Shown in pieces: positions 1 to 62,117 of a stretch of 62,117 nucleotides of DNA. The notes under the pieces were generated by a model that made no database searches, was not told the DNA's origin, and saw only the letters and a list, made by a program, of their open reading frames with translations. Position numbers and translations under genes: made by a program. Position 1 is the stretch's first letter; every line of letters begins with the position of its first letter. This DNA comes from Bacteroidales bacterium. GTDB lineage: Bacteria; Bacteroidota; Bacteroidia; Bacteroidales; UBA932. The stretch is taken from positions 1-62,117 of the forward strand of contig JAGCCX010000062.1 of NCBI GenBank assembly GCA_017651465.1, read 5' to 3'.

Positions 1-261
1 AGGGCCAAGGTCGGCCGCCGCCAGTCCTGACACTGCCGTACGTTGAAGAAGGCCAAGGTCGGCCGCCGCCTGCCCCGACGTCGAGTATCCTGCAAGGGGA
101 CATTCTGACATAGGGCCGAAGTCGAGGATGGTGCCGTTGTCGGCAATGCGGAGCCAGGCGTCGGCGATGACTCTCAGCTCCGACATTTCGGCACCTTGCT
201 TGCGCTCGATCCCCTCGGGCACTATGCCTATCAATTCCCCGATATTGATGATGGTTGTCAT
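1..261 (-). CDS. hutI: Imidazolonepropionase HutI, N-terminal part (cut by window edge)
   Basis: Only the first 87 codons are present; the gene continues past position 1. HutI hydrolyses 4-imidazolone-5-propanoate to N-formiminoglutamate, the third step of histidine breakdown. The start (ATG at 259-261) overlaps the hutH stop as ATGA. Residues 1-55 look like a normal Bacteroidota HutI N-terminus (INIGEL, then DAWLRIADNGTILDFGP). From about residue 62 the reading frame enters an unusual stretch with two AAADLG motifs 16 residues apart, where other HutI proteins go directly to the strand before the metal-binding HTH motif. This is an in-frame repeat insertion (see the repeat feature at 3-76). 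The identification rests on the N-terminus plus operon context, because the catalytic domain is outside the window. Confidence 0.85.
   Translation of the reverse strand, partial: MTTIINIGELIGIVPEGIERKQGAEMSELRVIADAWLRIADNGTILDFGPMSECPLAGYSTSGQAAADLGLLQRTAVSGLAAADLGP
3..76. repeat. Two copies of a 48-bp-period in-frame repeat inside hutI
   Basis: On the plus strand GGCCAAGGTCGGCCGCCGCC occurs at 3-22 and again, identically, at 51-70, a period of exactly 48 bp. On the hutI coding strand each copy gives AAADLG. The core matches the repeat in the GH105 gene at 34011-34154 (GGCCAAAGTCGGCC, also with 48-bp period) and, inverted, in uxaA at 20701. The array may extend beyond the left edge. Confidence 0.8.
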
Positions 262-1745
262 AGGTATTGTTCCTGGCGGATGAATTGTATGGCACTTTCG
301 ATGTAGGGATGCATATAGGAGTCGTTGTCGAGGAAAGGTACGATCTTGCGGAAGTCGTTGAACACTCTTTCGACGGGCTCGGACGAACGGGCGGGGCGGC
401 GGAAATCGAGGGCCTGGGCGGCATTGAAAAGCTCTATGGCGAGCACGGTCTCGACGTTGTCCACTATCCTCACCAGCTTGGTGGCGGAATTGGATCCCAT
501 ACTCACGTGGTCTTCCTGCCCCTGCGATGAGGGGATTGAGTCGCAAGACGCAGGCCAGCAGAGCCCCTTGTTCTGGCTGACTATCGATGCCGCAGTATAT
601 TGGGGGATCATAAATCCGCTGTTGAGTCCGGGGTTGGCAACCAGGTACTTGGGCAGCCCGCGGAGGCCGTGGATAAGCTGGAAAGTACGCCTCTCCGATA
701 TGCTTGCCAGCTCCGACATCGCTATGGACAAGGCGTCCATAGGAATCGCGATGGGCTCGCCGTGGAAATTGCCGGCGGATATGACCATATCCTCGTCGGG
801 GAAGATGTTGGGGTTGTCGGTGGCTGAGTTTATCTCGTTCTCTATGACCGATTTAACGTAGAGTATGTTGTCTTTGACGGCACCGTGCACCTGGGGGATG
901 CACCGGAAGCTGTAAGGGTCCTGTACGTGCTCCTTGGGACGGTTGATCAGCTCGCTGCCCTCGAGAATCTCGCAGAAACGTTGGCCTGTGAGGATCTGCC
1001 CTTTGTGAGGACGCAGCTGGTGGGTCAGGGGCAGGAAAGGCTCTATCCTTCCGTCATAAGCGTCGAGCGACATAGCCCCTATCAGGTCGGCCCAGCGTGA
1101 CAGGCGCATACTCTTGAGCAGCGACCATACTGCGTGCGCGCTCATAAACTGGGTGCCGTTGAGCAGTGCCAGACCTTCTTTGGACTGGAGCACTATGGGC
1201 TCCCATCCTTTCTGGGCCCATATTTCGGAGGCCTGACGTATTTTACCCTGATACAGCACTTCGCCCAGGCCGAGCAGCGGCAGGCTGAGGTGAGCGAGCG
1301 GCGCCAGGTCTCCGGAGGCGCCGAGCGATCCCTGCTGGTACACCACGGGGAGAATATCCTCGTTGAACATATCTATAAGCCTCTGTACCGTAATGAGCTG
1401 CGCTCCTGAATGTCCGTACGAAAGGCTCTGCGCCTTAAGGAAGAGCATCAGTTTAACGATCTTCGGACGTACGGTCGGCCCTGCTCCGCAGGCGTGCGAC
1501 ACGACCAGGTTATACTGCAGCCGGGAGAGTTCGTCGGAGGGGATGCTAACGTTGCACAGGGAGCCGAATCCGGTGGTAATGCCGTACAGCGGCCTGTTGA
1601 TGTCTTCCATTTTGCTGTCAAGGTACTTGCGGCACTTGACTATGGCATCTACGGCCTCGTCGGAAAGGGCGAGCGTGTATTGACCGTCGATTATTTCTTT
1701 CAGCCTCTCCAGCGAGATATGCTTGGTGGAAATGTAGTGTATCAT
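258..1745 (-). CDS. hutH: Histidine ammonia-lyase HutH
   Basis: 495 aa, normal length for the family. It deaminates L-histidine to trans-urocanate, the first step of histidine degradation, in the cytoplasm. The Ala-Ser-Gly triad that cyclises into the MIO electrophile is visible in GSLGASGDLAPLAHLSL around residues 140-156, and the N-terminal YGITTGFG motif of the aromatic-amino-acid lyases is at about residue 54. The ATG overlaps the hutU stop as ATGA and the stop overlaps the hutI start the same way, so the operon is translationally coupled. No defect is seen. Confidence 0.97.
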   Translation of the reverse strand: MIHYISTKHISLERLKEIIDGQYTLALSDEAVDAIVKCRKYLDSKMEDINRPLYGITTGFGSLCNVSIPSDELSRLQYNLVVSHACGAGPTVRPKIVKLMLFLKAQSLSYGHSGAQLITVQRLIDMFNEDILPVVYQQGSLGASGDLAPLAHLSLPLLGLGEVLYQGKIRQASEIWAQKGWEPIVLQSKEGLALLNGTQFMSAHAVWSLLKSMRLSRWADLIGAMSLDAYDGRIEPFLPLTHQLRPHKGQILTGQRFCEILEGSELINRPKEHVQDPYSFRCIPQVHGAVKDNILYVKSVIENEINSATDNPNIFPDEDMVISAGNFHGEPIAIPMDALSIAMSELASISERRTFQLIHGLRGLPKYLVANPGLNSGFMIPQYTAASIVSQNKGLCWPASCDSIPSSQGQEDHVSMGSNSATKLVRIVDNVETVLAIELFNAAQALDFRRPARSSEPVERVFNDFRKIVPFLDNDSYMHPYIESAIQFIRQEQYL

Positions 1746-3763
1746 ATTGTTTTCAAAGTATTAAGTATCAAAGAGTCGTCCGCTGCGTTGGGGAGCGTGA
1801 CGCGGAGCAGGGGAGTGCGGGCCATCTCCCTTTCGATCGCCGTGCGAGCGCCGTCGTTGCGGGCCCAGCTGCGGCGGGCTATCCCGTTGTTGACGTCCCA
1901 GAAGAGCATCTCGCGTATGTGCCGCTCGCTGTCGGGACTGCCGTCGATCAGCATACCGAAGCCGCCGTTGATGACCTCGCCCCAGCCTACGCCGCCCCCG
2001 TTGTGGATGGAAACCCAGGTGGCGCCGCGGAAAGAGTCGCCGATGACGTTCTGTACCGCCATATCGGCCGTAAACTGCGAGCCGTCGTAGATGTTGGAGG
2101 TCTCGCGGAAGGGGGAATCGGTGCCCGAGACGTCGTGGTGGTCGCGGCCCAGAACGATGGGTGCCTTTATTTCGCCTTTGCGTATGGCCTCGTTGAATGC
2201 AAGCGCTATTTTTGTGCGTCCTTCGCAGTCGGCATAGAGTATGCGCGCCTGCGAGCCTACCACCAGGTGATTGCGGCCGGCTTCTCGTATCCAGCGGATA
2301 TTGTCCCTCATCTGGGGTGCAATGTCCTCGGGGGCGCTTGCGGCAATCTTGGTCAGCACTTCTACTGCCAGCTCATCGCTCTTCTCCAGGTCGGAGGGAT
2401 CTTCGCTCATACATACCCATCTGAAGGGGCCGAAGCCGTAGTCGAAGTACAGGGGCCCCATAATGTCCTGGACATAAGAGGGATAGCGGAAGCGTCCGTC
2501 GGGCAGCAGCACATCTGCACCGGCCCTGGAGCTCTCGAGCAGGAAAGCATTGCCGTAGTCGAAGAAATACATTCCGCGCCCGGTGAGCTTGTTGATTGCG
2601 GCAACCTGCCTGCGGAGCGAAGAGCGTACCGCCTCTTTGAAGCGCCCGGGCTCTTCGGCCATAAGGCGTTTGGATTCTTCGAAGCTGAAGCCCACGGGGT
2701 AGTATCCTCCCGCCCAGGGGTTGTGGAGCGAGGTCTGGTCGGAGCCGAGATCGACATTGACTCCTTCTGCGGCAAGCCTCTCCCAAAGGTCCACTACGTT
2801 GCCGACGTACGCCAAGGACACTGTCTCCTTGTCAGAGACGGCCTTGCGTATGCGCGGGATGAGTTCGTCGAGACTGCTGTGCAGCTCGTCAACCCATCCT
2901 TGCTCGTAACGCTTGCGGGCGGCCTGGGGGTTGATTTCCGCAGTCACGCTCACTACTCCGGCAATGTTGCCCGCCTTGGGCTGAGCGCCGGACATTCCGC
3001 CCAGACCGGCCGTCACAAAGAGCATCCCGCTTCTGTCGTCTCCGCTTATGCCTCTCTTCTTGAACTGCTTGCGGGCGGCGTTCATAACGGTAATGGTGGT
3101 TCCGTGCACTATGCCCTGGGGACCTATATACATATAAGAACCGGCAGTCATTTGCCCGTACTGGCTCACACCGAGGGCGTTGAACTTCTCCCAATGGTCC
3201 TGCGAGGAGTAGTTGGGAATGACCATTCCGTTGGTGACTATTACGCGGGGCGCATCTTTATGCGAAGGGAAGAGTCCCAGGGGATGTCCGGAGTACATTA
3301 CCAGGGTCTGCTCTTCTGTCATCGTGGCAAGGTACTGCATAGTGAGACGGTACTGCGCCCAGTTCTGGAAAATGGCCCCGTTGCCTCCGTAAATGATAAG
3401 CTCGTGCGGGTGCTGGGCAACGCGGGGGTCCAGGTTGTTCTGAATCATTGCCATAATGGCCGCAGCCTGCCTGCACCGTGCCGGATACTCGTCGATAGGC
3501 CGGGCGTACATCTCGTAGGCCGGGCGGAAACGGTACATATAAATGCGTCCGAAGTGATGCAGTTCATCAGCGAATTCGGGCGCCAGTACGGCGTGATGCT
3601 TGGCGGGGAAATAGCGAAGGGCATTGCGCAGGGCAAGGGCTTTTTCTTCCTCGGATAGTATGTCTTTGCGGCGTGGTGCGTGGTTGATTTGGGTGTCGTA
3701 CGGACGGGGCTGGGGCAAAATGTCAGGAATGCCCGAAAGAATATCTTCCTGGAATGCGTTCAT
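1742..3763 (-). CDS. hutU: Urocanate hydratase HutU
   Basis: 673 aa, the long form of urocanase. It converts urocanate to 4-imidazolone-5-propanoate with tightly bound NAD+. Typical urocanase blocks are present: YGGNGAIFQNWAQYRLTM near residue 124, MYSGHPLGLFPS, a glycine-rich FVTAGLGGMSGAQPKAGN around residue 250 for NAD binding, and HNGGGVGWGEVINGGFGM near residue 590. The start ATG shares one base with the ftcD stop (TAATG at 3761-3765), indicating co-translation. Between HutH and HutU the whole urocanate part of the pathway is covered. Confidence 0.97.
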   Translation of the reverse strand: MNAFQEDILSGIPDILPQPRPYDTQINHAPRRKDILSEEEKALALRNALRYFPAKHHAVLAPEFADELHHFGRIYMYRFRPAYEMYARPIDEYPARCRQAAAIMAMIQNNLDPRVAQHPHELIIYGGNGAIFQNWAQYRLTMQYLATMTEEQTLVMYSGHPLGLFPSHKDAPRVIVTNGMVIPNYSSQDHWEKFNALGVSQYGQMTAGSYMYIGPQGIVHGTTITVMNAARKQFKKRGISGDDRSGMLFVTAGLGGMSGAQPKAGNIAGVVSVTAEINPQAARKRYEQGWVDELHSSLDELIPRIRKAVSDKETVSLAYVGNVVDLWERLAAEGVNVDLGSDQTSLHNPWAGGYYPVGFSFEESKRLMAEEPGRFKEAVRSSLRRQVAAINKLTGRGMYFFDYGNAFLLESSRAGADVLLPDGRFRYPSYVQDIMGPLYFDYGFGPFRWVCMSEDPSDLEKSDELAVEVLTKIAASAPEDIAPQMRDNIRWIREAGRNHLVVGSQARILYADCEGRTKIALAFNEAIRKGEIKAPIVLGRDHHDVSGTDSPFRETSNIYDGSQFTADMAVQNVIGDSFRGATWVSIHNGGGVGWGEVINGGFGMLIDGSPDSERHIREMLFWDVNNGIARRSWARNDGARTAIEREMARTPLLRVTLPNAADDSLILNTLKTI

Positions 3764-5469
3764 TATAAGTCGATATTGCTGTTAACTGCATCAAGAACTT
3801 GGGCTTCGAGTTTGAGCGCCTCGGCTTCGATCTGGTCGGCGCGCTTCAGAAGGGGCTCCGCCGCGCTTTTATCCTTCAGGCCTGCTGAATTGATGCGCAC
3901 ATTGAGCTTGGCGCCACGGATACCTGCCACTGCGGCGAGCGCTGCCACGCCGGCATCGGAGGCCGATGCCGGATTGCCGGTGCGGGCCATAGTCAAAGCG
4001 AGGGGCAGGGCTTTGAGGGATGCTTCCATAGTGCGCAGGGGAACCGACGCGGCATAAAGAGTCGCATCTTCGAGCGCCGATGCGCGGGCTGCTTTCTCCT
4101 CTTCGGTGCCCTTGGGCAGCGAAAGCGCATCCATTATGCGGTTGAATGCGGCCGTGTCTTCATCTACCAGGGCGAGCAGTTCGTCGATGAGCGCCTGGCC
4201 ATTTTCGGCGACATCCGAGAATTCTTTCCACCTCTCGTCCCAGCCTCTCTTGTGTGACGAGAGATTTGCCACCATAGTGGCGAGAGCAGCGCCCAGGGCG
4301 CCCATTGCGGCGGATACGCTCCCTCCTCCCGGAGCTGCCGATTCGGAGGCGGTCTCGCGGGTGAAATCTTTGACACTCATCCTCACGAGCCTCTCCCGCG
4401 CGGCGGCCTCTTCCGGGTTTTCCATCAAGTACTCGATGACTTTCTGGTGCGCATCAAAGGGCTTGAGATCGTCCAGGGACATTGATTTTACCGCTATCTT
4501 GATTATTTCCTCCTCGCTGATTCCCAAAGAGCGCTGCTGCTTTTCGAGGTAAAATTTACCGGCGTCAAGCAGGACCTTTTTGGGTACCAGGCCTACTATT
4601 TCCGCACCAGTCACCCTTAGTCCGCGGGCGGCTGCTGCACGGCACACTTCTTCGAACGCTATATGCAGGGGAGTGGCATCGATATCGGTGATGTTCATCG
4701 ATACCTGGGCAATGCCGTATTCGTCGATGTACCAGCCTATGGCCTTGCATCCCTTGAGGGTGCCGGGGATCCAAAGCTGCTGTCCGTTTTCGTCTTTGAG
4801 CAACTTGCCCGTCAGAGAGCCCCCTTCGCGCGCCTTGCGGCCCTTTTCGCGCACATCGAAGGCCACTGCCATAGCGCGGCGGGTAGATGTGGTGTTGAGG
4901 TTGTAGTTTACGGCTATGAGGAAATTGCGTGCACCTACGTTGGTGGCTCCGGTCCGAGCCACGGTATCGTTCCAGGAATCAGAAAAATCGGGCTTGCGGG
5001 CGGGGTCCGACATCTTGTCGGCGAGAGCCTCATACTCGCCGGCGCGGCATACCGCAAGGTTGCGCCTTTCGGGTTTGAAAGCGGCCGCTTCGTAGCAGTA
5101 GCAGGGGATTCCCAGTTCTTTAAAAAGACGTTCGGCAAGGCCGCGTGCAAGAGAGGCGCACTCTTCAAGGGTGATTCCGGCCACCGGGATGAGCGGGAGT
5201 ACGTCGGTGGCTCCGCTGCGCGGGTGAGCTCCGTGGTGGACGCGCATATCGATGAGTTCCGCTGCCTTGGCGGCCCCGCGGAACGCAGCTTCCAGAACGT
5301 GTTCCGGCTCTCCTACAAAAGTCACTACGGTGCGGTTTGTGGCCTCGCCGGGATCGACATCCAGTACCTTTACTTCCTTTACCGATGCAATAGCTTGAAC
5401 TATACGGTCTATGACCGAACGGTCGCGTCCCTCGCTGAAATTAGGCACGCATTCGATGATTCTTTTCAT
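3763..5469 (-). CDS. ftcD: Bifunctional glutamate formimidoyltransferase / formimidoyl-THF cyclodeaminase
   Basis: 568 aa fusion. The N-terminal ~330 residues are the formiminotransferase (IIECVPNFSEGRDRSVIDRI at the start, HHGAHPRSGATDVLPL near residue 80). The C-terminal ~200 residues are the cyclodeaminase (ESAAPGGGSVSAAMGALGAA). It moves the formimino group from N-formiminoglutamate to tetrahydrofolate and releases ammonia, giving glutamate and methenyl-THF. I chose the ATG at 5469, since a further upstream in-frame codon adds nine atypical residues and would begin inside the promoter box. First gene of the hut operon, behind a TATATTTG box at 5494-5501. The order ftcD-hutU-hutH-hutI has no separate fchA or hutG within the window. 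Confidence 0.95.
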   Translation of the reverse strand: MKRIIECVPNFSEGRDRSVIDRIVQAIASVKEVKVLDVDPGEATNRTVVTFVGEPEHVLEAAFRGAAKAAELIDMRVHHGAHPRSGATDVLPLIPVAGITLEECASLARGLAERLFKELGIPCYCYEAAAFKPERRNLAVCRAGEYEALADKMSDPARKPDFSDSWNDTVARTGATNVGARNFLIAVNYNLNTTSTRRAMAVAFDVREKGRKAREGGSLTGKLLKDENGQQLWIPGTLKGCKAIGWYIDEYGIAQVSMNITDIDATPLHIAFEEVCRAAAARGLRVTGAEIVGLVPKKVLLDAGKFYLEKQQRSLGISEEEIIKIAVKSMSLDDLKPFDAHQKVIEYLMENPEEAAARERLVRMSVKDFTRETASESAAPGGGSVSAAMGALGAALATMVANLSSHKRGWDERWKEFSDVAENGQALIDELLALVDEDTAAFNRIMDALSLPKGTEEEKAARASALEDATLYAASVPLRTMEASLKALPLALTMARTGNPASASDAGVAALAAVAGIRGAKLNVRINSAGLKDKSAAEPLLKRADQIEAEALKLEAQVLDAVNSNIDL

Positions 5470-5493
5470 TATTATGGTTATCAGTTTTATCCC

Positions 5494-5501
5494 CAAATAT
5501 A
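5494..5501 (-). promoter_or_regulatory. -7 promoter box of the hut operon
   Basis: The minus strand reads TATATTTG, an exact match to the Bacteroidota -7 consensus TAnnTTTG. It lies 24 nt upstream of the ftcD ATG. A TTTG that could serve as the -33 element lies at 5520-5523, 18 nt upstream. Inferred from consensus only. Confidence 0.6.
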
Positions 5502-5565
5502 CAGAGTTTTTAGCTCATTCAAAACAATTTCTTGCTATATTTACGGAGTAAAACTAACCACATAA

Positions 5566-6495
5566 ATGAAAGACATTCTTCGATATTTGACTACTTTCAA
5601 ATTCTGGAAGGAGTTATTTATTATGACAATTGGTATGATGATCGCTGCTGCGGCAGTGTATTACTTCATGATACCCAGCAAGTTGGTTCTTGGCTCCATC
5701 TCCGGTTTATCAATCGTCGTTTCGAATCTTCTGGGTATGGCAGGCATAACGGTCAAGGTTTCGGTGGTGGTTATGGCCATAAATGCTATACTCCTCATAA
5801 TGGCCTGGATACTTATAGGCAAGGAATTCGGCGCCAAAACTGTATATACGGCTATGATCCTCGGCCCCCTGCTGGAATTCTGGGAGAAGGTGCTTCCGTA
5901 TGAGAAGCTTATCGAGCCCGGTATGAATTCGGTAATGGGGGAGCCGCTGCTGGACCTCCTGTGCTTCGTTCTGGTGGTGAGCATCTCGCAGACCATATTG
6001 TTCCATATCAACGCATCTACCGGAGGACTTGACATCCTTGCCAAGATAGTTAACAAGTACCTGCATTTCGATATAGGCGTATCGGTTACTGTGGCGGGAG
6101 CCATAATCTGCTGCACCGCATTCACGATCAACCCTTTCCGTATGGTGGTGACGGGTCTGGTAGGCACCTGGATGAACGGCCTTGCCATCGATTATTTTAC
6201 CGCGAGCATCAACAAACGCAAGCGGGTGTGCATAATATCAAAAGATTATGAGCGCCTTCGCAAATACATAATAGAAACGCTCAACCGTGGCTGCAGCCTC
6301 TATGAAGTCAAGGGCGGATACAGTCAGGATGTAAATGTCGAAATCCAGGCCCTGCTTACCCAGGAAGAGTTTTCGAACCTTATGAACCTTATCCGCAACG
6401 AGAAGATACAAGCCTTTATTACGGCGGGAAACGTGAGCGAGATTTACGGCCTGTGGAATAACGAAAAACACCACAAGCGCATAAAGGGATCTTGA
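5566..6495 (+). CDS. YitT family (DUF2179) integral membrane protein
   Basis: 309 aa. The N-terminal ~205 residues hold five or six hydrophobic segments (MTIGMMIAAAAVYYFMIP, VSVVVMAINAILLIMAWIL, LCFVLVVSISQTILF and others), with the family motif NASTGGLDILAKI near residue 150. The C-terminal ~90 residues are the soluble DUF2179 domain. The molecular role of YitT proteins is not established. The gene is divergent from the hut operon with a 69-bp gap that contains TATATTTA at 5536-5543, a near-match to the Bacteroidota promoter box. No functional link with neighbours is evident. Confidence 0.9.
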   Translation: MKDILRYLTTFKFWKELFIMTIGMMIAAAAVYYFMIPSKLVLGSISGLSIVVSNLLGMAGITVKVSVVVMAINAILLIMAWILIGKEFGAKTVYTAMILGPLLEFWEKVLPYEKLIEPGMNSVMGEPLLDLLCFVLVVSISQTILFHINASTGGLDILAKIVNKYLHFDIGVSVTVAGAIICCTAFTINPFRMVVTGLVGTWMNGLAIDYFTASINKRKRVCIISKDYERLRKYIIETLNRGCSLYEVKGGYSQDVNVEIQALLTQEEFSNLMNLIRNEKIQAFITAGNVSEIYGLWNNEKHHKRIKGS

Positions 6496-6499
6496 GACG

Positions 6500-6531
6500 T
6501 TTGTATTTTTGTTCTAAAATACTTACTTTTG
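6500..6531 (+). promoter_or_regulatory. Promoter of the duplicated-domain lipoprotein
   Basis: TTTG at 6500-6503 and TACTTTTG at 6524-6531, separated by 20 nt, match the Bacteroidota -33/-7 arrangement well. The ATG follows at 6554, giving a leader of about 15 nt. This is the best-formed promoter in the window. Confidence 0.65.
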
Positions 6532-6553
6532 AGGGTTATCAAATTCACATACG

Positions 6554-7468
6554 ATGAAAAGAACGCTTATGATTGTAGCGGCAATTGCCGCCTTGTTTGC
6601 AACTTCTTGCAAGAAACCCGTCAATCCAGACCTTCCTACCATCAACTGGGCTTCCAATCCTAATTTCGCCCAGCAGGAACTTGCCCCCGGCCTTGACGGC
6701 GCTGTGGCAGTTTCCGCTCCTGGAAAGATAGATATGCTCACGATTACGCTCGGACTGGGCGATTACGCTATCCTTGCCAATCCTTATATCGGAGTTGCTT
6801 CCAACAAGGGCTCCGGTTCCAAGACCAGCCCTGTCTTCGACATCCTTGACGACAGTACCGTGGCTTCGTTCCTCCAGAGCCTGGGAATGTCTGCCGGATC
6901 GTCGCTCAGGGGCAAGACCCTTACCAATCTTGACCTTGTGAAGATACTGGAGACCCTCATCAAGGGGCAGCCGGTTGCCAACAACACCAGCTTCACGATG
7001 AAGATTGACTTGAAAGACCAGTCCGGCAACACCAAGAGCGCCACGGCCAAGTTCCACTTTACTTCCGCCCCTTCGTTCGTGTGGGATAACAACCCCAGCT
7101 TCGCTGTGGTCGATCTAAACGATGCCCAGTCTCCCGCCAAGATCAAGCTTTCCGCTCCCGGCAAGGTTGACAAGTTTACCATCACCCTCGAGAGCGGCGC
7201 CGACTCCAAGCTTGTCGAATACATCAAGAACCGCACTACCGGTGGCAAGACCGTCATCGACCTGATCGGAGACGCTACGGTCGTTTCGTCTTTCCAGAAG
7301 TATTTCCCCGCCGGCGATGCTCTTTCAGGCAAGACCGATGCCCTTCTGGACTTTGCCTTTATGTACGACTTGAAGTACGATATGGGTGCTTCCACCAATG
7401 TATTCACCCTGTCGGTCACCGACAAGAACGGCAAGAATACGGTAACGCAAGTCAAGTTCAAGAAATAA
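6554..7468 (+). CDS. Lipoprotein of unknown function with two tandem ~130-residue domains
   Basis: 304 aa. A signal peptide ends in a lipobox (LFATSCKK), so the mature protein starts at Cys19 or so and is probably surface- or periplasm-anchored. The rest is an internal duplication. Residues ~30-160 begin INWASNPNFAQQEL and contain SAPGKIDMLTITL, while residues ~170-303 begin FVWDNNPSFAVVDL and contain SAPGKVDKFTITL. Both halves end in a K-rich strand of the type F.MKIDLKD..GN / FTLSVTDKNGKN. That pattern suggests two beta-sandwich repeats. I do not recognise a named family. It has its own strong promoter and a terminator, so it is an independent transcription unit. Confidence 0.85.
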   Translation: MKRTLMIVAAIAALFATSCKKPVNPDLPTINWASNPNFAQQELAPGLDGAVAVSAPGKIDMLTITLGLGDYAILANPYIGVASNKGSGSKTSPVFDILDDSTVASFLQSLGMSAGSSLRGKTLTNLDLVKILETLIKGQPVANNTSFTMKIDLKDQSGNTKSATAKFHFTSAPSFVWDNNPSFAVVDLNDAQSPAKIKLSAPGKVDKFTITLESGADSKLVEYIKNRTTGGKTVIDLIGDATVVSSFQKYFPAGDALSGKTDALLDFAFMYDLKYDMGASTNVFTLSVTDKNGKNTVTQVKFKK

Positions 7469-7481
7469 TACGAGAACTAAC

Positions 7482-7513
7482 AAAAAAGGCTCCGATTGCT
7501 CGGAGCCTTTTTT
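7482..7513. terminator. Bidirectional rho-independent terminator
   Basis: AAAAAAGGCTCCG at 7482-7494 and its exact complement CGGAGCCTTTTTT at 7501-7513 form a 13-bp stem with a 6-nt loop. There is a U-tract on the plus transcript (ending the lipoprotein gene) and an equivalent one on the minus transcript (ending the pectin operon). The 3' arm overlaps the eda stop codon. Confidence 0.92.
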
Positions 7514-8174
7514 ATTTACTGAACCACTGCAGCGATTGTCGGCAGAGTTCGCTGACCGCGGCCCAGTCGCCTGCGGCGAGTATGGCCTTCGGGAAAAGTT
7601 TGGATCCCATACCCACTGCGGTGACGCCGCTACCTGCCCAGGCCTTGAGATTGTCTTCGGCAGGCTCTACGGCGCCGGTGCACATAATCATCGCCCACGG
7701 CAGCGGTGCGAGAATGTTCTTGACAAAGGCGGGACCGCCTACGGTTCCGGCAGGGAACACCTTCACCAGATCGCAGCCGAGCTCTTGTGCACGGACTATT
7801 TCGCTTACGGTGCCGCATCCGGGCGAGTAAGGCACTCCACGGCGGTTGCACAGGGGTACTACTTCCTCTACCAGGCACGGTGAGACGATAAAATCGGCGC
7901 CCATCTGGATGTACAGGGCAGCTGTAGGGGCGTCGAGTATGGTTCCGGCCCCCAGGGCCATCTCGGGGCATTCGGCGCGTACGAAAGCGATGAGGGCTTC
8001 GAACACCTTGTGTGCCCCGTCGCCCCGGTTGGTGAATTCGAAAGCGCGAATGCCGCCGTCGTAGCAAGCTTTTACCACTTTCTTGGTCAGTTCCACGTCG
8101 GAGTTGTAGAACACCGGCACTATTCCGGTGCTGCGAATGATACTCAGAGTATCGATTTTCTTGAATTTAGCCAT
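7512..8174 (-). CDS. eda: 2-keto-3-deoxy-6-phosphogluconate (KDPG) aldolase
   Basis: 220 aa class I aldolase that splits KDPG to pyruvate and glyceraldehyde-3-phosphate, the last step of the uronate pathway encoded upstream. Visible family features are GIRAFEFTNRGDGAH, LGAGTILD (residues ~75-82), FIVSPC (~98) and the Schiff-base lysine segment LVKVFPAGTVGG (~136). ATG 8174 is preferred, since the longer reading frame would overlap the kdgK stop and adds 15 non-homologous residues. Last gene of the 30-kb pectin run, 16 nt after kdgK and ended by the terminator at 7482-7513. Confidence 0.95.
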   Translation of the reverse strand: MAKFKKIDTLSIIRSTGIVPVFYNSDVELTKKVVKACYDGGIRAFEFTNRGDGAHKVFEALIAFVRAECPEMALGAGTILDAPTAALYIQMGADFIVSPCLVEEVVPLCNRRGVPYSPGCGTVSEIVRAQELGCDLVKVFPAGTVGGPAFVKNILAPLPWAMIMCTGAVEPAEDNLKAWAGSGVTAVGMGSKLFPKAILAAGDWAAVSELCRQSLQWFSK

Positions 8175-8190
8175 AGTAAATTGAATTGAC

Positions 8191-9228
8191 TTAACGGGAG
8201 ACGCGTCCTGAGCCGCCACCTGCCATAAGAGCCTCGACTTCAGCCACCGTAACGCGGTTGTAGTCGCCTATGATAGTATGCTTGAGGGCCGATGCGGCAG
8301 CGGCGAACTCGATGGCCTGCTGGTCGGTGGGGTAGGAGAGCAGACCGTAAAGCAGTCCGCCCATAAACGAATCGCCTCCGCCCACGCGGTCCACTATGTG
8401 GGTTATGTCGTAACGCCTGCTCTGCCAGAGGGTGGTCCCGTCAAACAGCACGCCGCCCCAGGTGTTATGGTTGGCATTAATTGAGCCGCGCAGGGTTACC
8501 GCTACTTTCTTGCAGCGGGGGAAACGCGCCATCAGCTGGCGGCATACGCTTTCGAAGCGGCTCTGGTCAATCTCGCCGCCCGTTTTTTCGGCGTCGAAGC
8601 CCTCGGGCTTGATGCCGAATTCTTTCTCGGCATCTTCTTCGTTGCCGAGGATGAGGTCGCATCCCTCGACCAGGGCGGGCATTACCTCCGAGGCGCTCTT
8701 GCCGTATTTCCAGAGTTTCTTGCGGTAGTTGAGGTCGCAACTAACTTTGACTCCCAACTCGTTGGCCACCTTGATCGCCTCCAGGCAAGCGTCAGCTGCA
8801 CCCTGGCTGAGGGCGGGCGTGATGCCGGTCCAGTGGAACCAGTCGGCGCCTTCGAGCACTTTGTGCCAGTCGACCATCCCGGGCTGAATGTCGGAGATGG
8901 CAGAGTGGGCACGGTCGTAAACCACCTTGCTGCCGCGGGCTACGGCGCCAGTCTCAAGGTAATAAATGCCTACGCGCTCACCTCCGTAAACCACTCCGTC
9001 AAGCCCGACGCCCAGACCGCGCAGTTCGGCAGTGCACATATCGGCTATGTCGTTCTTGGGGAGGCGGGTTACGAATTGAGCATCTACGCCGTAATTGGCC
9101 AGCGAAACCGCCACGTTGGCCTCGCCGCCCCCGAATGTGGCGTCAAACTGCCTGGCCTGGCTGAAGCGCAGGTAACCGGGGGTGGAAAGACGGAGCATTA
9201 CTTCTCCGAATGTAACTACTTTTGCCAT
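8191..9228 (-). CDS. kdgK: 2-keto-3-deoxygluconate kinase (PfkB/ribokinase family)
   Basis: 345 aa. It phosphorylates KDG to KDPG with ATP. PfkB signatures are the N-terminal GGGEANVAVSLA (~residue 33) and the C-terminal DRVGGGDSFMGGLLYGLL, whose Asp in GGGDS is the catalytic base (~residue 294). It follows kduI by 6 nt and precedes eda by 16 nt. This is the point where the galacturonate branch (UxaA product) and the unsaturated uronate branch (KduD product) converge, which fits the gene order. Confidence 0.95.
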   Translation of the reverse strand: MAKVVTFGEVMLRLSTPGYLRFSQARQFDATFGGGEANVAVSLANYGVDAQFVTRLPKNDIADMCTAELRGLGVGLDGVVYGGERVGIYYLETGAVARGSKVVYDRAHSAISDIQPGMVDWHKVLEGADWFHWTGITPALSQGAADACLEAIKVANELGVKVSCDLNYRKKLWKYGKSASEVMPALVEGCDLILGNEEDAEKEFGIKPEGFDAEKTGGEIDQSRFESVCRQLMARFPRCKKVAVTLRGSINANHNTWGGVLFDGTTLWQSRRYDITHIVDRVGGGDSFMGGLLYGLLSYPTDQQAIEFAAAASALKHTIIGDYNRVTVAEVEALMAGGGSGRVSR

Positions 9229-9234
9229 ATCTTT

Positions 9235-10077
9235 TTATCTTAAATCTTCCGTTGCGCACCAGTCCATATCATTGTAGTCGTCGTTCTCGCCGCACATTCC
9301 CCAGATAAAGGTGTAATTGCGGGTCGCACAGGCGCTGTGAATGCTCCACTGGGGGGAGATTACCGCCTGCTCGTTATGCATCCAAATATGGCGGGTTTCC
9401 TGCGGTTCTCCGCAGAAGTGGCACACCGCCGCATTGTCGGGCAGCTCGAAGTAAAAGTAAACCTCCATACGGCGGTCGTGAGTGTGGGCGGGCATAGTGT
9501 TCCAGGTGCTGCCCGGGGCAAGTTCGGTCATTCCCATCTGCAGCTGGCAGCAGGGAACTACCTCCTTGACCAGCAGGCGGTTGATGGTACGCTCGTTGCT
9601 CTCCTCGAGGCTTCCCAGGTGCATAACCACCGCGTCCTTCTTAGTTACCTGCTTGACACCGGTCTCGCGGTGAGCGGTAGCTGAACAGAAATAGAAGTGC
9701 GCCGGATGGGCGGGATCGACGCTCTTGAAAGTTACGTGACGTTTGCCGCGGCCAATGTAGAGGGCCTCTTTGAAAGGGATGGTATATTCTTCTTCACCTA
9801 CCTGCACTATGCCGGTTCCTCCGACATTGATGATGCCGATCTCCCGGCGCTCGGTGAAGAAATCGGCGCGGAGCACCTCTGGGGCGCTCAGCAGCAGGTC
9901 TTCATTTACCGGCACGGCTCCGCCGGCAATGATGCGGTCGAACATAGAGTACACCATATTGATTTCGTCGGGAACCATCAGGTTCTCAACGAGATACTCT
10001 TTGCGGAGCCGCTCGGTGTCGTAGTGCTTCGCATCCACATTGCTGGATGCCTGTCTTACTTGACAATTGATTTTCAT
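9235..10077 (-). CDS. kduI: 5-keto-4-deoxyuronate isomerase KduI
   Basis: 280 aa, the standard length. It isomerises 4-deoxy-L-threo-5-hexosulose uronate (released by the GH105 enzyme and lyases) to 2,5-diketo-3-deoxygluconate. The C-terminal cupin holds the zinc-site pattern NTMPAHTHDRRMEVYFYF around residues 190-207. The family segments VGGTGIVQVG and ALYIGRGKRHVTF are clear. Start at ATG 10077, because upstream extension in frame runs into kduD and is not conserved. It lies directly after kduD (10 nt gap). Confidence 0.95.
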   Translation of the reverse strand: MKINCQVRQASSNVDAKHYDTERLRKEYLVENLMVPDEINMVYSMFDRIIAGGAVPVNEDLLLSAPEVLRADFFTERREIGIINVGGTGIVQVGEEEYTIPFKEALYIGRGKRHVTFKSVDPAHPAHFYFCSATAHRETGVKQVTKKDAVVMHLGSLEESNERTINRLLVKEVVPCCQLQMGMTELAPGSTWNTMPAHTHDRRMEVYFYFELPDNAAVCHFCGEPQETRHIWMHNEQAVISPQWSIHSACATRNYTFIWGMCGENDDYNDMDWCATEDLR

Positions 10078-10087
10078 ATCACTATTA

Positions 10088-10888
10088 TTATGGTTGTTTT
10101 CCGATATATGCGAGTATTCCGCCATCTACGTACAGTATGTGTCCGTTTACGGCGTCCGAAGCGTGAGAGGCCAGGAAAACTGCCGGACCGGCCAGTTCGT
10201 CGGGATCGAGCCAGCGGCCTGCAGGAGTCTTGGCGCAGATGAAAGAGTCGAAGGGGTGACGGCTGCCGTCGGGCTGCCTTTCCCTGAGCGGTGCGGTCTG
10301 GGGCGTGGCTATGTATCCGGGTCCCAGGCCATTGCACTGTATGTTATATTCTCCGTATTCGGAGCAGATGTTCTTTGTGAGCATCTTGAGTCCGCCCTTT
10401 GCTGCGGCGTAGGCGCTCACTGTTTCGCGCCCAAGCTCCGACATCATAGAGCAGATGTTGATTATCTTGCCTTCGCGTCTTTCCATCATTTCGGGAACTA
10501 CTGCGGCGGAGCAGATGTACGGGCCCACAAGGTCTATGTCAATGACCCTCTGGAATTCCTCCCGGCTCATCTCGTGCATCGGAATACGTTTGATTATGCC
10601 GGCGTTGTTGACCAGAATGTGAATGGGACCAACTTCGGCGTGGATGCGCTCCACAAGGGCCTTGACCGAAGCCTCGTCGGTAACGTCGCACACATATCCG
10701 TGGACGTTGGCAATGCCCGCCTGGCGGTATGCTTCCAGCCCCTTTTGCATCGAGGCCTCGTTGGACGTATTGAAGATGATGTTGTCTGCCCCGGCTTCAA
10801 CGAAGGCTTTCGCGATGGAAAAACCTATTCCGTAGGCGGCACCTGTAATCCAGGCGTTGCACCCTTTGAGTGAAAACAAATCGTTCAT
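10088..10888 (-). CDS. kduD: 2-dehydro-3-deoxy-D-gluconate 5-dehydrogenase KduD (SDR family)
   Basis: 266 aa classical SDR. It reduces 2,5-diketo-3-deoxygluconate to KDG with NAD(P)H. The nucleotide-binding glycine motif is TGAAYGIG (~residue 16), NNAG lies near residue 93, and the active-site Tyr and Lys are in SAYAAAKGG (~residue 163). The C-terminal block IATPQTAPLRE with SRHPFDSF is typical of KduD rather than of generic SDRs. The ATG overlaps the stop of the DUF4861 gene (ATGA), so the two are translationally coupled. Confidence 0.94.
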   Translation of the reverse strand: MNDLFSLKGCNAWITGAAYGIGFSIAKAFVEAGADNIIFNTSNEASMQKGLEAYRQAGIANVHGYVCDVTDEASVKALVERIHAEVGPIHILVNNAGIIKRIPMHEMSREEFQRVIDIDLVGPYICSAAVVPEMMERREGKIINICSMMSELGRETVSAYAAAKGGLKMLTKNICSEYGEYNIQCNGLGPGYIATPQTAPLRERQPDGSRHPFDSFICAKTPAGRWLDPDELAGPAVFLASHASDAVNGHILYVDGGILAYIGKQP

Positions 10889-11742
10889 TGCTTATTTACA
10901 GTTTCAAACCAGCTTTCGCAGGTCTTGATGTTACCCTTGGACCAGCAGGAACCGAACTTGTACCGGAGAGTCTCCCCACTGTGTATCTGCTTGGTACACA
11001 AGCCGTGAAGGCCGTCGGTAGATGCTCCGGCCCAGTGAGCGCCCTTCATAATCACAGCAACGCCGAGCATACCGTTTTCGGGCTCGATGCTCTGGTCCGA
11101 TGCTTTCTCCCAAATGGCGTACCGGTCGGATCCGCACATCTCGTTCTCGATGGTTTGCTGGGCGGGATGGCGGTTGATGCCGGCGGCGACGGTGAGAGTC
11201 TCGGAGCCGCTGAACACATAGCAGTCTTCGACCTCGCAGAAATATGTTCCGGGGCGGACCGTGACTTTCTTGTCAAGAGTCACCTGAATGCCGGGCACCG
11301 CCTCCCACTCGGGATAGTGCAGTACGAAAACTACCTTGGAAGGCTTCTGCTCCAGAATCTCGTACGAGCGGTAATTCGTAGCGGGATAACGGAGAGTGTC
11401 GCAGATCAGCGGGGCAGAAGCGCCTCCGCCGAGCGAAACGGCCACCTTGTAGCAGTCCTTTCCACCGTGATCGTGGTGGTAATAGTCGGGATCTTCCAGC
11501 GCGCCTTTGTACCATTCGTCGGCCACGAGCGCACCGGGTTTCTTTACCCAGATGTCGATGCCGGGCGAGGTGGGGTTGCCTTCAAGGGCCTCTCCGTAGA
11601 AGCGTCCGGCCACAAGGTCGTTTTCAAACACAAAGTCGTCGGCCCTTTCGGGGACGGCGCGGGCCATAACTCCGCCCTCGGATGCTTGTTTGCAGGCTCC
11701 GAGGGAGAGCAGGACCAGAAGCGGTATGATAAGACGTCTCAT
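10885..11742 (-). CDS. DUF4861 family lipoprotein, pectin-locus associated
   Basis: 285 aa with a short signal and lipobox (LSLGACKQ), so it is exported and lipid-anchored. The body matches the DUF4861 pattern as I recall it: ENDLVAGRFYGEALEG near the start, GIDIWVKKPG, YHHDHGGKDCYKVAVSLGGG, and a C-terminal WAGASTDGLHGLCTKQIHSG. Members recur in pectin and uronate loci of Bacteroidota, but I know of no firm biochemical assignment. The fold would be compatible with a periplasmic sugar-acid binding or lyase-like role. It is sandwiched between the transporter and kduD, which implies handling of uronates or short unsaturated oligomers. Confidence 0.82.
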   Translation of the reverse strand: MRRLIIPLLVLLSLGACKQASEGGVMARAVPERADDFVFENDLVAGRFYGEALEGNPTSPGIDIWVKKPGALVADEWYKGALEDPDYYHHDHGGKDCYKVAVSLGGGASAPLICDTLRYPATNYRSYEILEQKPSKVVFVLHYPEWEAVPGIQVTLDKKVTVRPGTYFCEVEDCYVFSGSETLTVAAGINRHPAQQTIENEMCGSDRYAIWEKASDQSIEPENGMLGVAVIMKGAHWAGASTDGLHGLCTKQIHSGETLRYKFGSCWSKGNIKTCESWFETVNKQ

Positions 11743-11745
11743 CGC

Positions 11746-13206
11746 TTATGCTTCAATTGGTTTGTACTTGGGTACCAGCGACTTCATAATGCTCCAGGCA
11801 ATGAGGTATGCCAGTCCGCAGAAGCAGAACATAATGAAGTAACCGGCGGGCTTGCCTTCGAATCCGAGGAAGGTGAAAGCGGCGCCCTGGGTCTCGGCGT
11901 AGGTGAACAGGTTACCTGCTACCTTCTGGATGATCATAGATCCGATACCTCCGGCCATTGCACCTATACCGGTGATAGTGGCTATGGTGCTCTTGGGGAA
12001 CATATCGCCTATGGTAGAGAAGAGATTGGCGCTCCACGCCTGATGCCCGGCGCCTGCCAGACCGATGAGGATAGCGGGCCACCAGGGGCTGTCGAAGCGG
12101 ATTCCTAACGGCTGGGCGAACAGTGCGGCCAGAGGGAAGAATGCGAATATGAGCATTGCGAGCATTCGTCCTGCATAGGGATTCATACCCCTCTTGTCGA
12201 CGAAAACCTTGGGCAGGTATCCTCCGCCGATGGAAATGATCGTCACTATGAGATACAGGGTGAATATAAGCCACTGGCCCAGGGGAGAAGTGGCTGGAGC
12301 GTGGAACTGGTTGCTGAAATACGAGGGCGCCCAGAACAGGAAGAACCACCATACACCGTCGGTGAAGAACTTGCCCGCGATAAAGCTCCAGGTCTGCTTG
12401 TACTTGAAGCACTTGATGAAGGGGATGGCCTTCTCGGGTGCGGCGGAAGCCTCAGCGGCCTTGGCCGCGGCTTCTTCGGCGTCGTCCTGGTGGATGTAGG
12501 AGAGTTCGGCCTCGTTTACGCGTTTGCTCTTTTCGGGCTTGTCATACATAAACGCCCAGAAGAACATCCATATGAAACCCAGTCCGCCGATGATGATGAA
12601 AGCCATCTCCCAGCCGAATTTGACGGCCAGCGGCGGTATGAGCAGCGGAGCGGCGAGAGCGCCTACGGAGGCTCCGGCATTGAAGATGGAAGTGGCGAAT
12701 GCCCTGTCCTTCTTGGGGAAGTACTCGGCGGTGACCTTTATGGCGGCGGGGAAGTTGCCCGCCTCGCCGAGGGCCAGGATGCCGCGGCACAACAGGAACA
12801 GGTACACCGACGTGGTGGACACGGCCAGCGCGATGTTGGATCCCGCTTCTACGGCCCTCATTGCGGCCACGGAGTCGAGCCCTACGATATGGGTGGTGGC
12901 CCAGCCGCAGGCTGCGTGCAGGCACGCACCCATCGACCACACGCCTATGGCGATGAGGTAGCCCTTCTTGGTGCCCATCCAATCTACAAACTTACCTGCA
13001 AACAGGCAGCAGATAGCGTAGAAGATGGAGAAGAAGCTGGTGATGGTGCCGTAATTGGCGTCGGTCCAGTGGAACTCGGGCTTGATGAACTCCTCGTAGG
13101 TGAGCGAGAGCACCTGCCTGTCCAGATAATTGACAGTGGTAGCCACGAACAGCAGGCTGCAAATCCACCACCGCCAGTTGGTCATTAATTTGGTCTGGGT
13201 ACTCAT
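11746..13206 (-). CDS. Hexuronate transporter, MFS (ExuT-like, anion:cation symporter family)
   Basis: 486 aa with about twelve hydrophobic segments in two halves separated by a charged central loop (residues ~225-260, rich in Glu/Ala/Lys). Family marks are NYLDRQVLSL near residue 25 (the NYxDR motif of the ACS family), GILALGEAGNFPAAIKVTAE near residue 145 and GHQAWSANLFS in the second half. It probably imports galacturonate and/or 5-keto-4-deoxyuronate across the inner membrane by proton symport. The neighbouring uxaB and kdu genes support a hexuronate substrate. Exact specificity is inferred. Confidence 0.9.
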   Translation of the reverse strand: MSTQTKLMTNWRWWICSLLFVATTVNYLDRQVLSLTYEEFIKPEFHWTDANYGTITSFFSIFYAICCLFAGKFVDWMGTKKGYLIAIGVWSMGACLHAACGWATTHIVGLDSVAAMRAVEAGSNIALAVSTTSVYLFLLCRGILALGEAGNFPAAIKVTAEYFPKKDRAFATSIFNAGASVGALAAPLLIPPLAVKFGWEMAFIIIGGLGFIWMFFWAFMYDKPEKSKRVNEAELSYIHQDDAEEAAAKAAEASAAPEKAIPFIKCFKYKQTWSFIAGKFFTDGVWWFFLFWAPSYFSNQFHAPATSPLGQWLIFTLYLIVTIISIGGGYLPKVFVDKRGMNPYAGRMLAMLIFAFFPLAALFAQPLGIRFDSPWWPAILIGLAGAGHQAWSANLFSTIGDMFPKSTIATITGIGAMAGGIGSMIIQKVAGNLFTYAETQGAAFTFLGFEGKPAGYFIMFCFCGLAYLIAWSIMKSLVPKYKPIEA

Positions 13207-13210
13207 AGGG

Positions 13211-14650
13211 TTATACTATAGCTTTTACTGCTGCACGCATACCTTCCATCTGTATGAGGGCGAGGGCTTTGGTGAGGAAACGGGTAAGATCGGGAATGGC
13301 GTTGAGGTCTTCGCCCCAAATGAAGTCGGCGGCGAGTACGCCTTCGGCTACCTTTGCAACGTCGCCCGTAGCCCAGAGGTCCTGGAGCAGGCTGACAATC
13401 TTGGGATCGTCGTTGGGAACGATTTCGTCGTCGCCCCTCTTGCCGCCCTTGTAGTAGGTGATGATGCCGGCCAGGCCGAGCACCAGGCCCACGGGGAGCT
13501 CACCCTTGCGCTCGAGGTAAGTCTTGAGGCCGGGCAGGTCGCGGGTCTTGAACTTGGGGAAGGAATTCAGCATAATGGATGTTACGAAGTGCTTGACGAA
13601 GGGATTGCGGAAGCGTTCCATAACGTCGGAAGCGAACTTCTCCAGCTCTTCCTTGGGCAGGTTGAGGGTGGGCAGGAGTTCTTCGAACATCACTTTGTGT
13701 ACATATTTACCGATCACGGGGTCTTCGCAGCACTCCTTGACGGTGTTAAGGCCGCTCAGGTAGCCCACGGGGCTGAGAACGGTATGAGGACCGTTAAGAA
13801 GGGTAACCTTGCGCTCGTGGTAAGGAGCTTCGGAGGGTACGAAGAGCACGTTCAGGCCTGCCTTGTCGGCGGGGAATTCGGCGGCTACTTCCTTGGGAGC
13901 CTCGATCACCCAGAGGTGGAATATCTCAGCCTTGTCCAGGAGGTTGTCCTGATAACCGGCTCTCTCGCAGAGTTTTTCGGCGGTGTCGCGGGGATATCCG
14001 GGGACGATACGGTCAACCAGAGTGCTGTACACACCGCAGCAGTTCTCGAACCAGTTGCGGAAATCCTCGGGGAGTTTCCAGAGCTCGATGTACTGACGGA
14101 TGCACTCTTTAAGATGCTTGCCGTTCTCGAAAATGAGTTCGCAAGGGAAAATGATGAAGCCCTTGGAAGGGTCGCCCTTGAAGCACTCCCAGCGGTGGAA
14201 GAGCAGCTGGGTGAGCTTGCCGGGATAAGATGAACAGGGAGCGTCGTCAATCTTGCAGGCGGGGTCGAAAGCGATTCCGGCCTCGGTGGTATTGGAAATC
14301 ACGAAGCGCATTTCGGGCTGCTCGGCCAGCTTGAGGTAGGCCTGGAAGTCCTCGTAGGGGTTGATGCCCCGGGAGATAACATCAATCAGGTCCACGCTGT
14401 CGACGGGCTCGCCGTTCTGCAGGCCCTGGAGGTTTAAGTGATAGAGGCCATCCTGCTCGTTGAGCCAGCTGACCATTCCTTTCTCGATGGGCTGGACAAC
14501 TACCACGCTGCCGTTGAAGTCGGTTTTCTGGTTGGTCTTCCAGATAATCCACTCAATGAATGCGCGGAGGAAATTGCCCTCACCGAACTGAATCACTTTC
14601 TCGGTGTAGCTTTTTGCCTGGGGGGCGGAGGTACGGTTTAATCTTTCCAT
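13211..14650 (-). CDS. uxaB: Tagaturonate reductase (altronate oxidoreductase) UxaB
   Basis: 479 aa member of the polyol-specific long-chain dehydrogenase family. It reduces D-tagaturonate (from UxaC) to D-altronate with NADH. The N-terminal nucleotide-binding part starts VIQFGEGNFLRAFIEW (residues ~19-34). The C-terminal helical domain contains the family catalytic lysine region VKHFVTSIMLNSFPKFKTRD near residue 353. Mannonate or mannitol enzymes are related, but the presence of uxaA and uxaC and the absence of uxuA in the same run favours UxaB. It lies 4 nt upstream of the transporter gene. Confidence 0.94.
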   Translation of the reverse strand: MERLNRTSAPQAKSYTEKVIQFGEGNFLRAFIEWIIWKTNQKTDFNGSVVVVQPIEKGMVSWLNEQDGLYHLNLQGLQNGEPVDSVDLIDVISRGINPYEDFQAYLKLAEQPEMRFVISNTTEAGIAFDPACKIDDAPCSSYPGKLTQLLFHRWECFKGDPSKGFIIFPCELIFENGKHLKECIRQYIELWKLPEDFRNWFENCCGVYSTLVDRIVPGYPRDTAEKLCERAGYQDNLLDKAEIFHLWVIEAPKEVAAEFPADKAGLNVLFVPSEAPYHERKVTLLNGPHTVLSPVGYLSGLNTVKECCEDPVIGKYVHKVMFEELLPTLNLPKEELEKFASDVMERFRNPFVKHFVTSIMLNSFPKFKTRDLPGLKTYLERKGELPVGLVLGLAGIITYYKGGKRGDDEIVPNDDPKIVSLLQDLWATGDVAKVAEGVLAADFIWGEDLNAIPDLTRFLTKALALIQMEGMRAAVKAIV

Positions 14651-14662
14651 ATAAGTAAATGT

Positions 14663-17600
14663 TTATTCTGTTTCTTTGACTATTACAAGCAGAAGGGCTT
14701 GCTCCTTGTTGTCTTGTTTAATTGTGTAAGAAGTGCCCTTCTCCAGGTTGAGCTCGCCGGAGTCGCCAGGCTGATCGTAAGGGGAACTTAATACAACCGC
14801 CTCACCGGATGCAGGAACCAATTGTATCCTGGCGGACGTGTCTCCGCTCTTACGACGGATAAACCAGAATTCTACTGTGGAATTAAGTGCAGAAGAAGTG
14901 GTAAAAGTAACCGCGCCGGTACTGTTCATCTTGACTCCCTTTGTGGAACTGTATCCGGCTATGCTCCAATCGCTTATCCCATAATCACCTCCAAGGTCGG
15001 TTTTGGCCGTAGCGGTGAAATAGCTGCCCGCGGTTCCGTCGGTAAGATTGACAGCCTTACTGCTTGAATCATAATAGAAAACGTGGGTATGGGCTCCGTC
15101 CTGCACTATGGGATTGTCGGGGTCGTCCGGGTCGTCGGGATCGGGATCGGTAGGATTATCGTCGGAACCATTGTAACCGGAGACATCGCCGTTGTTGACG
15201 GCAACGGGAGCTTCGGTCCAGCCGAGTTTTCCGTAACCGGCGTTGGCTCTGACTATTTCGGGAACGTCGGCGGCAGGGGTCACGACGTAGCTGTATGAAG
15301 GCTTGAAGTCGTTGTATGTCAAAGGAGTAGAGAGAGTTTCACCATTGTAGGACTTGTACTTCACGTTGCTGAGCGGGTACGGATCCTTTGCCTTGGCGGG
15401 ACGGTTGACGTACACGTTCTCGGTAGGGTAGAGATAGCCCGCCACGCTGCCCTGCAGGTTGGATTCGTTGCTCTCCTTGGCGGGGTATGTACAAATGTCT
15501 GTAGGCAGCTGGACTGCGTCGAAGTAGTTGTATTCAACCAGTACCTTTGCCCCGTATGCAGAGCCTGCGCCGTAGGTGGTGCATCCGTCGTAGAGGTTAT
15601 TGTACACGTGTGCCCAGCCGAAGCGCACGCGCGGGTGGCGCGAACTGGAACCGTCAAACCAGTTATGGTGGAATGTGGCGGTGATTGCCGCATCGGCGCT
15701 TGCGCTGTTGGAGTGGCCTACAAGGCAACTCTTCTGCGTCTTTATGTACCGGCACCAGCTGACGGTAACATTCTTGGAGGCGTGGGTGATATCGGTGCTT
15801 CCATCCTCGTAATCCTTTGTCTGATTGAGAGATGTGAAGGTGCAATGGTCAACCCAGACACCCTCGGATTCTTGCATGCTGATGGCATCTGCACCGTTGT
15901 TTGCCTTGGGCTGTTGGAAATTGATATTACGTATGATAATATTCTTCGAGCGCACAAGGAAGAGTCCGATGCGGTCCATCACGAAGCTGTCGATGCCGTA
16001 GAAGCTGATGTTGCTCACTTCCTTAACGTCAAACCAGGGATGAGCCTCGCTGAAGTCGCGGCCGTCACCGGGCCCGAAAGTGCCGCTCAGCCAAATGATG
16101 GTAGGAGTTCCGTTGTACTTCTTGCCTTCTGATTTGGCGCGGGCGAGCAGCCAGGTCTGGAGGGCCTTGCCGTCATTAAAATGAAGGATATTTGCACCTG
16201 TGGCACCTTCTCCTCCGGTAACGCCGCCGGCTTCGGCGAATCCGTACATCTTGGTGGGATCCACGGTGCCTGTTGCAGGCGGATTAGTACATTCGAGTTC
16301 AGCAGACTCCGAAGGCTGCTCGGGATCATCTGGATCTTCGGGCTCGACGGTCTTTCCGGGAGTGAAGATAATCTTGTAGTAGCGTGCAGCTCCGGTTCCC
16401 CATACGTACACATCACCGGGAGTAACATTGTATGAGCAGGACTTCTGGTCCTTCGAATTCACACTGCCCTCGATGCTCGTCTCGACGCCGTTGTTGCTGA
16501 CCACTATGCTTCGGATAGGGTTGGGAGCGGTAGAACCGGTGTGGGACTCGATGACGGTTACGGTACCTGCCTCGTTCACGCTGAACTTGAAGCGGTTCTT
16601 GCTCGTGCTTCCGGGATTGCTGGGCTGGAAGTAGGTCGTGCCGTATTTGCTCTTGGCGTCGGCCTCGATACTGAGGTCGGCGAATTCCAGCGACACAGCC
16701 GCCAGTTCGGTGGTGGCGCTTCCGAGCTTTGCGAACTGATTCTGCCAGGCTTTTTCGGAGAAGTCCCAGGTAATGGGCTCTCCGATATCGGCGGGGTTGT
16801 AAACGTCGGCATCGGCGATCCTGAAGTTGAGAGTGGCAATCTTGCCTGTTTCGAGCTTGATGGCTTCAGCCAATGTTACATTTCGGGAAACAGCCAGGGA
16901 ATTGTCATCAGTGATAACGTCCAGCGTCAGTGTTGAACCGCGCTCCAGAGTAGCGGGATTTGTGATAATGAAAGCTCCTGTCGAGCCGTCTGCCGACCAT
17001 TCCGAGCCATCGTAGGCGGCACCGACGTAATTGTACTTTTGGTCGCTTTCCCAACCATCGATCACCGCAGAAGTAACGTTAACCCTCACACGACCGCTCA
17101 GGGTAGTGTTAGAGGCGGTAAGCTTTATGCTTTTAATCGATTTACCGTTAAGCTTGCTGCCGGTAGTAGCATCGGTGACAACCACTTTGACAATTGCCAT
17201 TACGCGGTTGAAGTGGAGTTTGTCGGCAGTTACGGCCTTCTGGTTCTCGACAGTAACATCCAGCTTGTCGGAAATAAGCACGTCGCAGGAAGTGTCGAAG
17301 GTGCCGAGATTGTCGATGGTCTGTTCAGAGGCAATGTCGAACTTGAATATCGCTCCGCTGCGGGCTGCTTTCTTGGGCCTGTGGGCATAGATCGCAAGGG
17401 CTCCGTCTTCGGCCTCGATAGATCCGGTAAAAGAGCCGGTTGTGCTCTCGCCGGACTGATTGATAAACGTGTACTGCTTTGCGTAGTCGTTGTTTATAAC
17501 CGGATTGACGAAGATCGAGTCATTCTCGTTCCAGTAGGGTTGCCAGCCGCCTTCCGCCTCCTGGATGAAGGTTTTGGTGGAGGGCTGCTCTGCCGAGATT

Positions 17601-17710
17601 GTCAAGGGGATAAGTTTACCTGCACCGGGCGCCTCGAACGCCTCTTTGGGTTGGCACGCCGTTATCGCCACAGCGGCGATGCTCATAATTGAGTAAAGAA
17701 TCTTTTTCAT
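14663..17710 (-). CDS. Multidomain surface pectate lyase (PL1) lipoprotein
   Basis: 1015 aa. A signal peptide with lipobox (AITACQPK) leads into a fimbrillin-like region to about residue 300 (WQPYWNENDSIFVNP). A beta-sandwich module at ~313-447 (WDFSEKAWQNQF) follows, also found twice in the 22706-26047 protein. The PL1 right-handed beta-helix spans ~470-840. Catalytic features are WVDHCTF (~residue 625) and SSSRHPRVRFG (~690), where the Arg is the expected base. The C-terminal module (~873-1015) is shared with the BACON protein upstream. It should cleave polygalacturonate by beta-elimination at the cell surface, feeding SusC/D and GH105. Linkers DPDDPEQP and DPDPDDPDDPDNP are acidic repeats typical of domain spacers. 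Substrate within pectin is inferred. Confidence 0.92.
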   Translation of the reverse strand: MKKILYSIMSIAAVAITACQPKEAFEAPGAGKLIPLTISAEQPSTKTFIQEAEGGWQPYWNENDSIFVNPVINNDYAKQYTFINQSGESTTGSFTGSIEAEDGALAIYAHRPKKAARSGAIFKFDIASEQTIDNLGTFDTSCDVLISDKLDVTVENQKAVTADKLHFNRVMAIVKVVVTDATTGSKLNGKSIKSIKLTASNTTLSGRVRVNVTSAVIDGWESDQKYNYVGAAYDGSEWSADGSTGAFIITNPATLERGSTLTLDVITDDNSLAVSRNVTLAEAIKLETGKIATLNFRIADADVYNPADIGEPITWDFSEKAWQNQFAKLGSATTELAAVSLEFADLSIEADAKSKYGTTYFQPSNPGSTSKNRFKFSVNEAGTVTVIESHTGSTAPNPIRSIVVSNNGVETSIEGSVNSKDQKSCSYNVTPGDVYVWGTGAARYYKIIFTPGKTVEPEDPDDPEQPSESAELECTNPPATGTVDPTKMYGFAEAGGVTGGEGATGANILHFNDGKALQTWLLARAKSEGKKYNGTPTIIWLSGTFGPGDGRDFSEAHPWFDVKEVSNISFYGIDSFVMDRIGLFLVRSKNIIIRNINFQQPKANNGADAISMQESEGVWVDHCTFTSLNQTKDYEDGSTDITHASKNVTVSWCRYIKTQKSCLVGHSNSASADAAITATFHHNWFDGSSSRHPRVRFGWAHVYNNLYDGCTTYGAGSAYGAKVLVEYNYFDAVQLPTDICTYPAKESNESNLQGSVAGYLYPTENVYVNRPAKAKDPYPLSNVKYKSYNGETLSTPLTYNDFKPSYSYVVTPAADVPEIVRANAGYGKLGWTEAPVAVNNGDVSGYNGSDDNPTDPDPDDPDDPDNPIVQDGAHTHVFYYDSSSKAVNLTDGTAGSYFTATAKTDLGGDYGISDWSIAGYSSTKGVKMNSTGAVTFTTSSALNSTVEFWFIRRKSGDTSARIQLVPASGEAVVLSSPYDQPGDSGELNLEKGTSYTIKQDNKEQALLLVIVKETE

Positions 17711-17721
17711 CGCTGCTGTGG

Positions 17722-17874
17722 TTAAAGGTCGTATATTTCGCCGGGAGTCAGGATATCTCCTGCTCCCTCGTCCGTTAGGTCGCTGCCCGCAAGAAGCGCA
17801 AGGCTTGAAACGTATTCCTCAGTTTCGCAGAGTGGACGTTGATAATCAGTCATAGGATTGATTTTCAGTGTCAT
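17722..17874 (-). CDS. Small conserved-type protein (50 aa) upstream of the PL1 gene
   Basis: An ATG at 17872-17874 opens a 50-codon frame ending at TAA 17722-17724, 11 nt before the PL1 start. The product begins MTLKINPMTDYQRPLCETEE and continues with a hydrophobic patch (SSLALLAGS) and an acidic, glycine-rich tail. Short peptides of this composition are often found in Bacteroidota surface-polysaccharide loci directly before large secreted proteins, and their function is unknown. It fills what would otherwise be a 180-bp gap in an otherwise tightly packed operon. Probably a real gene, though coding is inferred from position and composition only. Confidence 0.6.
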   Translation of the reverse strand: MTLKINPMTDYQRPLCETEEYVSSLALLAGSDLTDEGAGDILTPGEIYDL

Positions 17875-17891
17875 TGTGAATCAGCTTGGGA

Positions 17892-19481
17892 TTATTCTGT
17901 TTCGTTCACTATAACAAGCAGGAGGGCCTGTTCGCCGCTGCTTTGCTTGATGGTGTAGGCAGTATCTTTTTCAAGCTCTATTTCGCCTGAGTCAGCCCAG
18001 TTGTCCCAAGGGGAATCTATGACGGTTACTTCAGTACTTCCGGCGTAGAGGCCAATCTTGGCGGAACTGCCGGACTTCCTCCTTATGTACCAGAAACGAA
18101 CGGTGCTGTTGAGCGTAGCGGATGTCTTGAAGTTCAAGTATCCTGTGCTGTTCAGTTTAACACCCCTGTTTGAAGAGTATTCACCGATTTCCCAGCTGGT
18201 GATGTTGTAATCTCCTCCGAGATCGGTGGTGCCGGAAGGAGTGAAATAATTACCGCCGGCCTCTCCGTCCAGGAGATCCTGGGCGACCTTGCTGGAATTG
18301 TAATAGAAAACGCGTACGTGTGACTCTCCGGCGGAGGCGGAAGCCTTCTGGCTGACGGTAACGTTCTTTGTAACGGATCCTCCGCTGTAGGTGTAGGTAA
18401 GTATTACTTCGGCGCTGCGTGCATATCCGGTGTTGGCGGTGGCCGTAAGCCGGACGTCATCATCGCTGACCGCGCCGACAGTGAGCCAGTCGCATTCTTC
18501 GGCAAGGGCGGCCGTAAGGGCTCCGCCAGCCTTGGGATTGGTGATCTCATAAGCGATGGAGGCGGAAGTAGCATCGGCTTCAAGAGTTACTCCAGAGGCC
18601 TCGATTACGGGATCGAAACTGACCGCGGGGCACCCGAGGTCGTAAATCAAGCCGTTCTGAAGAGTCTTGGAGTTAAGGGAAGTGGTGGATACTGATGCCA
18701 CCGAACCGTCTGCACAATTGAATGTGAGAGTAAGGGTCTTGACGCTCGACTGCTTGGTCTGAACGGGAACATAATACACCGCGTCCTTCTCCAGAGTGCC
18801 GTCGGCAAGGAGAGTGATGTCCGCCTTTGCGCTCTGGACATCGGTAGTTTCAAACGTGGTGGTGCTGAACGAAGGACGGCCGCGGAAGCGTGCGGAGCCG
18901 CTGCTCTCGAACTTGATGGATTTTACATTCTCTGCGCTTATCTTGATCTTGAAGAAGGCCGTTCCGAAGTGGAACGCGAGATTGCCGTCGCTGTCTGACT
19001 TGGCCACCATTATGGCGTGGGTGGAACTGAATCCGTCCTTGACGGCAGCCACCGTTTCAGCTACCTGATGATCCACCATCACCGTAACGTTTCCTGCGGA
19101 GAGGGGACGATTCTTGTCTTTGGGGTCGATGGTCGCTGCATCGGGATAAATTGCATAGAAAGTCGTTTCTTCTTTATCCACGTCGGCAACGGTGCCGTTG
19201 AAAGTGGCTGTGGCCTGGCCGGCGCCATCCTTGAGAGTGAAGGTGTAAACATTCTCGGACCCGGCGGCTACTACGGAGATTGCATCGCCCTCTGACCAGA
19301 CAACTTTCTTGGGCTGGACGAGCTCGGTTTTGCTGCCCTGGGGAACAGATACGGAGAAGGTCTTTTCGACGGTGGCTGCGGGAGCGTCCTGAGGCAGGTT
19401 AGTCTCCGGGGCCACTTCTTTGTTGCAGGATACAACGAGCAGCGAAAGAGCTGCGATGGTAAATACGAAAATCTTTTTCAT
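17892..19481 (-). CDS. Surface lipoprotein with fimbrillin-like, BACON and C-terminal beta-sandwich domains
   Basis: 529 aa. The lipobox LLVVSCNKE follows a 17-residue hydrophobic signal. I start at ATG 19481, preceded by GGAGGA; an upstream in-frame ATG (19517) adds a charged leader that would hide the signal peptide. Residues ~40-300 resemble fimbrillin-like adhesin domains (KKVVWSEGDAISVVAAG). A BACON domain covers ~300-390 (ECDWLTVG, then GYARSAEVILTYTYSGG and NVTVSQKA). Residues ~393-529 share a module with the PL1 lyase downstream (both contain TDLGGDY and a C-terminal EQALLLVIV). No catalytic residues are apparent, so it is likely a glycan-binding surface protein, by analogy with BACON proteins of SusE/F-like role. 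Confidence 0.85.
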   Translation of the reverse strand: MKKIFVFTIAALSLLVVSCNKEVAPETNLPQDAPAATVEKTFSVSVPQGSKTELVQPKKVVWSEGDAISVVAAGSENVYTFTLKDGAGQATATFNGTVADVDKEETTFYAIYPDAATIDPKDKNRPLSAGNVTVMVDHQVAETVAAVKDGFSSTHAIMVAKSDSDGNLAFHFGTAFFKIKISAENVKSIKFESSGSARFRGRPSFSTTTFETTDVQSAKADITLLADGTLEKDAVYYVPVQTKQSSVKTLTLTFNCADGSVASVSTTSLNSKTLQNGLIYDLGCPAVSFDPVIEASGVTLEADATSASIAYEITNPKAGGALTAALAEECDWLTVGAVSDDDVRLTATANTGYARSAEVILTYTYSGGSVTKNVTVSQKASASAGESHVRVFYYNSSKVAQDLLDGEAGGNYFTPSGTTDLGGDYNITSWEIGEYSSNRGVKLNSTGYLNFKTSATLNSTVRFWYIRRKSGSSAKIGLYAGSTEVTVIDSPWDNWADSGEIELEKDTAYTIKQSSGEQALLLVIVNETE

Positions 19482-19494
19482 AACTCGTTCCTCC

Positions 19495-19626
19495 TTACCA
19501 TACGATTTGAGTTCCATCTTCTCCCAGCTCGGGGATTGTTGCGCCGGGGCTCTCTACGAGGAAGCAGCTGGCGTTTACTGCTTCGAGCCATTCTGCCTGG
19601 GGGGCAGTGTAATGCTTTGTATTCAT
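19495..19626 (-). CDS. Small protein (43 aa) upstream of the BACON lipoprotein
   Basis: An ATG at 19624-19626 opens 43 codons ending at TAA 19495-19497. The product starts MNTKHYTAPQAEWLEAVNAS and ends in GEDGTQIVW. Like the small ORF at 17722-17874 it carries an early Pro/Glu segment, a short hydrophobic stretch (CFLVES) and an acidic tail, and precedes a large exported lipoprotein. Its stop lies 13 nt before the ATG of that gene, with GGAGGA between them. This tail explains why the longer reading of the lipoprotein gene starting at 19517 is unlikely. Function unknown. Confidence 0.55.
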   Translation of the reverse strand: MNTKHYTAPQAEWLEAVNASCFLVESPGATIPELGEDGTQIVW

Positions 19627-19645
19627 AATATTGTGTTGATGTTTG

Positions 19646-21184
19646 TTACAATGTTACTCCGCTCTTGAATATGGCGATTTCGCGGTAGCCGTTCTTTTCG
19701 TTGTTCACCGCCTCTCCGCTTGCTGCGGCGAGCACGAAGTCGATGAACCGTTTGCTTACGGAATCCATACCCTCATCCTGGGCAAGCACCCCGGCGTTGA
19801 AGTCGATCCAGCCAGGTTTGCCCTCGTACAGAGGGGTGTTGGTGGAAATCTTCATAGTGGGGACGAAGCTCCCGAAGGGGGTGCCGCGGCCGGTAGTGAA
19901 GAGCACGATCTGGCAACCCGAAGCAGCAAGGGCAGTCGAAGCCACCAGGTCGTTGCCGGGTGCGGACAGCAAGTTCAAACCTTTGACGCTCAGGCGTTCA
20001 CCGTACTTGAGCACACCGCGCACGATGCTCTTGCCGCACTTCTGCGTGCAGCCGAGGCTCTTCTCTTCAAGTGTGCTGATGCCTCCGGCCTTGTTGCCGG
20101 GAGAGGGGTTCTCGTATACCGGCATACCCTGCTTGATGAAGTATTCCTTGAAGTCGTTGATGAGCGCGACGGTTTTGTCAAAAGTAGCCTCGTCCTGGCA
20201 GCGGTTCATAAGTATGGTTTCGGCCCCGAACATCTCGGGAACTTCGGTGAGGACGGTGGTGCCGCCCTGTGCCACGATCCAGTCGGAAAATACCCCGAGC
20301 AGGGGATTGGCGGTGATGCCGCTCAGGCCGTCGGAGCCGCCGCATTTAAGGCCCACGCGCAGTTCGCTCACGGGAACTTCCTCACGCACGTCCTTGCTTG
20401 CAACTGCGTATATCTCACGGAGTTGCTGAAGTCCGTACTCTATTTCGTCGCTTACTTTCTGGGTGACGAACATTCGTACCCGGCTCTCGTCAACGGGGCC
20501 CACAAGCTCACGGAAGGCATCGAGCTGATTGTTCTCGCAACCCAGGCTCACCACCAGCACGCCGCCGGCGTTGGGGTGATGCACCATATCGGCGAGCACT
20601 GTGCGCGTATTCTCGTGGTCGTCGCCAAGCTGCGAGCAGCCGTAGTTATGAGGGAATGCAATTATGGCATCGACGGAGCTGCCGGAAGAGACAGCGTCCT
20701 GCCGACTTTGGCCCTTACGAACAGGAGACAGGAGGCTGTCTCCTCCGGCGGCGAGCTCTTCCTTGAAGCGGCGTACGATTTCCTCGCAGATGCCGTTCAC
20801 GCACCCTACGGTGGGGATGACCCATATCTGGTTGCGGATACCCACCTGGCCGTCGGCGCGGCGGAAACCACGGAAACTGCGCTTCTGCGCCGCCTCGGGA
20901 ATCTCTACGAGGGCGGGGGAGAAGCTATAGTCCAGCAGACCCTCGAGATTGGTCTTGATACAACTGTGGTCGACCATCGTGCCTGCCTGCGCAGGGCGGG
21001 TGACGTGGCCGATGGGAAAGCCGTACTTGACGACATTCTGCCCCTCGGCGAGGTCGTCCAGGACAATCTTATGCCCTCTGGGTATGTCGGTCTTGAGGCT
21101 TACCCCTTCTACGCATTCACCTGCCTGCAGGTCCTGCAGGGCCACGGCTACGTTGTCATCGGGATTTATCTTTATGTACTTCAT
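19646..21184 (-). CDS. uxaA: Altronate dehydratase UxaA, with an in-frame repeat insertion
   Basis: 512 aa. It dehydrates D-altronate to KDG. The N-terminal SAF domain (residues ~1-100, MKYIKINPDDNVAVAL) and the catalytic domain with IWVIPTVGCVNG (~121), HNYGCSQLGDDHENTRT (~176) and LKCGGSDGLSGITANP (~281) are all present, so the enzyme should be active. Residues ~145-168 ([20 protein letters not shown]) are absent from E. coli UxaA, where the helix before HTFGC is nearly continuous. This insert is the inverted copy of the repeat seen in the GH105 gene. The gene follows uxaC, with a REP-like sequence in the 46-bp gap. Confidence 0.95.
   Translation of the reverse strand: MKYIKINPDDNVAVALQDLQAGECVEGVSLKTDIPRGHKIVLDDLAEGQNVVKYGFPIGHVTRPAQAGTMVDHSCIKTNLEGLLDYSFSPALVEIPEAAQKRSFRGFRRADGQVGIRNQIWVIPTVGCVNGICEEIVRRFKEELAAGGDSLLSPVRKGQSRQDAVSSGSSVDAIIAFPHNYGCSQLGDDHENTRTVLADMVHHPNAGGVLVVSLGCENNQLDAFRELVGPVDESRVRMFVTQKVSDEIEYGLQQLREIYAVASKDVREEVPVSELRVGLKCGGSDGLSGITANPLLGVFSDWIVAQGGTTVLTEVPEMFGAETILMNRCQDEATFDKTVALINDFKEYFIKQGMPVYENPSPGNKAGGISTLEEKSLGCTQKCGKSIVRGVLKYGERLSVKGLNLLSAPGNDLVASTALAASGCQIVLFTTGRGTPFGSFVPTMKISTNTPLYEGKPGWIDFNAGVLAQDEGMDSVSKRFIDFVLAAASGEAVNNEKNGYREIAIFKSGVTL
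20681..20749. repeat. Palindromic repeat element inserted in uxaA
   Basis: Plus strand: left arm GCCGGAAGAGACAGC (20681-20695) and right arm GCTGTCTCCTCCGGC (20735-20749) are complementary at 14 of 15 positions. Between them, 20701-20727 begins GCCGACTTTGGCCCTTACGA and is identical over 27 bp to the complement of 33999-34025 in the GH105 gene, although the arms differ. The total of 69 bp encodes an extra loop in UxaA. The frame stays open even though the element is inverted relative to the other copies. Confidence 0.8.
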
Positions 21185-21200
21185 AAATATCTCAACTTCG

Positions 21201-21227
21201 GATTTCTCGACTTCGCTCGAAATGACA
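21201..21227 (-). repeat. 27-bp REP-like interspersed repeat (copy 1)
   Basis: The minus strand reads TGTCATTTCGAGCGAAGTCG followed by AGAAATC. A second copy with a single difference lies at 59615-59641 on the plus strand. It can fold as ATTTCTCGA...TCGAAAT. It lies in the uxaC-uxaA gap. Similar sequences are common between genes in Bacteroidota chromosomes, and no function is assigned. Confidence 0.75.
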
Positions 21228-21230
21228 GGA

Positions 21231-22646
21231 TTAGAATTGGAAATAGTTCTTGGCGTTGTTGTAGCAGATATCTTCTATCATCTGTCCGAGGAAATCGAGC
21301 TCGGAGGCAGGGAGCTTGCCGTTCTCCACGTCGGTGCCCACCACGTCGCAGAGTATGCGGCGGAAGTATTCGTGACGAGGATAGCTGATGAAACTGCGGC
21401 TATCGGTAAGCATACCCACAAAGCGGCTCAGCAGGCCCAGGTTGCTCAGGGCGTTCATTTGCTTGCGCATACCGTCTTCCTGATCGAGGAACCACCAGCC
21501 GCTTCCGAACTGCATCTTGCCGGGAACGGTGCCGTCGTTGAAGGTGTAGGCCATAGTCATCATAACCTCGTTGTCCTTGGGATTGAGACAGTAGAGTATG
21601 GTCTTTGCGAGTTTGTCTTCGCTTGCAAGACGATCCAGGAACTTGTGTCCCGCAGCTGCGGTGGGCAGGTCGTGAATGGCGTCAAATCCTGTGTCGGGGC
21701 CAACCAGACCGAACATCTTGGAGTTGTTGTTGCGGATAGCGCCCACGTGGAACTGCTGTGTCCAGCCGGCTTCGGCGTCCATTACCGCCTGGTCGTGGAG
21801 GAATGCGCTGCGGAACTTCTCCAGCTCGCGCGGGCCGGGGGCTATGCCCATAAGCACTTTCTTGAATATGAGTTCGATTTCAAGCTCCTTGTAGTCGGCA
21901 GCATAGAAGGTCTCCAGTCCGTGGTCGGACAGTTTGCAGCCGTTTGCGGCAAAGAAGTCGTGCCTTATCTTGAGGGCCTCCTGGAGGTCGGCGTAGGAGT
22001 CGATCTCCTTGCCGGCGGCTTCTCCCAGCTGCTTGAGGTAGGCCTTGTAGCTCTCGGGATTTTCAATCGCCATAGCCTTGTCGGGCCTCCAGGCAGGAAT
22101 GACCTTGGTGCCGAAAGGCTCGGCGGCTATCTTCTTGTGCCAGCGCAGGTCGTCGGCAGGGTCGTCGGTAGTACATACTACGTCCACATTGAACTTGCGT
22201 ATGAGCGCCTGGCCGCGGAATTCGGGAGTGGCGAGTTTGGCGTTGCACTCTTCGAAAATTTCGCGGGCGGTGGCGGGGCAGAGGAGCTTGTCGATTCCGA
22301 ATACCCGGCTCAACTCCAGATGCGTCCAGTGGTAAAGGGGATTACGCATTGTGTAGGGCACGGTTTCAGCCCATTTCCGGAAGGTCTCCCAGGAGCTGTA
22401 CTTGCCGCCTGTGAGGTAATCTTCGGATACACCGTTGCCGCGCATTGCGCGCCATTTGTAGTGGTCGCCGTAGTGCCCGTCCACCAGCCAGAGCTGGGTA
22501 ATGTCGCGGAACTGGATGTTCTCGGCAATCTGTTGAGGTACCAGGTGGCAGTGGTAGTCGATGATGTGCATCTTTTCGGCGTGCTCGTGGAAGAGCTTGC
22601 GCGCTGTCTCCGTCTGGAGCATAAAATCGGGGTTGATAAAGCTCAT
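21231..22646 (-). CDS. uxaC: Glucuronate/galacturonate isomerase UxaC
   Basis: 471 aa, the normal length. It isomerises D-galacturonate to D-tagaturonate (and D-glucuronate to fructuronate) in the cytoplasm. The amidohydrolase-like metal site is visible as HIIDYHCHLVPQQIAENI around residues 28-45. Other typical UxaC blocks are DVVCTTDDPADDLRWHKKI (~161) and SRSFISYPRHEYFRRILC (~430). It follows the DUF4957-like gene by 59 nt. That gap contains a stem-loop at 22669-22696 and is one of the larger gaps in the run, so transcript processing or a change in expression level here is possible. Confidence 0.96.
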   Translation of the reverse strand: MSFINPDFMLQTETARKLFHEHAEKMHIIDYHCHLVPQQIAENIQFRDITQLWLVDGHYGDHYKWRAMRGNGVSEDYLTGGKYSSWETFRKWAETVPYTMRNPLYHWTHLELSRVFGIDKLLCPATAREIFEECNAKLATPEFRGQALIRKFNVDVVCTTDDPADDLRWHKKIAAEPFGTKVIPAWRPDKAMAIENPESYKAYLKQLGEAAGKEIDSYADLQEALKIRHDFFAANGCKLSDHGLETFYAADYKELEIELIFKKVLMGIAPGPRELEKFRSAFLHDQAVMDAEAGWTQQFHVGAIRNNNSKMFGLVGPDTGFDAIHDLPTAAAGHKFLDRLASEDKLAKTILYCLNPKDNEVMMTMAYTFNDGTVPGKMQFGSGWWFLDQEDGMRKQMNALSNLGLLSRFVGMLTDSRSFISYPRHEYFRRILCDVVGTDVENGKLPASELDFLGQMIEDICYNNAKNYFQF

Positions 22647-22668
22647 AACTAAATTGATTGATTTGGGA

Positions 22669-22696
22669 GGGAGTCGGGCGGTCAGGCCCGGCTCCC
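22669..22696. other. Strong stem-loop between uxaC and the surface lipoprotein gene
   Basis: GGGAGTCGGGC (22669-22679) pairs with GCCCGGCTCCC (22686-22696) at 10 of 11 positions around a 6-nt loop. On the minus transcript there is no U-run after the stem, so it is not a standard terminator. It could partly attenuate or stabilise the mRNA between the extracellular (susC/D) and cytoplasmic (uxa) parts of the operon. Confidence 0.5.
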
Positions 22697-22705
22697 CAGG
22701 AAAAA

Positions 22706-25700
22706 TTACTTGTTGCTAAAGTGTATCTGATAGAAGCAGAGGCCGTTGACCGGTCCGTAGATGGCCACGCGGCCGCCTGAAGGGATGGTGAAGTCAAGCT
22801 GGTGACCTCCGTCCTTCTTGGCATATCCGCCGGGCTGGGCTTCAAGCTCAGCGCCGTCCAGGGCTATTGCCACGGTACGGTCCAGTGCATCGGAGTCTCC
22901 GGTATTGGTGGCCCAGACGCTGACCTTTCCGCCCGAAGGAGCATCAAACTGGAATGCCCTCACGCTAGCCGTTCCCTTACCTCCCATCTGGATGAAGTAT
23001 GAACCGTTGGGATGCACGTTGTACTTGAGGGAACTGCCTCCGGAAACGACATCGAGACCATTGAGCGAGAAGTCTTTAGCCTCGTTGTTGTTGATGGCTG
23101 TGAAGTTGGCCTGGAAGGCGGCAATCCAGTCGGTATCGGAGAAGTTCCAGTCATACTCAACTGGCTCGACTGCAGGCTCGCCGGAAGTAGTGTAGGTGAA
23201 CTCAAGCTTGTAGAAGCGGAGAGCGTTGCCGGAAGCATAGACATACACTTCGCCGGCGGGGACGTTGAACTCGGCCACTGTAGGCTCGGCGGAGGAAGGT
23301 GTACCGGCGGGAACCGTCTGCTCTTCGTTGTTCACATTCACGGCTACGAGACGGGTCAGGTCTTCGGAGCTTCCGGTGTTGGACGCCCATACCTTGAGTA
23401 CGCCCTGTTCTGGAGCGGTGAACTTCATATAGCGGTCGGACGTGCTGCCCTTGCCGCCCCACTGGAAGAAGGTAGTGTTGTACTTGCTCTTGGCAGTGGA
23501 GAAGATGGTAAGGTCATCGTGAGTGAGGTCCCAGTTGGTGATGTCGGTGTTGAGGGCGCCGTATCTTGCGAACGCATCCTGCCAGTCGGGCAGGGAGAAG
23601 TCCCAGGTCTTGGTAACTGTGACCGCCTCTCCGCCGCCGCCACCCTTGGGCTGGATGGCGAAGGAAGCAGTACCGGGCTCGGATTTGGTGTAGTAAATGT
23701 CGCCCGATGCGGGATTCGCCGTTACACTGAAGCTGTAGAGTCCGGCTTTGAGAGCCGCTATTTCCTCGGCGGGAACGGTGAAGCTGAGTTCGGTCTGGGG
23801 CTCGTAAGACTTCTTGTTGAAGACCACCACGTAGCTGGCGGCGTTCCTAACGGCCTCCCAGGTGATGGTAACGGCAGTCTCGTCGCCCTCGGTCAGGGTA
23901 ACGGGCTCGACGCTCGGCACAGGCGAAGGGAGTACCTTGTCGCCGGCGCTGGTATCTTTGCTCCAGGCGAGTTTAAGGATGCTCACGGGGCCTGTGGGAT
24001 AGATGTAAACGATGCCTTCGCCGCTTACCGGACTGACCACTACTTTCTGGACTCCGCTGCCGGCGGCAGAAGCAACGACTCCGCCCATTATGGAGAAGCC
24101 CTTGCCGTCTATGAGAGCCACCTTGACACCGTTGCCTTTGCCTTCACTGTCGGCGATCTCGAGGTCCACGGAACCGGCCTTGCTGACTATGAAGGAAATG
24201 TAGCCGTCGGTGGGGACGCCCTTGCTGTTGGTGGGTGCTGCGCTCAGGAAGTTGATGGCACCGTCGGTGTTCATCGGAACCTGCTCGCTGGCCACCAGCA
24301 GCAGCTCATCGCGCACACGGGTGCTCTTGACCTCGCCTGCGAAGAGCTTGGCATCCTGGAGATTCCAGGTGTGGGCGCCCTCTAGTGCATTTTGGGTGAG
24401 ATCTTCAACCTCCTGCACGAAGGCGTTCCACCACTTGGCGGCACCGATCTGCTTCTCGGCTAGTTCCTGGTTGGACAGGTTGAAGTAGTTGCCCTTGGAA
24501 TTGAAGCAGGGATCCTCGTCAAGCTCTGTTACCGCAGCATCTGCCGCGGAGCACTGCTTGAAGAAGTCGGCCCCGTGCACGAAGACATAGTTGTCGGCAG
24601 CGTCGAGGCTGGTAGGCATAAGCGTGGCGGCGTTGGACTGGAAGAGCTGCGAACGCAGGGTGGCGGCGTCGGGATTGGCGTCGTTCTCGTGGAGGAAGAG
24701 GTTCTTCTTGAGGGAGAAACGATTTACCTGAGAGCGTACTGCGAAGATACCGCGGCAGTTGCTGTTGTCGAAGTTGGCGATGTTCTTTACAGTATTGTTC
24801 TCGAAGGTCATATCGCCCAGGGTAAGACCGGCGTCCAGACGGAACAATGTACGTACACCGTCGTAAATGGTGTTGTTGACCAGCGAAATGTTGTTGATGG
24901 TGCAGCTCTGGCGGACGTCGAAGCAGTCGCCGCTGCCGCCCGAGATGTCGTGCATCTCGCAGCCTTCCATAACAAACTCGCCCAGGGTCATAGGGTTGGA
25001 GTTGTTGTCGTAGAACAGGCCGGCGGAGTAGTTCGTTATGGCGCAGTTGACGAGCTTGATGCTGCTCACGTTGATGGTGCCGCCGTTGTGCTCGAAGATG
25101 CGGGAATACTTGCCCTCCTGGCCGTTGAATTCTACACCCTCGGCATAGAAGTCGCCTCCGGTGTAGTCTTCACCCAGCTTGACGTCGCACCAGATGACGG
25201 GACGGTTGCCCTCGGCATCGGTCTCGCCCAGCACGCGGAAACCGCTCACAGGCTTGATGCTGCCCACCTCATAGGGTGAACCCGAGATGCTCACGAACAC
25301 GTTGCCGCCGTTGACCATAGCCTCTTTGAGGGCTGCAGCGTCGGATACGGTAACGACACTTGAAGCATCGGGAAGGGTCCAGGCGTCCAGGGCGCCGCGG
25401 CTGGCGCTCTTGAAGAAGAGTACCACGCTGTATTCGGTAGAAGGAGCGAGTCCGGGGACAGTGGCGCTGGCGGCCGACTTGTCGGCATCGGTGAGAGTGT
25501 AGACGATGGCCTTGCCGCCCTTGACGGGAGTGCATTCGATGCGTTCTACGTCGGTGTAGTCGTTAACATCCTTCGACCAGGACAGGGTCAGGCTGCTCGA
25601 GGTCTTCGAAACGGCCTTGAGGAAGAGATTGTCCTTGACGGCATAGGTGCGGAAGTTGCTGTCGAAGTAGGCCCAGTTGGAAGGCTCGCACTTGGAGCTC

Positions 25701-26047
25701 TTACCGCGTACTTTAAAACCGCACTTGAGATCTTCTTCCAGTGTGGCCTGGTAGGGTACCTGGTCGGCCGGTACTATGAAGCTGGCTACCTGTGAGCCCT
25801 CTCCGTTGGCCTTGTCGGTGTCGTACTCGAAAACTATGAGTTCGTATTCCTCGACATCCTTGGTCGTATCCCAGGAGAAGTTCACGACGTTGCCGAGAGA
25901 ACTGATTGTGCGGGCGCCCAGGTTGATAGGCTGGATGCAGCGTTCGAGGGAGAGTTGGGTCACTTCCTGGAACTCTTTTGTACATCCTGCGGCCAGAAGC
26001 ACCGCAAGCGCGCAAAGCGCAATCCGGAATATATTCTTGGTTCTCAT
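22706..26047 (-). CDS. Large surface lipoprotein, DUF4957/beta-helix type, third gene of the SusC/D block
   Basis: 1113 aa. A signal and lipobox (LLAAGCTKE) are followed by two Fn3-like segments (~50-225). A right-handed beta-helix region lies at ~240-520, with short repeated strands such as NISLVNNTIYDG and DMTFENNTVKNI. A third Fn3-like segment is at ~715-800 (EGDETAVTITWEAVRNAASY). Two copies of a beta-sandwich module follow, ~814-960 (WDFSLPDWQDAFARYG) and ~964-1113 (WNFSDTDWIAAFQANF). The same module is found once in the PL1 lyase at 14663-17710. It sits one base after susD, the position of SusE/F-like glycan-binding proteins, so surface binding of pectin fragments is the likely role. 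A catalytic function for the beta-helix cannot be excluded. Confidence 0.85.
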   Translation of the reverse strand: MRTKNIFRIALCALAVLLAAGCTKEFQEVTQLSLERCIQPINLGARTISSLGNVVNFSWDTTKDVEEYELIVFEYDTDKANGEGSQVASFIVPADQVPYQATLEEDLKCGFKVRGKSSKCEPSNWAYFDSNFRTYAVKDNLFLKAVSKTSSSLTLSWSKDVNDYTDVERIECTPVKGGKAIVYTLTDADKSAASATVPGLAPSTEYSVVLFFKSASRGALDAWTLPDASSVVTVSDAAALKEAMVNGGNVFVSISGSPYEVGSIKPVSGFRVLGETDAEGNRPVIWCDVKLGEDYTGGDFYAEGVEFNGQEGKYSRIFEHNGGTINVSSIKLVNCAITNYSAGLFYDNNSNPMTLGEFVMEGCEMHDISGGSGDCFDVRQSCTINNISLVNNTIYDGVRTLFRLDAGLTLGDMTFENNTVKNIANFDNSNCRGIFAVRSQVNRFSLKKNLFLHENDANPDAATLRSQLFQSNAATLMPTSLDAADNYVFVHGADFFKQCSAADAAVTELDEDPCFNSKGNYFNLSNQELAEKQIGAAKWWNAFVQEVEDLTQNALEGAHTWNLQDAKLFAGEVKSTRVRDELLLVASEQVPMNTDGAINFLSAAPTNSKGVPTDGYISFIVSKAGSVDLEIADSEGKGNGVKVALIDGKGFSIMGGVVASAAGSGVQKVVVSPVSGEGIVYIYPTGPVSILKLAWSKDTSAGDKVLPSPVPSVEPVTLTEGDETAVTITWEAVRNAASYVVVFNKKSYEPQTELSFTVPAEEIAALKAGLYSFSVTANPASGDIYYTKSEPGTASFAIQPKGGGGGEAVTVTKTWDFSLPDWQDAFARYGALNTDITNWDLTHDDLTIFSTAKSKYNTTFFQWGGKGSTSDRYMKFTAPEQGVLKVWASNTGSSEDLTRLVAVNVNNEEQTVPAGTPSSAEPTVAEFNVPAGEVYVYASGNALRFYKLEFTYTTSGEPAVEPVEYDWNFSDTDWIAAFQANFTAINNNEAKDFSLNGLDVVSGGSSLKYNVHPNGSYFIQMGGKGTASVRAFQFDAPSGGKVSVWATNTGDSDALDRTVAIALDGAELEAQPGGYAKKDGGHQLDFTIPSGGRVAIYGPVNGLCFYQIHFSNK

Positions 26048-26048
26048 A

Positions 26049-27884
26049 TTAGTCTGCGTAATGGTAATCGTTTTTCAGTTGTCCCTTACTGCCGTCGACG
26101 AGAGACTTGAAGATGGGCCAGAACATATACTCCTCGGGGTTGTTGACGTAGAGGCCGTTGATACGGTCGTCATACAGACCCATAGGAGAACCGGTGCTGT
26201 TGCTCACTTTGGTAATGTACTCTTTTTCGTCTTCCCAGTCGCCCTGGGGAGCGGCAGTTTCGCCTTTCTTGTACCCGTAGATGGTCACTGCGCCGTCTTC
26301 GACTTTCCAGTACACGTCTCCGGTCATATAGTTGTAAGGAGCCTCAAGATTGCGGAGCTTGAACATTTCCGCCTTGGCGTCGTCCATCTTGCTCTTGAGC
26401 ATACCCCATCGGATAAGGTCGCCCTTGCGGAGGAACTCGCCGCAGAATTCAAGTGCACGCTCGTCAACGATGGCGTTGAACATCTTGTCCTTGGAATTGA
26501 GGCCGTTTACGTAGTCCTCGGCCTGGTCGGGGTGGCCGGTGAAGGCACGTAAGCGCACGGGCAGGAAGTATTCCCTGGCAGCTGAGAGGTCTCCCAGTTC
26601 GTTGGCGATTTCGGCAGCCATCAGGAGCACGTCGGCATAGCGCATTACAGCAGGCTTGATGCCGTCATCGGTGGTCCCTTCGTAGCCGGGGGTCTGGTCC
26701 AGGCGGAATTTGCCGAAGTACCAGGAGGCTATGCCGCCTATCTTGTATCCGTCCACTGAATCTTTGTCGTTGGCGAACTTCCAGTTGACGCAGGTAATAT
26801 CGCGGCGCACGTCGTTCTCGTCGTACTTCCACCACATAAAAGGAGTGGGGCCGGCGGCTCCGCCACGGGCGGAAGAACCGAAGATGGTGCTGGCTTCACC
26901 TCGTACTGCGAAGGTGGTGTTCCAGCGTCCGCGACTCTCTCCGAAGGGCAGTACGAACAGGGTTTCACCGTCGAAATTGAGGTTGTTGATGGTGTTCTGG
27001 CGCGACCAGTAAGCTGCGAAGCTTGGATCCAGACTGCACCCTCCGTTTTCGATAACATCTTTGAGATAGACAAGAGCCTTGGGATAAAGTACGCTCTTCT
27101 GCAGCTCGGGGCAGGTGCTCGTACGCACTTTCCCAAGGTCTCCGGTTCCCACCATCCCGTCGTCGGGACGCAGGGCGGACCCGGAAGCAGCAAGGGCAAT
27201 TCTGGCGTAGAGACCTTCGGCGAACGCCTTGTTCACGCGGTCGGTGCGCGAGGTGGCTGCGGTCTTGCCGGGATAGGGCAGTACCTGGATTGCCTTGTCG
27301 AGGTCGCCGAGTATGCGCACGTAAATGCTGTCACGGCACTGCTTGCTCTGATAGAGGGTCTCCGAGGTCACGGAAGTGAAGCGCGCGGGAACATCTCCCC
27401 AAATCTTGGTAAGGTCGTAGTATAACATAGCGCGGAGGGTGAGAGCCTCGCCCCAGAGGTACTGCATATTGGGGTCGCCCTGGAGGTCGGCAAATTGCTC
27501 GAGCCCTTCGATGGTCAGGTTGCAGCGCTCTACGCCTCTGTACATCAGGGAGAAAGGTCCTCCGTCCTTACCGAGCTCGGTGCTGGTAGGGTCGGTGTTG
27601 TAGTTGGTGATGCGGCCCTTGTCGGAGGTGGGATCGTAGGTGTTGTACCACTCGATGTCGGTGTTGAAACCATACCAGCAGATAACCCTGTTACGATAAC
27701 TCAGGTCGAGGGTGAAAGTCTGGTAGATTCCAAGTATAGCGCCTTCGGCAAGGTCGTAGTTGGAGTAAACATCCCCGTTTTCAAAAGCCGAAGGGGATGA
27801 AGGCTTCAGAAATGAATCATCGCAGGAAGAAACGACTGCTGCCGCTGCTGCGAAACCGATCAAATACTTAAATATCTTTTTCAT
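26049..27884 (-). CDS. susD-like: SusD/RagB-family outer-membrane glycan-binding lipoprotein
   Basis: 611 aa. Start is ATG 27884; a TTG 12 nt further upstream is also in frame but abuts the susC stop. The lipobox is in AVVSSCDDSFLKPSSPSAF. The N-terminal TPR-like helical region (LWGEALTLRAMLYYDLTKIWGDVP, ~residues 145-168, read in two halves as LWGEALTLRAMLYYDL and TKIWGDVP) and the C-terminal ADVLLMAAEIANELGD with EFCGEFLRKGDLIRWGML are textbook SusD. It forms the lid of the SusC transporter and binds oligosaccharides at the cell surface. The substrate is inferred to be homogalacturonan or rhamnogalacturonan fragments from the surrounding lyases and esterases. Confidence 0.96.
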   Translation of the reverse strand: MKKIFKYLIGFAAAAAVVSSCDDSFLKPSSPSAFENGDVYSNYDLAEGAILGIYQTFTLDLSYRNRVICWYGFNTDIEWYNTYDPTSDKGRITNYNTDPTSTELGKDGGPFSLMYRGVERCNLTIEGLEQFADLQGDPNMQYLWGEALTLRAMLYYDLTKIWGDVPARFTSVTSETLYQSKQCRDSIYVRILGDLDKAIQVLPYPGKTAATSRTDRVNKAFAEGLYARIALAASGSALRPDDGMVGTGDLGKVRTSTCPELQKSVLYPKALVYLKDVIENGGCSLDPSFAAYWSRQNTINNLNFDGETLFVLPFGESRGRWNTTFAVRGEASTIFGSSARGGAAGPTPFMWWKYDENDVRRDITCVNWKFANDKDSVDGYKIGGIASWYFGKFRLDQTPGYEGTTDDGIKPAVMRYADVLLMAAEIANELGDLSAAREYFLPVRLRAFTGHPDQAEDYVNGLNSKDKMFNAIVDERALEFCGEFLRKGDLIRWGMLKSKMDDAKAEMFKLRNLEAPYNYMTGDVYWKVEDGAVTIYGYKKGETAAPQGDWEDEKEYITKVSNSTGSPMGLYDDRINGLYVNNPEEYMFWPIFKSLVDGSKGQLKNDYHYAD

Positions 27885-27896
27885 CTTCGTCGGCAA

Positions 27897-30800
27897 TTAG
27901 AATGTGAGATTCACACCGGCCACGAAGCCGATGCTCTTGGGGTAAGCGGAATAATCTACGCCAGGTGTGAGAGGAGTGGTGCGACGCGTATCAACTTCAG
28001 GGTCGAAGCCCGAGTACTTGGTCAGGCAGAACAGGTTGGTGCCCGTAACGTAAACACGTGCCTTGCGCAAATGAATCTTCTCGGTCAGCGCCTCGGGGAT
28101 GGTGTAGCCTATGGTAGCGCTCTGCAGGCGGAGGAAAGATCCGTCTTCTACGGCCCAGTCGGTAAGCACTGCGCGATAGCTTGCGGGGCTCCACATTGTG
28201 GTGCCGGCGTTGAGAGCGGCGAGGGCGTCGGGATCGGTAATGATTTCACCGGTCTCCCAGTTGACGTTGGTCCAGCGGTTGCCGACCTCCATTCCCTTCA
28301 TCTGGTTGCGGGGAGTGGTCTTGTTGCGGGAAGACGTGAAATCGATCTTGTTGGCGTTGTACACATCGTTGCCAACCATATAGTTGAAGTTGGCGCTGAA
28401 GTCGAAGCCTTTGAGATAGCCGCTCAGGGAGAAACCTCCGGTGAGGAACGGCAGGGCGTTGCCGATGACGGTCATATCGCTGGAGTCGATCTTGCCGTCG
28501 GGGATAGGATTGCCGTGTTCGTCTAAAGCTCCGGCAATATCCTTGAGTTTCATAGCGCCGGGACGCATATAGTCGGTTCCGATGTAGGTGGATCCGTCCA
28601 CAACTCCATCCTTGAGCTGCCATTTGCCGTTGACGTAGTCAAAGTCGCTCACCTCGTAGCGTCCGTCGCTCACGAAGCCATAGATGTTTCCGAGAGGCTT
28701 GCCCTTCTCGACTATGTAGTCCATAGTCATTTCGCTGGATGCCCATCCGGAGTACGTTCCGGGGAGGTAGTCCAGACCGCCGAGGTCGGTGACCACATTG
28801 CGGTTGTAGGCAACGTTGCCGCTGAAATTCAGGGAGAAGTCTTTCTTGGAAACGATGGGTGCATTGATAGTCAACTCGATACCGCGGTTGCGGGTAGATC
28901 CGATGTTGCGGTACTGGGTTGCGTATCCGGTGCCTGCTGCGGAGATAGGATAATTGATGAGCAGGTCCCTGGTGGAGTTCTGGTACAACTCGATGCTACC
29001 GTTGAGCTTGCTCTGCCAGAAACTGAAGTCCAAACCGATGTTGTGGGTGATGGAAGTCTCCCATTTGAGATCCGGATTGTTGAGTATATCTCCGGAGGAG
29101 TAGTAGGTGGGATTCTGGCTGATGTAGCCTGCGGATGCCGAGTATTGCTTGTAGAGCTGGCCGGAAGGAATGTCGTTGTTACCGGCGGTACCGAAGCTGT
29201 AGCGGAGCTTGAGCTGGTCGAGCCAGGAGTGGGCGTCATCCATCCAGGGCTCGTTTGAGATAGTCCAGGACACAGCTGCCGAAGGGAAGAAACCCCAGGG
29301 ATTTGCAAACTTGGAAGATGCATCGGCACGCAGCGAGGCTCCGAAAGAGTAGCGGTGCTTGTAGTCGTAGTTCACACGGCCGAAGAATGAAAGCAGTATG
29401 TCGTTGGGACTGTAGGAGTTGGAAAAATCCTTGAGCAGGCCGGCAGATGACATATGGTTCCAAGCCATCTGGGCATCGAAGAACGAAGGGAAGTTCACCG
29501 CAGTGTTGAGGATGGTGTTGCTCTTTGTGACGGTGAGCTCCTGTCCGAGCATAGCGTTGAGGCTGTGGTCGGAGTTCTTGATGAGATTCTCGAAGTCATA
29601 GTTGAGGGTGTTGGTGTTGCGATAACGGGTACGGAATAACTCCTTGTGCTCGTTGCTCGGATTGTAAGGGAATCCGGAGCGGTCGAACACATACCAGGTG
29701 GACACGCCGTAGAAGCGGTCGTCGCTCTGACGGTGGTCTTCCAGGCCGCCCTCTATCTTGAGCTTGAGATTGTCGATTATGGTCCAGTTGAAGGCGCCGT
29801 TGAGGTTGAGGGTGGTACGGAGCCTCTTGGAGTCGTTGTCCTTGATGGACTGGAGCGGGTTTACGTAGTCACCGTACTCAGCTTCGTCTTCGTTGGCGGC
29901 GGAGCCGGGAATGGGAAGGGGACTGTAAACTATGGCGTGCTTGAGACGGCCGTTGCCGGAGGAGGTGCCCTTGTCGTTGAGGGAGTTGGCTCCCGATCCG
30001 CGGACATTTACCCTGGCGTAACGGGCGCTGAGGTCGATGCTGGTGGTCTTGGAAGTTTTGTAATGTCCCTTCAAGTTGAGGTTGTCACGGCTGTAGTTCG
30101 ACCCGGACATAATGGCCTGGTCGCCCAGACGTGCATAGCCGACTGTCCAGTTGTAACCGTCACCGCTGCCGGATACCGTGGCGTCGGCGCTGTAGGTATA
30201 GCCTGTGTTGCCGAACACTGCGTCCGCCCAGTTGTTGCCGGCGATGCCCTTGTAAAGATCCATATCGCTGAATGTGCCGAAATAGGGCTCATAGCGGGAT
30301 GAAACTTTGTCGGCCATTGCTGCGAGCTCGTAAGTGAGCTGCACGAAGTCGTATGCGTCCATAGCTTGGACAGCATTGCCGTTGGCCATCCATTTGGGAC
30401 CGCCGTATGCGTTGACTTTCACTGAGATCTTCTGGCCTTTCTCGGCTCCTTTGGTGGTGACGATCACAACGCCGTTGGCTCCCCGGCTACCATAGATGGC
30501 AGTGGAGAAAGCGTCCTTGAGCACGTCGATGGAGGCGATTTCCGAGGAGGAGATGTCGTTGATGCTCTCCACGGGGAAGCCGTCCACGATGTAAAGGGGC
30601 TTGCTCTCCTGGGTGATGGAGCCGCCGCCACGGACGCGGATCTTGATGTCGGCGTCGGGATCACCTTCGGTGGTGACCACGGAGACGCCCGCCATCTTAC
30701 CTGAAAGGGCCTGGCTCAAAGTGGTTACCGGCTGCTCGGTGAGTTTGTCCGAGTTGACGGAACTCACGGAACCGAGCAGGTCGCGGCGCTTGACTGTCTG

Positions 30801-31133
30801 ATAACCTACCACGACCACTTCGTCGAGGAAGGTCTGGTCTGCTTTCAGAACTACGTCAATCTTGCTGCGGCCGTCAATGGCTACGGTCTGGTCGGCGAGT
30901 CCCAGGAAAGAGAAAACCAGGTTCGCTGCATCTGTAGGGACGCTGAGCTCGAAATCTCCGTCGATACCGGTGACCGTACCTATGGTGGTGCCTTCTACGA
31001 AGACGCCTGCACCAATCAACGGCTCACCGCTTTCGTCGGTCACGACGCCGCTGATGACGTTCTGTGCCGAAAGACTCAGAGCAGTTCCCAAGCAGAGGAG
31101 CGAAACGAAAAGTTTCTTTGCTAGACTGTTCAT
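27897..31133 (-). CDS. susC-like: SusC/RagA-family TonB-dependent outer-membrane transporter
   Basis: 1078 aa. A signal peptide ([10 protein letters not shown]) precedes a carboxypeptidase-D-like plug extension (residues ~24-100, [18 protein letters not shown]). The TonB-box region [20 protein letters not shown] follows at ~112, then the plug with [20 protein letters not shown] (~165) and the beta-barrel, ending in aromatic Phe (VAGVNLTF) as outer-membrane proteins do. It imports oligogalacturonides with SusD. The start overlaps the preceding PL1 stop (ATGA), so susC is translated as an internal gene of the operon and has no promoter of its own that I can see. In many loci susC is first. Confidence 0.97.
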
Positions 31134-33004
31134 TGAGATTGTTTTTGGTTAGTATGAATAATATAGTGTAGATACATTTCCAGGTTGGTATATCGCCCGT
31201 GCTTGTCGAGCGTCTTTGCCGGACCGTCGGAAGGGTTGCCTTTTGACAGGCCGAATTCATCTTCGAACCAGTCGGGAAGACCGTCGCCGTCGCTGTCGCG
31301 CACGCGTCCCCTCTGGGCGTCGGTGGCGCTGTATTCGGGCCAGCCGCCCACCTGGGTCTGGGAATCCAGGATGCCCTTGTTGCCTGCGGCAGCCGAACCG
31401 GCTTTGATTTCGTTGACTATGCGGGTATCGACCGCATCGCGCTCAAGGCTTGCTCCGGCCTGGGCGAGTACGGTTGTGTATGCGTCGGAGGCACTCTGCG
31501 AATTGACCTTGCTGCCGTTTACGGAGATGTCAAAAGCCTGCTGGGATTTGATCTCCCCGGAAGGGGTGCCATTGGGCTGCAGGCCGTTCCAATTGTCGGA
31601 GTTCACACTGGCAAGGAGGCTCTTCTGGCTGGCATTGAGAGCGGGACAGTCGGAGTCGAAATAGTTGCCGCTCAAGTGGAACTTGCCCCATACGCCCTTG
31701 CTGTTCTTGTTGGAACCGTCATCGGCGTTGGGAGAGAAGATGCGGTTGACCAGGGAATTCTTGGTGGCGGTGGAAGGCCCCGGTTTGTAGTAGTTGTTGA
31801 TGAAGTTGAACGATCCGCCTTCTCCTGCGTAACCGCCGTTGGTGGGGCCCCAGTTATAGAATACATTGTTCACCAGTTCCGTCTTTTCGCCGTCGGGATT
31901 GCCGGTATAGCGGCTGCCACAGAGACGCGGGGTACGTGAGGTGTGGCTGGCGATGATATTGTGGGAGAAAGTGGCGCCGTGTCCGCCCCATATGCCGCCG
32001 TATCCGTGCGCCCCCTTGGGGTGGAAGGAATTGTTGAGGCTCTCTGCGAGTATGCAGTACTGCATAGTGAAGCGGTCGTTGTCGTAGAATGAGGCCACCT
32101 CGTCGATGCACCAGCTCATAGAGCAGTGGTCGATGATGATGTCGCTTTGTTCGCGGCCCCAGATGCAGTCTTCCATAGGGATGGCGGAAAGGTTCTTCCA
32201 TTGCTCCTCGGTCATACTGGCCTTGTACGCCTTTGCTCCCTCGTCTCCCATCCTGAAGCGTATGTAGCGGATGATAACGTTGTCGGCCTTGACTTGAACG
32301 GAATAGTCGCTCAAGCAGATTCCGTCTCCGGGCGCCGTCTGGCCGGCGATGGTGACGTCATTTCTGTTGATTACCAAGTTGGAGTTCAACTTTATGCGGC
32401 CTGCTACATCGAAGACGATGACGCGGGCGCCGCTCTGGCCGAGTGCCCACCGCAGGGATCCCTCACCGTTGTCGTTCAGATTAGTTACGTGATAAACCTT
32501 GCCTCCGCGGCCACCAGTAGTAAACATTCCGCAGCCTTCGGCGCCGGGGAAGGCCCGGGCAATTCCGTCCTCCTCTGATTCGGGAATGCCGAACTCCTCA
32601 TAGCGGGAGCTGTCGCCTGAGGGCGGATTGTCAGGGGTCTGTTCTTCGGCCTTGTCGGTGGAGACGTTGAGTGTCGAAGACCAGGAAGAGTTGCCTCCTG
32701 CAGCTACACTGCGCACGTTGAAGCTGTATTCCGTGCCGGGAGTGAGGTTGGAGATGACCACGTTGCGGGTTGTGACGTTGCCGCTCTGCTCTTCGGAACC
32801 TCCCTTCAGGAGCCGCCAGTCATACGACTCGGCTCCGGCTACTGCCGACCACTGGAAGGTGAGCGAGGTTTCGGTGCTGGAGTGAAGCGCCAGTCCGGAA
32901 GGAGTGTCGGGGACCTTGGGGGTTTCCGGTCCCTTCTCCTCTTCGCCGCAGGCGGTCAGGATGAGCGCCAGAGCGCTCAGGAATATGGATGTCAGTCTCT
33001 TCAT
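31130..33004 (-). CDS. Fn3-PL1 pectate lyase lipoprotein
   Basis: 624 aa. The lipobox [10 protein letters not shown] is followed by a fibronectin type III domain (~33-117, [19 protein letters not shown]) and a PL1-type beta-helix from ~145 ([20 protein letters not shown], the usual start of this lyase group). Helix features include [18 protein letters not shown] (~218) and [18 protein letters not shown] (~297), with the conserved DHCS turn. The C-terminus carries a [16 protein letters not shown] segment, a thrombospondin type-3/calcium-binding-like motif typical of the group. Probably extracellular eliminative cleavage of homogalacturonan. It overlaps both neighbours by ATGA. Confidence 0.9.
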
Positions 33005-34365
33005 AACTTCTCGTATTCGATAGAGGCCCAGATGAGGGGGCCTATGCCCTTGGGGTCGTTCGCGCGTATGCGCTCGTGTATGTAATAATCGTAAGTGCCG
33101 CTTCGGTTTTCTTTGCCGCCGAGGCCTGCCACTTCGCAGCAGCGGTTGAGGTTCACCAGGCCCTTCGAATCTACGGAGACGAAGGTCTTGAGGAGCCTGC
33201 GGTAACGGTCTTTGGATGCTGTTACGGAGTAGTCCTTGATCCAGCCGTTGCGTGTGCCTTTCAGGAGGACGTAAGTGAACATCGCGCTTGCGCTTGCCTC
33301 AAGGTAATTGCCCTCGGCTCCGGGGCGGTCAAGGACCTGGTACCACATCCGGCTTTGGGGATCGGCGAATTCCCTTACCGTAAGCAGGAGCTGGGAGAGC
33401 ATATCTATTAGTTTCTGCTGCAGTTCACCTTCGGGTATCCAGGGGATTACATCGGCCAGGGCCATAGCATACCAGCCGGAGGCGCGGCCCCAGGCGTGTT
33501 CCGACTGGCCGGTGGAGGGGTCGCACCAGAACATTGAGTGCGAAGCGTCCCAGGCGTGGCGGAGGAGTCTGGTGTCGGGGTCGTAGCATTTGTCCCAGGC
33601 GAGGGTGAACTGTTTGACTATATCTTGATAGTTGGCTGCTTTGAGGGAGTCGGGGACGTAACGTGATGTGTATTCGGCATAGAAGGGTTCTACCATATAG
33701 AGGCCGTCAAGCCACATTTGCTCGGGGTAGATTTGCTTGTGCCAGAAGCCTCCTTCGGGGGTGCGGGGCATTTCGCATATCTGCTCGTAGAGTTTGTCCA
33801 TCGCCAGTCTGTACTTTTCTTTTCCGGTGATGTCGTAGAGCCGAAAGAGTGTTTTGCCGGGGCAGATGTGGTCGGAGGAGTAGTTGGACTTTTTGTACTT
33901 TCCTCCTATGGTTCCGGTTGAATCGATGATGGCGTCGTACCAGTCGTCAACGTACTTTATTATAGAGATGGCATCCGGTGCTACTGCTGCGCAGGCCTCC
34001 TGTTCGTAAGGGCCAAAGTCGGCCTGCGCAGCATCCGCGCCGGATGTCTGTCTTAAATGGCCAAAGTCGGCCTGCGCAGCATCCTCGCCGGAAACCTGCC
34101 CAGAATGGCCAAAGTCGGCCTGCGCAGCATCCTCGCCAGATACCTGCCCAGAAGGGCTGCATTCAGTTGCCAGGGCGGCGTCGAGCAGGGCTTTTAGTTC
34201 CAGGCCGGTGGTGTAGTTCCATTTGAGATTGCCTTCCTGGCCGTCGATGTAGGAAGCCTGGGGGCAGCGGACCATCTCGGAGCGTACCAGGCGTGAAGAC
34301 AGCGGAGCCTTGGCCGTGCAGGCGGTCAAGGCTAGTGCGAGCAATATGATGTTCAGTTGCTTCAT
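33001..34365 (-). CDS. GH105 unsaturated rhamnogalacturonyl/galacturonyl hydrolase, with a three-unit repeat insertion
   Basis: 454 aa lipoprotein (lipobox [10 protein letters not shown]). GH105 enzymes hydrolyse the unsaturated uronate from lyase products, yielding 5-keto-4-deoxyuronate for KduI. Family blocks are [13 protein letters not shown] (~50), [20 protein letters not shown] (~159), [18 protein letters not shown] (~222, with the catalytic Asp region), [13 protein letters not shown] and [18 protein letters not shown]. Residues ~71-127 are foreign to the family: three 16-residue units of the type [16 protein letters not shown], lying between the first helix and the next conserved block ([13 protein letters not shown]). 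The insertion keeps the frame and probably forms a disordered loop. ATGA overlaps on both sides. Confidence 0.93.
33986..34032. repeat. 47-bp palindrome at the 3' end of the GH105 insertion
   Basis: GCTGCGCAGGCC (33986-33997) and GGCCTGCGCAGC (34021-34032) are perfectly complementary 12-bp arms around a 23-nt spacer that starts TCCTGTTCGTAAGGGCC. The spacer and part of the right arm make up the 27-bp core also found, inverted, in uxaA with different arms. The right arm is part of the first 48-bp tandem unit. Confidence 0.85.
34011..34154. repeat. Three tandem 48-bp units inside the GH105 gene
   Basis: Units at 34011-34058, 34059-34106 and 34107-34154, each starting GGCCAAAGTCGGCCTGCGCA. Units 2 and 3 are nearly identical, and unit 1 diverges in its second half. 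On the coding strand they give 16-residue repeats containing DAAQADFG. The period is the same as that of the hutI repeat at 3-76. Confidence 0.92.
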
Positions 34366-36041
34366 CTGTTGTCGTATGGATTCCAGATTATGCCGTCTTC
34401 CTTTTGGTACATTACTTTTTCAAAGCTGTACTCGGCGGCTTTGCGGGCATTGAGTTTCTTGGCCCATTTGACTCTCGGCCCGGCGGCTCCGGGACCGTAG
34501 TTGGCATATTCGGCGTAATAGGAATTCTTTTTGGTGTCGGGCTTGCCTTCCTTTTCCCAGTCGTGCCAGCCTTCGGGGAGGATGTGGGGCCCGAGTTCGC
34601 ATTCGATGAAAACGGTCTTGGCGTATGCGCCCCACGGGCGGCCCAGGTAAACTTTGTCTATGCCGGGAGCCGCAGTGAGCTTGCAATTCTTGAAAACGTA
34701 GCCGTACTTTTGTCCCTTAAGGGTGGAGGCGGCAGTGACGTAGCTGTTTTTCTTGCTGTGTATGATGCAGTTTTCGAAGTAGGCTATGCTGGGGCCGAAG
34801 ATGAAGTCGGTGGTGCCTTCTATGTAGCAGTCAAGGAAATAATTGCGTTTGATTCCGCCATCTTTGCCGAAGCGTCCGTAAGTATAGAGAGTATCCTGAT
34901 TGCCGATGAAGCGGCAGCCTTTGAAGAAGAGGAAGTCCCCGTCGGTGAATACCGCTACGGCCTGGGCTATGTCTTTACCCTCGCCTGCGCTGTTCTCGAA
35001 AGTCAGGTTCTCGAAGGTGACGTAACTTGAATGGATGTAGATGGTTGCGCTGCCGGAAGTGCCCACCGGGAAGTCGAGGCCGGGCCAGTTCTGCTTGGCG
35101 TATTTGTCGAAAGTGATGACGGTGCCCTCAGCGTCCTCGCCCTTGATGTGAAGACGGAATTTTGAATGGGGGATGCTCACGCACTCTTTGTACTGGCCTT
35201 TGCGGATATAGATGGTGGTGGTTCGCTCGTGGCTGTAATCGGGGCAGGCGTCGATGGCTTCCTGTACCGTCATAAAATCTCCGTGGCCGTCGGCGGATAC
35301 GGTATAATCGTAGCGGGTGAGGTGGGCGGCCACCTCGGGCAGTTGCTCACCGATGAGTGAGCATACAATCTCGGTAACCTTGCGGGCACCGGAGGCGACG
35401 GTGTGGGTGTTGTCGGTCTTGCCGTCAGGGGCGTATGCGTAGAGTCCGGGAGCGAGGTGCATAAAATACGGGCGCGAAGCCTCGTCTCCAAGCCCCTCGA
35501 TCCAGTCGAGAGTGGCCGTGGTTACGTCCAGCAGAGGAGTGCCGGTCTGTTCGGCAACCTGCTTCATTGCGGCGGGATAGTCGCCGTGGCACTCACGGTC
35601 GAGCTTGCCGTCTTTGAACCAGCGGCGGGCGACCGGGGTGAGGAGAACGGGCTTGCCTCCTTTATCGCGGGTACCTTTAATAAACGTGCGGAGATTGTCC
35701 TGATAAGCTCCCCAGGGGGCAGCATAGCGGGTGGAATCGGACTCCTTGGAGTCGTTGTGCCCGAATTCGATGAACACGTAATCGCCGGGACGTATCGCAC
35801 CCAGAACCCGGTCCCAGTCGCCTGTGTCGATGAAATTCTTGGTGCTGCGTCCGTTGCGGGCATAGTTTATGACCTTGACGCCCTCGTCCAGGAAGTTCTG
35901 GAACATCATACCCCAGCCGCGCTCGGGATTAGCTTTCGAAAGGTTTTTCTCGGCCATTGTGCTGTCTCCCATCAAGTGGATGGTGAATGAACTCAGCAGG
36001 AGCCAGGCGGCTGCGGCCACAACAGGGAAGAAGCGTCTCAT
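34362..36041 (-). CDS. Fused pectin acetylesterase (CE12, SGNH) and pectin methylesterase (CE8)
   Basis: 559 aa with an N-terminal signal. Residues ~20-245 form an SGNH hydrolase of the rhamnogalacturonan acetylesterase type. The Ser block is HLMGDSTMAEKN, the Gly/Asn block FIEFGHNDSKES, and the catalytic Asp/His DNTHTVASGA (~215). Residues ~250-555 form a pectinesterase beta-helix starting YTVSADGHGDFMTVQEAIDA. Its active-site marks are GNQDTLYTYGRFG (~382), YIEGTTDFIFGPS (~403) and YLGRPWGAYAKT (~465). One polypeptide thus removes acetyl and methyl groups from pectin, exposing it to the lyases and to GH28. ATGA overlaps with both neighbours. Confidence 0.94.
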   Translation of the reverse strand: MRRFFPVVAAAAWLLLSSFTIHLMGDSTMAEKNLSKANPERGWGMMFQNFLDEGVKVINYARNGRSTKNFIDTGDWDRVLGAIRPGDYVFIEFGHNDSKESDSTRYAAPWGAYQDNLRTFIKGTRDKGGKPVLLTPVARRWFKDGKLDRECHGDYPAAMKQVAEQTGTPLLDVTTATLDWIEGLGDEASRPYFMHLAPGLYAYAPDGKTDNTHTVASGARKVTEIVCSLIGEQLPEVAAHLTRYDYTVSADGHGDFMTVQEAIDACPDYSHERTTTIYIRKGQYKECVSIPHSKFRLHIKGEDAEGTVITFDKYAKQNWPGLDFPVGTSGSATIYIHSSYVTFENLTFENSAGEGKDIAQAVAVFTDGDFLFFKGCRFIGNQDTLYTYGRFGKDGGIKRNYFLDCYIEGTTDFIFGPSIAYFENCIIHSKKNSYVTAASTLKGQKYGYVFKNCKLTAAPGIDKVYLGRPWGAYAKTVFIECELGPHILPEGWHDWEKEGKPDTKKNSYYAEYANYGPGAAGPRVKWAKKLNARKAAEYSFEKVMYQKEDGIIWNPYDNR

Positions 36042-37513
36042 TGTGCGTTGTATGTGGTGAATACTTGCTCTCCGTTGATCTTGACGTTGTCGAAGCTTAT
36101 GTCCTCGCTGAAGTAAGACTCAAGCCCCTTTGCGGCGGAGAAATTGCAGTCTTTGAAGCTGATGCTGCTTACCGGAAGCTCGGGAAGGCCGTTGATGTAG
36201 ATGGCCTGACCTGCGCCGGCGCAGAATACTTCGCTGAAGTGGACATCCCTGAACTCGGGCGTGGTCTCATCGACCGGCTGTATGTCGGAGGTGGCGTCTT
36301 TGTCCATATCTGTAGCGGCTACTCCGGCGTAGTACAGATTGAAGATAACCCCGTAAGAAACGATGTCTTTCATATAGATACGCTCGCACCATATGTCCTT
36401 GACCAGACCTCCGCGGCCCCTTGTGCTCTTGAAACGCAGTCCCACGTCCGTGCCCAGGAAACGGCAGTCCCTTACTAAAATGTTCTCAACGCCACCGGAC
36501 ATTTCGCTGCCGATCACGAATCCGCCGTGACCGTGGTAAACGGTGCAGTTTTCGATGATGAGATTGCGGCATTTGCGGGCGTGGCGGCGGCCGTCCTCGT
36601 CTTTGCCGGACTTGATGCATATCGCATCGTCTCCCACGTCAAAGGTGGCGCCGCTCAGCAGTACACCCTCGCAGGCGTCGATGTCAATGCCGTCTCCGTT
36701 AGCGGAATAGTGCGGATTGCGGACGTTGATATCCTTGATAATCAGGTTCTTGCAATAAAGGGGATGAATGTTCCAGCACGGTGAGTTCTGGAAAGTGCAG
36801 CCTTCCAGGAGTATCCTCTCGCAGTCCCGGAGCGACACCATTACGGGCCTCAGGAAGGTTTTGATCTCCTGCTCGTCCAGCGAAGGGTCGGGATAATTAA
36901 GGGAACCGGCGGTCAGGCGGGCCTTGTAATAACCCTCGTTGGGGTACCAGCCCTTGCCGTCCGGGCTGACCATTCCGCCGCGGGCGGTGATAAGCTTCCA
37001 CTGGTCGTCCGAGACCTTGCGGCGCTTGACCTCCCTCCAGGCTTCTCCGCTGCCGTCGAATACTCCGCCTCCCGTGATGGCTATGTCGTGAACGCCAGAG
37101 GCATTGAGAGGGGAGAGGCACCTGCGTACATCGAGCCCCTCGAAGTTGGTGTCGATGATAGGGTAGAGGGACTCGTCGGGACTGAACACCACTATGGCAT
37201 TCTTGTCCAGGTTGAGTTCGATGCAGCTCTCAAGGGTAATGGGGCCGGTGAGCCAGATACCTGAGGGGACCACTACCTTGCCTCCGCCTTTGGAGCTGAG
37301 GCTTTCGATGGCTTGTGCAAAAGCGTCCGTGCACAGGGTGCTGCCGTCGCCGACGGCTCCGAAGTCGGTGATGCTGACGCTCCTTCCGGGAATGGAGGGA
37401 TAAGCCAGTTCGGGCATATCGAAGGGGAGGGATTCGGCAGGGGAATTGTGCCCTGCACAGGCCTGGAACAGGACCGGGGCGACTAGGAGGAAAAGGTATT
37501 TAGCTGCTCTCAT
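36038..37513 (-). CDS. GH28 polygalacturonase, first gene of the pectin operon
   Basis: 491 aa with a signal peptide ending near Cys19 (LFQACAGH, a weak lipobox). GH28 catalytic motifs are all visible: NGDGIDIDACEG (~262), VGDDAICIKSGKDEDG (~281, the Asp pair), GHGGFVIGSEMSGG (~311, catalytic His) and RFKSTRGRGG (~342, substrate-binding Arg/Lys). It hydrolyses alpha-1,4 galacturonosyl bonds, releasing galacturonate for the uxa branch. The start is 26 nt downstream of a TATATTTG box at 37540-37547, with an operator-like repeat just upstream of it. It is divergent from the LacI gene. Confidence 0.95.
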   Translation of the reverse strand: MRAAKYLFLLVAPVLFQACAGHNSPAESLPFDMPELAYPSIPGRSVSITDFGAVGDGSTLCTDAFAQAIESLSSKGGGKVVVPSGIWLTGPITLESCIELNLDKNAIVVFSPDESLYPIIDTNFEGLDVRRCLSPLNASGVHDIAITGGGVFDGSGEAWREVKRRKVSDDQWKLITARGGMVSPDGKGWYPNEGYYKARLTAGSLNYPDPSLDEQEIKTFLRPVMVSLRDCERILLEGCTFQNSPCWNIHPLYCKNLIIKDINVRNPHYSANGDGIDIDACEGVLLSGATFDVGDDAICIKSGKDEDGRRHARKCRNLIIENCTVYHGHGGFVIGSEMSGGVENILVRDCRFLGTDVGLRFKSTRGRGGLVKDIWCERIYMKDIVSYGVIFNLYYAGVAATDMDKDATSDIQPVDETTPEFRDVHFSEVFCAGAGQAIYINGLPELPVSSISFKDCNFSAAKGLESYFSEDISFDNVKINGEQVFTTYNAQ

Positions 37514-37539
37514 CGATTATTATCATAGTGCTACTGCTG

Positions 37540-37547
37540 CAAATATA
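37540..37547 (-). promoter_or_regulatory. -7 promoter box of the pectin operon
   Basis: The minus strand reads TATATTTG, an exact TAnnTTTG match, 26 nt before the GH28 ATG. The region where a -33 element is expected is occupied by the operator-like sequence at 37561-37581. This is the only clear promoter I see for the whole minus-strand run to 7512. Confidence 0.6.
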
Positions 37548-37560
37548 CGATATTTTTTTA

Positions 37561-37606
37561 ATTCCGTGCACGGTAACGGAAAAAAATTCGTGCACGGTAA
37601 CGGAAT
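37561..37606. promoter_or_regulatory. Two tandem operator-like repeats between the pectin operon and lacI
   Basis: ATTCCGTGCACGGTAACGGA (37561-37580) and ATTCGTGCACGGTAACGGAA (37586-37605) are near-identical and 25 bp apart. Each contains GTGCAC and an inverted TTCCGT/ACGGAA-like pair, as LacI-family operators do. Copy 1 lies where the -33 element of the GH28 promoter would be, and copy 2 in the same relation to the lacI promoter. Binding by the adjacent LacI protein is inferred. Confidence 0.65.
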
Positions 37607-37619
37607 TTGAAAAAATAAT

Positions 37620-37627
37620 TATCTTTG
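37620..37627 (+). promoter_or_regulatory. -7 promoter box of the lacI-family gene
   Basis: TATCTTTG matches TAnnTTTG exactly and lies 19 nt before the ATG. The second operator-like repeat ends 14 nt upstream of it, so autoregulation is plausible. Confidence 0.6.
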
Positions 37628-37646
37628 CACTTGAAAAAGAGCCGAT

Positions 37647-38699
37647 ATGATTCAGTCCGAAAAACCCACTATTATGGACATCGCCCGTTTGTCGGGGCTT
37701 TCCAAAGGAACAGTGGACCGGGTGCTTCACAACCGTGGAGAAGTGTCCAAAAAAAGCTACGACAAAGTGATGGCCGTAATCAAGGAACTTGGTTATGAAC
37801 CTAATGTGTATGCGTCTCTGCTCGCCAGGGGAGTGCCGCACCGCATAGCGATACTCATTCCCGAGCACGGCCCCGAGAGCTTCTGGGCCCTGGCCGAGGA
37901 AGGGATTGCCAAAGCGGTCGAGAAAGTAGGGCCCCTGGGCATTGTGACCGAAGTGTACGATTACAATCAGCGTGATGCCGCATCGTTCCGCCAGGCCTGC
38001 TCCAGGCTTCTTGAGAGCGAGCCTTCAGGAGTGGTGGTAGCACCTATGTTCGGCTTTGATACACAAATACTTACATCCACTCTGCGGGAACGCTCCATAC
38101 CTTATGTCTTCTTTGATACAAAACAAGATGACGAGGGGTATCTTGCATATTTCGGCCTGCCTGAATATAAGAGCGGCTATCTTTGCGCCGACCAGTTGAC
38201 GCTGGATAAATCGGCCGCGGAAGTTCTGCTGGTGCGTGTAAAGCGTGACCCTCTCCGCCAGTCCGATCCTACCGTCATCCGCCGTGCCGGTTTTATGGAC
38301 TATATGAGCGAGCATTATCCCGGCTGCATAGTCCGCACTCTGTTCATCGACCCCTATGATCCGGAACGCACCGACCAGGAACTGGATGAATTCTTCGACG
38401 CCTTCCCCGGCACCACCCATATGGCTATGTTCAACTCACGTATCCATTTGATAGTGCCTTGGCTGGAAAGGCATCCCGGTCGCGTGACCAGGGTAGTGGG
38501 TTTCGACAATCTCAAGCCCAATATGGCCGCCCTTTCAAGGGGGACGGTGTCGGTCCTGATAGCCCAGCATCCCGACGAGCAGGTATCCCTGGGCATCCAG
38601 GCTCTCTCCGACCATATCGTGTTCGGCAAGCAGCCCGTCCGCCGCGACAATTATATGCATATGGACATTCTTACCCGGTACAACGCCGAGTATTATTAA
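37647..38699 (+). CDS. LacI-family transcriptional regulator
   Basis: 350 aa. An N-terminal helix-turn-helix (residues ~8-55, TIMDIARLSGLSKGTVDRVL, then LGYEPN) is followed by a periplasmic-binding-protein-like sensor domain that contains PTVIRRAGFMDYM (~207) and VVGFDNLKPNMAALSRGTVS (~283). It probably senses a uronate or pectin breakdown product and controls the divergent pectin operon through the tandem repeats at 37561-37606. LacI regulators are less common than hybrid two-component systems or SusR-type regulators for Bacteroidota glycan loci, and no such regulator is seen in this window. Repressor or activator mode cannot be told from sequence. Confidence 0.93.
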   Translation: MIQSEKPTIMDIARLSGLSKGTVDRVLHNRGEVSKKSYDKVMAVIKELGYEPNVYASLLARGVPHRIAILIPEHGPESFWALAEEGIAKAVEKVGPLGIVTEVYDYNQRDAASFRQACSRLLESEPSGVVVAPMFGFDTQILTSTLRERSIPYVFFDTKQDDEGYLAYFGLPEYKSGYLCADQLTLDKSAAEVLLVRVKRDPLRQSDPTVIRRAGFMDYMSEHYPGCIVRTLFIDPYDPERTDQELDEFFDAFPGTTHMAMFNSRIHLIVPWLERHPGRVTRVVGFDNLKPNMAALSRGTVSVLIAQHPDEQVSLGIQALSDHIVFGKQPVRRDNYMHMDILTRYNAEYY

Positions 38700-38717
38700 A
38701 AGTTAGAGCATTCTTCG

Positions 38718-38725
38718 TATATTTG
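38718..38725 (+). promoter_or_regulatory. -7 promoter box of the GH3 gene
   Basis: TATATTTG lies in the 32-bp gap after lacI, only 6 nt before the GH3 ATG at 38732. With the usual Bacteroidota spacing the transcript would begin at or next to the start codon (leaderless). Inferred. Confidence 0.5.
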
Positions 38726-38731
38726 CAAAGT

Positions 38732-41005
38732 ATGAAGAATATCTCCCTGCCCATCGCTGTGGCCATCTCTCTGCTTGTGGCCGCGTGTTCCAGTCCGCAA
38801 AGCGGTGTACCTGTTTACCTCGATCCGGCCCGTCCCGTTGAAGTGCGCGTTCAAGATGCATTGAAACGGCTTTCGACCGAAGAAAAAGTGGCCCTCACCC
38901 ACGCCCAGTCCAAGTTCAGCTCCGCCGGTGTGCCGCGCCTGGGAATTCCCGAAGTATGGTGTACGGACGGCCCACACGGCATACGCCCCGAGGTGCTCTG
39001 GGACGACTGGGACCAGGCCGGATGGACCAACGACTCCTGCACGGCCTTCCCGGCACTCTCTTGCCTGGCGGCTACCTGGGACAGGGATATGGGCCTGCTG
39101 TTCGGCCGCTGTATAGGCGCGGAGGCCCGTTACCGCCGCAAGGATGTGCTTCTCGGGCCCGGCGTGAACATTTGCCGAACGCCCCTGAACGGCAGGAACT
39201 TCGAGTATATGGGAGAAGATCCCTTCCTGGCCTCCAGTATGGTGGTCCCGTATGTCAAGGGAGTACAGGAAAACGGCGTCGCAGCCTGCGTTAAGCATTT
39301 TGCGGTAAACAACCAGGAGATCCGCCGTACCGCCACGAACTCCGTGGTAGCCGACCGCCCTCTTTACGAGATTTACCTGCCTGCATTCCGCGCCGCGGTG
39401 GTACAGGGGGGCGCCTGGGCCATTATGGGCTCGTACAACCTTTACAACGGCGAATTCAACTGTCACAATAAGCACCTGCTGTGCGATATCCTCAAGGGTG
39501 AATGGGGTTTTGACGGAGTGGTGATCAGCGACTGGGGCGGCTGCCGCGACGACGACCAGGCCATAACCAACGGCCTCGATATGGAATTCGGCACCTGGAC
39601 CAACGGCTTGAGGGGCGCACCGTCGGACAGCTACAACAACTACCACCTTGCTCGTCCTTACCTTGAGCGGCTGCGCAGCGGACGCATTGGGACAGAAGAA
39701 CTTGACGACAAGGCATCGCGAATACTGCGCCTGATTTTCCGGACGTCGATGAGCCCCGAAAAGCACTACGGAAGTTTCAATTCTCCCGAGCATTACCAGG
39801 CTGCCCGCACCATTGCCGCAGCCGGTACCGTGCTCCTTAAGAACGAGGGCAATGTGCTGCCCCTCAACGTTCCCGAGGGCGGAAAGCTACTTGTGGTGGG
39901 CGAGAATGCCGTAAAGAAAATGGTCGTTGGCGGCGGCTCGTCCAACCTTAAGACCAAATATGAGATCAATCCTCTGGAAGCGCTTCAGGAGGCTCTTCCG
40001 GGTGTTACCATCGAATGGGAACGGGGTTACGTGGGCGATACTTCCACCTCTTACAACAAGGTAGATACCGGGCAGGACCTGAGCGAGAGCCGCAGCGCCC
40101 AGCAGCTTCTTGCCGATGCGCTTTCGGCGGCTCAAGGAGCCGATGCCGTAATTTTTATCGGCGGCCTGAACAAGAGTGCAGGCCAGGATAACGAGGGCAC
40201 CGACCGCAGTTCGTTGGAGCTTCCGTACGGACAGGGTGAACTGATCGAGGCGCTTGCCGAGGCGGTTCCGAACCTTATCGTAGTCAACATTTCCGGTTCC
40301 CCGGTATCAATGCCCTGGGCCGGAAAAGTCAAAGGCATAGTCCAGGGGTGGTATGGCGGATCCGAGAGCGGACGAGCCCTTGCCGATGTTCTCACCGGTG
40401 CGGTTAATCCTTCCGGACGCCTGCCCTTCACCCTGCCGGTATCCTTTGACGACGGCCCTCTCAAGACCGAGCGGCAGTATCCCGGAATTCAGGTAGAGGG
40501 GGAGAAGTGGTGGCAGGAGTATTACGACGAGGGAGTATTCGTTGGCTACCGCTGGTATGCTACTCAAGGCATACCCGTGCAGTTCCCCTTCGGACACGGC
40601 TTGAGCTACACCAGCTTCGATTATTCGGGAGCAAGGCTCTCGAAAGGCACTCTCAAATGCTCCGGCAGCTATACCGTCGATTCTCCCTCACTGGACGAAG
40701 GCGTGCTCACCGTGACCGTTAATGTGGCCAATACCGGCGCTCTTGACGGAAATGAAGTGGTTCAGCTGTATGTCCAGGCCCCCGAGGGCGGGGTGGAGCG
40801 TCCCGTCAGGGAACTCCGCGGATTTGAGAAACTCTTCGTCGAAGCAGGAAAAAGCGGAAAGGCCAGCATAACCCTTCCGCTTCAGTCATTTACCCGTTTT
40901 GACGAGGCGTCACACAAGTGGGTCGTCGATCCGGGCGAGTGGACAATACTGCTCGGCTCCAGCTCGGAGGATATCCGAGCCGCACAGAAGCTGAACATCA
41001 AATAA
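38732..41005 (+). CDS. GH3 family beta-glycosidase lipoprotein
   Basis: 757 aa. The lipobox ISLLVAACSSP gives a lipid-anchored, probably periplasmic enzyme. The start is ATG 38732, since longer in-frame readings run back into lacI. Conserved GH3 blocks are VWCTDGPHGIRPE (~75), CVKHFAVNNQEIRR (~185, the KHF motif) and VVISDWGGCRDDDQAI (~263), with Asp as nucleophile. The C-terminal alpha/beta sandwich and Fn3-like domain (VNVANTGALDGNEVVQLYV) are complete. GH3 substrates include beta-glucosides, xylosides and N-acetylglucosaminides. Here a role in trimming side chains or hemicellulose co-eaten with pectin is a guess from location. Convergent with the nicotinamidase gene, 2 nt apart. Confidence 0.92.
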   Translation: MKNISLPIAVAISLLVAACSSPQSGVPVYLDPARPVEVRVQDALKRLSTEEKVALTHAQSKFSSAGVPRLGIPEVWCTDGPHGIRPEVLWDDWDQAGWTNDSCTAFPALSCLAATWDRDMGLLFGRCIGAEARYRRKDVLLGPGVNICRTPLNGRNFEYMGEDPFLASSMVVPYVKGVQENGVAACVKHFAVNNQEIRRTATNSVVADRPLYEIYLPAFRAAVVQGGAWAIMGSYNLYNGEFNCHNKHLLCDILKGEWGFDGVVISDWGGCRDDDQAITNGLDMEFGTWTNGLRGAPSDSYNNYHLARPYLERLRSGRIGTEELDDKASRILRLIFRTSMSPEKHYGSFNSPEHYQAARTIAAAGTVLLKNEGNVLPLNVPEGGKLLVVGENAVKKMVVGGGSSNLKTKYEINPLEALQEALPGVTIEWERGYVGDTSTSYNKVDTGQDLSESRSAQQLLADALSAAQGADAVIFIGGLNKSAGQDNEGTDRSSLELPYGQGELIEALAEAVPNLIVVNISGSPVSMPWAGKVKGIVQGWYGGSESGRALADVLTGAVNPSGRLPFTLPVSFDDGPLKTERQYPGIQVEGEKWWQEYYDEGVFVGYRWYATQGIPVQFPFGHGLSYTSFDYSGARLSKGTLKCSGSYTVDSPSLDEGVLTVTVNVANTGALDGNEVVQLYVQAPEGGVERPVRELRGFEKLFVEAGKSGKASITLPLQSFTRFDEASHKWVVDPGEWTILLGSSSEDIRAAQKLNIK

Positions 41006-41007
41006 GA

Positions 41008-41553
41008 TCACCAGACTTTAATCCCGTTCTCGCTCATAAAGGCGAGTACGGTGTCGTGGCTCTCGAACTTGGCTGTGCCGCCCAGGAAAACCTTTACGGT
41101 AAAACCTATCTGGAGGCTTATCTCGTAAAGCTTCTTGAGCGTTTCAAGCACGCAGTACTCGGCGGCTATGCCGCATACCACAACCTCGTCTCCGGGTTCG
41201 AAAAGATCTTGATTCTCAGGGTCGAAGCCCACGAAGGCGCCATATTCCTCCCTTTCGGGCAGGCGTCCCTTGAGGATGAAGCGCATACGGCTCTCGTCCA
41301 GGCCTTCGAATACATTGTCCGGGATGGAGGCTCCGGCGGTGTGATGCACGCAGTGCACGGGCCAGGGGCCGCCCTGCTCCTTGAACGAACAGTGATTCAC
41401 CGGATGCCAGTCAAGGGTGAAATACACCAGGTCGAATTCGTTCTTTACCTTGTTGATTTCGGGGATAACCAGATAAGCTCCGGGCACGGTGAGAGTGCCG
41501 TCTATAAAGTCTTTCTGCAGATCGACTGCAAGCAAAATCTTCCTGTTGGCCAT
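41008..41553 (-). CDS. pncA: Nicotinamidase (isochorismatase-like cysteine hydrolase)
   Basis: 181 aa. It hydrolyses nicotinamide to nicotinate for NAD+ salvage. Catalytic Asp is in LLAVDLQKDFIDG (residue ~10), the metal site in YFTLDWHPVNHCSF (Asp/His/His, ~47-58) and the Lys in RFILKGRLPE (~95). The nucleophilic Cys is in VVVCGIAAEYCVLET (~136). I start at ATG 41553, as the upstream in-frame extension crosses the promoter of the divergent exporter. TATATTTA at 41573-41580 (minus) is a plausible -7 box. The pncA symbol follows the family and is not experimentally tied to this protein. Confidence 0.92.
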   Translation of the reverse strand: MANRKILLAVDLQKDFIDGTLTVPGAYLVIPEINKVKNEFDLVYFTLDWHPVNHCSFKEQGGPWPVHCVHHTAGASIPDNVFEGLDESRMRFILKGRLPEREEYGAFVGFDPENQDLFEPGDEVVVCGIAAEYCVLETLKKLYEISLQIGFTVKVFLGGTAKFESHDTVLAFMSENGIKVW

Positions 41554-41591
41554 AGTATAAATTTTAATCGCGTAAATATACGCAAAAATTG

Positions 41592-41599
41592 TATATTTG
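41592..41599 (+). promoter_or_regulatory. -7 promoter box of the ABC exporter operon
   Basis: TATATTTG, an exact consensus match. A GTG that opens the exporter frame follows 6 nt later at 41606, implying a leaderless or near-leaderless mRNA if that codon is used. Confidence 0.55.
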
Positions 41600-41605
41600 C
41601 ACTTC

Positions 41606-43342
41606 GTGTTCAAGACATTAATACGCAATGTAGGCCAGTTCAAACGTTCCGCCATAATGGCGCCGGTCTGGACTGCGCTTGAGGTGGTTATGGGGGTTCT
41701 CATACCCTATGTCACCGCGTCCCTCATCGATAAAGGCCTGATGGCGGGCGACATCGACGCGGTATGGAAATACGGCGGGATGATGGTGGGGATTGCCGCG
41801 GTCAGTCTTTTCTTCGGCATTATGTCCGGGCGCGAGGCCGCCCGCAGTTCCGCTGGTTTTGCGATGAATCTGCGCGGAGCTATGTTCGACAAGATACAGA
41901 CTTTCTCCTTTGCCGACATAGACTCTTTCAGTACGGCAGGCCTTGTGACCCGTATGACCACCGATGTGGCCAACATCCAGAATGCCTTCCAGATGCTGCT
42001 CCGCATCAGCGTACGCGCCCCGCTCAACGTGCTGGCGGGTATGTTTATGAGCTTCTTCATCAACCTGCGGCTGAGTCTGGTGTTCGTTGCCGCTATGGCT
42101 TTCCTTACCGTGGCGTTGTACTTTATCGTGAGCCGCTCTATGCGTGTTTTTGCCGAGCTGATGCGCAAGTACGACGACCTCAACAATGTGGTTCGCGAGG
42201 GCGTGGCGGGCATACGCGTAATCAAATCGTTTGTGCGCGAGAAGCACGAGAGCCTGCGCTTCAGGGCTGCAGTGGATGTGATATACCGCTTGAATGTAGC
42301 GGCCGAAGTGATAGTGAGCTTCAACCAGCCGGTGATGAACATAGTCACCTACGCATCGATGATAGCCCTCTCGTGGTTCGGCGCGAGGTTCATCGTGGGC
42401 GGGTCCCTTACCACAGGCCAGCTCACATCGCTGTTTACCTATCAGATGCAGATTCTCAGCTCGCTGATGATGCTTTCGATGATCTTCGTGATGATAACGC
42501 AGAGCGTGGCGAGCGGAAAGCGTATTGCTGAAGTGCTCGACCGGGAGAGTGCGATGAAAGAGCCCGAGAATCCCGTTACCGAGGTGGCCGACGGCAGCAT
42601 CGATTTCGATAATGTCAGCTTCTCTTATGCTCCCGGCGGCAATCCCGCCCTCGAGGGCGCCAGCCTGCACATCCGCGCGGGTGAGCGCATAGGCATAATA
42701 GGCGGTACGGGCAGCGGTAAGTCAACATTGGTGAACCTGATCAGCCGCCTGTACGACGCTTCATCGGGAACCGTCAAGGTGGGTGGCCGCGATGTTAAAG
42801 ATTACTCTTTCGATGCGATTAGGGGCGCCGTAGGCGTGGTCCTCCAGAAGAATACGCTTTTCAGCGGCACGGTGTTGGAGAATCTGCGCTGGGGTAACGA
42901 GAATGCCAGCGAGCAGGAGTGCCTCGACGCCTGCAGCCTTGCCGCGGCCGACTTTGTAAGCGAGCTGCCCCAGGGCCTGCAGACTATAATAGACCAGGGA
43001 GGAGTAAACCTCTCCGGCGGCCAGAGGCAGCGCCTTTGCATTGCCCGCGCGCTGCTGCGACATCCTAAAGTACTGGTGCTCGACGACTCTACCAGCGCCG
43101 TGGATACGGCTACCGACGCCCGCATCAGGCAGACTTTCGTCAGCCGCATTCCCGATACCACGCTGCTTATAATCTCACAGCGTATCCTCAGCATCAAAGA
43201 TGCCGACAGGATTGTGGTTTTGGATGACGGCCATATCTGCGCGGTGGGGACGCACGAGCAGCTGCTTGCCGATGGCGGCATATACAAAGAGATTTACGAT
43301 ATGCAGACATCCGGAGGGGAGGCGGATTTCGACCAGCAATGA
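41606..43342 (+). CDS. ABC exporter half-transporter (permease-ATPase), first subunit
   Basis: 578 aa. The N-terminal ABC-transporter type 1 membrane domain has about six TM segments (~15-305), and the ATPase has Walker A GIIGGTGSGKSTLVNL (~368), Q-loop VLQKN, signature LSGGQRQRLCIARALL (~471) and Walker B VLVLDDSTSAVD. The Asp instead of Glu after Walker B (LDDSTS) suggests a degenerate catalytic site, which is common in one partner of heterodimeric exporters. Start is uncertain: GTG 41606 gives MFKTLIRNVGQFKRSA, a good family N-terminus. A TTG at 41597 lies in the promoter box, and the next ATG is at 41657. It overlaps the second subunit by ATGA. Confidence 0.9.
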   Translation: MFKTLIRNVGQFKRSAIMAPVWTALEVVMGVLIPYVTASLIDKGLMAGDIDAVWKYGGMMVGIAAVSLFFGIMSGREAARSSAGFAMNLRGAMFDKIQTFSFADIDSFSTAGLVTRMTTDVANIQNAFQMLLRISVRAPLNVLAGMFMSFFINLRLSLVFVAAMAFLTVALYFIVSRSMRVFAELMRKYDDLNNVVREGVAGIRVIKSFVREKHESLRFRAAVDVIYRLNVAAEVIVSFNQPVMNIVTYASMIALSWFGARFIVGGSLTTGQLTSLFTYQMQILSSLMMLSMIFVMITQSVASGKRIAEVLDRESAMKEPENPVTEVADGSIDFDNVSFSYAPGGNPALEGASLHIRAGERIGIIGGTGSGKSTLVNLISRLYDASSGTVKVGGRDVKDYSFDAIRGAVGVVLQKNTLFSGTVLENLRWGNENASEQECLDACSLAAADFVSELPQGLQTIIDQGGVNLSGGQRQRLCIARALLRHPKVLVLDDSTSAVDTATDARIRQTFVSRIPDTTLLIISQRILSIKDADRIVVLDDGHICAVGTHEQLLADGGIYKEIYDMQTSGGEADFDQQ

Positions 43343-45120
43343 AACGCCTTATAAAACATATGTTCCGGAACTGGAAATGGACTTTGCTGAGCGTTGCCCT
43401 GCTGATAGTGGTATCCACCCTTTGCACGCTGGCAATGACCCTTTTCACCCGCACCCTGATAGACGGATACATCCTGCCTCTCTCGGAGCAGGCGAACCCC
43501 GATTTCAATCCGCTGGGCATTGCGCTGATCAAGCTCTCCGCAGTCCTGCTGGTGGGTACGGCCGCTTCGTTCTTGTTCAATTTCCTGATGATCCGGGTGG
43601 AGCAGGGTATCATCAGGCAGCTCCGTACCGACTCGTTCGACCACCTGCTGAGACTTCCTCTACGATATTTCGACTCCCATCCGCACGGCGCCATTATGTC
43701 GGTGTTTACAAATGATATGGACACCTTCCGGCAGATGGTAGGACGTACGCTTCCGCACCTTTTCAGTTCCGCCATAACGCTCGTATCGACCTTCGTGAGT
43801 ATGGTGGTGCTGAACGTGCCTCTTACCTGCCTGTCGCTGCTCTGCGCCGTCGGAGCGATGATTGTGGCTGTCACCTTGTCCAAATACTCAAGGCGCTACT
43901 TCAAGGGGCGCCAGGAGAATATGGCGAGGGTGAACGGTTACATCGAGGAGATGGTGTCGGGGCAGAAAGTGATCAAGGTATTCAGCCACGAGGCTCAAGC
44001 CTCCGAGGGCTTCTCCTCCATCAACCGCGACCTCTTCCAGAGCGTGTTCAAGGCCAACAGGGTAGCTAATACCGTAATGCCCATCAATACGGGCATAGCC
44101 AATCTGGGCTACGTGCTCATTGCCATTGCAGGTGCTTATATTTCACTGCGTTACGGCACTGCTGCACTAACCGTGGGAACGCTTGTATCCTTCCTTACGC
44201 TGCATAAGAACTTCTCCCGTCCCATTGCCCAGATCAGCCAGGAGGTCAACAACATCGCAATGGCTTCCGCCGGTGCCGACAGGGTGTATGGCTTGCTTGA
44301 CGAACAAAGCGAGACCGACGGCGGACACGTTACCCTGGTGCAGTCCGGCGCCGAATCGTGGGCCTGGAAAGACGGCGGGCAGCTCCGCCCTCAGGAGGGG
44401 CTTGTGAGCCTTAAGGATGTGGATTTTGGATATGTGAGCGAGAAGCAGGTCCTCTATGATATCACCCTCACCGCATATCCCGGCCAGAAGATAGCCTTCG
44501 TGGGAGGCACCGGCGCCGGCAAGACCACCATTACCAACCTTATCAACCGCTTCTACGATATTTCGGACGGAAGTATATGCGTTGACGGATTCAATGTGTC
44601 GGATATCGAAAAGTCTTCGCTGCGCCGTTCTCTCGGAATGGTGCTCCAGGAGACTAACCTGTTCAGCGGTACGGTGATGGATAACATACGCTTCGGCCGG
44701 CTCGACGCCACCGACGAGGAGTGCATAGCCGCCGCCAAACTGGTGTGCGCCCATTCTTTCATCCATCGTCTGCCGGAAGGGTACAACACTTATATCGACG
44801 GAGACGGGGGAGCCCTGAGTGCCGGTGAGCGGCAGTTGCTGAGCATTGCACGCACGGCTGTGGCCGACCCTCCGGTGCTGGTACTGGACGAGGCTACCTC
44901 GTCTATCGATACCCGTACCGAGAAACTGATTCAGAAGAGTATGGACAGCATTATGAAGGGGCGCACAAGTTTCGTCATCGCCCACAGGCTGTCCACGGTG
45001 AAAGATGCCGATTATATCATAGTGCTCGAAAAGGGACATATCATCGAAGCCGGCAAGCACTTCGAGCTGCTCGAGCGGAAGGGTAAATATTGGGAATTGT
45101 TTACAGGAGGACAGTTATGA
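43339..45120 (+). CDS. ABC exporter half-transporter, second subunit
   Basis: 593 aa. Membrane domain ~1-330, then an ATPase with Walker A FVGGTGAGKTTITNL (~393) and Walker B VLVLDEATSSIDTRT (~513). Here the catalytic Glu (DEATS) is present, in contrast to the partner, so the pair fits an asymmetric heterodimer. The signature motif reads LSAGERQLLSIART rather than LSGGQ, a known variant. Between the two parts is an insertion of ~25 residues (VQSGAESWAWKDGGQLRPQE) before the nucleotide-binding domain. The exported substrate is unknown, and a lipid, peptide or drug is possible. Overlaps the thioesterase gene by ATGA. Confidence 0.92.
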   Translation: MKRLIKHMFRNWKWTLLSVALLIVVSTLCTLAMTLFTRTLIDGYILPLSEQANPDFNPLGIALIKLSAVLLVGTAASFLFNFLMIRVEQGIIRQLRTDSFDHLLRLPLRYFDSHPHGAIMSVFTNDMDTFRQMVGRTLPHLFSSAITLVSTFVSMVVLNVPLTCLSLLCAVGAMIVAVTLSKYSRRYFKGRQENMARVNGYIEEMVSGQKVIKVFSHEAQASEGFSSINRDLFQSVFKANRVANTVMPINTGIANLGYVLIAIAGAYISLRYGTAALTVGTLVSFLTLHKNFSRPIAQISQEVNNIAMASAGADRVYGLLDEQSETDGGHVTLVQSGAESWAWKDGGQLRPQEGLVSLKDVDFGYVSEKQVLYDITLTAYPGQKIAFVGGTGAGKTTITNLINRFYDISDGSICVDGFNVSDIEKSSLRRSLGMVLQETNLFSGTVMDNIRFGRLDATDEECIAAAKLVCAHSFIHRLPEGYNTYIDGDGGALSAGERQLLSIARTAVADPPVLVLDEATSSIDTRTEKLIQKSMDSIMKGRTSFVIAHRLSTVKDADYIIVLEKGHIIEAGKHFELLERKGKYWELFTGGQL

Positions 45121-45533
45121 CACACGTTGAGCCTTACAGGCACGAGGTAAAGTATTACGAGTGCGACCGAATGGGCGTGACCCATCATTCAAATTATATA
45201 CGTTTTATGGAAGAAGCGCGCATCTATTGGATGGATGCGCTGGGCTATGGGTATGAGCGTATGGAGGCCGAAGGCATAGTGTCGCCGGTGGTGGCCATCA
45301 GCTGTAACTACAAGCATTCCACCACCTTCAAGGATGTAATAGAGGTTGAGGTGAAGGTGGCCGAGATGTCGTCGCTGAAGCTCAGTTTTTCTTATACTAT
45401 GCGGGTCGGGGGCAAGCTGGTGTGTACCGCTTCCAGCACGCACTGCTTCCTCGACGCAGGCCGCCCTGTGGTGCTCTCCGAGCGCTTTCCGCAGCTTTAC
45501 GAGGCAATCAAAAGCACCGTAGAGCTATTGTAA
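45117..45533 (+). CDS. Acyl-CoA thioesterase (4-hydroxybenzoyl-CoA thioesterase/YbgC type)
   Basis: 138 aa hot-dog fold protein. The conserved N-terminal block YYECDRMGVTHHSNYIRFME (residues ~14-33) holds the catalytic Asp (CDRMG) of the YbgC/4HBT group. It hydrolyses an acyl-CoA or acyl-ACP thioester, but the substrate cannot be read from sequence. ATG 45117 overlaps the exporter stop (ATGA) and is preferred to the in-frame ATG at 45090, which lies inside the exporter. Coupling to an ABC exporter suggests a fatty-acyl or lipid related function for the set, which is inference. Confidence 0.9.
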   Translation: MTHVEPYRHEVKYYECDRMGVTHHSNYIRFMEEARIYWMDALGYGYERMEAEGIVSPVVAISCNYKHSTTFKDVIEVEVKVAEMSSLKLSFSYTMRVGGKLVCTASSTHCFLDAGRPVVLSERFPQLYEAIKSTVELL

Positions 45534-45549
45534 ACTGCATTTATTTGTC

Positions 45550-45557
45550 TATCTTTG
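45550..45557 (+). promoter_or_regulatory. -7 promoter box of the yhhQ-queF operon
   Basis: TATCTTTG, exact TAnnTTTG match, 60 nt before the yhhQ ATG. The transcript would start near 45564 and contain the riboswitch candidate at 45585-45613. Confidence 0.6.
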
Positions 45558-45584
45558 CGGCGAGATTCCGCGCGGCGCGGGGTC

Positions 45585-45613
45585 AAGTGTAACAGGCACC
45601 ACTTAAAAAACTG
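45585..45613 (+). promoter_or_regulatory. preQ1-I riboswitch candidate
   Basis: AAGTG (45585-45589) pairs with CACTT (45600-45604) around the loop TAACAGGCAC, followed at once by AAAAAACTG (45605-45613). This is the preQ1-I layout: a 5-bp P1, an 11-12 nt loop, then an A-rich strand whose last bases pair with the loop. The loop CAG can pair with the tail CUG, which replaces the UAG/CUA pairing of the B. subtilis aptamer. It ends just before the start codon, so ligand binding would block initiation of yhhQ. Downstream genes are preQ1 transport and reduction, as expected. An upstream GC hairpin (45568-45580) may separate it from the promoter. Confidence 0.72.
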
Positions 45614-45616
45614 CAA

Positions 45617-46294
45617 ATGAAAGACAAATTTTCCATCACGTTTCTGTTGATGGCAGTACTGTTCACAGTCTGCCTCATCTCATCCAATCTCTTTGCTACC
45701 AAGGTTATAAGTCTCTGGGGAATCAATCTTCCCGGGGCGGTTATAATCTTTCCCGTATCTTATATCATCAACGACTGCATCTCCGAGGTATGGGGTTACA
45801 GAAGAGCCCGCCTGGTAATATGGATGGCCTTCGCTATGAACCTGCTGGTGGTAGTACTCGGTCAGTTGCTGGTATGGCTCCCGGCCGCATCGTTCTGGGA
45901 CGGAGCGCCGCATTTTGACTATATGTTCAATATGGCACCTCGCGTGGTCGGAGCATCGCTCCTTGCCTTCCTGGCCGGCTCGCACCTTAATTCTATGGTG
46001 CTCAGCAAGATGAAGGTGGCCGACGGGGGACGCCGTTTCGGTATCCGCGCCATCCTCTCCTCTGTTGCAGGCGAACTGCTCGACTCGCTGATCTTTATGC
46101 CTATAGCATTCTGGGGAACCCCCGTCAAAGTGCTTGCCGGTATGATGCTTGCCCAGGTGAGCTTCAAGGTGTGCTACGAGTTGATAATCCTTCCTGTGAC
46201 CTCTGCTGTGGTACGTAAAGTCAAGGCTTCGGAGCAGGTGGACACATTCGACAACAACATTTCTTACAACCCGTTTAAACTCAGCGATATTTAA
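45617..46294 (+). CDS. yhhQ: Queuosine precursor transporter, YhhQ/VUT family
   Basis: 225 aa, about six TM segments. Family marks are [20 protein letters not shown] (residues ~21-40), [20 protein letters not shown] (~46-65) and [18 protein letters not shown] near the C-terminus. It imports queuine-type precursors such as preQ0/preQ1 across the inner membrane. It is followed directly by queF (A of the TAATG overlap), and the leader carries a preQ1-I riboswitch candidate, so the operon is likely shut when preQ1 is plentiful. Confidence 0.93.
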
Positions 46295-46752
46295 TGGAAG
46301 AGCGTAAAAACGAAGGCCTCAGGTCACTGGGGAATAAAACCGAATACAAGAGCACTTACGACCCGTCCGTGCTCGAGACTTTCGAGAACAACCACCCTGG
46401 CAACGATTACTGGGTGCGTTTCAACTGCCCCGAATTCACCAGCCTCTGTCCAATCACGGGTCAGCCCGATTTTGCGGAGATACGCATCTCGTATATTCCG
46501 GACCGGCGAATGGTGGAGAGCAAGAGCCTCAAGCTCTATCTTTTCAGTTTCCGCGACGAGGGCGCCTTCCACGAAGACTGCGTCAACGTCATTATGAAAG
46601 ACCTGGTCAAACTGATGGACCCGAAGTATATCGAGGTTACCGGGCTGTTTGTTCCCAGAGGTGGCATAAGTATTTATCCCTTTGCTAATTACGGTCGTCC
46701 CGGCACCCCTTATGAAGGGCTTGCTCAAAGACGGTTTGAAACACACGAATAA
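46294..46752 (+). CDS. queF: NADPH-dependent 7-cyano-7-deazaguanine reductase QueF (short form)
   Basis: 152 aa, the unimodular YkvM type. It reduces preQ0 to preQ1 in queuosine synthesis. The catalytic Cys is in [16 protein letters not shown] (~residue 55), with Asp in the same block. The QueF substrate-binding motif [20 protein letters not shown] follows, with the conserved ESKSLK. The ATG shares bases with the yhhQ stop (TAATG). No other queuosine gene is near, so the preQ0 synthesis genes lie elsewhere or preQ0 is imported. Confidence 0.96.
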
Positions 46753-46753
46753 T

Positions 46754-47401
46754 ATGGCTTCACTGCGAATCCCCCTCCTGCAGAACCTTGAAGAGCAGGA
46801 TCTTGACACCGCCCTCGAACTGGGCGGAGAACGTTTCAGCGTCAATCAGGTCAACTGGCCCGGCGAGTACCCTTATGCTCCTCTTTGCGGAGGACGCATA
46901 GCCCGTACAGAAGATGCTCTGGTGGTCGATTTCCGCGTCAGCGGTCTGGACCTTCGTATCCAGAACCTTTCCGACAAAGGGCGTATTTGGGAAGACAGCG
47001 CCTGTGAGTTCTTTGTGCAGGTAAACGGGGCGGAGGAGTATTTCAATTTCGAGGTCAATCCAGCAGGACGTCTTGTGGCCTCACGCGGCACCGGCCGCTC
47101 CGACCGTCAACCGCTCGACGACGAGGCGTTCGGGAAGATTGTCCGCATCACCTCCGTAGAAGGGCTCCCTCTGGTCAAAGATCCCGTCAACTACGAAGGC
47201 GGCATTTGGAACTGGCGCGTGATGCTCATAATTCCCTTCGAAGTGATAGGGCTTGACGAGGCTCCCGCAGCCCTGAAGGGCAACATATATAAGTGCGGAG
47301 ACCTTACGGCGCATCCGCACTATGTTACCTGGGCCCCTGTAGGTACTCCCGCACCCGATTTCCACAGGCCCGAATTCTTTGGGGAGTTTGTGCTAGAGTA
47401 G
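46754..47401 (+). CDS. CBM9-like domain protein (carbohydrate-binding family 9-like)
   Basis: 215 aa, no signal peptide. The fold is suggested by the typical core WEDSACEFFVQVNGAEEYFNFEVN (seen in parts as WEDSACEFFVQVN and YFNFEVNPAGRL, ~residues 75-100) and the C-terminal GNIYKCGDLTAHPHYVTW with APDFHRPEFFGEFVLE. In secreted xylanases this module binds reducing sugar ends. Stand-alone cytoplasmic-looking versions like this occur in Bacteroidota without a known role. ATG 46754 lies one base after the queF stop. A longer frame would overlap queF and is not family-like. Confidence 0.85.
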   Translation: MASLRIPLLQNLEEQDLDTALELGGERFSVNQVNWPGEYPYAPLCGGRIARTEDALVVDFRVSGLDLRIQNLSDKGRIWEDSACEFFVQVNGAEEYFNFEVNPAGRLVASRGTGRSDRQPLDDEAFGKIVRITSVEGLPLVKDPVNYEGGIWNWRVMLIIPFEVIGLDEAPAALKGNIYKCGDLTAHPHYVTWAPVGTPAPDFHRPEFFGEFVLE

Positions 47402-47403
47402 GA

Positions 47404-48474
47404 TCAGGCTCCTTCTATAATCGCCTTCATCTGAGGCACCTTGGCATAAGCCGCCCGGAACAGCGCCAGTTGGTTGCGGGTGCGCACAAGGTTGTGCTCG
47501 GGGTACTTGATCTTGTAGTAAGTATCTCCGTTGATGTAGTCGGTGAAGAAGCGCACGGCCTGCATATAAGGGAAGAGGCAGGCGGCGTAGGGGAGGTTCT
47601 CCTTTTCGATGGGGGTAAGAAAACTCTTCGTGCCCTCGATGTATCCCTTGGCGAAGGCCTCGAAAATGTCCATCTTGAAATCTACCTTTGCGGTGTCGGG
47701 ATCGTCTTCGGCGACGGTGTTGGCCGCGGAGCGCAGGAAATCGCCGAAATCGGAGAACACAAACGACGGCATAAGCGTGTCAAGGTCGATGACGCAGACT
47801 ATGTTGCCCTCGGCGTCGAAAAGCATATTGTTGACCTTGGTGTCGCAGTGGCAGATACGCTTGGGAAGGATTCCCTGCCTGTAAAGGACCTCGGCCTTGC
47901 ACATTTCCTCCTCGAAGGGGAGCAGGGCAGCAAGGATCTCCTTCACTTCCGGCTCGGCCATCCGGCCTGCCGCGTCGGCCTCGACGGCCTCGTGCAGCTG
48001 CCTGGCGCGGAGCTCCATATTGTGGAAGTCGGGGATGGTTTCTCCCAGCGTGTCGGGAATGTCGGCGAGAAGCGCCTCAAAATCGCCGAAGGTCTTGCCG
48101 GCAAGGTAGGAGTATTTAGGGTCTATGGTCTCGTAAGTGTATGAATCTTTGATGAATACAGACACTCTCCAGTAGGTTTGTCCGTCGGTCCAGTAAGTCT
48201 TTCCGCTTTGCTTGCAGGGGAGGAAAGTGAGGGTCTTGCGGCCCTTTTTGCGAATGTGTGCGGTGGCGCATTCGATGTTGTGCTGGAGCAACTCGACATC
48301 ACGGAAAATGGCGTTGTTGATGCGCTGGAGGACATAGTTGTCGGGCCCGTCGGTGCTGACCAGGAAGGTGTCGTTGATGAGTCCGTTGCCAAGCGGCTTG
48401 ATGCCGGTGATTTTACCCTCGAGGGCAAAGCATTCGGCGATTTGGATTAGCTTTTGAGTGTCGGGAGTGTTCAT
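47404..48474 (-). CDS. Aminoglycoside phosphotransferase / sugar kinase-like protein (APH fold)
   Basis: 356 aa. The kinase-like fold shows a nucleotide-loop region PLGNGLINDTFLVS (~27), the catalytic loop RICHCDTKVNNMLFD (~210, HxDxKxxN) and the DFG-equivalent VIDLDTLMPS. The family contains N-acetylhexosamine 1-kinases (NahK) and homoserine or antibiotic kinases. In Bacteroidota this version is often annotated as an aminoglycoside phosphotransferase, but sugar 1-phosphorylation is equally likely given the lack of resistance context. Convergent with the CBM9-like gene (2 nt apart). Its promoter box (TATATTTG on minus) is at 48500-48507. Confidence 0.85.
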   Translation of the reverse strand: MNTPDTQKLIQIAECFALEGKITGIKPLGNGLINDTFLVSTDGPDNYVLQRINNAIFRDVELLQHNIECATAHIRKKGRKTLTFLPCKQSGKTYWTDGQTYWRVSVFIKDSYTYETIDPKYSYLAGKTFGDFEALLADIPDTLGETIPDFHNMELRARQLHEAVEADAAGRMAEPEVKEILAALLPFEEEMCKAEVLYRQGILPKRICHCDTKVNNMLFDAEGNIVCVIDLDTLMPSFVFSDFGDFLRSAANTVAEDDPDTAKVDFKMDIFEAFAKGYIEGTKSFLTPIEKENLPYAACLFPYMQAVRFFTDYINGDTYYKIKYPEHNLVRTRNQLALFRAAYAKVPQMKAIIEGA

Positions 48475-48499
48475 ACTTTCTTTTGTGTCTTAAGGTACG

Positions 48500-48527
48500 C
48501 AAATATAATAATCATTTTGTATTTTTG
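48500..48527. promoter_or_regulatory. Divergent -7 boxes for the kinase-like gene and the namZ-like gene
   Basis: Minus strand TATATTTG at 48500-48507 precedes the kinase-like ATG by 25 nt. Plus strand TATTTTTG at 48520-48527 precedes the NamZ-like ATG (48532) by only 4 nt. The latter implies a transcript with no leader or an almost absent one. Confidence 0.55.
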
Positions 48528-48531
48528 TCAT

Positions 48532-49806
48532 ATGAAAAAGCTTCTTTTCATTCTGTTATGCTGTTCGGCTTTTTCTTGCTCTCACTCCGGGGGCGTGGTG
48601 CTGGGAGACGAGCGCGCCGATGTGTACCTGCCGCTGCTGGAGGGTAAAAGAGTCGCCGTGTTGAGTAACCAGAGCGGTATAGTCGGAGACAAAGTTTACA
48701 ACTGGTGCCGCGAGGGCGCCCAGGAAGTAACCCCAGAGAGCGCGGGCGTTCCTTTCGGAGTGCCAGTCGATCCTTCGCGCCCCGTTGAATACGGGCCCCA
48801 TCTGGTTGACGTCCTGCTTGAAAAAGGCGTGGATCTAAGGCTCATTTTCTCTCCCGAGCACGGCTTCCGAGGCATTGCAGATGCGGGCGAGATGGTGGAT
48901 TCGGGCGTGGATCCCAAGACAGGCGTACCGATAGTATCGCTTTACGCCCGCAGGGGCGAGGATGCGGCGTCTGAGGAGGATATGGCCTCGTTTGATATCC
49001 TGGTGGTGGATTTGCAGGATGTGGGCCTGCGGTATTACACTTACTACATCACTATGCTGGAGATGATGAATTCTTGCGCTCGTTACGGCAAAAAAGTGGT
49101 GGTGCTCGACCGTCCCAATCCCAACGGTTTCTACGTTGACGGCCCGATCCTGGATATGAAGCACAAATCGGGCATAGGAGCTCTTCCCATTGCGATGGTC
49201 CACGGGATGACGCTTGGAGAACTGGCCCTAATGATTAACGGAGAGGGATGGCTGAACGACTCGCTCCGCTGCGATTTGACGGTGGTTCCGTGCCTGAATT
49301 ATAATCACCAGATGCGCTGTACGCTGGTAAGAGCTCCTTCTCCCAATCTGAAAGATATGCGCTCGATCTATCTGTACAGTTCGACTTGCTTCTTTGAAGG
49401 AACCATAGTGACTGCCGGCCGCGGAACCCAGTTCCCGTTCGAAGTTTACGGGCATCCCGATATGACAGACAGGGGTTTTTCGTTCACGCCGAGGAGCATC
49501 CCGGGCGCCAAGAATCCCCGATACCTTGACCGGGAGTGCAGGGGAGTCGACTTGCGGGACAAGCCTCTCGGAGACATATGGGAGGAGCAGGTAAACCTGG
49601 AGTATCTGCTTGATGCTTACAGGAATATGCCGGCCGATGAAGACTTTTTCCTGCCCGGCCGTCATTTTGAAAAGCAGATTGGTGTAGATTACGTAAGGGA
49701 GATGATTCTCTCCGGTGCCCCCGCCGACTCGATCAGGGCCCGCTGGTCCGCCGACGTCGCCGCCTTCAAGACCCTCCGCCGTCCCTACCTCCTCTACCCG
49801 GAATAG
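48532..49806 (+). CDS. NamZ-like exo-beta-N-acetylmuramidase (DUF1343) lipoprotein
   Basis: 424 aa. The lipobox is in CCSAFSCSHSG. DUF1343 blocks are RVAVLSNQSGIVGDK (~40), LIFSPEHGFRGIADAGE (~103), FDILVVDLQDVGLRYYTYYI (~147), VLDRPNPNGFYVDGPILD and GRGTQFPFEVYGHP. The family was recently linked to release of MurNAc from the non-reducing end of cell-wall glycans, the NamZ activity. Residues ~54-88 (VYNWCREGAQEVTPESAGVP and a Pro/Val-rich tail) interrupt a segment that is usually only a few residues, and look like another insertion. A cell-wall sugar recycling role fits the neighbouring sugar-kinase-like gene. Confidence 0.9.
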   Translation: MKKLLFILLCCSAFSCSHSGGVVLGDERADVYLPLLEGKRVAVLSNQSGIVGDKVYNWCREGAQEVTPESAGVPFGVPVDPSRPVEYGPHLVDVLLEKGVDLRLIFSPEHGFRGIADAGEMVDSGVDPKTGVPIVSLYARRGEDAASEEDMASFDILVVDLQDVGLRYYTYYITMLEMMNSCARYGKKVVVLDRPNPNGFYVDGPILDMKHKSGIGALPIAMVHGMTLGELALMINGEGWLNDSLRCDLTVVPCLNYNHQMRCTLVRAPSPNLKDMRSIYLYSSTCFFEGTIVTAGRGTQFPFEVYGHPDMTDRGFSFTPRSIPGAKNPRYLDRECRGVDLRDKPLGDIWEEQVNLEYLLDAYRNMPADEDFFLPGRHFEKQIGVDYVREMILSGAPADSIRARWSADVAAFKTLRRPYLLYPE

Positions 49807-49817
49807 AAAATAAAAGT

Positions 49818-50020
49818 CAGCTTTCCCTTTTTTGCACAATTTCCGGAGCGGAGCGACTAAGCCCCGCCCCCGAGGGGAGGGGTTTGGGGCGGGGGTAACG
49901 TCGACCCTGCCAGTTATCCTTTTTTAGTACAAAATTCCGGAGCGGAGCGACTAAGCCCCGCCCCCGAGGGGAGGGGTTTGGGGAGGGGGTAACGTCGACC
50001 CTGACAGCTTTCCCTTTTTT
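49818..50020. repeat. Tandem GC-rich intergenic repeat, two full copies and a partial third
   Basis: Copies start at 49818 (CAGCTTTCCCTTTTTT), 49911 (CAGTTATCCTTTTTT) and 50005 (CAGCTTTCCCTTTTTT, partial), giving periods of 93 and 94 bp. Each full copy includes CCGGAGCGGAGCGACTAAGC followed by a very GC-rich block with CCCCGCCCC and GGGGCGGGG (GGGGAGGGG in copy 2) and ends GTAACGTCGACCCTG. There is no open reading frame across the repeat. It fills most of the 343-bp gap between the namZ-like gene and cdd, together with the SRP RNA. Origin unknown. Confidence 0.9.
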
Positions 50021-50041
50021 AAAACGAAAAAAGGGAAAGCT
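50006..50041. terminator. Perfect 15-bp inverted repeat after the SRP RNA
   Basis: AGCTTTCCCTTTTTT (50006-50020) and AAAAAAGGGAAAGCT (50027-50041) are fully complementary around a 6-nt loop. The SRP RNA transcript (minus strand) runs into it directly. The U-tract is inside the stem, which is unusual, so termination is likely but not certain. The left arm is also the start of the third repeat copy. Confidence 0.6.
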
Positions 50042-50128
50042 ATGTACATCGCACCGCTACAACCTCATACCCTTGCTGCCTTCCGGCCCTGGGGGAATTT
50101 TGAGGGAGCTGGTCGTGTACGACTTTCC
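50042..50128 (-). ncRNA. ffs: Small SRP RNA (4.5S-like, bacterial signal recognition particle)
   Basis: Read on the minus strand, the stretch contains CCCCCAGGGCCGGAAGGCAG followed by CAAGGGTATGAGG and ending in GCGGTGCGATGTAC. The GGCCGGAAGGCAGCAAGG part is the SRP RNA apical domain (the asymmetric loop and GGAA tetraloop region that bind Ffh). The 5' side (CGACCAGCTCCCTC) can pair with the 3' side to close the long hairpin. A TATCTTTG promoter box lies at 50134-50141, which places the 5' end near 50128. The exact ends are estimated. The RNA guides co-translational targeting with Ffh and FtsY. Confidence 0.88.
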
Positions 50129-50133
50129 CTATG

Positions 50134-50141
50134 CAAAGATA
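50134..50141 (-). promoter_or_regulatory. -7 promoter box of the SRP RNA gene
   Basis: The minus strand reads TATCTTTG, exact TAnnTTTG, between the cdd stop and the start of the SRP RNA. The -33 region would fall within the 3' end of cdd. Confidence 0.6.
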
Positions 50142-50149
50142 TAAAAAAA

Positions 50150-50623
50150 TCAGATACTGTCGAAAATCAACGGCAGAATATCATCAACTTTTTCAAATTT
50201 CCAAACTTTTTTGCCGCCGACCATAATAACCGACATCGGCTTTCCCGACTTGGCCTGGTACTGCGCCATAACCTGGCGGCAAGCCCCGCAAGGCGTAGCC
50301 GGCTCATCGGTAATATGCCCGTACACACCACCGGCCAGAGCAATGCTGAGCATATCCTTGTCGGGGAATTTGGCCCCGGCCGCAAACATTGCGGTACGCT
50401 CGGCGCAAAGCCCCGACGGAAATGCTGCATTCTCCTGGTTGGCTCCCCGGACTATCTGGCCGTTGCTCATCCTCACCGCGGCGCCGACGTTGAAGTGGGA
50501 GTAGGGGGCGTACGACCCCCTCATCCCCTCAATGGCTGCCTGGGCAAGTTCGCGGTCTTCGGCATTAAGCTCTTCGACGGAAGCAAACTCCTGATAATCA
50601 ATACTAATCTGTTGATTCTTCAT
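50150..50623 (-). CDS. cdd: Cytidine deaminase
   Basis: 157 aa, homotetrameric type. It deaminates cytidine and deoxycytidine for pyrimidine salvage. The zinc site is complete: CAERTAMF (Cys-Ala-Glu, ~residue 72) and PCGACRQVM (PCxxC, ~111). The N-terminal block YAPYSHFNVGAAV is the substrate-pocket motif. It follows the phosphomutase gene by 6 nt and is probably the last gene of the ftsE-like/pgm/cdd unit. Confidence 0.96.
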   Translation of the reverse strand: MKNQQISIDYQEFASVEELNAEDRELAQAAIEGMRGSYAPYSHFNVGAAVRMSNGQIVRGANQENAAFPSGLCAERTAMFAAGAKFPDKDMLSIALAGGVYGHITDEPATPCGACRQVMAQYQAKSGKPMSVIMVGGKKVWKFEKVDDILPLIFDSI

Positions 50624-50629
50624 TGCTGG

Positions 50630-52291
50630 TTAAGTGAATTGCTGTTTAAGCTGCTCAATCTTGGCGTCCGCATCTTCACCCTTGGCGCCGAAGTAGAACT
50701 TGATTTTAGGCTCGGTGCCCGAAGGCCTTACGGATACTACGTCTCCAGCCTCGTCGAAGAACTGAAGCACATTGGATGAAGGCTGTCCCGTCTTCTCGGG
50801 CTCCAGGTAGTCCACTACGCGGGTGACCGCCGATCCGCAGAGCTCTGCAGGAGGATTGCTCCTCATACCGGCCATAATTGCCTGGATCTCCTGAGCTCCG
50901 CTGATGCCCTTGCGGACGAGGCTCACGAGGCCCTCCTTGCGGTAGCCGAACTCCTTGTAAATGTGCTGCATAAGCTGATAGAGAGTCATTCCGCGGGAGG
51001 CTGCCCAGGCGGCGCACTCGGCTATCATCATACAAGTCACGGGAGCGTCTTTGTCGCGTACGAATTCGCCCACGTTGAAGCCGTAGCTCTCTTCGCCGCC
51101 GCAGATGAATTCCCATCCTTCCGCCTCTTTGCGCTTGATCACCGCGGCAATGTATTTGAAGCCGGTGAGCACGTTGTAAACGGGGACGCCGAAACTCTTG
51201 CAGATGTCGGTGATAAGCTCGGAGGTAACGATGGTCTTGACCACATATTTCTTGCCGTCCAGCTTGCCCAGTTCCTTCCAGCGGGTAAGGATGTAGTAGG
51301 TGAGCATCGAAGCCGTCTGGTTGCCGTTGAACAGGACTATCTTGCCTTCATCGTCGCGGACTGCTATGCCCACACGGTCGGCGTCGGGATCGGTGCCGAT
51401 GACAAGGTCGGCGCCGGTCTGCTCGGCCTTCTCGATGGCGAGCTTAAGGGCTGCGGGCTCCTCGGGGTTGGGCGAAATGACGGTAGGGAAGTTGCCGTCG
51501 GAAATGTCCTGCTCGGGCACGTGGATTATGTTCTTGAAGCCGCTGCGCTGCAGGATCTCGGGCACCAGGCGTACGCCGCAGCCGTGCAGGGGAGTATAGA
51601 CTATCTTGAGTCCGGAGTGCTTCTCGCAAGCCTCGGGGCTCAGCCTGAGCGAGAGAAGGTCCTTGAGATACAGCTCATCTACGTCGGCCCCCATTGCTTC
51701 TATCTCGCCGCAGCGGAGGTCGGAGCTGAACTTGACCTGGGAGGGATCGGTGATTTTGGCCACTTCTTCAACGATGGCCTTATCGACCGGAGAGGTGACC
51801 TGGCCGCCGTCCGACCAGGAAACTTTGTAACCGTTGTACTCCTTGGGGTTGTGGGAGGCGGTGATCATAATACCGGCCACGGCGCCCTTGAGACGCACCG
51901 CGTAGCTCATCTCGGGAGTAGGACGGATGTTGTCGAAAATGAAAACGTGAATGCCGTTGGCGGACAGGACCTCGGCGGCAATCTTGGCAAACTCTTTACT
52001 CGACAGGCGTGAATCGTAGGAGATAACGACCTTCAGGTCTTCACCGCTGCAGTTCTTCAGGATGTAGTTCGCAAGTCCCTGGGTGGCCATTCCCACCGTG
52101 TACTTGTTCATACGGTTGGTGCCCACGCCCATAATGCCGCGCAAGCCGCCGGTACCGAATTCCAGGTTCTTGTAGAAAGCGTCTTCGAGCCCAGCCGGAT
52201 CTTCGTTGCGGAGCTTGAGGATTTGCATTTTGGTGGCCTGGTCGAAGTCTCCTTCGAGCCAACTCTGTACTTTTGCTTCAAATTCTTTCAT
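50630..52291 (-). CDS. Phosphoglucomutase/phosphomannomutase, alpha-D-phosphohexomutase family
   Basis: 553 aa. It interconverts hexose 1- and 6-phosphates, or possibly pentose phosphates given its pairing with cytidine deaminase. The phosphoserine loop is ITASHNPKEYNGYKV (~150), the metal loop DPDADRVGIAV (~303) and the sugar-specificity loop GGEESYGFN (~397). The C-terminal phosphate-binding SVRPSGTEPKIKFYFG (~520) is present. The start ATG 52291 overlaps the ftsE-like stop (ATGA), and an in-frame codon 12 nt earlier is not needed. Specificity between glucose, mannose and ribose is not decidable here. Confidence 0.94.
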   Translation of the reverse strand: MKEFEAKVQSWLEGDFDQATKMQILKLRNEDPAGLEDAFYKNLEFGTGGLRGIMGVGTNRMNKYTVGMATQGLANYILKNCSGEDLKVVISYDSRLSSKEFAKIAAEVLSANGIHVFIFDNIRPTPEMSYAVRLKGAVAGIMITASHNPKEYNGYKVSWSDGGQVTSPVDKAIVEEVAKITDPSQVKFSSDLRCGEIEAMGADVDELYLKDLLSLRLSPEACEKHSGLKIVYTPLHGCGVRLVPEILQRSGFKNIIHVPEQDISDGNFPTVISPNPEEPAALKLAIEKAEQTGADLVIGTDPDADRVGIAVRDDEGKIVLFNGNQTASMLTYYILTRWKELGKLDGKKYVVKTIVTSELITDICKSFGVPVYNVLTGFKYIAAVIKRKEAEGWEFICGGEESYGFNVGEFVRDKDAPVTCMMIAECAAWAASRGMTLYQLMQHIYKEFGYRKEGLVSLVRKGISGAQEIQAIMAGMRSNPPAELCGSAVTRVVDYLEPEKTGQPSSNVLQFFDEAGDVVSVRPSGTEPKIKFYFGAKGEDADAKIEQLKQQFT

Positions 52292-52956
52292 ATTTCGTAA
52301 CAAGTTTCATTTTTGGTTTCGAATACGCGGCCCGGGTACTTTTCGATAATGCTCCGGTTGTGGGTTATCATTACGATGGCGGTGCCCCTCTCCCGGTTGA
52401 TCTGTAGGAGCAGGCGGAGAATCCCGTCGGCGGTCTCGGCGTCGAGGTTTCCGGTGGGCTCGTCGGCAATGATGAGTTCGGGTTCGTTGAGGATGGCGCG
52501 GGCGATGGCAACCCTCTGCTGCTCTCCGCCCGACAGCTGATGGGGCATTTTGTGGGCCTTGGTCTGCATTCCCACCGCCTCGAGGGCTTCGGCTATGCGT
52601 TTGTCCATTGCCTCGCGGTCTTTCCATCCTGTCGATTTGAGTACAAAGTCAAGATTGGCCTCCACACTGCGGTCCATCAGCAACTGGAAGTCCTGGAACA
52701 CCACCCCCAGACGCCTGCGGAGCATAGGAATGTCTTTGCTGCGCAGCTTGGTAAGGTCAAAACCGCACACCTCTCCGCTGCCCTTCTCGAGGGGGTTCTC
52801 GGCTATCATTGTGCGTATGATGGAAGTCTTTCCGGTGCCGACCTTGCCCACGATATAGACCAGGTCTCCCTCGTTGACAACCATATTCAGTCCGTACACG
52901 ACTATGCTTTCGCCGCTGGTTATGTCAGCATCTTTAAAAATTATGACATTTTTCAT
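52288..52956 (-). CDS. FtsE-like ABC ATPase
   Basis: 222 aa. Walker A VGKVGTGKTSII (~37), Q-loop VFQDFQLLMDRS, signature LSGGEQQRVAIARAILNEPE (~142) and Walker B LIIADEPTGNLD (~162). The segment VVFQDFQLL with the DEPTGNLD ending and the short length are typical of FtsE, the cytoplasmic ATPase that works with FtsX to control cell-wall hydrolases at division. No ftsX is adjacent, so LolD-like or other export ATPases remain possible, though Bacteroidota often have ftsE apart from ftsX. First gene of its operon, with a TATATTTG box at 52980-52987. Confidence 0.85.
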   Translation of the reverse strand: MKNVIIFKDADITSGESIVVYGLNMVVNEGDLVYIVGKVGTGKTSIIRTMIAENPLEKGSGEVCGFDLTKLRSKDIPMLRRRLGVVFQDFQLLMDRSVEANLDFVLKSTGWKDREAMDKRIAEALEAVGMQTKAHKMPHQLSGGEQQRVAIARAILNEPELIIADEPTGNLDAETADGILRLLLQINRERGTAIVMITHNRSIIEKYPGRVFETKNETCYEI

Positions 52957-52979
52957 AAAAAAACTGCCCTTAGATTCTG

Positions 52980-53007
52980 CAAATATAACTTAAATTGAGT
53001 AAATTTG
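52980..53007. promoter_or_regulatory. Divergent -7 boxes for ftsE-like and TPR genes
   Basis: Minus strand TATATTTG at 52980-52987 (23 nt before the ftsE-like ATG) and plus strand TAAATTTG at 53000-53007 (20 nt before the TPR ATG). Both match TAnnTTTG exactly, in a 71-bp divergent gap. Confidence 0.6.
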
Positions 53008-53027
53008 TAAGTTAAAAAAGTAATTTT

Positions 53028-55976
53028 ATGCGAGTGAGACTAATTCTGGCCGCCGTGCTGCTGTCCGCGGCAGTTTATGCGGCGCCTGACGAGCGTACTG
53101 AAATCTACCGGCAAGCCGTTAATTTGTACGAACACGGTATGTACGAAAGGGCGGCAAACCTGCTGGACAAAATTCAGGGGGACCCTATGAGCGACGGTTA
53201 CGCCGTGCTCTGCGCCATCAAAATGCAGAGCGACGGTTTCGAAGACCGGCTCCACGAATACGAGCGCACCTGGCGCAGGTCTTCCATCTCCAACCAGATT
53301 GACTACGAGTACGCATTGGTGCTGTTCGACCGCGGCCGCTACGATGAGGCGGCAAAGCGCTTCAACGCTGTTGAGAGACGATATCTAGACGAAAAGTATT
53401 ACCCCGAACTTGCGTTCAAGACGGGTTATTCCGACTTTATCCGCGGCAACTATGCCAAGGCGCGCCCCTATTTTATGGAGGTCGAGGCTCTGCCTATGTC
53501 GGATTTCAAGGCCCCGGCGCGCTACGCCCTGGGTTATATGGCCTATTGTGAAAAAGATTTCCCCGAGGCCCAGAAGTGGCTTGAGCTCTCTGTGACCGAT
53601 CCCCGCTTCGAGGCCCTCTCGTCGTTCTATCTGGTCGACTGCCGCTTTATGCAGAAAGACTACGACTACGTGATTTCCAAGGGCGTACCCCTGTACAAGG
53701 AGGAGCCCGGCGTGCGCAAGGCCCACCTTGCCCGTATCATTTCCGAGTCGTACCTGGTAAAGGGCGATAAAGACAAGGCCAAGGAATACTACGCCGCCAC
53801 ATCCAAAGACAATATGTCCCGTTCCGACTACTTCTACGCCGGTTCGGTGCTTTATGCCGTGGATGATTTCAAGGGCGCCATCGCCAATTACGAGAAAATG
53901 ACCGACCGCGCCGACTCTCTTGGCCAGATTGCCAATTATCAGCTGGCCAACGCCTATATGAAGACCGGCAACAACGTGGCTGCGATGAATGCTTTCAAAG
54001 CCGCGTCCGAGCAGAAGTGGAACCAGGCGATGCAGGAAGACGCAATGTTCAACTACGCCAAGCTTTCCTTCGACCTCAATAAAGACACGGCCCCCTTCTC
54101 GGCCTACATCGACCGTTACAACACTTCCAAGAGGGGAGACGAAATCTACGGCTATATGGCGCTCGTGTCGCTGTACAACCGCGATTACGCCGCCGCCGTG
54201 GAGGCATACGACAAGATTGACGAGCTGGACGACGCCCAGCGCAGCAACTACGTCAAGGCTTATTACCTGAGGGGCGAGCAGCTCATTTCGAGCGGAGCCT
54301 ACACTGAGGCGGCATCTTGTATGAGGGCTGCCGCATATTATCTGCCCAAGCAGGATCCGCTGGGCCAGCTTGCACGCTACTGGCAGGCCGAGGCCAACTA
54401 CCGTTCCGAGAACTACGACGAGGCTGCAAGGCTCTTTGCCGACCTGTACAATATCTCCGCTCTCGACGGTATGGAAGAGGGCGAAATCCTCCCGTACAAC
54501 GTGGCTTTCTCGCATTTCAAGGCGGGAGATTATGCTTCAGCATCCCGCTGGTTCGATATTTATCTTTCCGAGGGCGGCAAGACCTGCCGCAATGACGCCC
54601 TCGTGAGGCGCGGCGACTGCGATTTTGCCGTGCGTAACTACCAGGGCGCCATCGAATCATACCGCCGTGCCACCAAGGAGATCGGCGTGAAGGACGACCT
54701 CTACCCTTACTGCCAGCTGGCTATGGCATACGGCCTTTCGGGCGACAAGAACGCCAAGGCCGACGTGCTCGGCTACGTGCTTCAGTCCGCTCCCGGTACT
54801 CCTATGTACGAGGAGGGCCTCTACGAGCTCGGACGCGCCAATATGGACATCTCTGACAACCGCAAGGCCCTGGAAGCCTTCACCATACTCAAAGACACCA
54901 CCAACGACCGCGAGACCAAGGCCAAGGCCTTGATAGGAATGGGTATGGTTTACCGTAACATTACCGATTACGACAGGGCCCTTGCAAGCTACAAGGAGGT
55001 TGTGAAGCTTCTTCCCGGCTCCCAGTATTCCGACGACGCTCTCTTTGCCATCGAGTCTATCTACCAGGCCCGCCAGCAGCCGGAGAAGTATCTGGAATAC
55101 ATCGAGCAGAACGGCCTGGTCGCTGGCAAGTCCGACTCTGACAAGGAAGAGCTGTACTTCAACACCGCCGAGCAGGTGTTCCTGTCCGGCAACTATGTGC
55201 AGGCGGCATCTTCTCTCCAGAAGTACATCGAGACTTATCCCAACGGAGTCCACCTCACCAACGCCCTCTTCTACCTTGCCGAGTCTTATTCGGCCCTGGG
55301 CAATAAAGAGAAGGCTTGCGAGTATTACTCCCGCGTTGCCGACAGCGGCAGCGGCAGTTCCTTCGTGGAGGCGTCGCTCCTGCATCTGGCCGAACTCTCC
55401 TACAGTCTGGAGCGCTACAGCCAGGCTTATGTCGCCTACTCCAAGCTCCGCCGCGAGGGCAAGATGGAAGAGAACCGCAAGGAGGCCCTTTACGGTATGA
55501 TGCGCTCGGCTTACAGGGCTCACGACTACGATGCCGCGGCTTCCGCCGCCACCGAGGTGAGCGCTTCTTCGGGCACCAGCGCGGCCGTAAAGAGAGAGGC
55601 CGATTACATCAAGGCCAAGTCTTATATGGCCACGAGCCGCAGGGACGAAGCCCTTGCGCTGTTCCGCTCCCTGTCTTCGCAGCCTGCCACCGCCGAAGGT
55701 GCCGAAGCCCGCTACATCATCATCCAGGATGCGTTCGACAGGGCTGACTACGATGCTGTGCAGAAGGCTGTATTCGACTTCTCCGACAAGTCCGGCGGCC
55801 AGAACTACTGGCTCGCCCGTGCATACCTTACACTCGCCGATACCTTTGTGCAGATAGGCAAGACCGAGCAGGCAAAGGCCACCCTTGAGAGTATCCGCGA
55901 CGGTTACACGCCTGAACGTCCTGACGATGATATCCAGGATCTGGTGCAGTCGAGGCTTTACAAACTAAACAACTAA
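53028..55976 (+). CDS. Large periplasmic tetratricopeptide-repeat protein
   Basis: 982 aa. A signal peptide (LILAAVLLSAAVYAAPD) is followed almost entirely by helical TPR-type repeats, with Tyr/Ala/Leu-rich 34-residue units such as RGRYDEAAKRFNAVERRYLD, DYASASRWFDIYLSEGGKTC and NYVQAASSLQKYIETYPNGV (about twenty units by eye). It should act as a protein-protein scaffold in the periplasm. It is followed by an outer-membrane barrel gene after 7 nt, which suggests a joint envelope function. I recognise no specific named family. Confidence 0.9.
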   Translation: MRVRLILAAVLLSAAVYAAPDERTEIYRQAVNLYEHGMYERAANLLDKIQGDPMSDGYAVLCAIKMQSDGFEDRLHEYERTWRRSSISNQIDYEYALVLFDRGRYDEAAKRFNAVERRYLDEKYYPELAFKTGYSDFIRGNYAKARPYFMEVEALPMSDFKAPARYALGYMAYCEKDFPEAQKWLELSVTDPRFEALSSFYLVDCRFMQKDYDYVISKGVPLYKEEPGVRKAHLARIISESYLVKGDKDKAKEYYAATSKDNMSRSDYFYAGSVLYAVDDFKGAIANYEKMTDRADSLGQIANYQLANAYMKTGNNVAAMNAFKAASEQKWNQAMQEDAMFNYAKLSFDLNKDTAPFSAYIDRYNTSKRGDEIYGYMALVSLYNRDYAAAVEAYDKIDELDDAQRSNYVKAYYLRGEQLISSGAYTEAASCMRAAAYYLPKQDPLGQLARYWQAEANYRSENYDEAARLFADLYNISALDGMEEGEILPYNVAFSHFKAGDYASASRWFDIYLSEGGKTCRNDALVRRGDCDFAVRNYQGAIESYRRATKEIGVKDDLYPYCQLAMAYGLSGDKNAKADVLGYVLQSAPGTPMYEEGLYELGRANMDISDNRKALEAFTILKDTTNDRETKAKALIGMGMVYRNITDYDRALASYKEVVKLLPGSQYSDDALFAIESIYQARQQPEKYLEYIEQNGLVAGKSDSDKEELYFNTAEQVFLSGNYVQAASSLQKYIETYPNGVHLTNALFYLAESYSALGNKEKACEYYSRVADSGSGSSFVEASLLHLAELSYSLERYSQAYVAYSKLRREGKMEENRKEALYGMMRSAYRAHDYDAAASAATEVSASSGTSAAVKREADYIKAKSYMATSRRDEALALFRSLSSQPATAEGAEARYIIIQDAFDRADYDAVQKAVFDFSDKSGGQNYWLARAYLTLADTFVQIGKTEQAKATLESIRDGYTPERPDDDIQDLVQSRLYKLNN

Positions 55977-55983
55977 CGGGAGT

Positions 55984-57570
55984 ATGAAAAAACACATTAT
56001 AATTCTTGCCGCAGTGCTGCTTCCCCTGGGCCTCGGAGGCCAGAACCTTAACCCCGAGGTGCAGGTAACCAACGAGTATCAGACCCGTATGGGGGATGCT
56101 TCCAAGCAGGGACCCGCTATGAGGATTCCTGATTCGCTGCTGCGTTTCGATTATCATTTCGACTATTCGGTGTTCGACTCTCCATACAAGGGAGCCTATG
56201 AATTCTCGCCCTATTCCGTGACCATCACCCCCGATCCCAGGCCTTACGACGGCCACCGGCTTTATGTGCGCGGCGGTGCGGGCTATACCTTCCGCCCCGA
56301 ACTCGACCTGGTGTGGGCGGCGCTTGACCGCAAACGCAGCGCCGTCAACGTTTTCGCGTCGGGCAAGGGCTTCTGGGGAGACTACCGCCGTATCGTTCCC
56401 GATTCGTTCGAGCTCCTCAAGGGTACTTTCGACAAAGGCTGGGACTTTGCGACCGCGGTGGGCGTGGATGCCCGTTTCAATATCAATAAGTTCGTCATTC
56501 GCGCCGAGGGAGGATACGACGGCATCTACACCGGCCACGACCTCTACCGCCGTGACAATTGCCACGCGCCTTATATCTCGGCACGTATGGGATACGGCCG
56601 CCCCGACTCTTTCTCACTTTCGCTGGGAGCCCAGTACCGCTATGTGTATGACTGGCTCAACGGCAAAGATCCGGTTAACGACCACGAGTTCAAGCTGGAC
56701 GGCAACATCACTCCTTTCGTTTCGGACCAATACAACCTGATGTCCGATTTCACCTTCCTCTACACTTCGTTCTACTCGGCTTTCGAGCTCCATCCTCACG
56801 CCCTGTTCCGTCTGTGGAAGGTTAACTTCGACGCCGGTGCCCGTCTCGGCTGGTTTACCGGACAGGTTACCGCACATCCGGCTATCAATGCATCCGTGCA
56901 CCTCTTCAAAGATTATCTCGACCTTTACGCTGGTGCTGACGGAAGAGACCATATGATGACCTACTGGGACTACAAGAGCAGGGCGCACCGATATTACGTC
57001 CATTATGGCACTCCCCGTCCCGTGCGCGAAATCGCCGACTTGTTCGTGGGCCTGAGGGGCCACGCCGACTTCGGCCTTCAGTACGATCTCAAGGGCGGCT
57101 ACCGCTTTATGAAAGATTCGCCCTTCTGGGCTGTGTCGGCTACCGGTATGGAGGCCATTTACTTCCAGGATTGCAATATCCTCCACGCCGACCTGCTGCT
57201 TTCCTGGGCATCGGAGCGCTTCAACCTCGACGGAGGCATTCATTACAACAACATTCCGGCCGGAGTTGACGAGGGAGTATTTGCCCCTGCCGCCATTACC
57301 GGTGGCATCAAGGCCACATACAATTGGAACAAGCGCATCTATGCCGGCGTGTCGGTGGATATGAGTTCGGCCCGCAAGGCCACGGTGGGTATTACCCATC
57401 CCAAGATCCCGGGATTCGTGGACCTGGGAATCTCCGGCGAGTACAAACTGAACCGTAAAGTCAGCCTCTGGCTCGAGGGCGACAACCTGCTGAACCACGA
57501 CGTCCGTATCAGCCCGCTCATCAGCGAGTGCGGCCCGTCCATCATCGTGGGAGCAAGCTTGACTTTGTAA
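55984..57570 (+). CDS. Outer-membrane beta-barrel protein, TonB-receptor-like
   Basis: 528 aa. Signal peptide LLPLGLGGQ, then no plug domain but a long series of amphipathic strands (LYVRGGAGYTFRPELDLVWA, FSLSLGAQYRYVYDWLNGKD, LGISGEYKLNRKVSLWLEGD). It ends with hydrophobic residues (IIVGASLTL). The last part, LWLEGDNLLNHDVRISPL, resembles the C-terminal barrel motif of TonB-dependent receptors (NLLN). It may be a barrel without the usual plug. Seven nt after the TPR gene and 32 nt before gyrB. Substrate and partner unknown. Confidence 0.85.
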   Translation: MKKHIIILAAVLLPLGLGGQNLNPEVQVTNEYQTRMGDASKQGPAMRIPDSLLRFDYHFDYSVFDSPYKGAYEFSPYSVTITPDPRPYDGHRLYVRGGAGYTFRPELDLVWAALDRKRSAVNVFASGKGFWGDYRRIVPDSFELLKGTFDKGWDFATAVGVDARFNINKFVIRAEGGYDGIYTGHDLYRRDNCHAPYISARMGYGRPDSFSLSLGAQYRYVYDWLNGKDPVNDHEFKLDGNITPFVSDQYNLMSDFTFLYTSFYSAFELHPHALFRLWKVNFDAGARLGWFTGQVTAHPAINASVHLFKDYLDLYAGADGRDHMMTYWDYKSRAHRYYVHYGTPRPVREIADLFVGLRGHADFGLQYDLKGGYRFMKDSPFWAVSATGMEAIYFQDCNILHADLLLSWASERFNLDGGIHYNNIPAGVDEGVFAPAAITGGIKATYNWNKRIYAGVSVDMSSARKATVGITHPKIPGFVDLGISGEYKLNRKVSLWLEGDNLLNHDVRISPLISECGPSIIVGASLTL

Positions 57571-57599
57571 ATGTTTGAATTAATTTGTGAGTTATATAA

Positions 57600-59612
<2,013 letters not shown>

Positions 59613-59614
59613 CT

Positions 59615-59641
59615 TGTCATTTCGAGCGAAGCCGAGAAATC
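59615..59641 (+). repeat. 27-bp REP-like interspersed repeat (copy 2)
   Basis: TGTCATTTCGAGCGAAGCCG followed by AGAAATC, between gyrB and the serine palmitoyltransferase gene. It differs by one base from the copy at 21201-21227, which is in the opposite orientation. It begins two bases after the gyrB stop and ends 8 bases before the next ATG. Confidence 0.75.
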
Positions 59642-59649
59642 TTTAAGCT

Positions 59650-60915
59650 ATGTTAGATATTTTTGAGAGAATCGAGCGTGACAGCGGCGGCCCCATAGGC
59701 CAGTATTTCGAACAGGGTTTCGGTTACTATATGTACCCCCGTCTCGAGGGCGAACTGGGCCCGCATATGTTTTTCAACGGTGTTCCGGTACTTAACTGGA
59801 GCTTGAACAATTATCTGGGCCTTGCCAATCATCCCGAGATCCGTAAGGTGGAAACCCAGGCCGTGGCTGACTGGGGCCTCAGCGCCCCTATGGGCAGCCG
59901 TATGCTTTCCGGTCACACCAAGTATCACGAGAAGCTGGAGAAGATGTTTGCCGACTTCGAGTGCAAGGAGGATGCCTTCCTCTTCAATTTCGGCTACCAG
60001 GGCATTGTTTCCACCATCGACTGCCTTACCGCAAGGCACGATGTGATAGTGTACGACAATGAGGCTCACGCCTGCCTGCTCGACGGCATCCGCCTGCATA
60101 CCGGCAGCAAGTATAAATACCGCCACAACAATATGGCCGACTGCGAACGGGTACTCGCCCGTGCGTGCAAAGAAGCTGACGAGAGCGGCGGCGGAGTGCT
60201 GCTCATCACCGAAGGCGTTTACGGTATGACCGGCGCCTTGGGCAAGCTTGACGAGATTGTGGCTCTCAAGGCCAAATATCCTTTCCGTATCCTTATCGAC
60301 GACGCCCACGGATTCGGTCTTCTGGGCGAGCACGGAAGGGGCACTTCCGAGCACTTCGGAGTAATGGACGGGGTGGATATCTACATCGGCGCTTTCGCAA
60401 AGAGTATGGCGTCCATAGGCGGCTTCGTGGCCGGTCCACGCAAAATAATCAACTATCTCAGGCTGAATATGCGTTCGCAAATGTACGCCAAGAGCCAGCC
60501 TATGGCCTTTGTCATCAGCAACATCAAGCGCCTCGAGATCATTATGTCTCCCGAGGGAGACGAAAGGCGCCGCAAGTGTATGGAGATCACGCACGCTCTT
60601 CAGAAGGGATTCCGCGAGCAGGGCTTCGATATCGGCGAGGCCGAGGCCTGCGTTACCCCCATCCATATCGACGGCGGCGGAATAGCCCAGGCTACCAAGA
60701 TTGCCAAGGACCTGAGAGAGAACTACAAGATATTCTGCTCGATGGTCATTTACCCGGTGATTCCCAAGGGGATGATCATATTCCGTATAGTGTCCACCGC
60801 GGCACACACTATGGAAGACGTGGAATATACGCTCAATGCCTTCAAGGAGATAAAGGCCAAGCTTGACGCCGGCTTGTACGACGGCGACGACATAGCCTCA
60901 ATGAAGATTGATTAA
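59650..60915 (+). CDS. spt: Serine palmitoyltransferase (alpha-oxoamine synthase)
   Basis: 421 aa PLP enzyme. It condenses L-serine with an acyl-CoA to 3-ketosphinganine, the first step of sphingolipid synthesis found in Bacteroidota. The family features are WSLNNYLGLANHPEI (~48), ETQAVADWGLSAPMGSRMLS, IDDAHGFGLLGEHGRG (~217) and the PLP lysine in IGAFAKSMASIGGFVAG (~246). 8-amino-7-oxononanoate synthase and glycine C-acetyltransferase are relatives. The N-terminal acidic GGPIGQYFEQ leader and the length match the Bacteroides Spt type as I know it. The stop shares a base with the next ATG (TAATG). Confidence 0.92.
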   Translation: MLDIFERIERDSGGPIGQYFEQGFGYYMYPRLEGELGPHMFFNGVPVLNWSLNNYLGLANHPEIRKVETQAVADWGLSAPMGSRMLSGHTKYHEKLEKMFADFECKEDAFLFNFGYQGIVSTIDCLTARHDVIVYDNEAHACLLDGIRLHTGSKYKYRHNNMADCERVLARACKEADESGGGVLLITEGVYGMTGALGKLDEIVALKAKYPFRILIDDAHGFGLLGEHGRGTSEHFGVMDGVDIYIGAFAKSMASIGGFVAGPRKIINYLRLNMRSQMYAKSQPMAFVISNIKRLEIIMSPEGDERRRKCMEITHALQKGFREQGFDIGEAEACVTPIHIDGGGIAQATKIAKDLRENYKIFCSMVIYPVIPKGMIIFRIVSTAAHTMEDVEYTLNAFKEIKAKLDAGLYDGDDIASMKID

Positions 60916-61736
60916 TGCAGATAAACGAGTACTTTAAGGACAAGGTGGTGATAGTCACCGGTGCCAGTTCAGGCATCGGCCTTGCCGCCGCCCGGCTTTT
61001 CGGAAGCCTGGGCGCGTACGTGGTGATGGCCGCCCGTTCCTACGATAAGCTGTGCTCCCTCGCTCCTTCGGTCGGAGCGTCCGATCACGTGCTGCCCGTG
61101 CGCTGCGACGTGTCTTCGGAGGAAGACTGTAAGGCGCTGGTGGAGGCTGCGGTTCAGTGGTTCGGCGGCATCGACATTCTGGTCAACAATGCTGGCCTCT
61201 CGATGCGCGCTATGTTCAAAGACCTTGACCTCGTCGTTATCCGGCGCCTTATGGACGTCAATTTCTGGGGTACCGTCAACTGCACCAAATACGCCTTGCC
61301 CTATCTGCTTGAAAGTAAAGGCCAGGTGGTCGGCGTGGTGAGCATCGCCGCTTATTCGGCCCTTCCCGCCCGTACCGGGTACAGCGCCTCCAAATACGCC
61401 ATACGCGGTTTTCTGGACACAATTCGCATCGAGTACCTCAAAGACGGGCTCGGCGTGCTTGTGTTCGCTCCCGGTTACACATCTTCCAACGTCCGCAACG
61501 CCGCCCTTACAGCCGACGGCAGCGCGCAGGGTGAGACGCCTCTCGACGAAGACAAGCTTATGAGCGCAGAAAAGTGCGCCTGGTACCTTGCCAAAGGCCT
61601 CGCCGAACGCAAGTCGGAAGTTATCCTTACTCCGCTTGGCAAGGCTACCGTTTGGGCCCACCGCCTCTTCCCCCGCCTTACCGACAAATTGACCTATAAA
61701 TACATAGCACGTGAAGCCGACAGTCCGTTTAAGTAA
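60915..61736 (+). CDS. SDR oxidoreductase, candidate 3-ketosphinganine reductase
   Basis: 273 aa. The NAD(P)-binding motif is VTGASSGIGLAAARLFG (~14), NNAGLSMRAMF lies at ~93 and the catalytic Tyr/Lys are in YSASKYAIRGFLDTIRIEYL (~156). The C-terminal tail (AHRLFPRLTDKLTYKYIARE) is basic and amphipathic, similar to membrane-associated SDRs acting on lipids. It is translationally coupled to spt (1-nt overlap), so reduction of 3-ketosphinganine to sphinganine is the attractive function. In the Bacteroides examples I know, the ketoreductase is encoded elsewhere, so this is an inference. Confidence 0.85.
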   Translation: MQINEYFKDKVVIVTGASSGIGLAAARLFGSLGAYVVMAARSYDKLCSLAPSVGASDHVLPVRCDVSSEEDCKALVEAAVQWFGGIDILVNNAGLSMRAMFKDLDLVVIRRLMDVNFWGTVNCTKYALPYLLESKGQVVGVVSIAAYSALPARTGYSASKYAIRGFLDTIRIEYLKDGLGVLVFAPGYTSSNVRNAALTADGSAQGETPLDEDKLMSAEKCAWYLAKGLAERKSEVILTPLGKATVWAHRLFPRLTDKLTYKYIAREADSPFK

Positions 61737-62117
61737 AATATTACCGCCTCTTATTGTGGTCCTGCTGCTGACGGCTGTCGCTCCGCGACTGGCCCGGCTC
61801 GACTACGAATACAAGAAGGGAAGTACCTGGGACTACGAGACCCTCTTCGCCCCCTTCGATTTCCCCGTACTCAAAACTACGGAGCAGATCCAGGCCGAGA
61901 TGGACAAGGCCGCCGATGTCTTCGTCCCTTATTTCAATTATCTTCCCGATGTCACCTCCTCCAGCCTCAGGAGACTGTCGGAGATCGATCTGGGGCCTCT
62001 GGATTCGCTTGCTGCCGCGTCGATGGACGCCATTATGGAGAGGGGAGTGGTTGCCGATGACGCCCTGCCCCAGGAGAGCGACGTAATATTTGTCCAGAAG
62101 GACAAGCGGGCGGTAAA
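61711..62117 (+). CDS. 7TM-HD family phosphohydrolase, N-terminal part (PgpH-like, cut by right edge)
   Basis: An open frame starting at GTG 61711 overlaps the SDR stop by 26 nt and continues through the window edge. The product starts MKPTVRLSKILPPLIVVLLL, a TM segment, then LDYEYKKGSTWDYETLFAPF and FPVLKTTEQIQAEMDKAADV. This is the periplasmic leader pattern of the Bacteroidota 7TM-7TMR-HD proteins, which hydrolyse cyclic-di-AMP in other phyla. Only 135 codons are seen and the HD domain is outside. The start codon is uncertain, because no in-frame ATG is nearby. Confidence 0.75.
   Translation, partial: MKPTVRLSKILPPLIVVLLLTAVAPRLARLDYEYKKGSTWDYETLFAPFDFPVLKTTEQIQAEMDKAADVFVPYFNYLPDVTSSSLRRLSEIDLGPLDSLAAASMDAIMERGVVADDALPQESDVIFVQKDKRAV

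Follow-up and report, generated by a model that had tools for sequence, protein, structure and literature searches.

Rickettsia palindromic elements (RPEs), to which the WPEs of Wolbachia are a related kind, are elements for which we know of no mover, and in the described bacterial palindromic elements known to us the repeated sequence includes the arms. Copies of MITEs have terminal inverted-repeat sequence in common. Integron attC sites are recognised by structure as a folded single strand of variable sequence and keep their ends, whereas the element described here keeps its loop. RPEs have been described as short palindromes of several families that keep the reading frame of their host genes, which encode unrelated and often conserved proteins (PMC10969869, PMC2229807). 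By analogy, they appear to be the system nearest in behaviour to the present element, which is also found in frame in conserved protein genes, as shown by Pfam-named hosts and by empty orthologs. The two are likened by description, and a length of about 105-150 bp and terminal inverted repeats are given for RPEs, whereas the present element is about 67-74 bp long with a constant loop and variable arms. Prokaryotic MITEs (Correia, ERIC, RUP and others) are likewise small, transposase-less, dispersed and in some cases intragenic (PMC2229807, PMC10969869), but it is in the terminal arms that the present copies differ, and a shared terminal inverted repeat is not found. Long inverted repeats likewise occur inside translated genes of Nematomorpha mitochondria (PMC6649704), where the arms encode conserved host protein and, in the part of that source available, a common core is not mentioned, whereas here the arms are the insert. 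A search of the open-access literature by title and start of abstract returned no description of a constant-loop, variable-stem element. As far as known, what is new in the gene-embedded palindromic elements of these gut Bacteroidales is that the arms vary while loop and fold are fixed.

The window, meaning the whole 62,117-nt stretch of DNA analysed, makes up contig 59 in a draft genome of 2.5 Mb. Its longest exact match was 27 nt, positions 20701-20727 being identical to the reverse complement of 33997-34023. The sequence-only reading had found this inverted identity, and was right about the match itself, but placed the second member at 33999-34025, two bases off. The constant unit is 23 nt (20704-20726), and the remaining 4 of the 27 nt are the first stem pairs, which coincide at the two loci. 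Searched with up to 3 mismatches, a 22-nt core pattern was found at two places in the window, and 100 shuffles held no match.

The first copy, at 20680-20750, lies in uxaA (altronate dehydratase; 19646-21184, minus strand, Pfam GD_AH_second and GD_AH_C), and was scored at 73.7 bits by the covariance model R1 (E 1e-17). The strand that reads GACTTTGGCCCTTACGAACAGGA, called the GA strand below and inferred to fold, is the plus strand at this copy, while the gene is on the other strand. On that plus strand the constant 23-nt core occupies 20704-20726, as located by pattern search and copy comparison, and is flanked by two locus-specific arms recognised by their complementarity to each other, the 5' arm at 20682-20703 and the 3' arm at 20727-20748. 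Counted outward from 20703/20727, 22 of 26 positions are complementary; the complementarity first read here was therefore real, and the stem is longer than the 15 positions stated for it. The frame is open across the element, as had been noted, and 18 residues are translated through.

The second copy, at 33974-34044 (R1 68.7 bits, E 2.4e-16), lies in a GH88/GH105-type gene (33001-34365, minus strand), named GH105 at first and matched by Pfam to Glyco_hydro_88. Its GA strand is the minus strand, as is the gene, and its core was placed by pattern search at 33998-34020, minus. The arms pair at 12 of 12 positions (33986-33997 with 34021-34032), just as originally reported, and a repeat finder lengthens them to 26 nt, of which 85% is complementary. 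Repeat finding also showed three units spaced 48 bp at 34011-34154, with no strand assigned, each consisting of a core end plus one arm, which are partial duplications of the element. A probable third copy at 1-36, minus strand, is ended within the core by the contig end (R1 17.1 bits, E 0.03, truncated). It is repeated 48 bp further on with a partial core (51-79), and its host, assigned by eye, is presumably a hutI-type gene. Partial tandem duplications containing part of the element were thus seen in the window at 34011-34154 and 3-79 (48 bp) and also at L047/c27 (54 bp) and L010 (51 bp), and suggest slippage or template switching at the hairpin. At gathering thresholds no Rfam family matched the element in the window. 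The window also holds a Bacteroidales small SRP RNA at 50029-50136, minus strand (Rfam RF04183, 106.8 bits).

Sixty-six copies with at least 8 of 20 stem pairs were collected from this genome and from related Bacteroidales, and a dispersed repeat in both orientations, as proposed from the window, was borne out. With an E limit of 1, R1 matched the genome itself 13 times, including one weak hit (E 0.38), and the truncated copy at 1-36 adds to these. Under stricter filters, R1 matched 19 of 400 genomes of the genus and 10 of 398 genomes of the family, the latter all from one of 25 genera, and so far the element has been found in one genus. An exact-pattern scan of genome contigs returned 27 stretches, of which 26 were from Bacteroidales or Bacteroidia, many of them ruminant-derived; the other, from Hyphomicrobiales (L060), has no arms and was taken as a chance match. 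Viral contigs gave 0 exact core matches.

The arms are about 21-24 bp long, complementary within a locus and different between loci. Over the first 16 arm positions, the median number paired was 13.5 in 46 unfiltered copies, compared with a mean of 6.0 in 2070 swapped-arm controls, so that further copies do have complementary arms, contrary to the condition that had been named as refuting the reading. Seven of the 46 scored 10 or lower (L060, L061, L009, L010_1636, L013, L034 and L050); by eye, the arms of L061 fit after a one-base bulge, and L009, L010_1636, L013, L034 and L050 are decayed, duplicated or partly paired. The paired fraction stayed above 0.7 up to position 21 except at positions 3-4, was 0.5-0.6 at 22-24, and was near background beyond. 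Covariation was examined in 37 of the 46 copies, leaving out L009, L060 and L010_1636, whose arms are broken or absent, together with L007 (bulge), L010_1585, L013, L034, L045 and L050, some of them poorly paired. In this selected set the covariation value was 0.907 compared with 0.207 in shuffles, 23 of 24 stem pairs were altered on both sides, and 89.1% of cells were paired (52.2% when shuffled, at most 47% in slid versions), a favourable figure because poorly paired copies had been left out; the count over 46 copies carries no such filter.

Core positions 4 and 20 also covary, as T-A, C-G or A-T. In variants from other genomes TTGGCCCTTACGAA is almost constant while the surrounding letters vary, and in the core variant GATTTT...CATGA the inner C-G pair is broken without compensation. 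In class B (10 copies) the apex is replaced by an extra hairpin, itself covarying, and the copies retain GACTTTG plus, with single changes, GTAGCAGGA. The class B model R2, run with strict filters on 393 genomes of the order, matched only the genome studied here. A further core type, class C (GACTTTTCCCCAAGTTTTCAGGA and similar), was seen in L156, L131 and L169 on the same stem plan. In the relative G277, L144, L145 and L168 agree in the loop and in the proximal stem over about 13 bp but not in the distal stem, and about 29 bp of L144 are paired with no mismatch.

The stem-pattern, flank-tag and folding analyses used 47 of the 66 copies, after 13 relatives or duplicates were dropped by arm homology and 6 for having fewer than 13 of 20 pairs. 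The arms had been called unrelated between loci; they are indeed locus-specific (mean identity between loci 0.319, compared with 0.283 for shuffled arms), but they have a purine/pyrimidine pattern in common. Of the 47 copies, 39, 40 and 37 have a purine at stem positions 13, 14 and 15, and 45 have one at position 3; a pyrimidine stands at positions 6, 7, 8 and 9 in 34, 38, 36 and 32 of them. Such a pattern fits common descent with the structure kept, or groove-level contact. What is constant across copies is the folded shape and not the arm sequence, and the proposal of a constant loop with locus-specific stems under selection on structure held up in the swapped-arm control, the covariation, the strand-biased mismatches and the stem pattern.

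The strand bias was measured in 43 of the 46 copies, with gene orientation taken from the longest open frame; only some hosts are confirmed, the orientation of two uxaA copies was corrected by hand, and five copies are undecided. At stem positions 3-4, tandem G.A mismatches numbered 27 on the GA strand and 0 on the other (p 1.5e-8), and at positions 5-12 there were 24 G.U on the GA strand and 5 on the other (p 5e-4), p values in which related copies are not independent. The bias is absent at positions 13-21 (16 and 19). The GA strand was also predicted to be the more stable in 34 of the 47 representatives with RNA parameters and in 37 with DNA parameters. Over positions 5-22, genes taken to transcribe the opposite strand gave G.U counts of 18:6 in favour of the GA strand, and the remaining genes gave 21:16. 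Since the bias tracks the GA strand in both gene groups, selection on host mRNA is disfavoured, which leaves single-stranded DNA or a separate RNA. The mismatch statistics thus mark the GA strand, closed by its long stem, as the relevant one, apparently whichever way the host gene reads.

Nearly all copies lie within open frames, most of them long. The hosts are housekeeping genes, and those named by Pfam include TsaD-family, GH3, GH92, DHquinase/EPSP synthase, Mur ligase, amidohydrolase, HD, GD_AH and Glyco_hydro_88 proteins, and we take hosts among them to be, more narrowly, TsaB, MurE and HutI. Among eight host proteins checked together, one, membrane-like, had no Pfam family. The element is present in both orientations. 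Five of the 6 core frames serve in the longest open frames, 3 of these 5 in hosts named by Pfam; a conserved peptide is thereby ruled out as what the element provides.

The empty sites showed how the element arrives. Orthologs of uxaA were found in 44 of 101 genomes, and of the 30 loci read, those of G000 and G047 are filled and 28 are empty. Compared with the locus L073, uxaA is longer by a net 60 nt in G000 and by 66 nt in G047. A gain of 66 nt is likewise found in the HD-domain gene of G277, of which all 29 orthologs read are empty. The empty orthologs have neither arms nor core, indicating that whole hairpins were inserted and that the arms were not copied from the target. Arms derived from the target are thus ruled out for uxaA and the HD gene, and the suggestion that arms are regenerated from the flanks of each new locus fails; recent copies, moreover, bring their own arms along. 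That one arm is re-copied from the other by template switching is likely to be part of the answer. In the uxaA tree the element-bearing genomes fall in one shallow clade that lacks internal resolution, together with genomes whose uxaA is empty, and insertion events are uncountable there.

Other short inserts were seen at the same places. In-frame GTCAT...ATCT palindromes occur at the element's spot in uxaA (L079, L083, L084, L088) and in the Glyco_hydro_88 gene (L182, L183, L186, L190, L191, L195, L202), and L086 has a palindrome with GGTTCGACAGGCTCACC at the element's protein spot. The GTCAT...ATCT palindromes resemble the CGTC repeats as they are described in the available part of PMC3733652. 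These other palindromes at the uxaA and Glyco_hydro_88 sites indicate that the spots tolerate insertions generally. A second hypervariable spot of UxaA, near residue 96, carries other repeat-like inserts in L078, L081, L082, L085, L094, L095 and L099, the one in L082 and L085 being GGNAPRPLGVQG-like.

Recent dispersal was seen in two relatives. G277 has two copies in which a 74-nt stretch (29 nt ahead of the core and 22 nt behind it) is the same letter for letter and whose flanks are unrelated, which argues for mobility. In G152 seven dispersed class B copies have near-identical stems and mostly unrelated flanks, those of L150/L151 and of the two in L154 being somewhat more alike. At the membrane-like gene with two sites, the arm likeness within a genome was 32/44 in CAMJBH, 29/44 in G000 and 24/44 in G023, compared with an average of 14.5 of 44 (sd 4.5) for unrelated arm pairs. 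No consistent target duplication was found, and none is evident between L142 and L143; by eye, L144 has a possible ATCGA repeat.

Flank comparison gave 15 clusters among the 66 copies, which were then split by hand into 16 sites. In 15 close pairs with homologous arms, the arms differ at 125 of 630 positions (20%) and the core at 2 of 345 (0.6%); close pairs were separated from the rest by an arm identity of 26/42, so the arm divergence of the close set is bounded by this choice. The close set takes in c45/c51, which are duplicated genes of one genome. In the other 33 pairs, among them c04/c24 with arms that fit only when gapped, arm identity is 42% and core divergence 5.7%. With one hand-picked pair per site, 73 of 336 arm positions differ, compared with 2 of 184 core positions (p 4e-13). 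In ortholog comparison, positions changed in both arms numbered 32 where 14.6 were expected, and 19 of them keep pairing, while 51 single changes break pairs, so that pairing is not absolute. With pair orientation set by hand from flank matches, the orientation is inverted in 1 of 15 homologous-arm pairs, compared with 19 of 33 unrelated-arm pairs (p 0.001, the pairs being non-independent). In c03/c19 the loop is inverted and the arms are identical at 14/21 and 14/21. Most simply read, copies with unrelated arms entered one tolerant spot independently of each other, and only rarely is a loop inverted in place, as in c03/c19.

Taken together, we consider it fairly probable that the element is a mobile, RPE-like palindromic hairpin read by its loop and fold, with arms kept by structural selection plus template switching. 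What inserts is, as the empty sites show, the whole hairpin (arm, core, arm; about 67-74 bp here). According to this model, it enters tolerant loops of proteins in frame, and new insertions would hit the same permissive sites repeatedly and in either orientation. It would be mobilised as a single strand, either single-stranded DNA or GA-strand RNA, by a putative trans-acting factor that may read the loop, the tandem G.A pairs and the stem shape. Core and fold are conserved while the arm sequence drifts with compensation. Selection on the fold of the GA strand in active lineages would keep the arms complementary, and template switching between the arms during replication would homogenise them, at times invert the loop, and be the source of paired changes. 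Template switching covers the compensation, the inversion and the duplications but not the core or the strand bias, which is why the two processes are joined. Against this view stand a core that is more conserved at shared sites than a mobile, otherwise neutral element needs, the missing recombinase link at the 20 RAYT loci read, the lack of a consistent target duplication, the 51 single changes that break pairs, the uncompensated core variant and the absence of G.U bias at stem positions 13-21, to which come the orientation of genes by longest open frame, the non-independence of related copies and the shallow uxaA tree.

A stronger version of the model is put forward only tentatively, as a possibility we rate well short of even. 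It holds that the element moves as a folded GA strand through an undescribed enzyme and is recognised purely by its fold and constant loop, the stem being almost any sequence. Class B would then belong to one system with the other copies, holding fixed no more than a few pairs and the non-Watson-Crick residues.

The best-surviving rival, which we nevertheless regard as unlikely, is that the palindromes are kept by mutation alone: template switching would re-perfect the stem and invert the spacer, with no structural selection. Such effects are known, as template switching has been described to homogenise the arms of inverted repeats and invert their spacers in coding genes (PMC8604942), and to give rise to hairpin stems and preserve them (PMC8794818). 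The inverted loop of c03/c19, the partial tandem duplications at several loci and the perfect stem of about 29 bp in L144 are all in line with it. The template-switch palindromes of these sources, as far as the available parts describe them, are local mutations of host sequence, whereas here a constant core is inserted at many loci. Mutation alone leaves unexplained the conservation of the core relative to the arms at shared sites, the G.U/G.A strand bias and the purine/pyrimidine pattern of the stem.

It is quite unlikely that the element is a resident functional element, for example a docking hairpin for protein or RNA, of which each copy is selected locally and mobility is rare and old. Conservation of the core at orthologous sites across species would suit such a role, as would the finding of the same genes hit in several species. 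Against it are the patchy presence (19 of the 400 genus genomes), the two orientations and 5 of 6 core frames in use, the recent dispersal in G277 and G152, and the other short palindromes at the same spots in relatives.

We consider it improbable that the element is an ordinary REP or REPtron of a RAYT (Y1/HUH) transposase. RAYTs have been described to act on single-stranded hairpins, and the CGTC/GTAG REPs with RAYT REPtrons are likewise palindromic, dispersed and sometimes intragenic, with heterogeneous stems (PMC3733652). In the available part of that source, the CGTC repeats have stems of 8-9 bp and loops of 4-5 nt, whereas here the stem is about 21-24 bp and the conserved loop 23 nt. Y1/RAYT genes were found in 13 of 14 element-bearing genomes, compared with 9 of 14 element-free genomes (p 0.16). 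The genome studied here has RAYT-type genes, and hairpins lie near 17 of 20 RAYT loci from six genomes, in a permissive search that has no chance control; at the same 20 loci, R1 (E up to 1) gave 0 matches, so that the linked REP-associated tyrosine transposase suggested at the outset did not appear. These genes (L215-L234) mostly have hairpins of their own, and the similar RAYTs of G000 (L216) and G023 (L221) have the same stem with differing loop letters. Among the 47 copies, on the two sides beside the stem, GTAG was found in 4 and 1 and CGTC in 3 and 0, with about 3.1 expected for each, and no position outside the stem is conserved. GACG, however, was enriched on one side, in 10 of 47 on the 5' side and 5 of 47 on the other (about 3.1 expected). 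Nine of those 10, including L142 and L143, start 20-26 nt before the core. GACG is the complement of the CGTC tag, and it precedes the stem, the reverse of that tag; it possibly marks the element's end. As for a retro-element using an RVT_1 reverse transcriptase, the element-bearing drafts G000 (95% complete) and G023 (97%) gave 0 RVT_1 matches, and RVT_1 was found in 4 of 14 element-bearing and 8 of 14 element-free draft genomes, which speaks against it. That the element is a product of chance or assembly is extremely improbable, since the same elements stand at orthologous sites in separately assembled genomes, the shuffles held no core match and the unfiltered arm pairing far exceeds the swapped control, even though these are draft metagenome assemblies and one contig ends within a core.

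In all, the 66 copies form a natural data set on which structural selection may be told apart from template-switch correction. The RPE-like hairpin points to a putative mobility enzyme that reads the shape of a hairpin, and its mechanism of mobility is possibly new. The in-frame copies also suggest that Mur ligase, the TsaD-family protein and similar enzymes of these gut Bacteroidales tolerate about 20 foreign residues.
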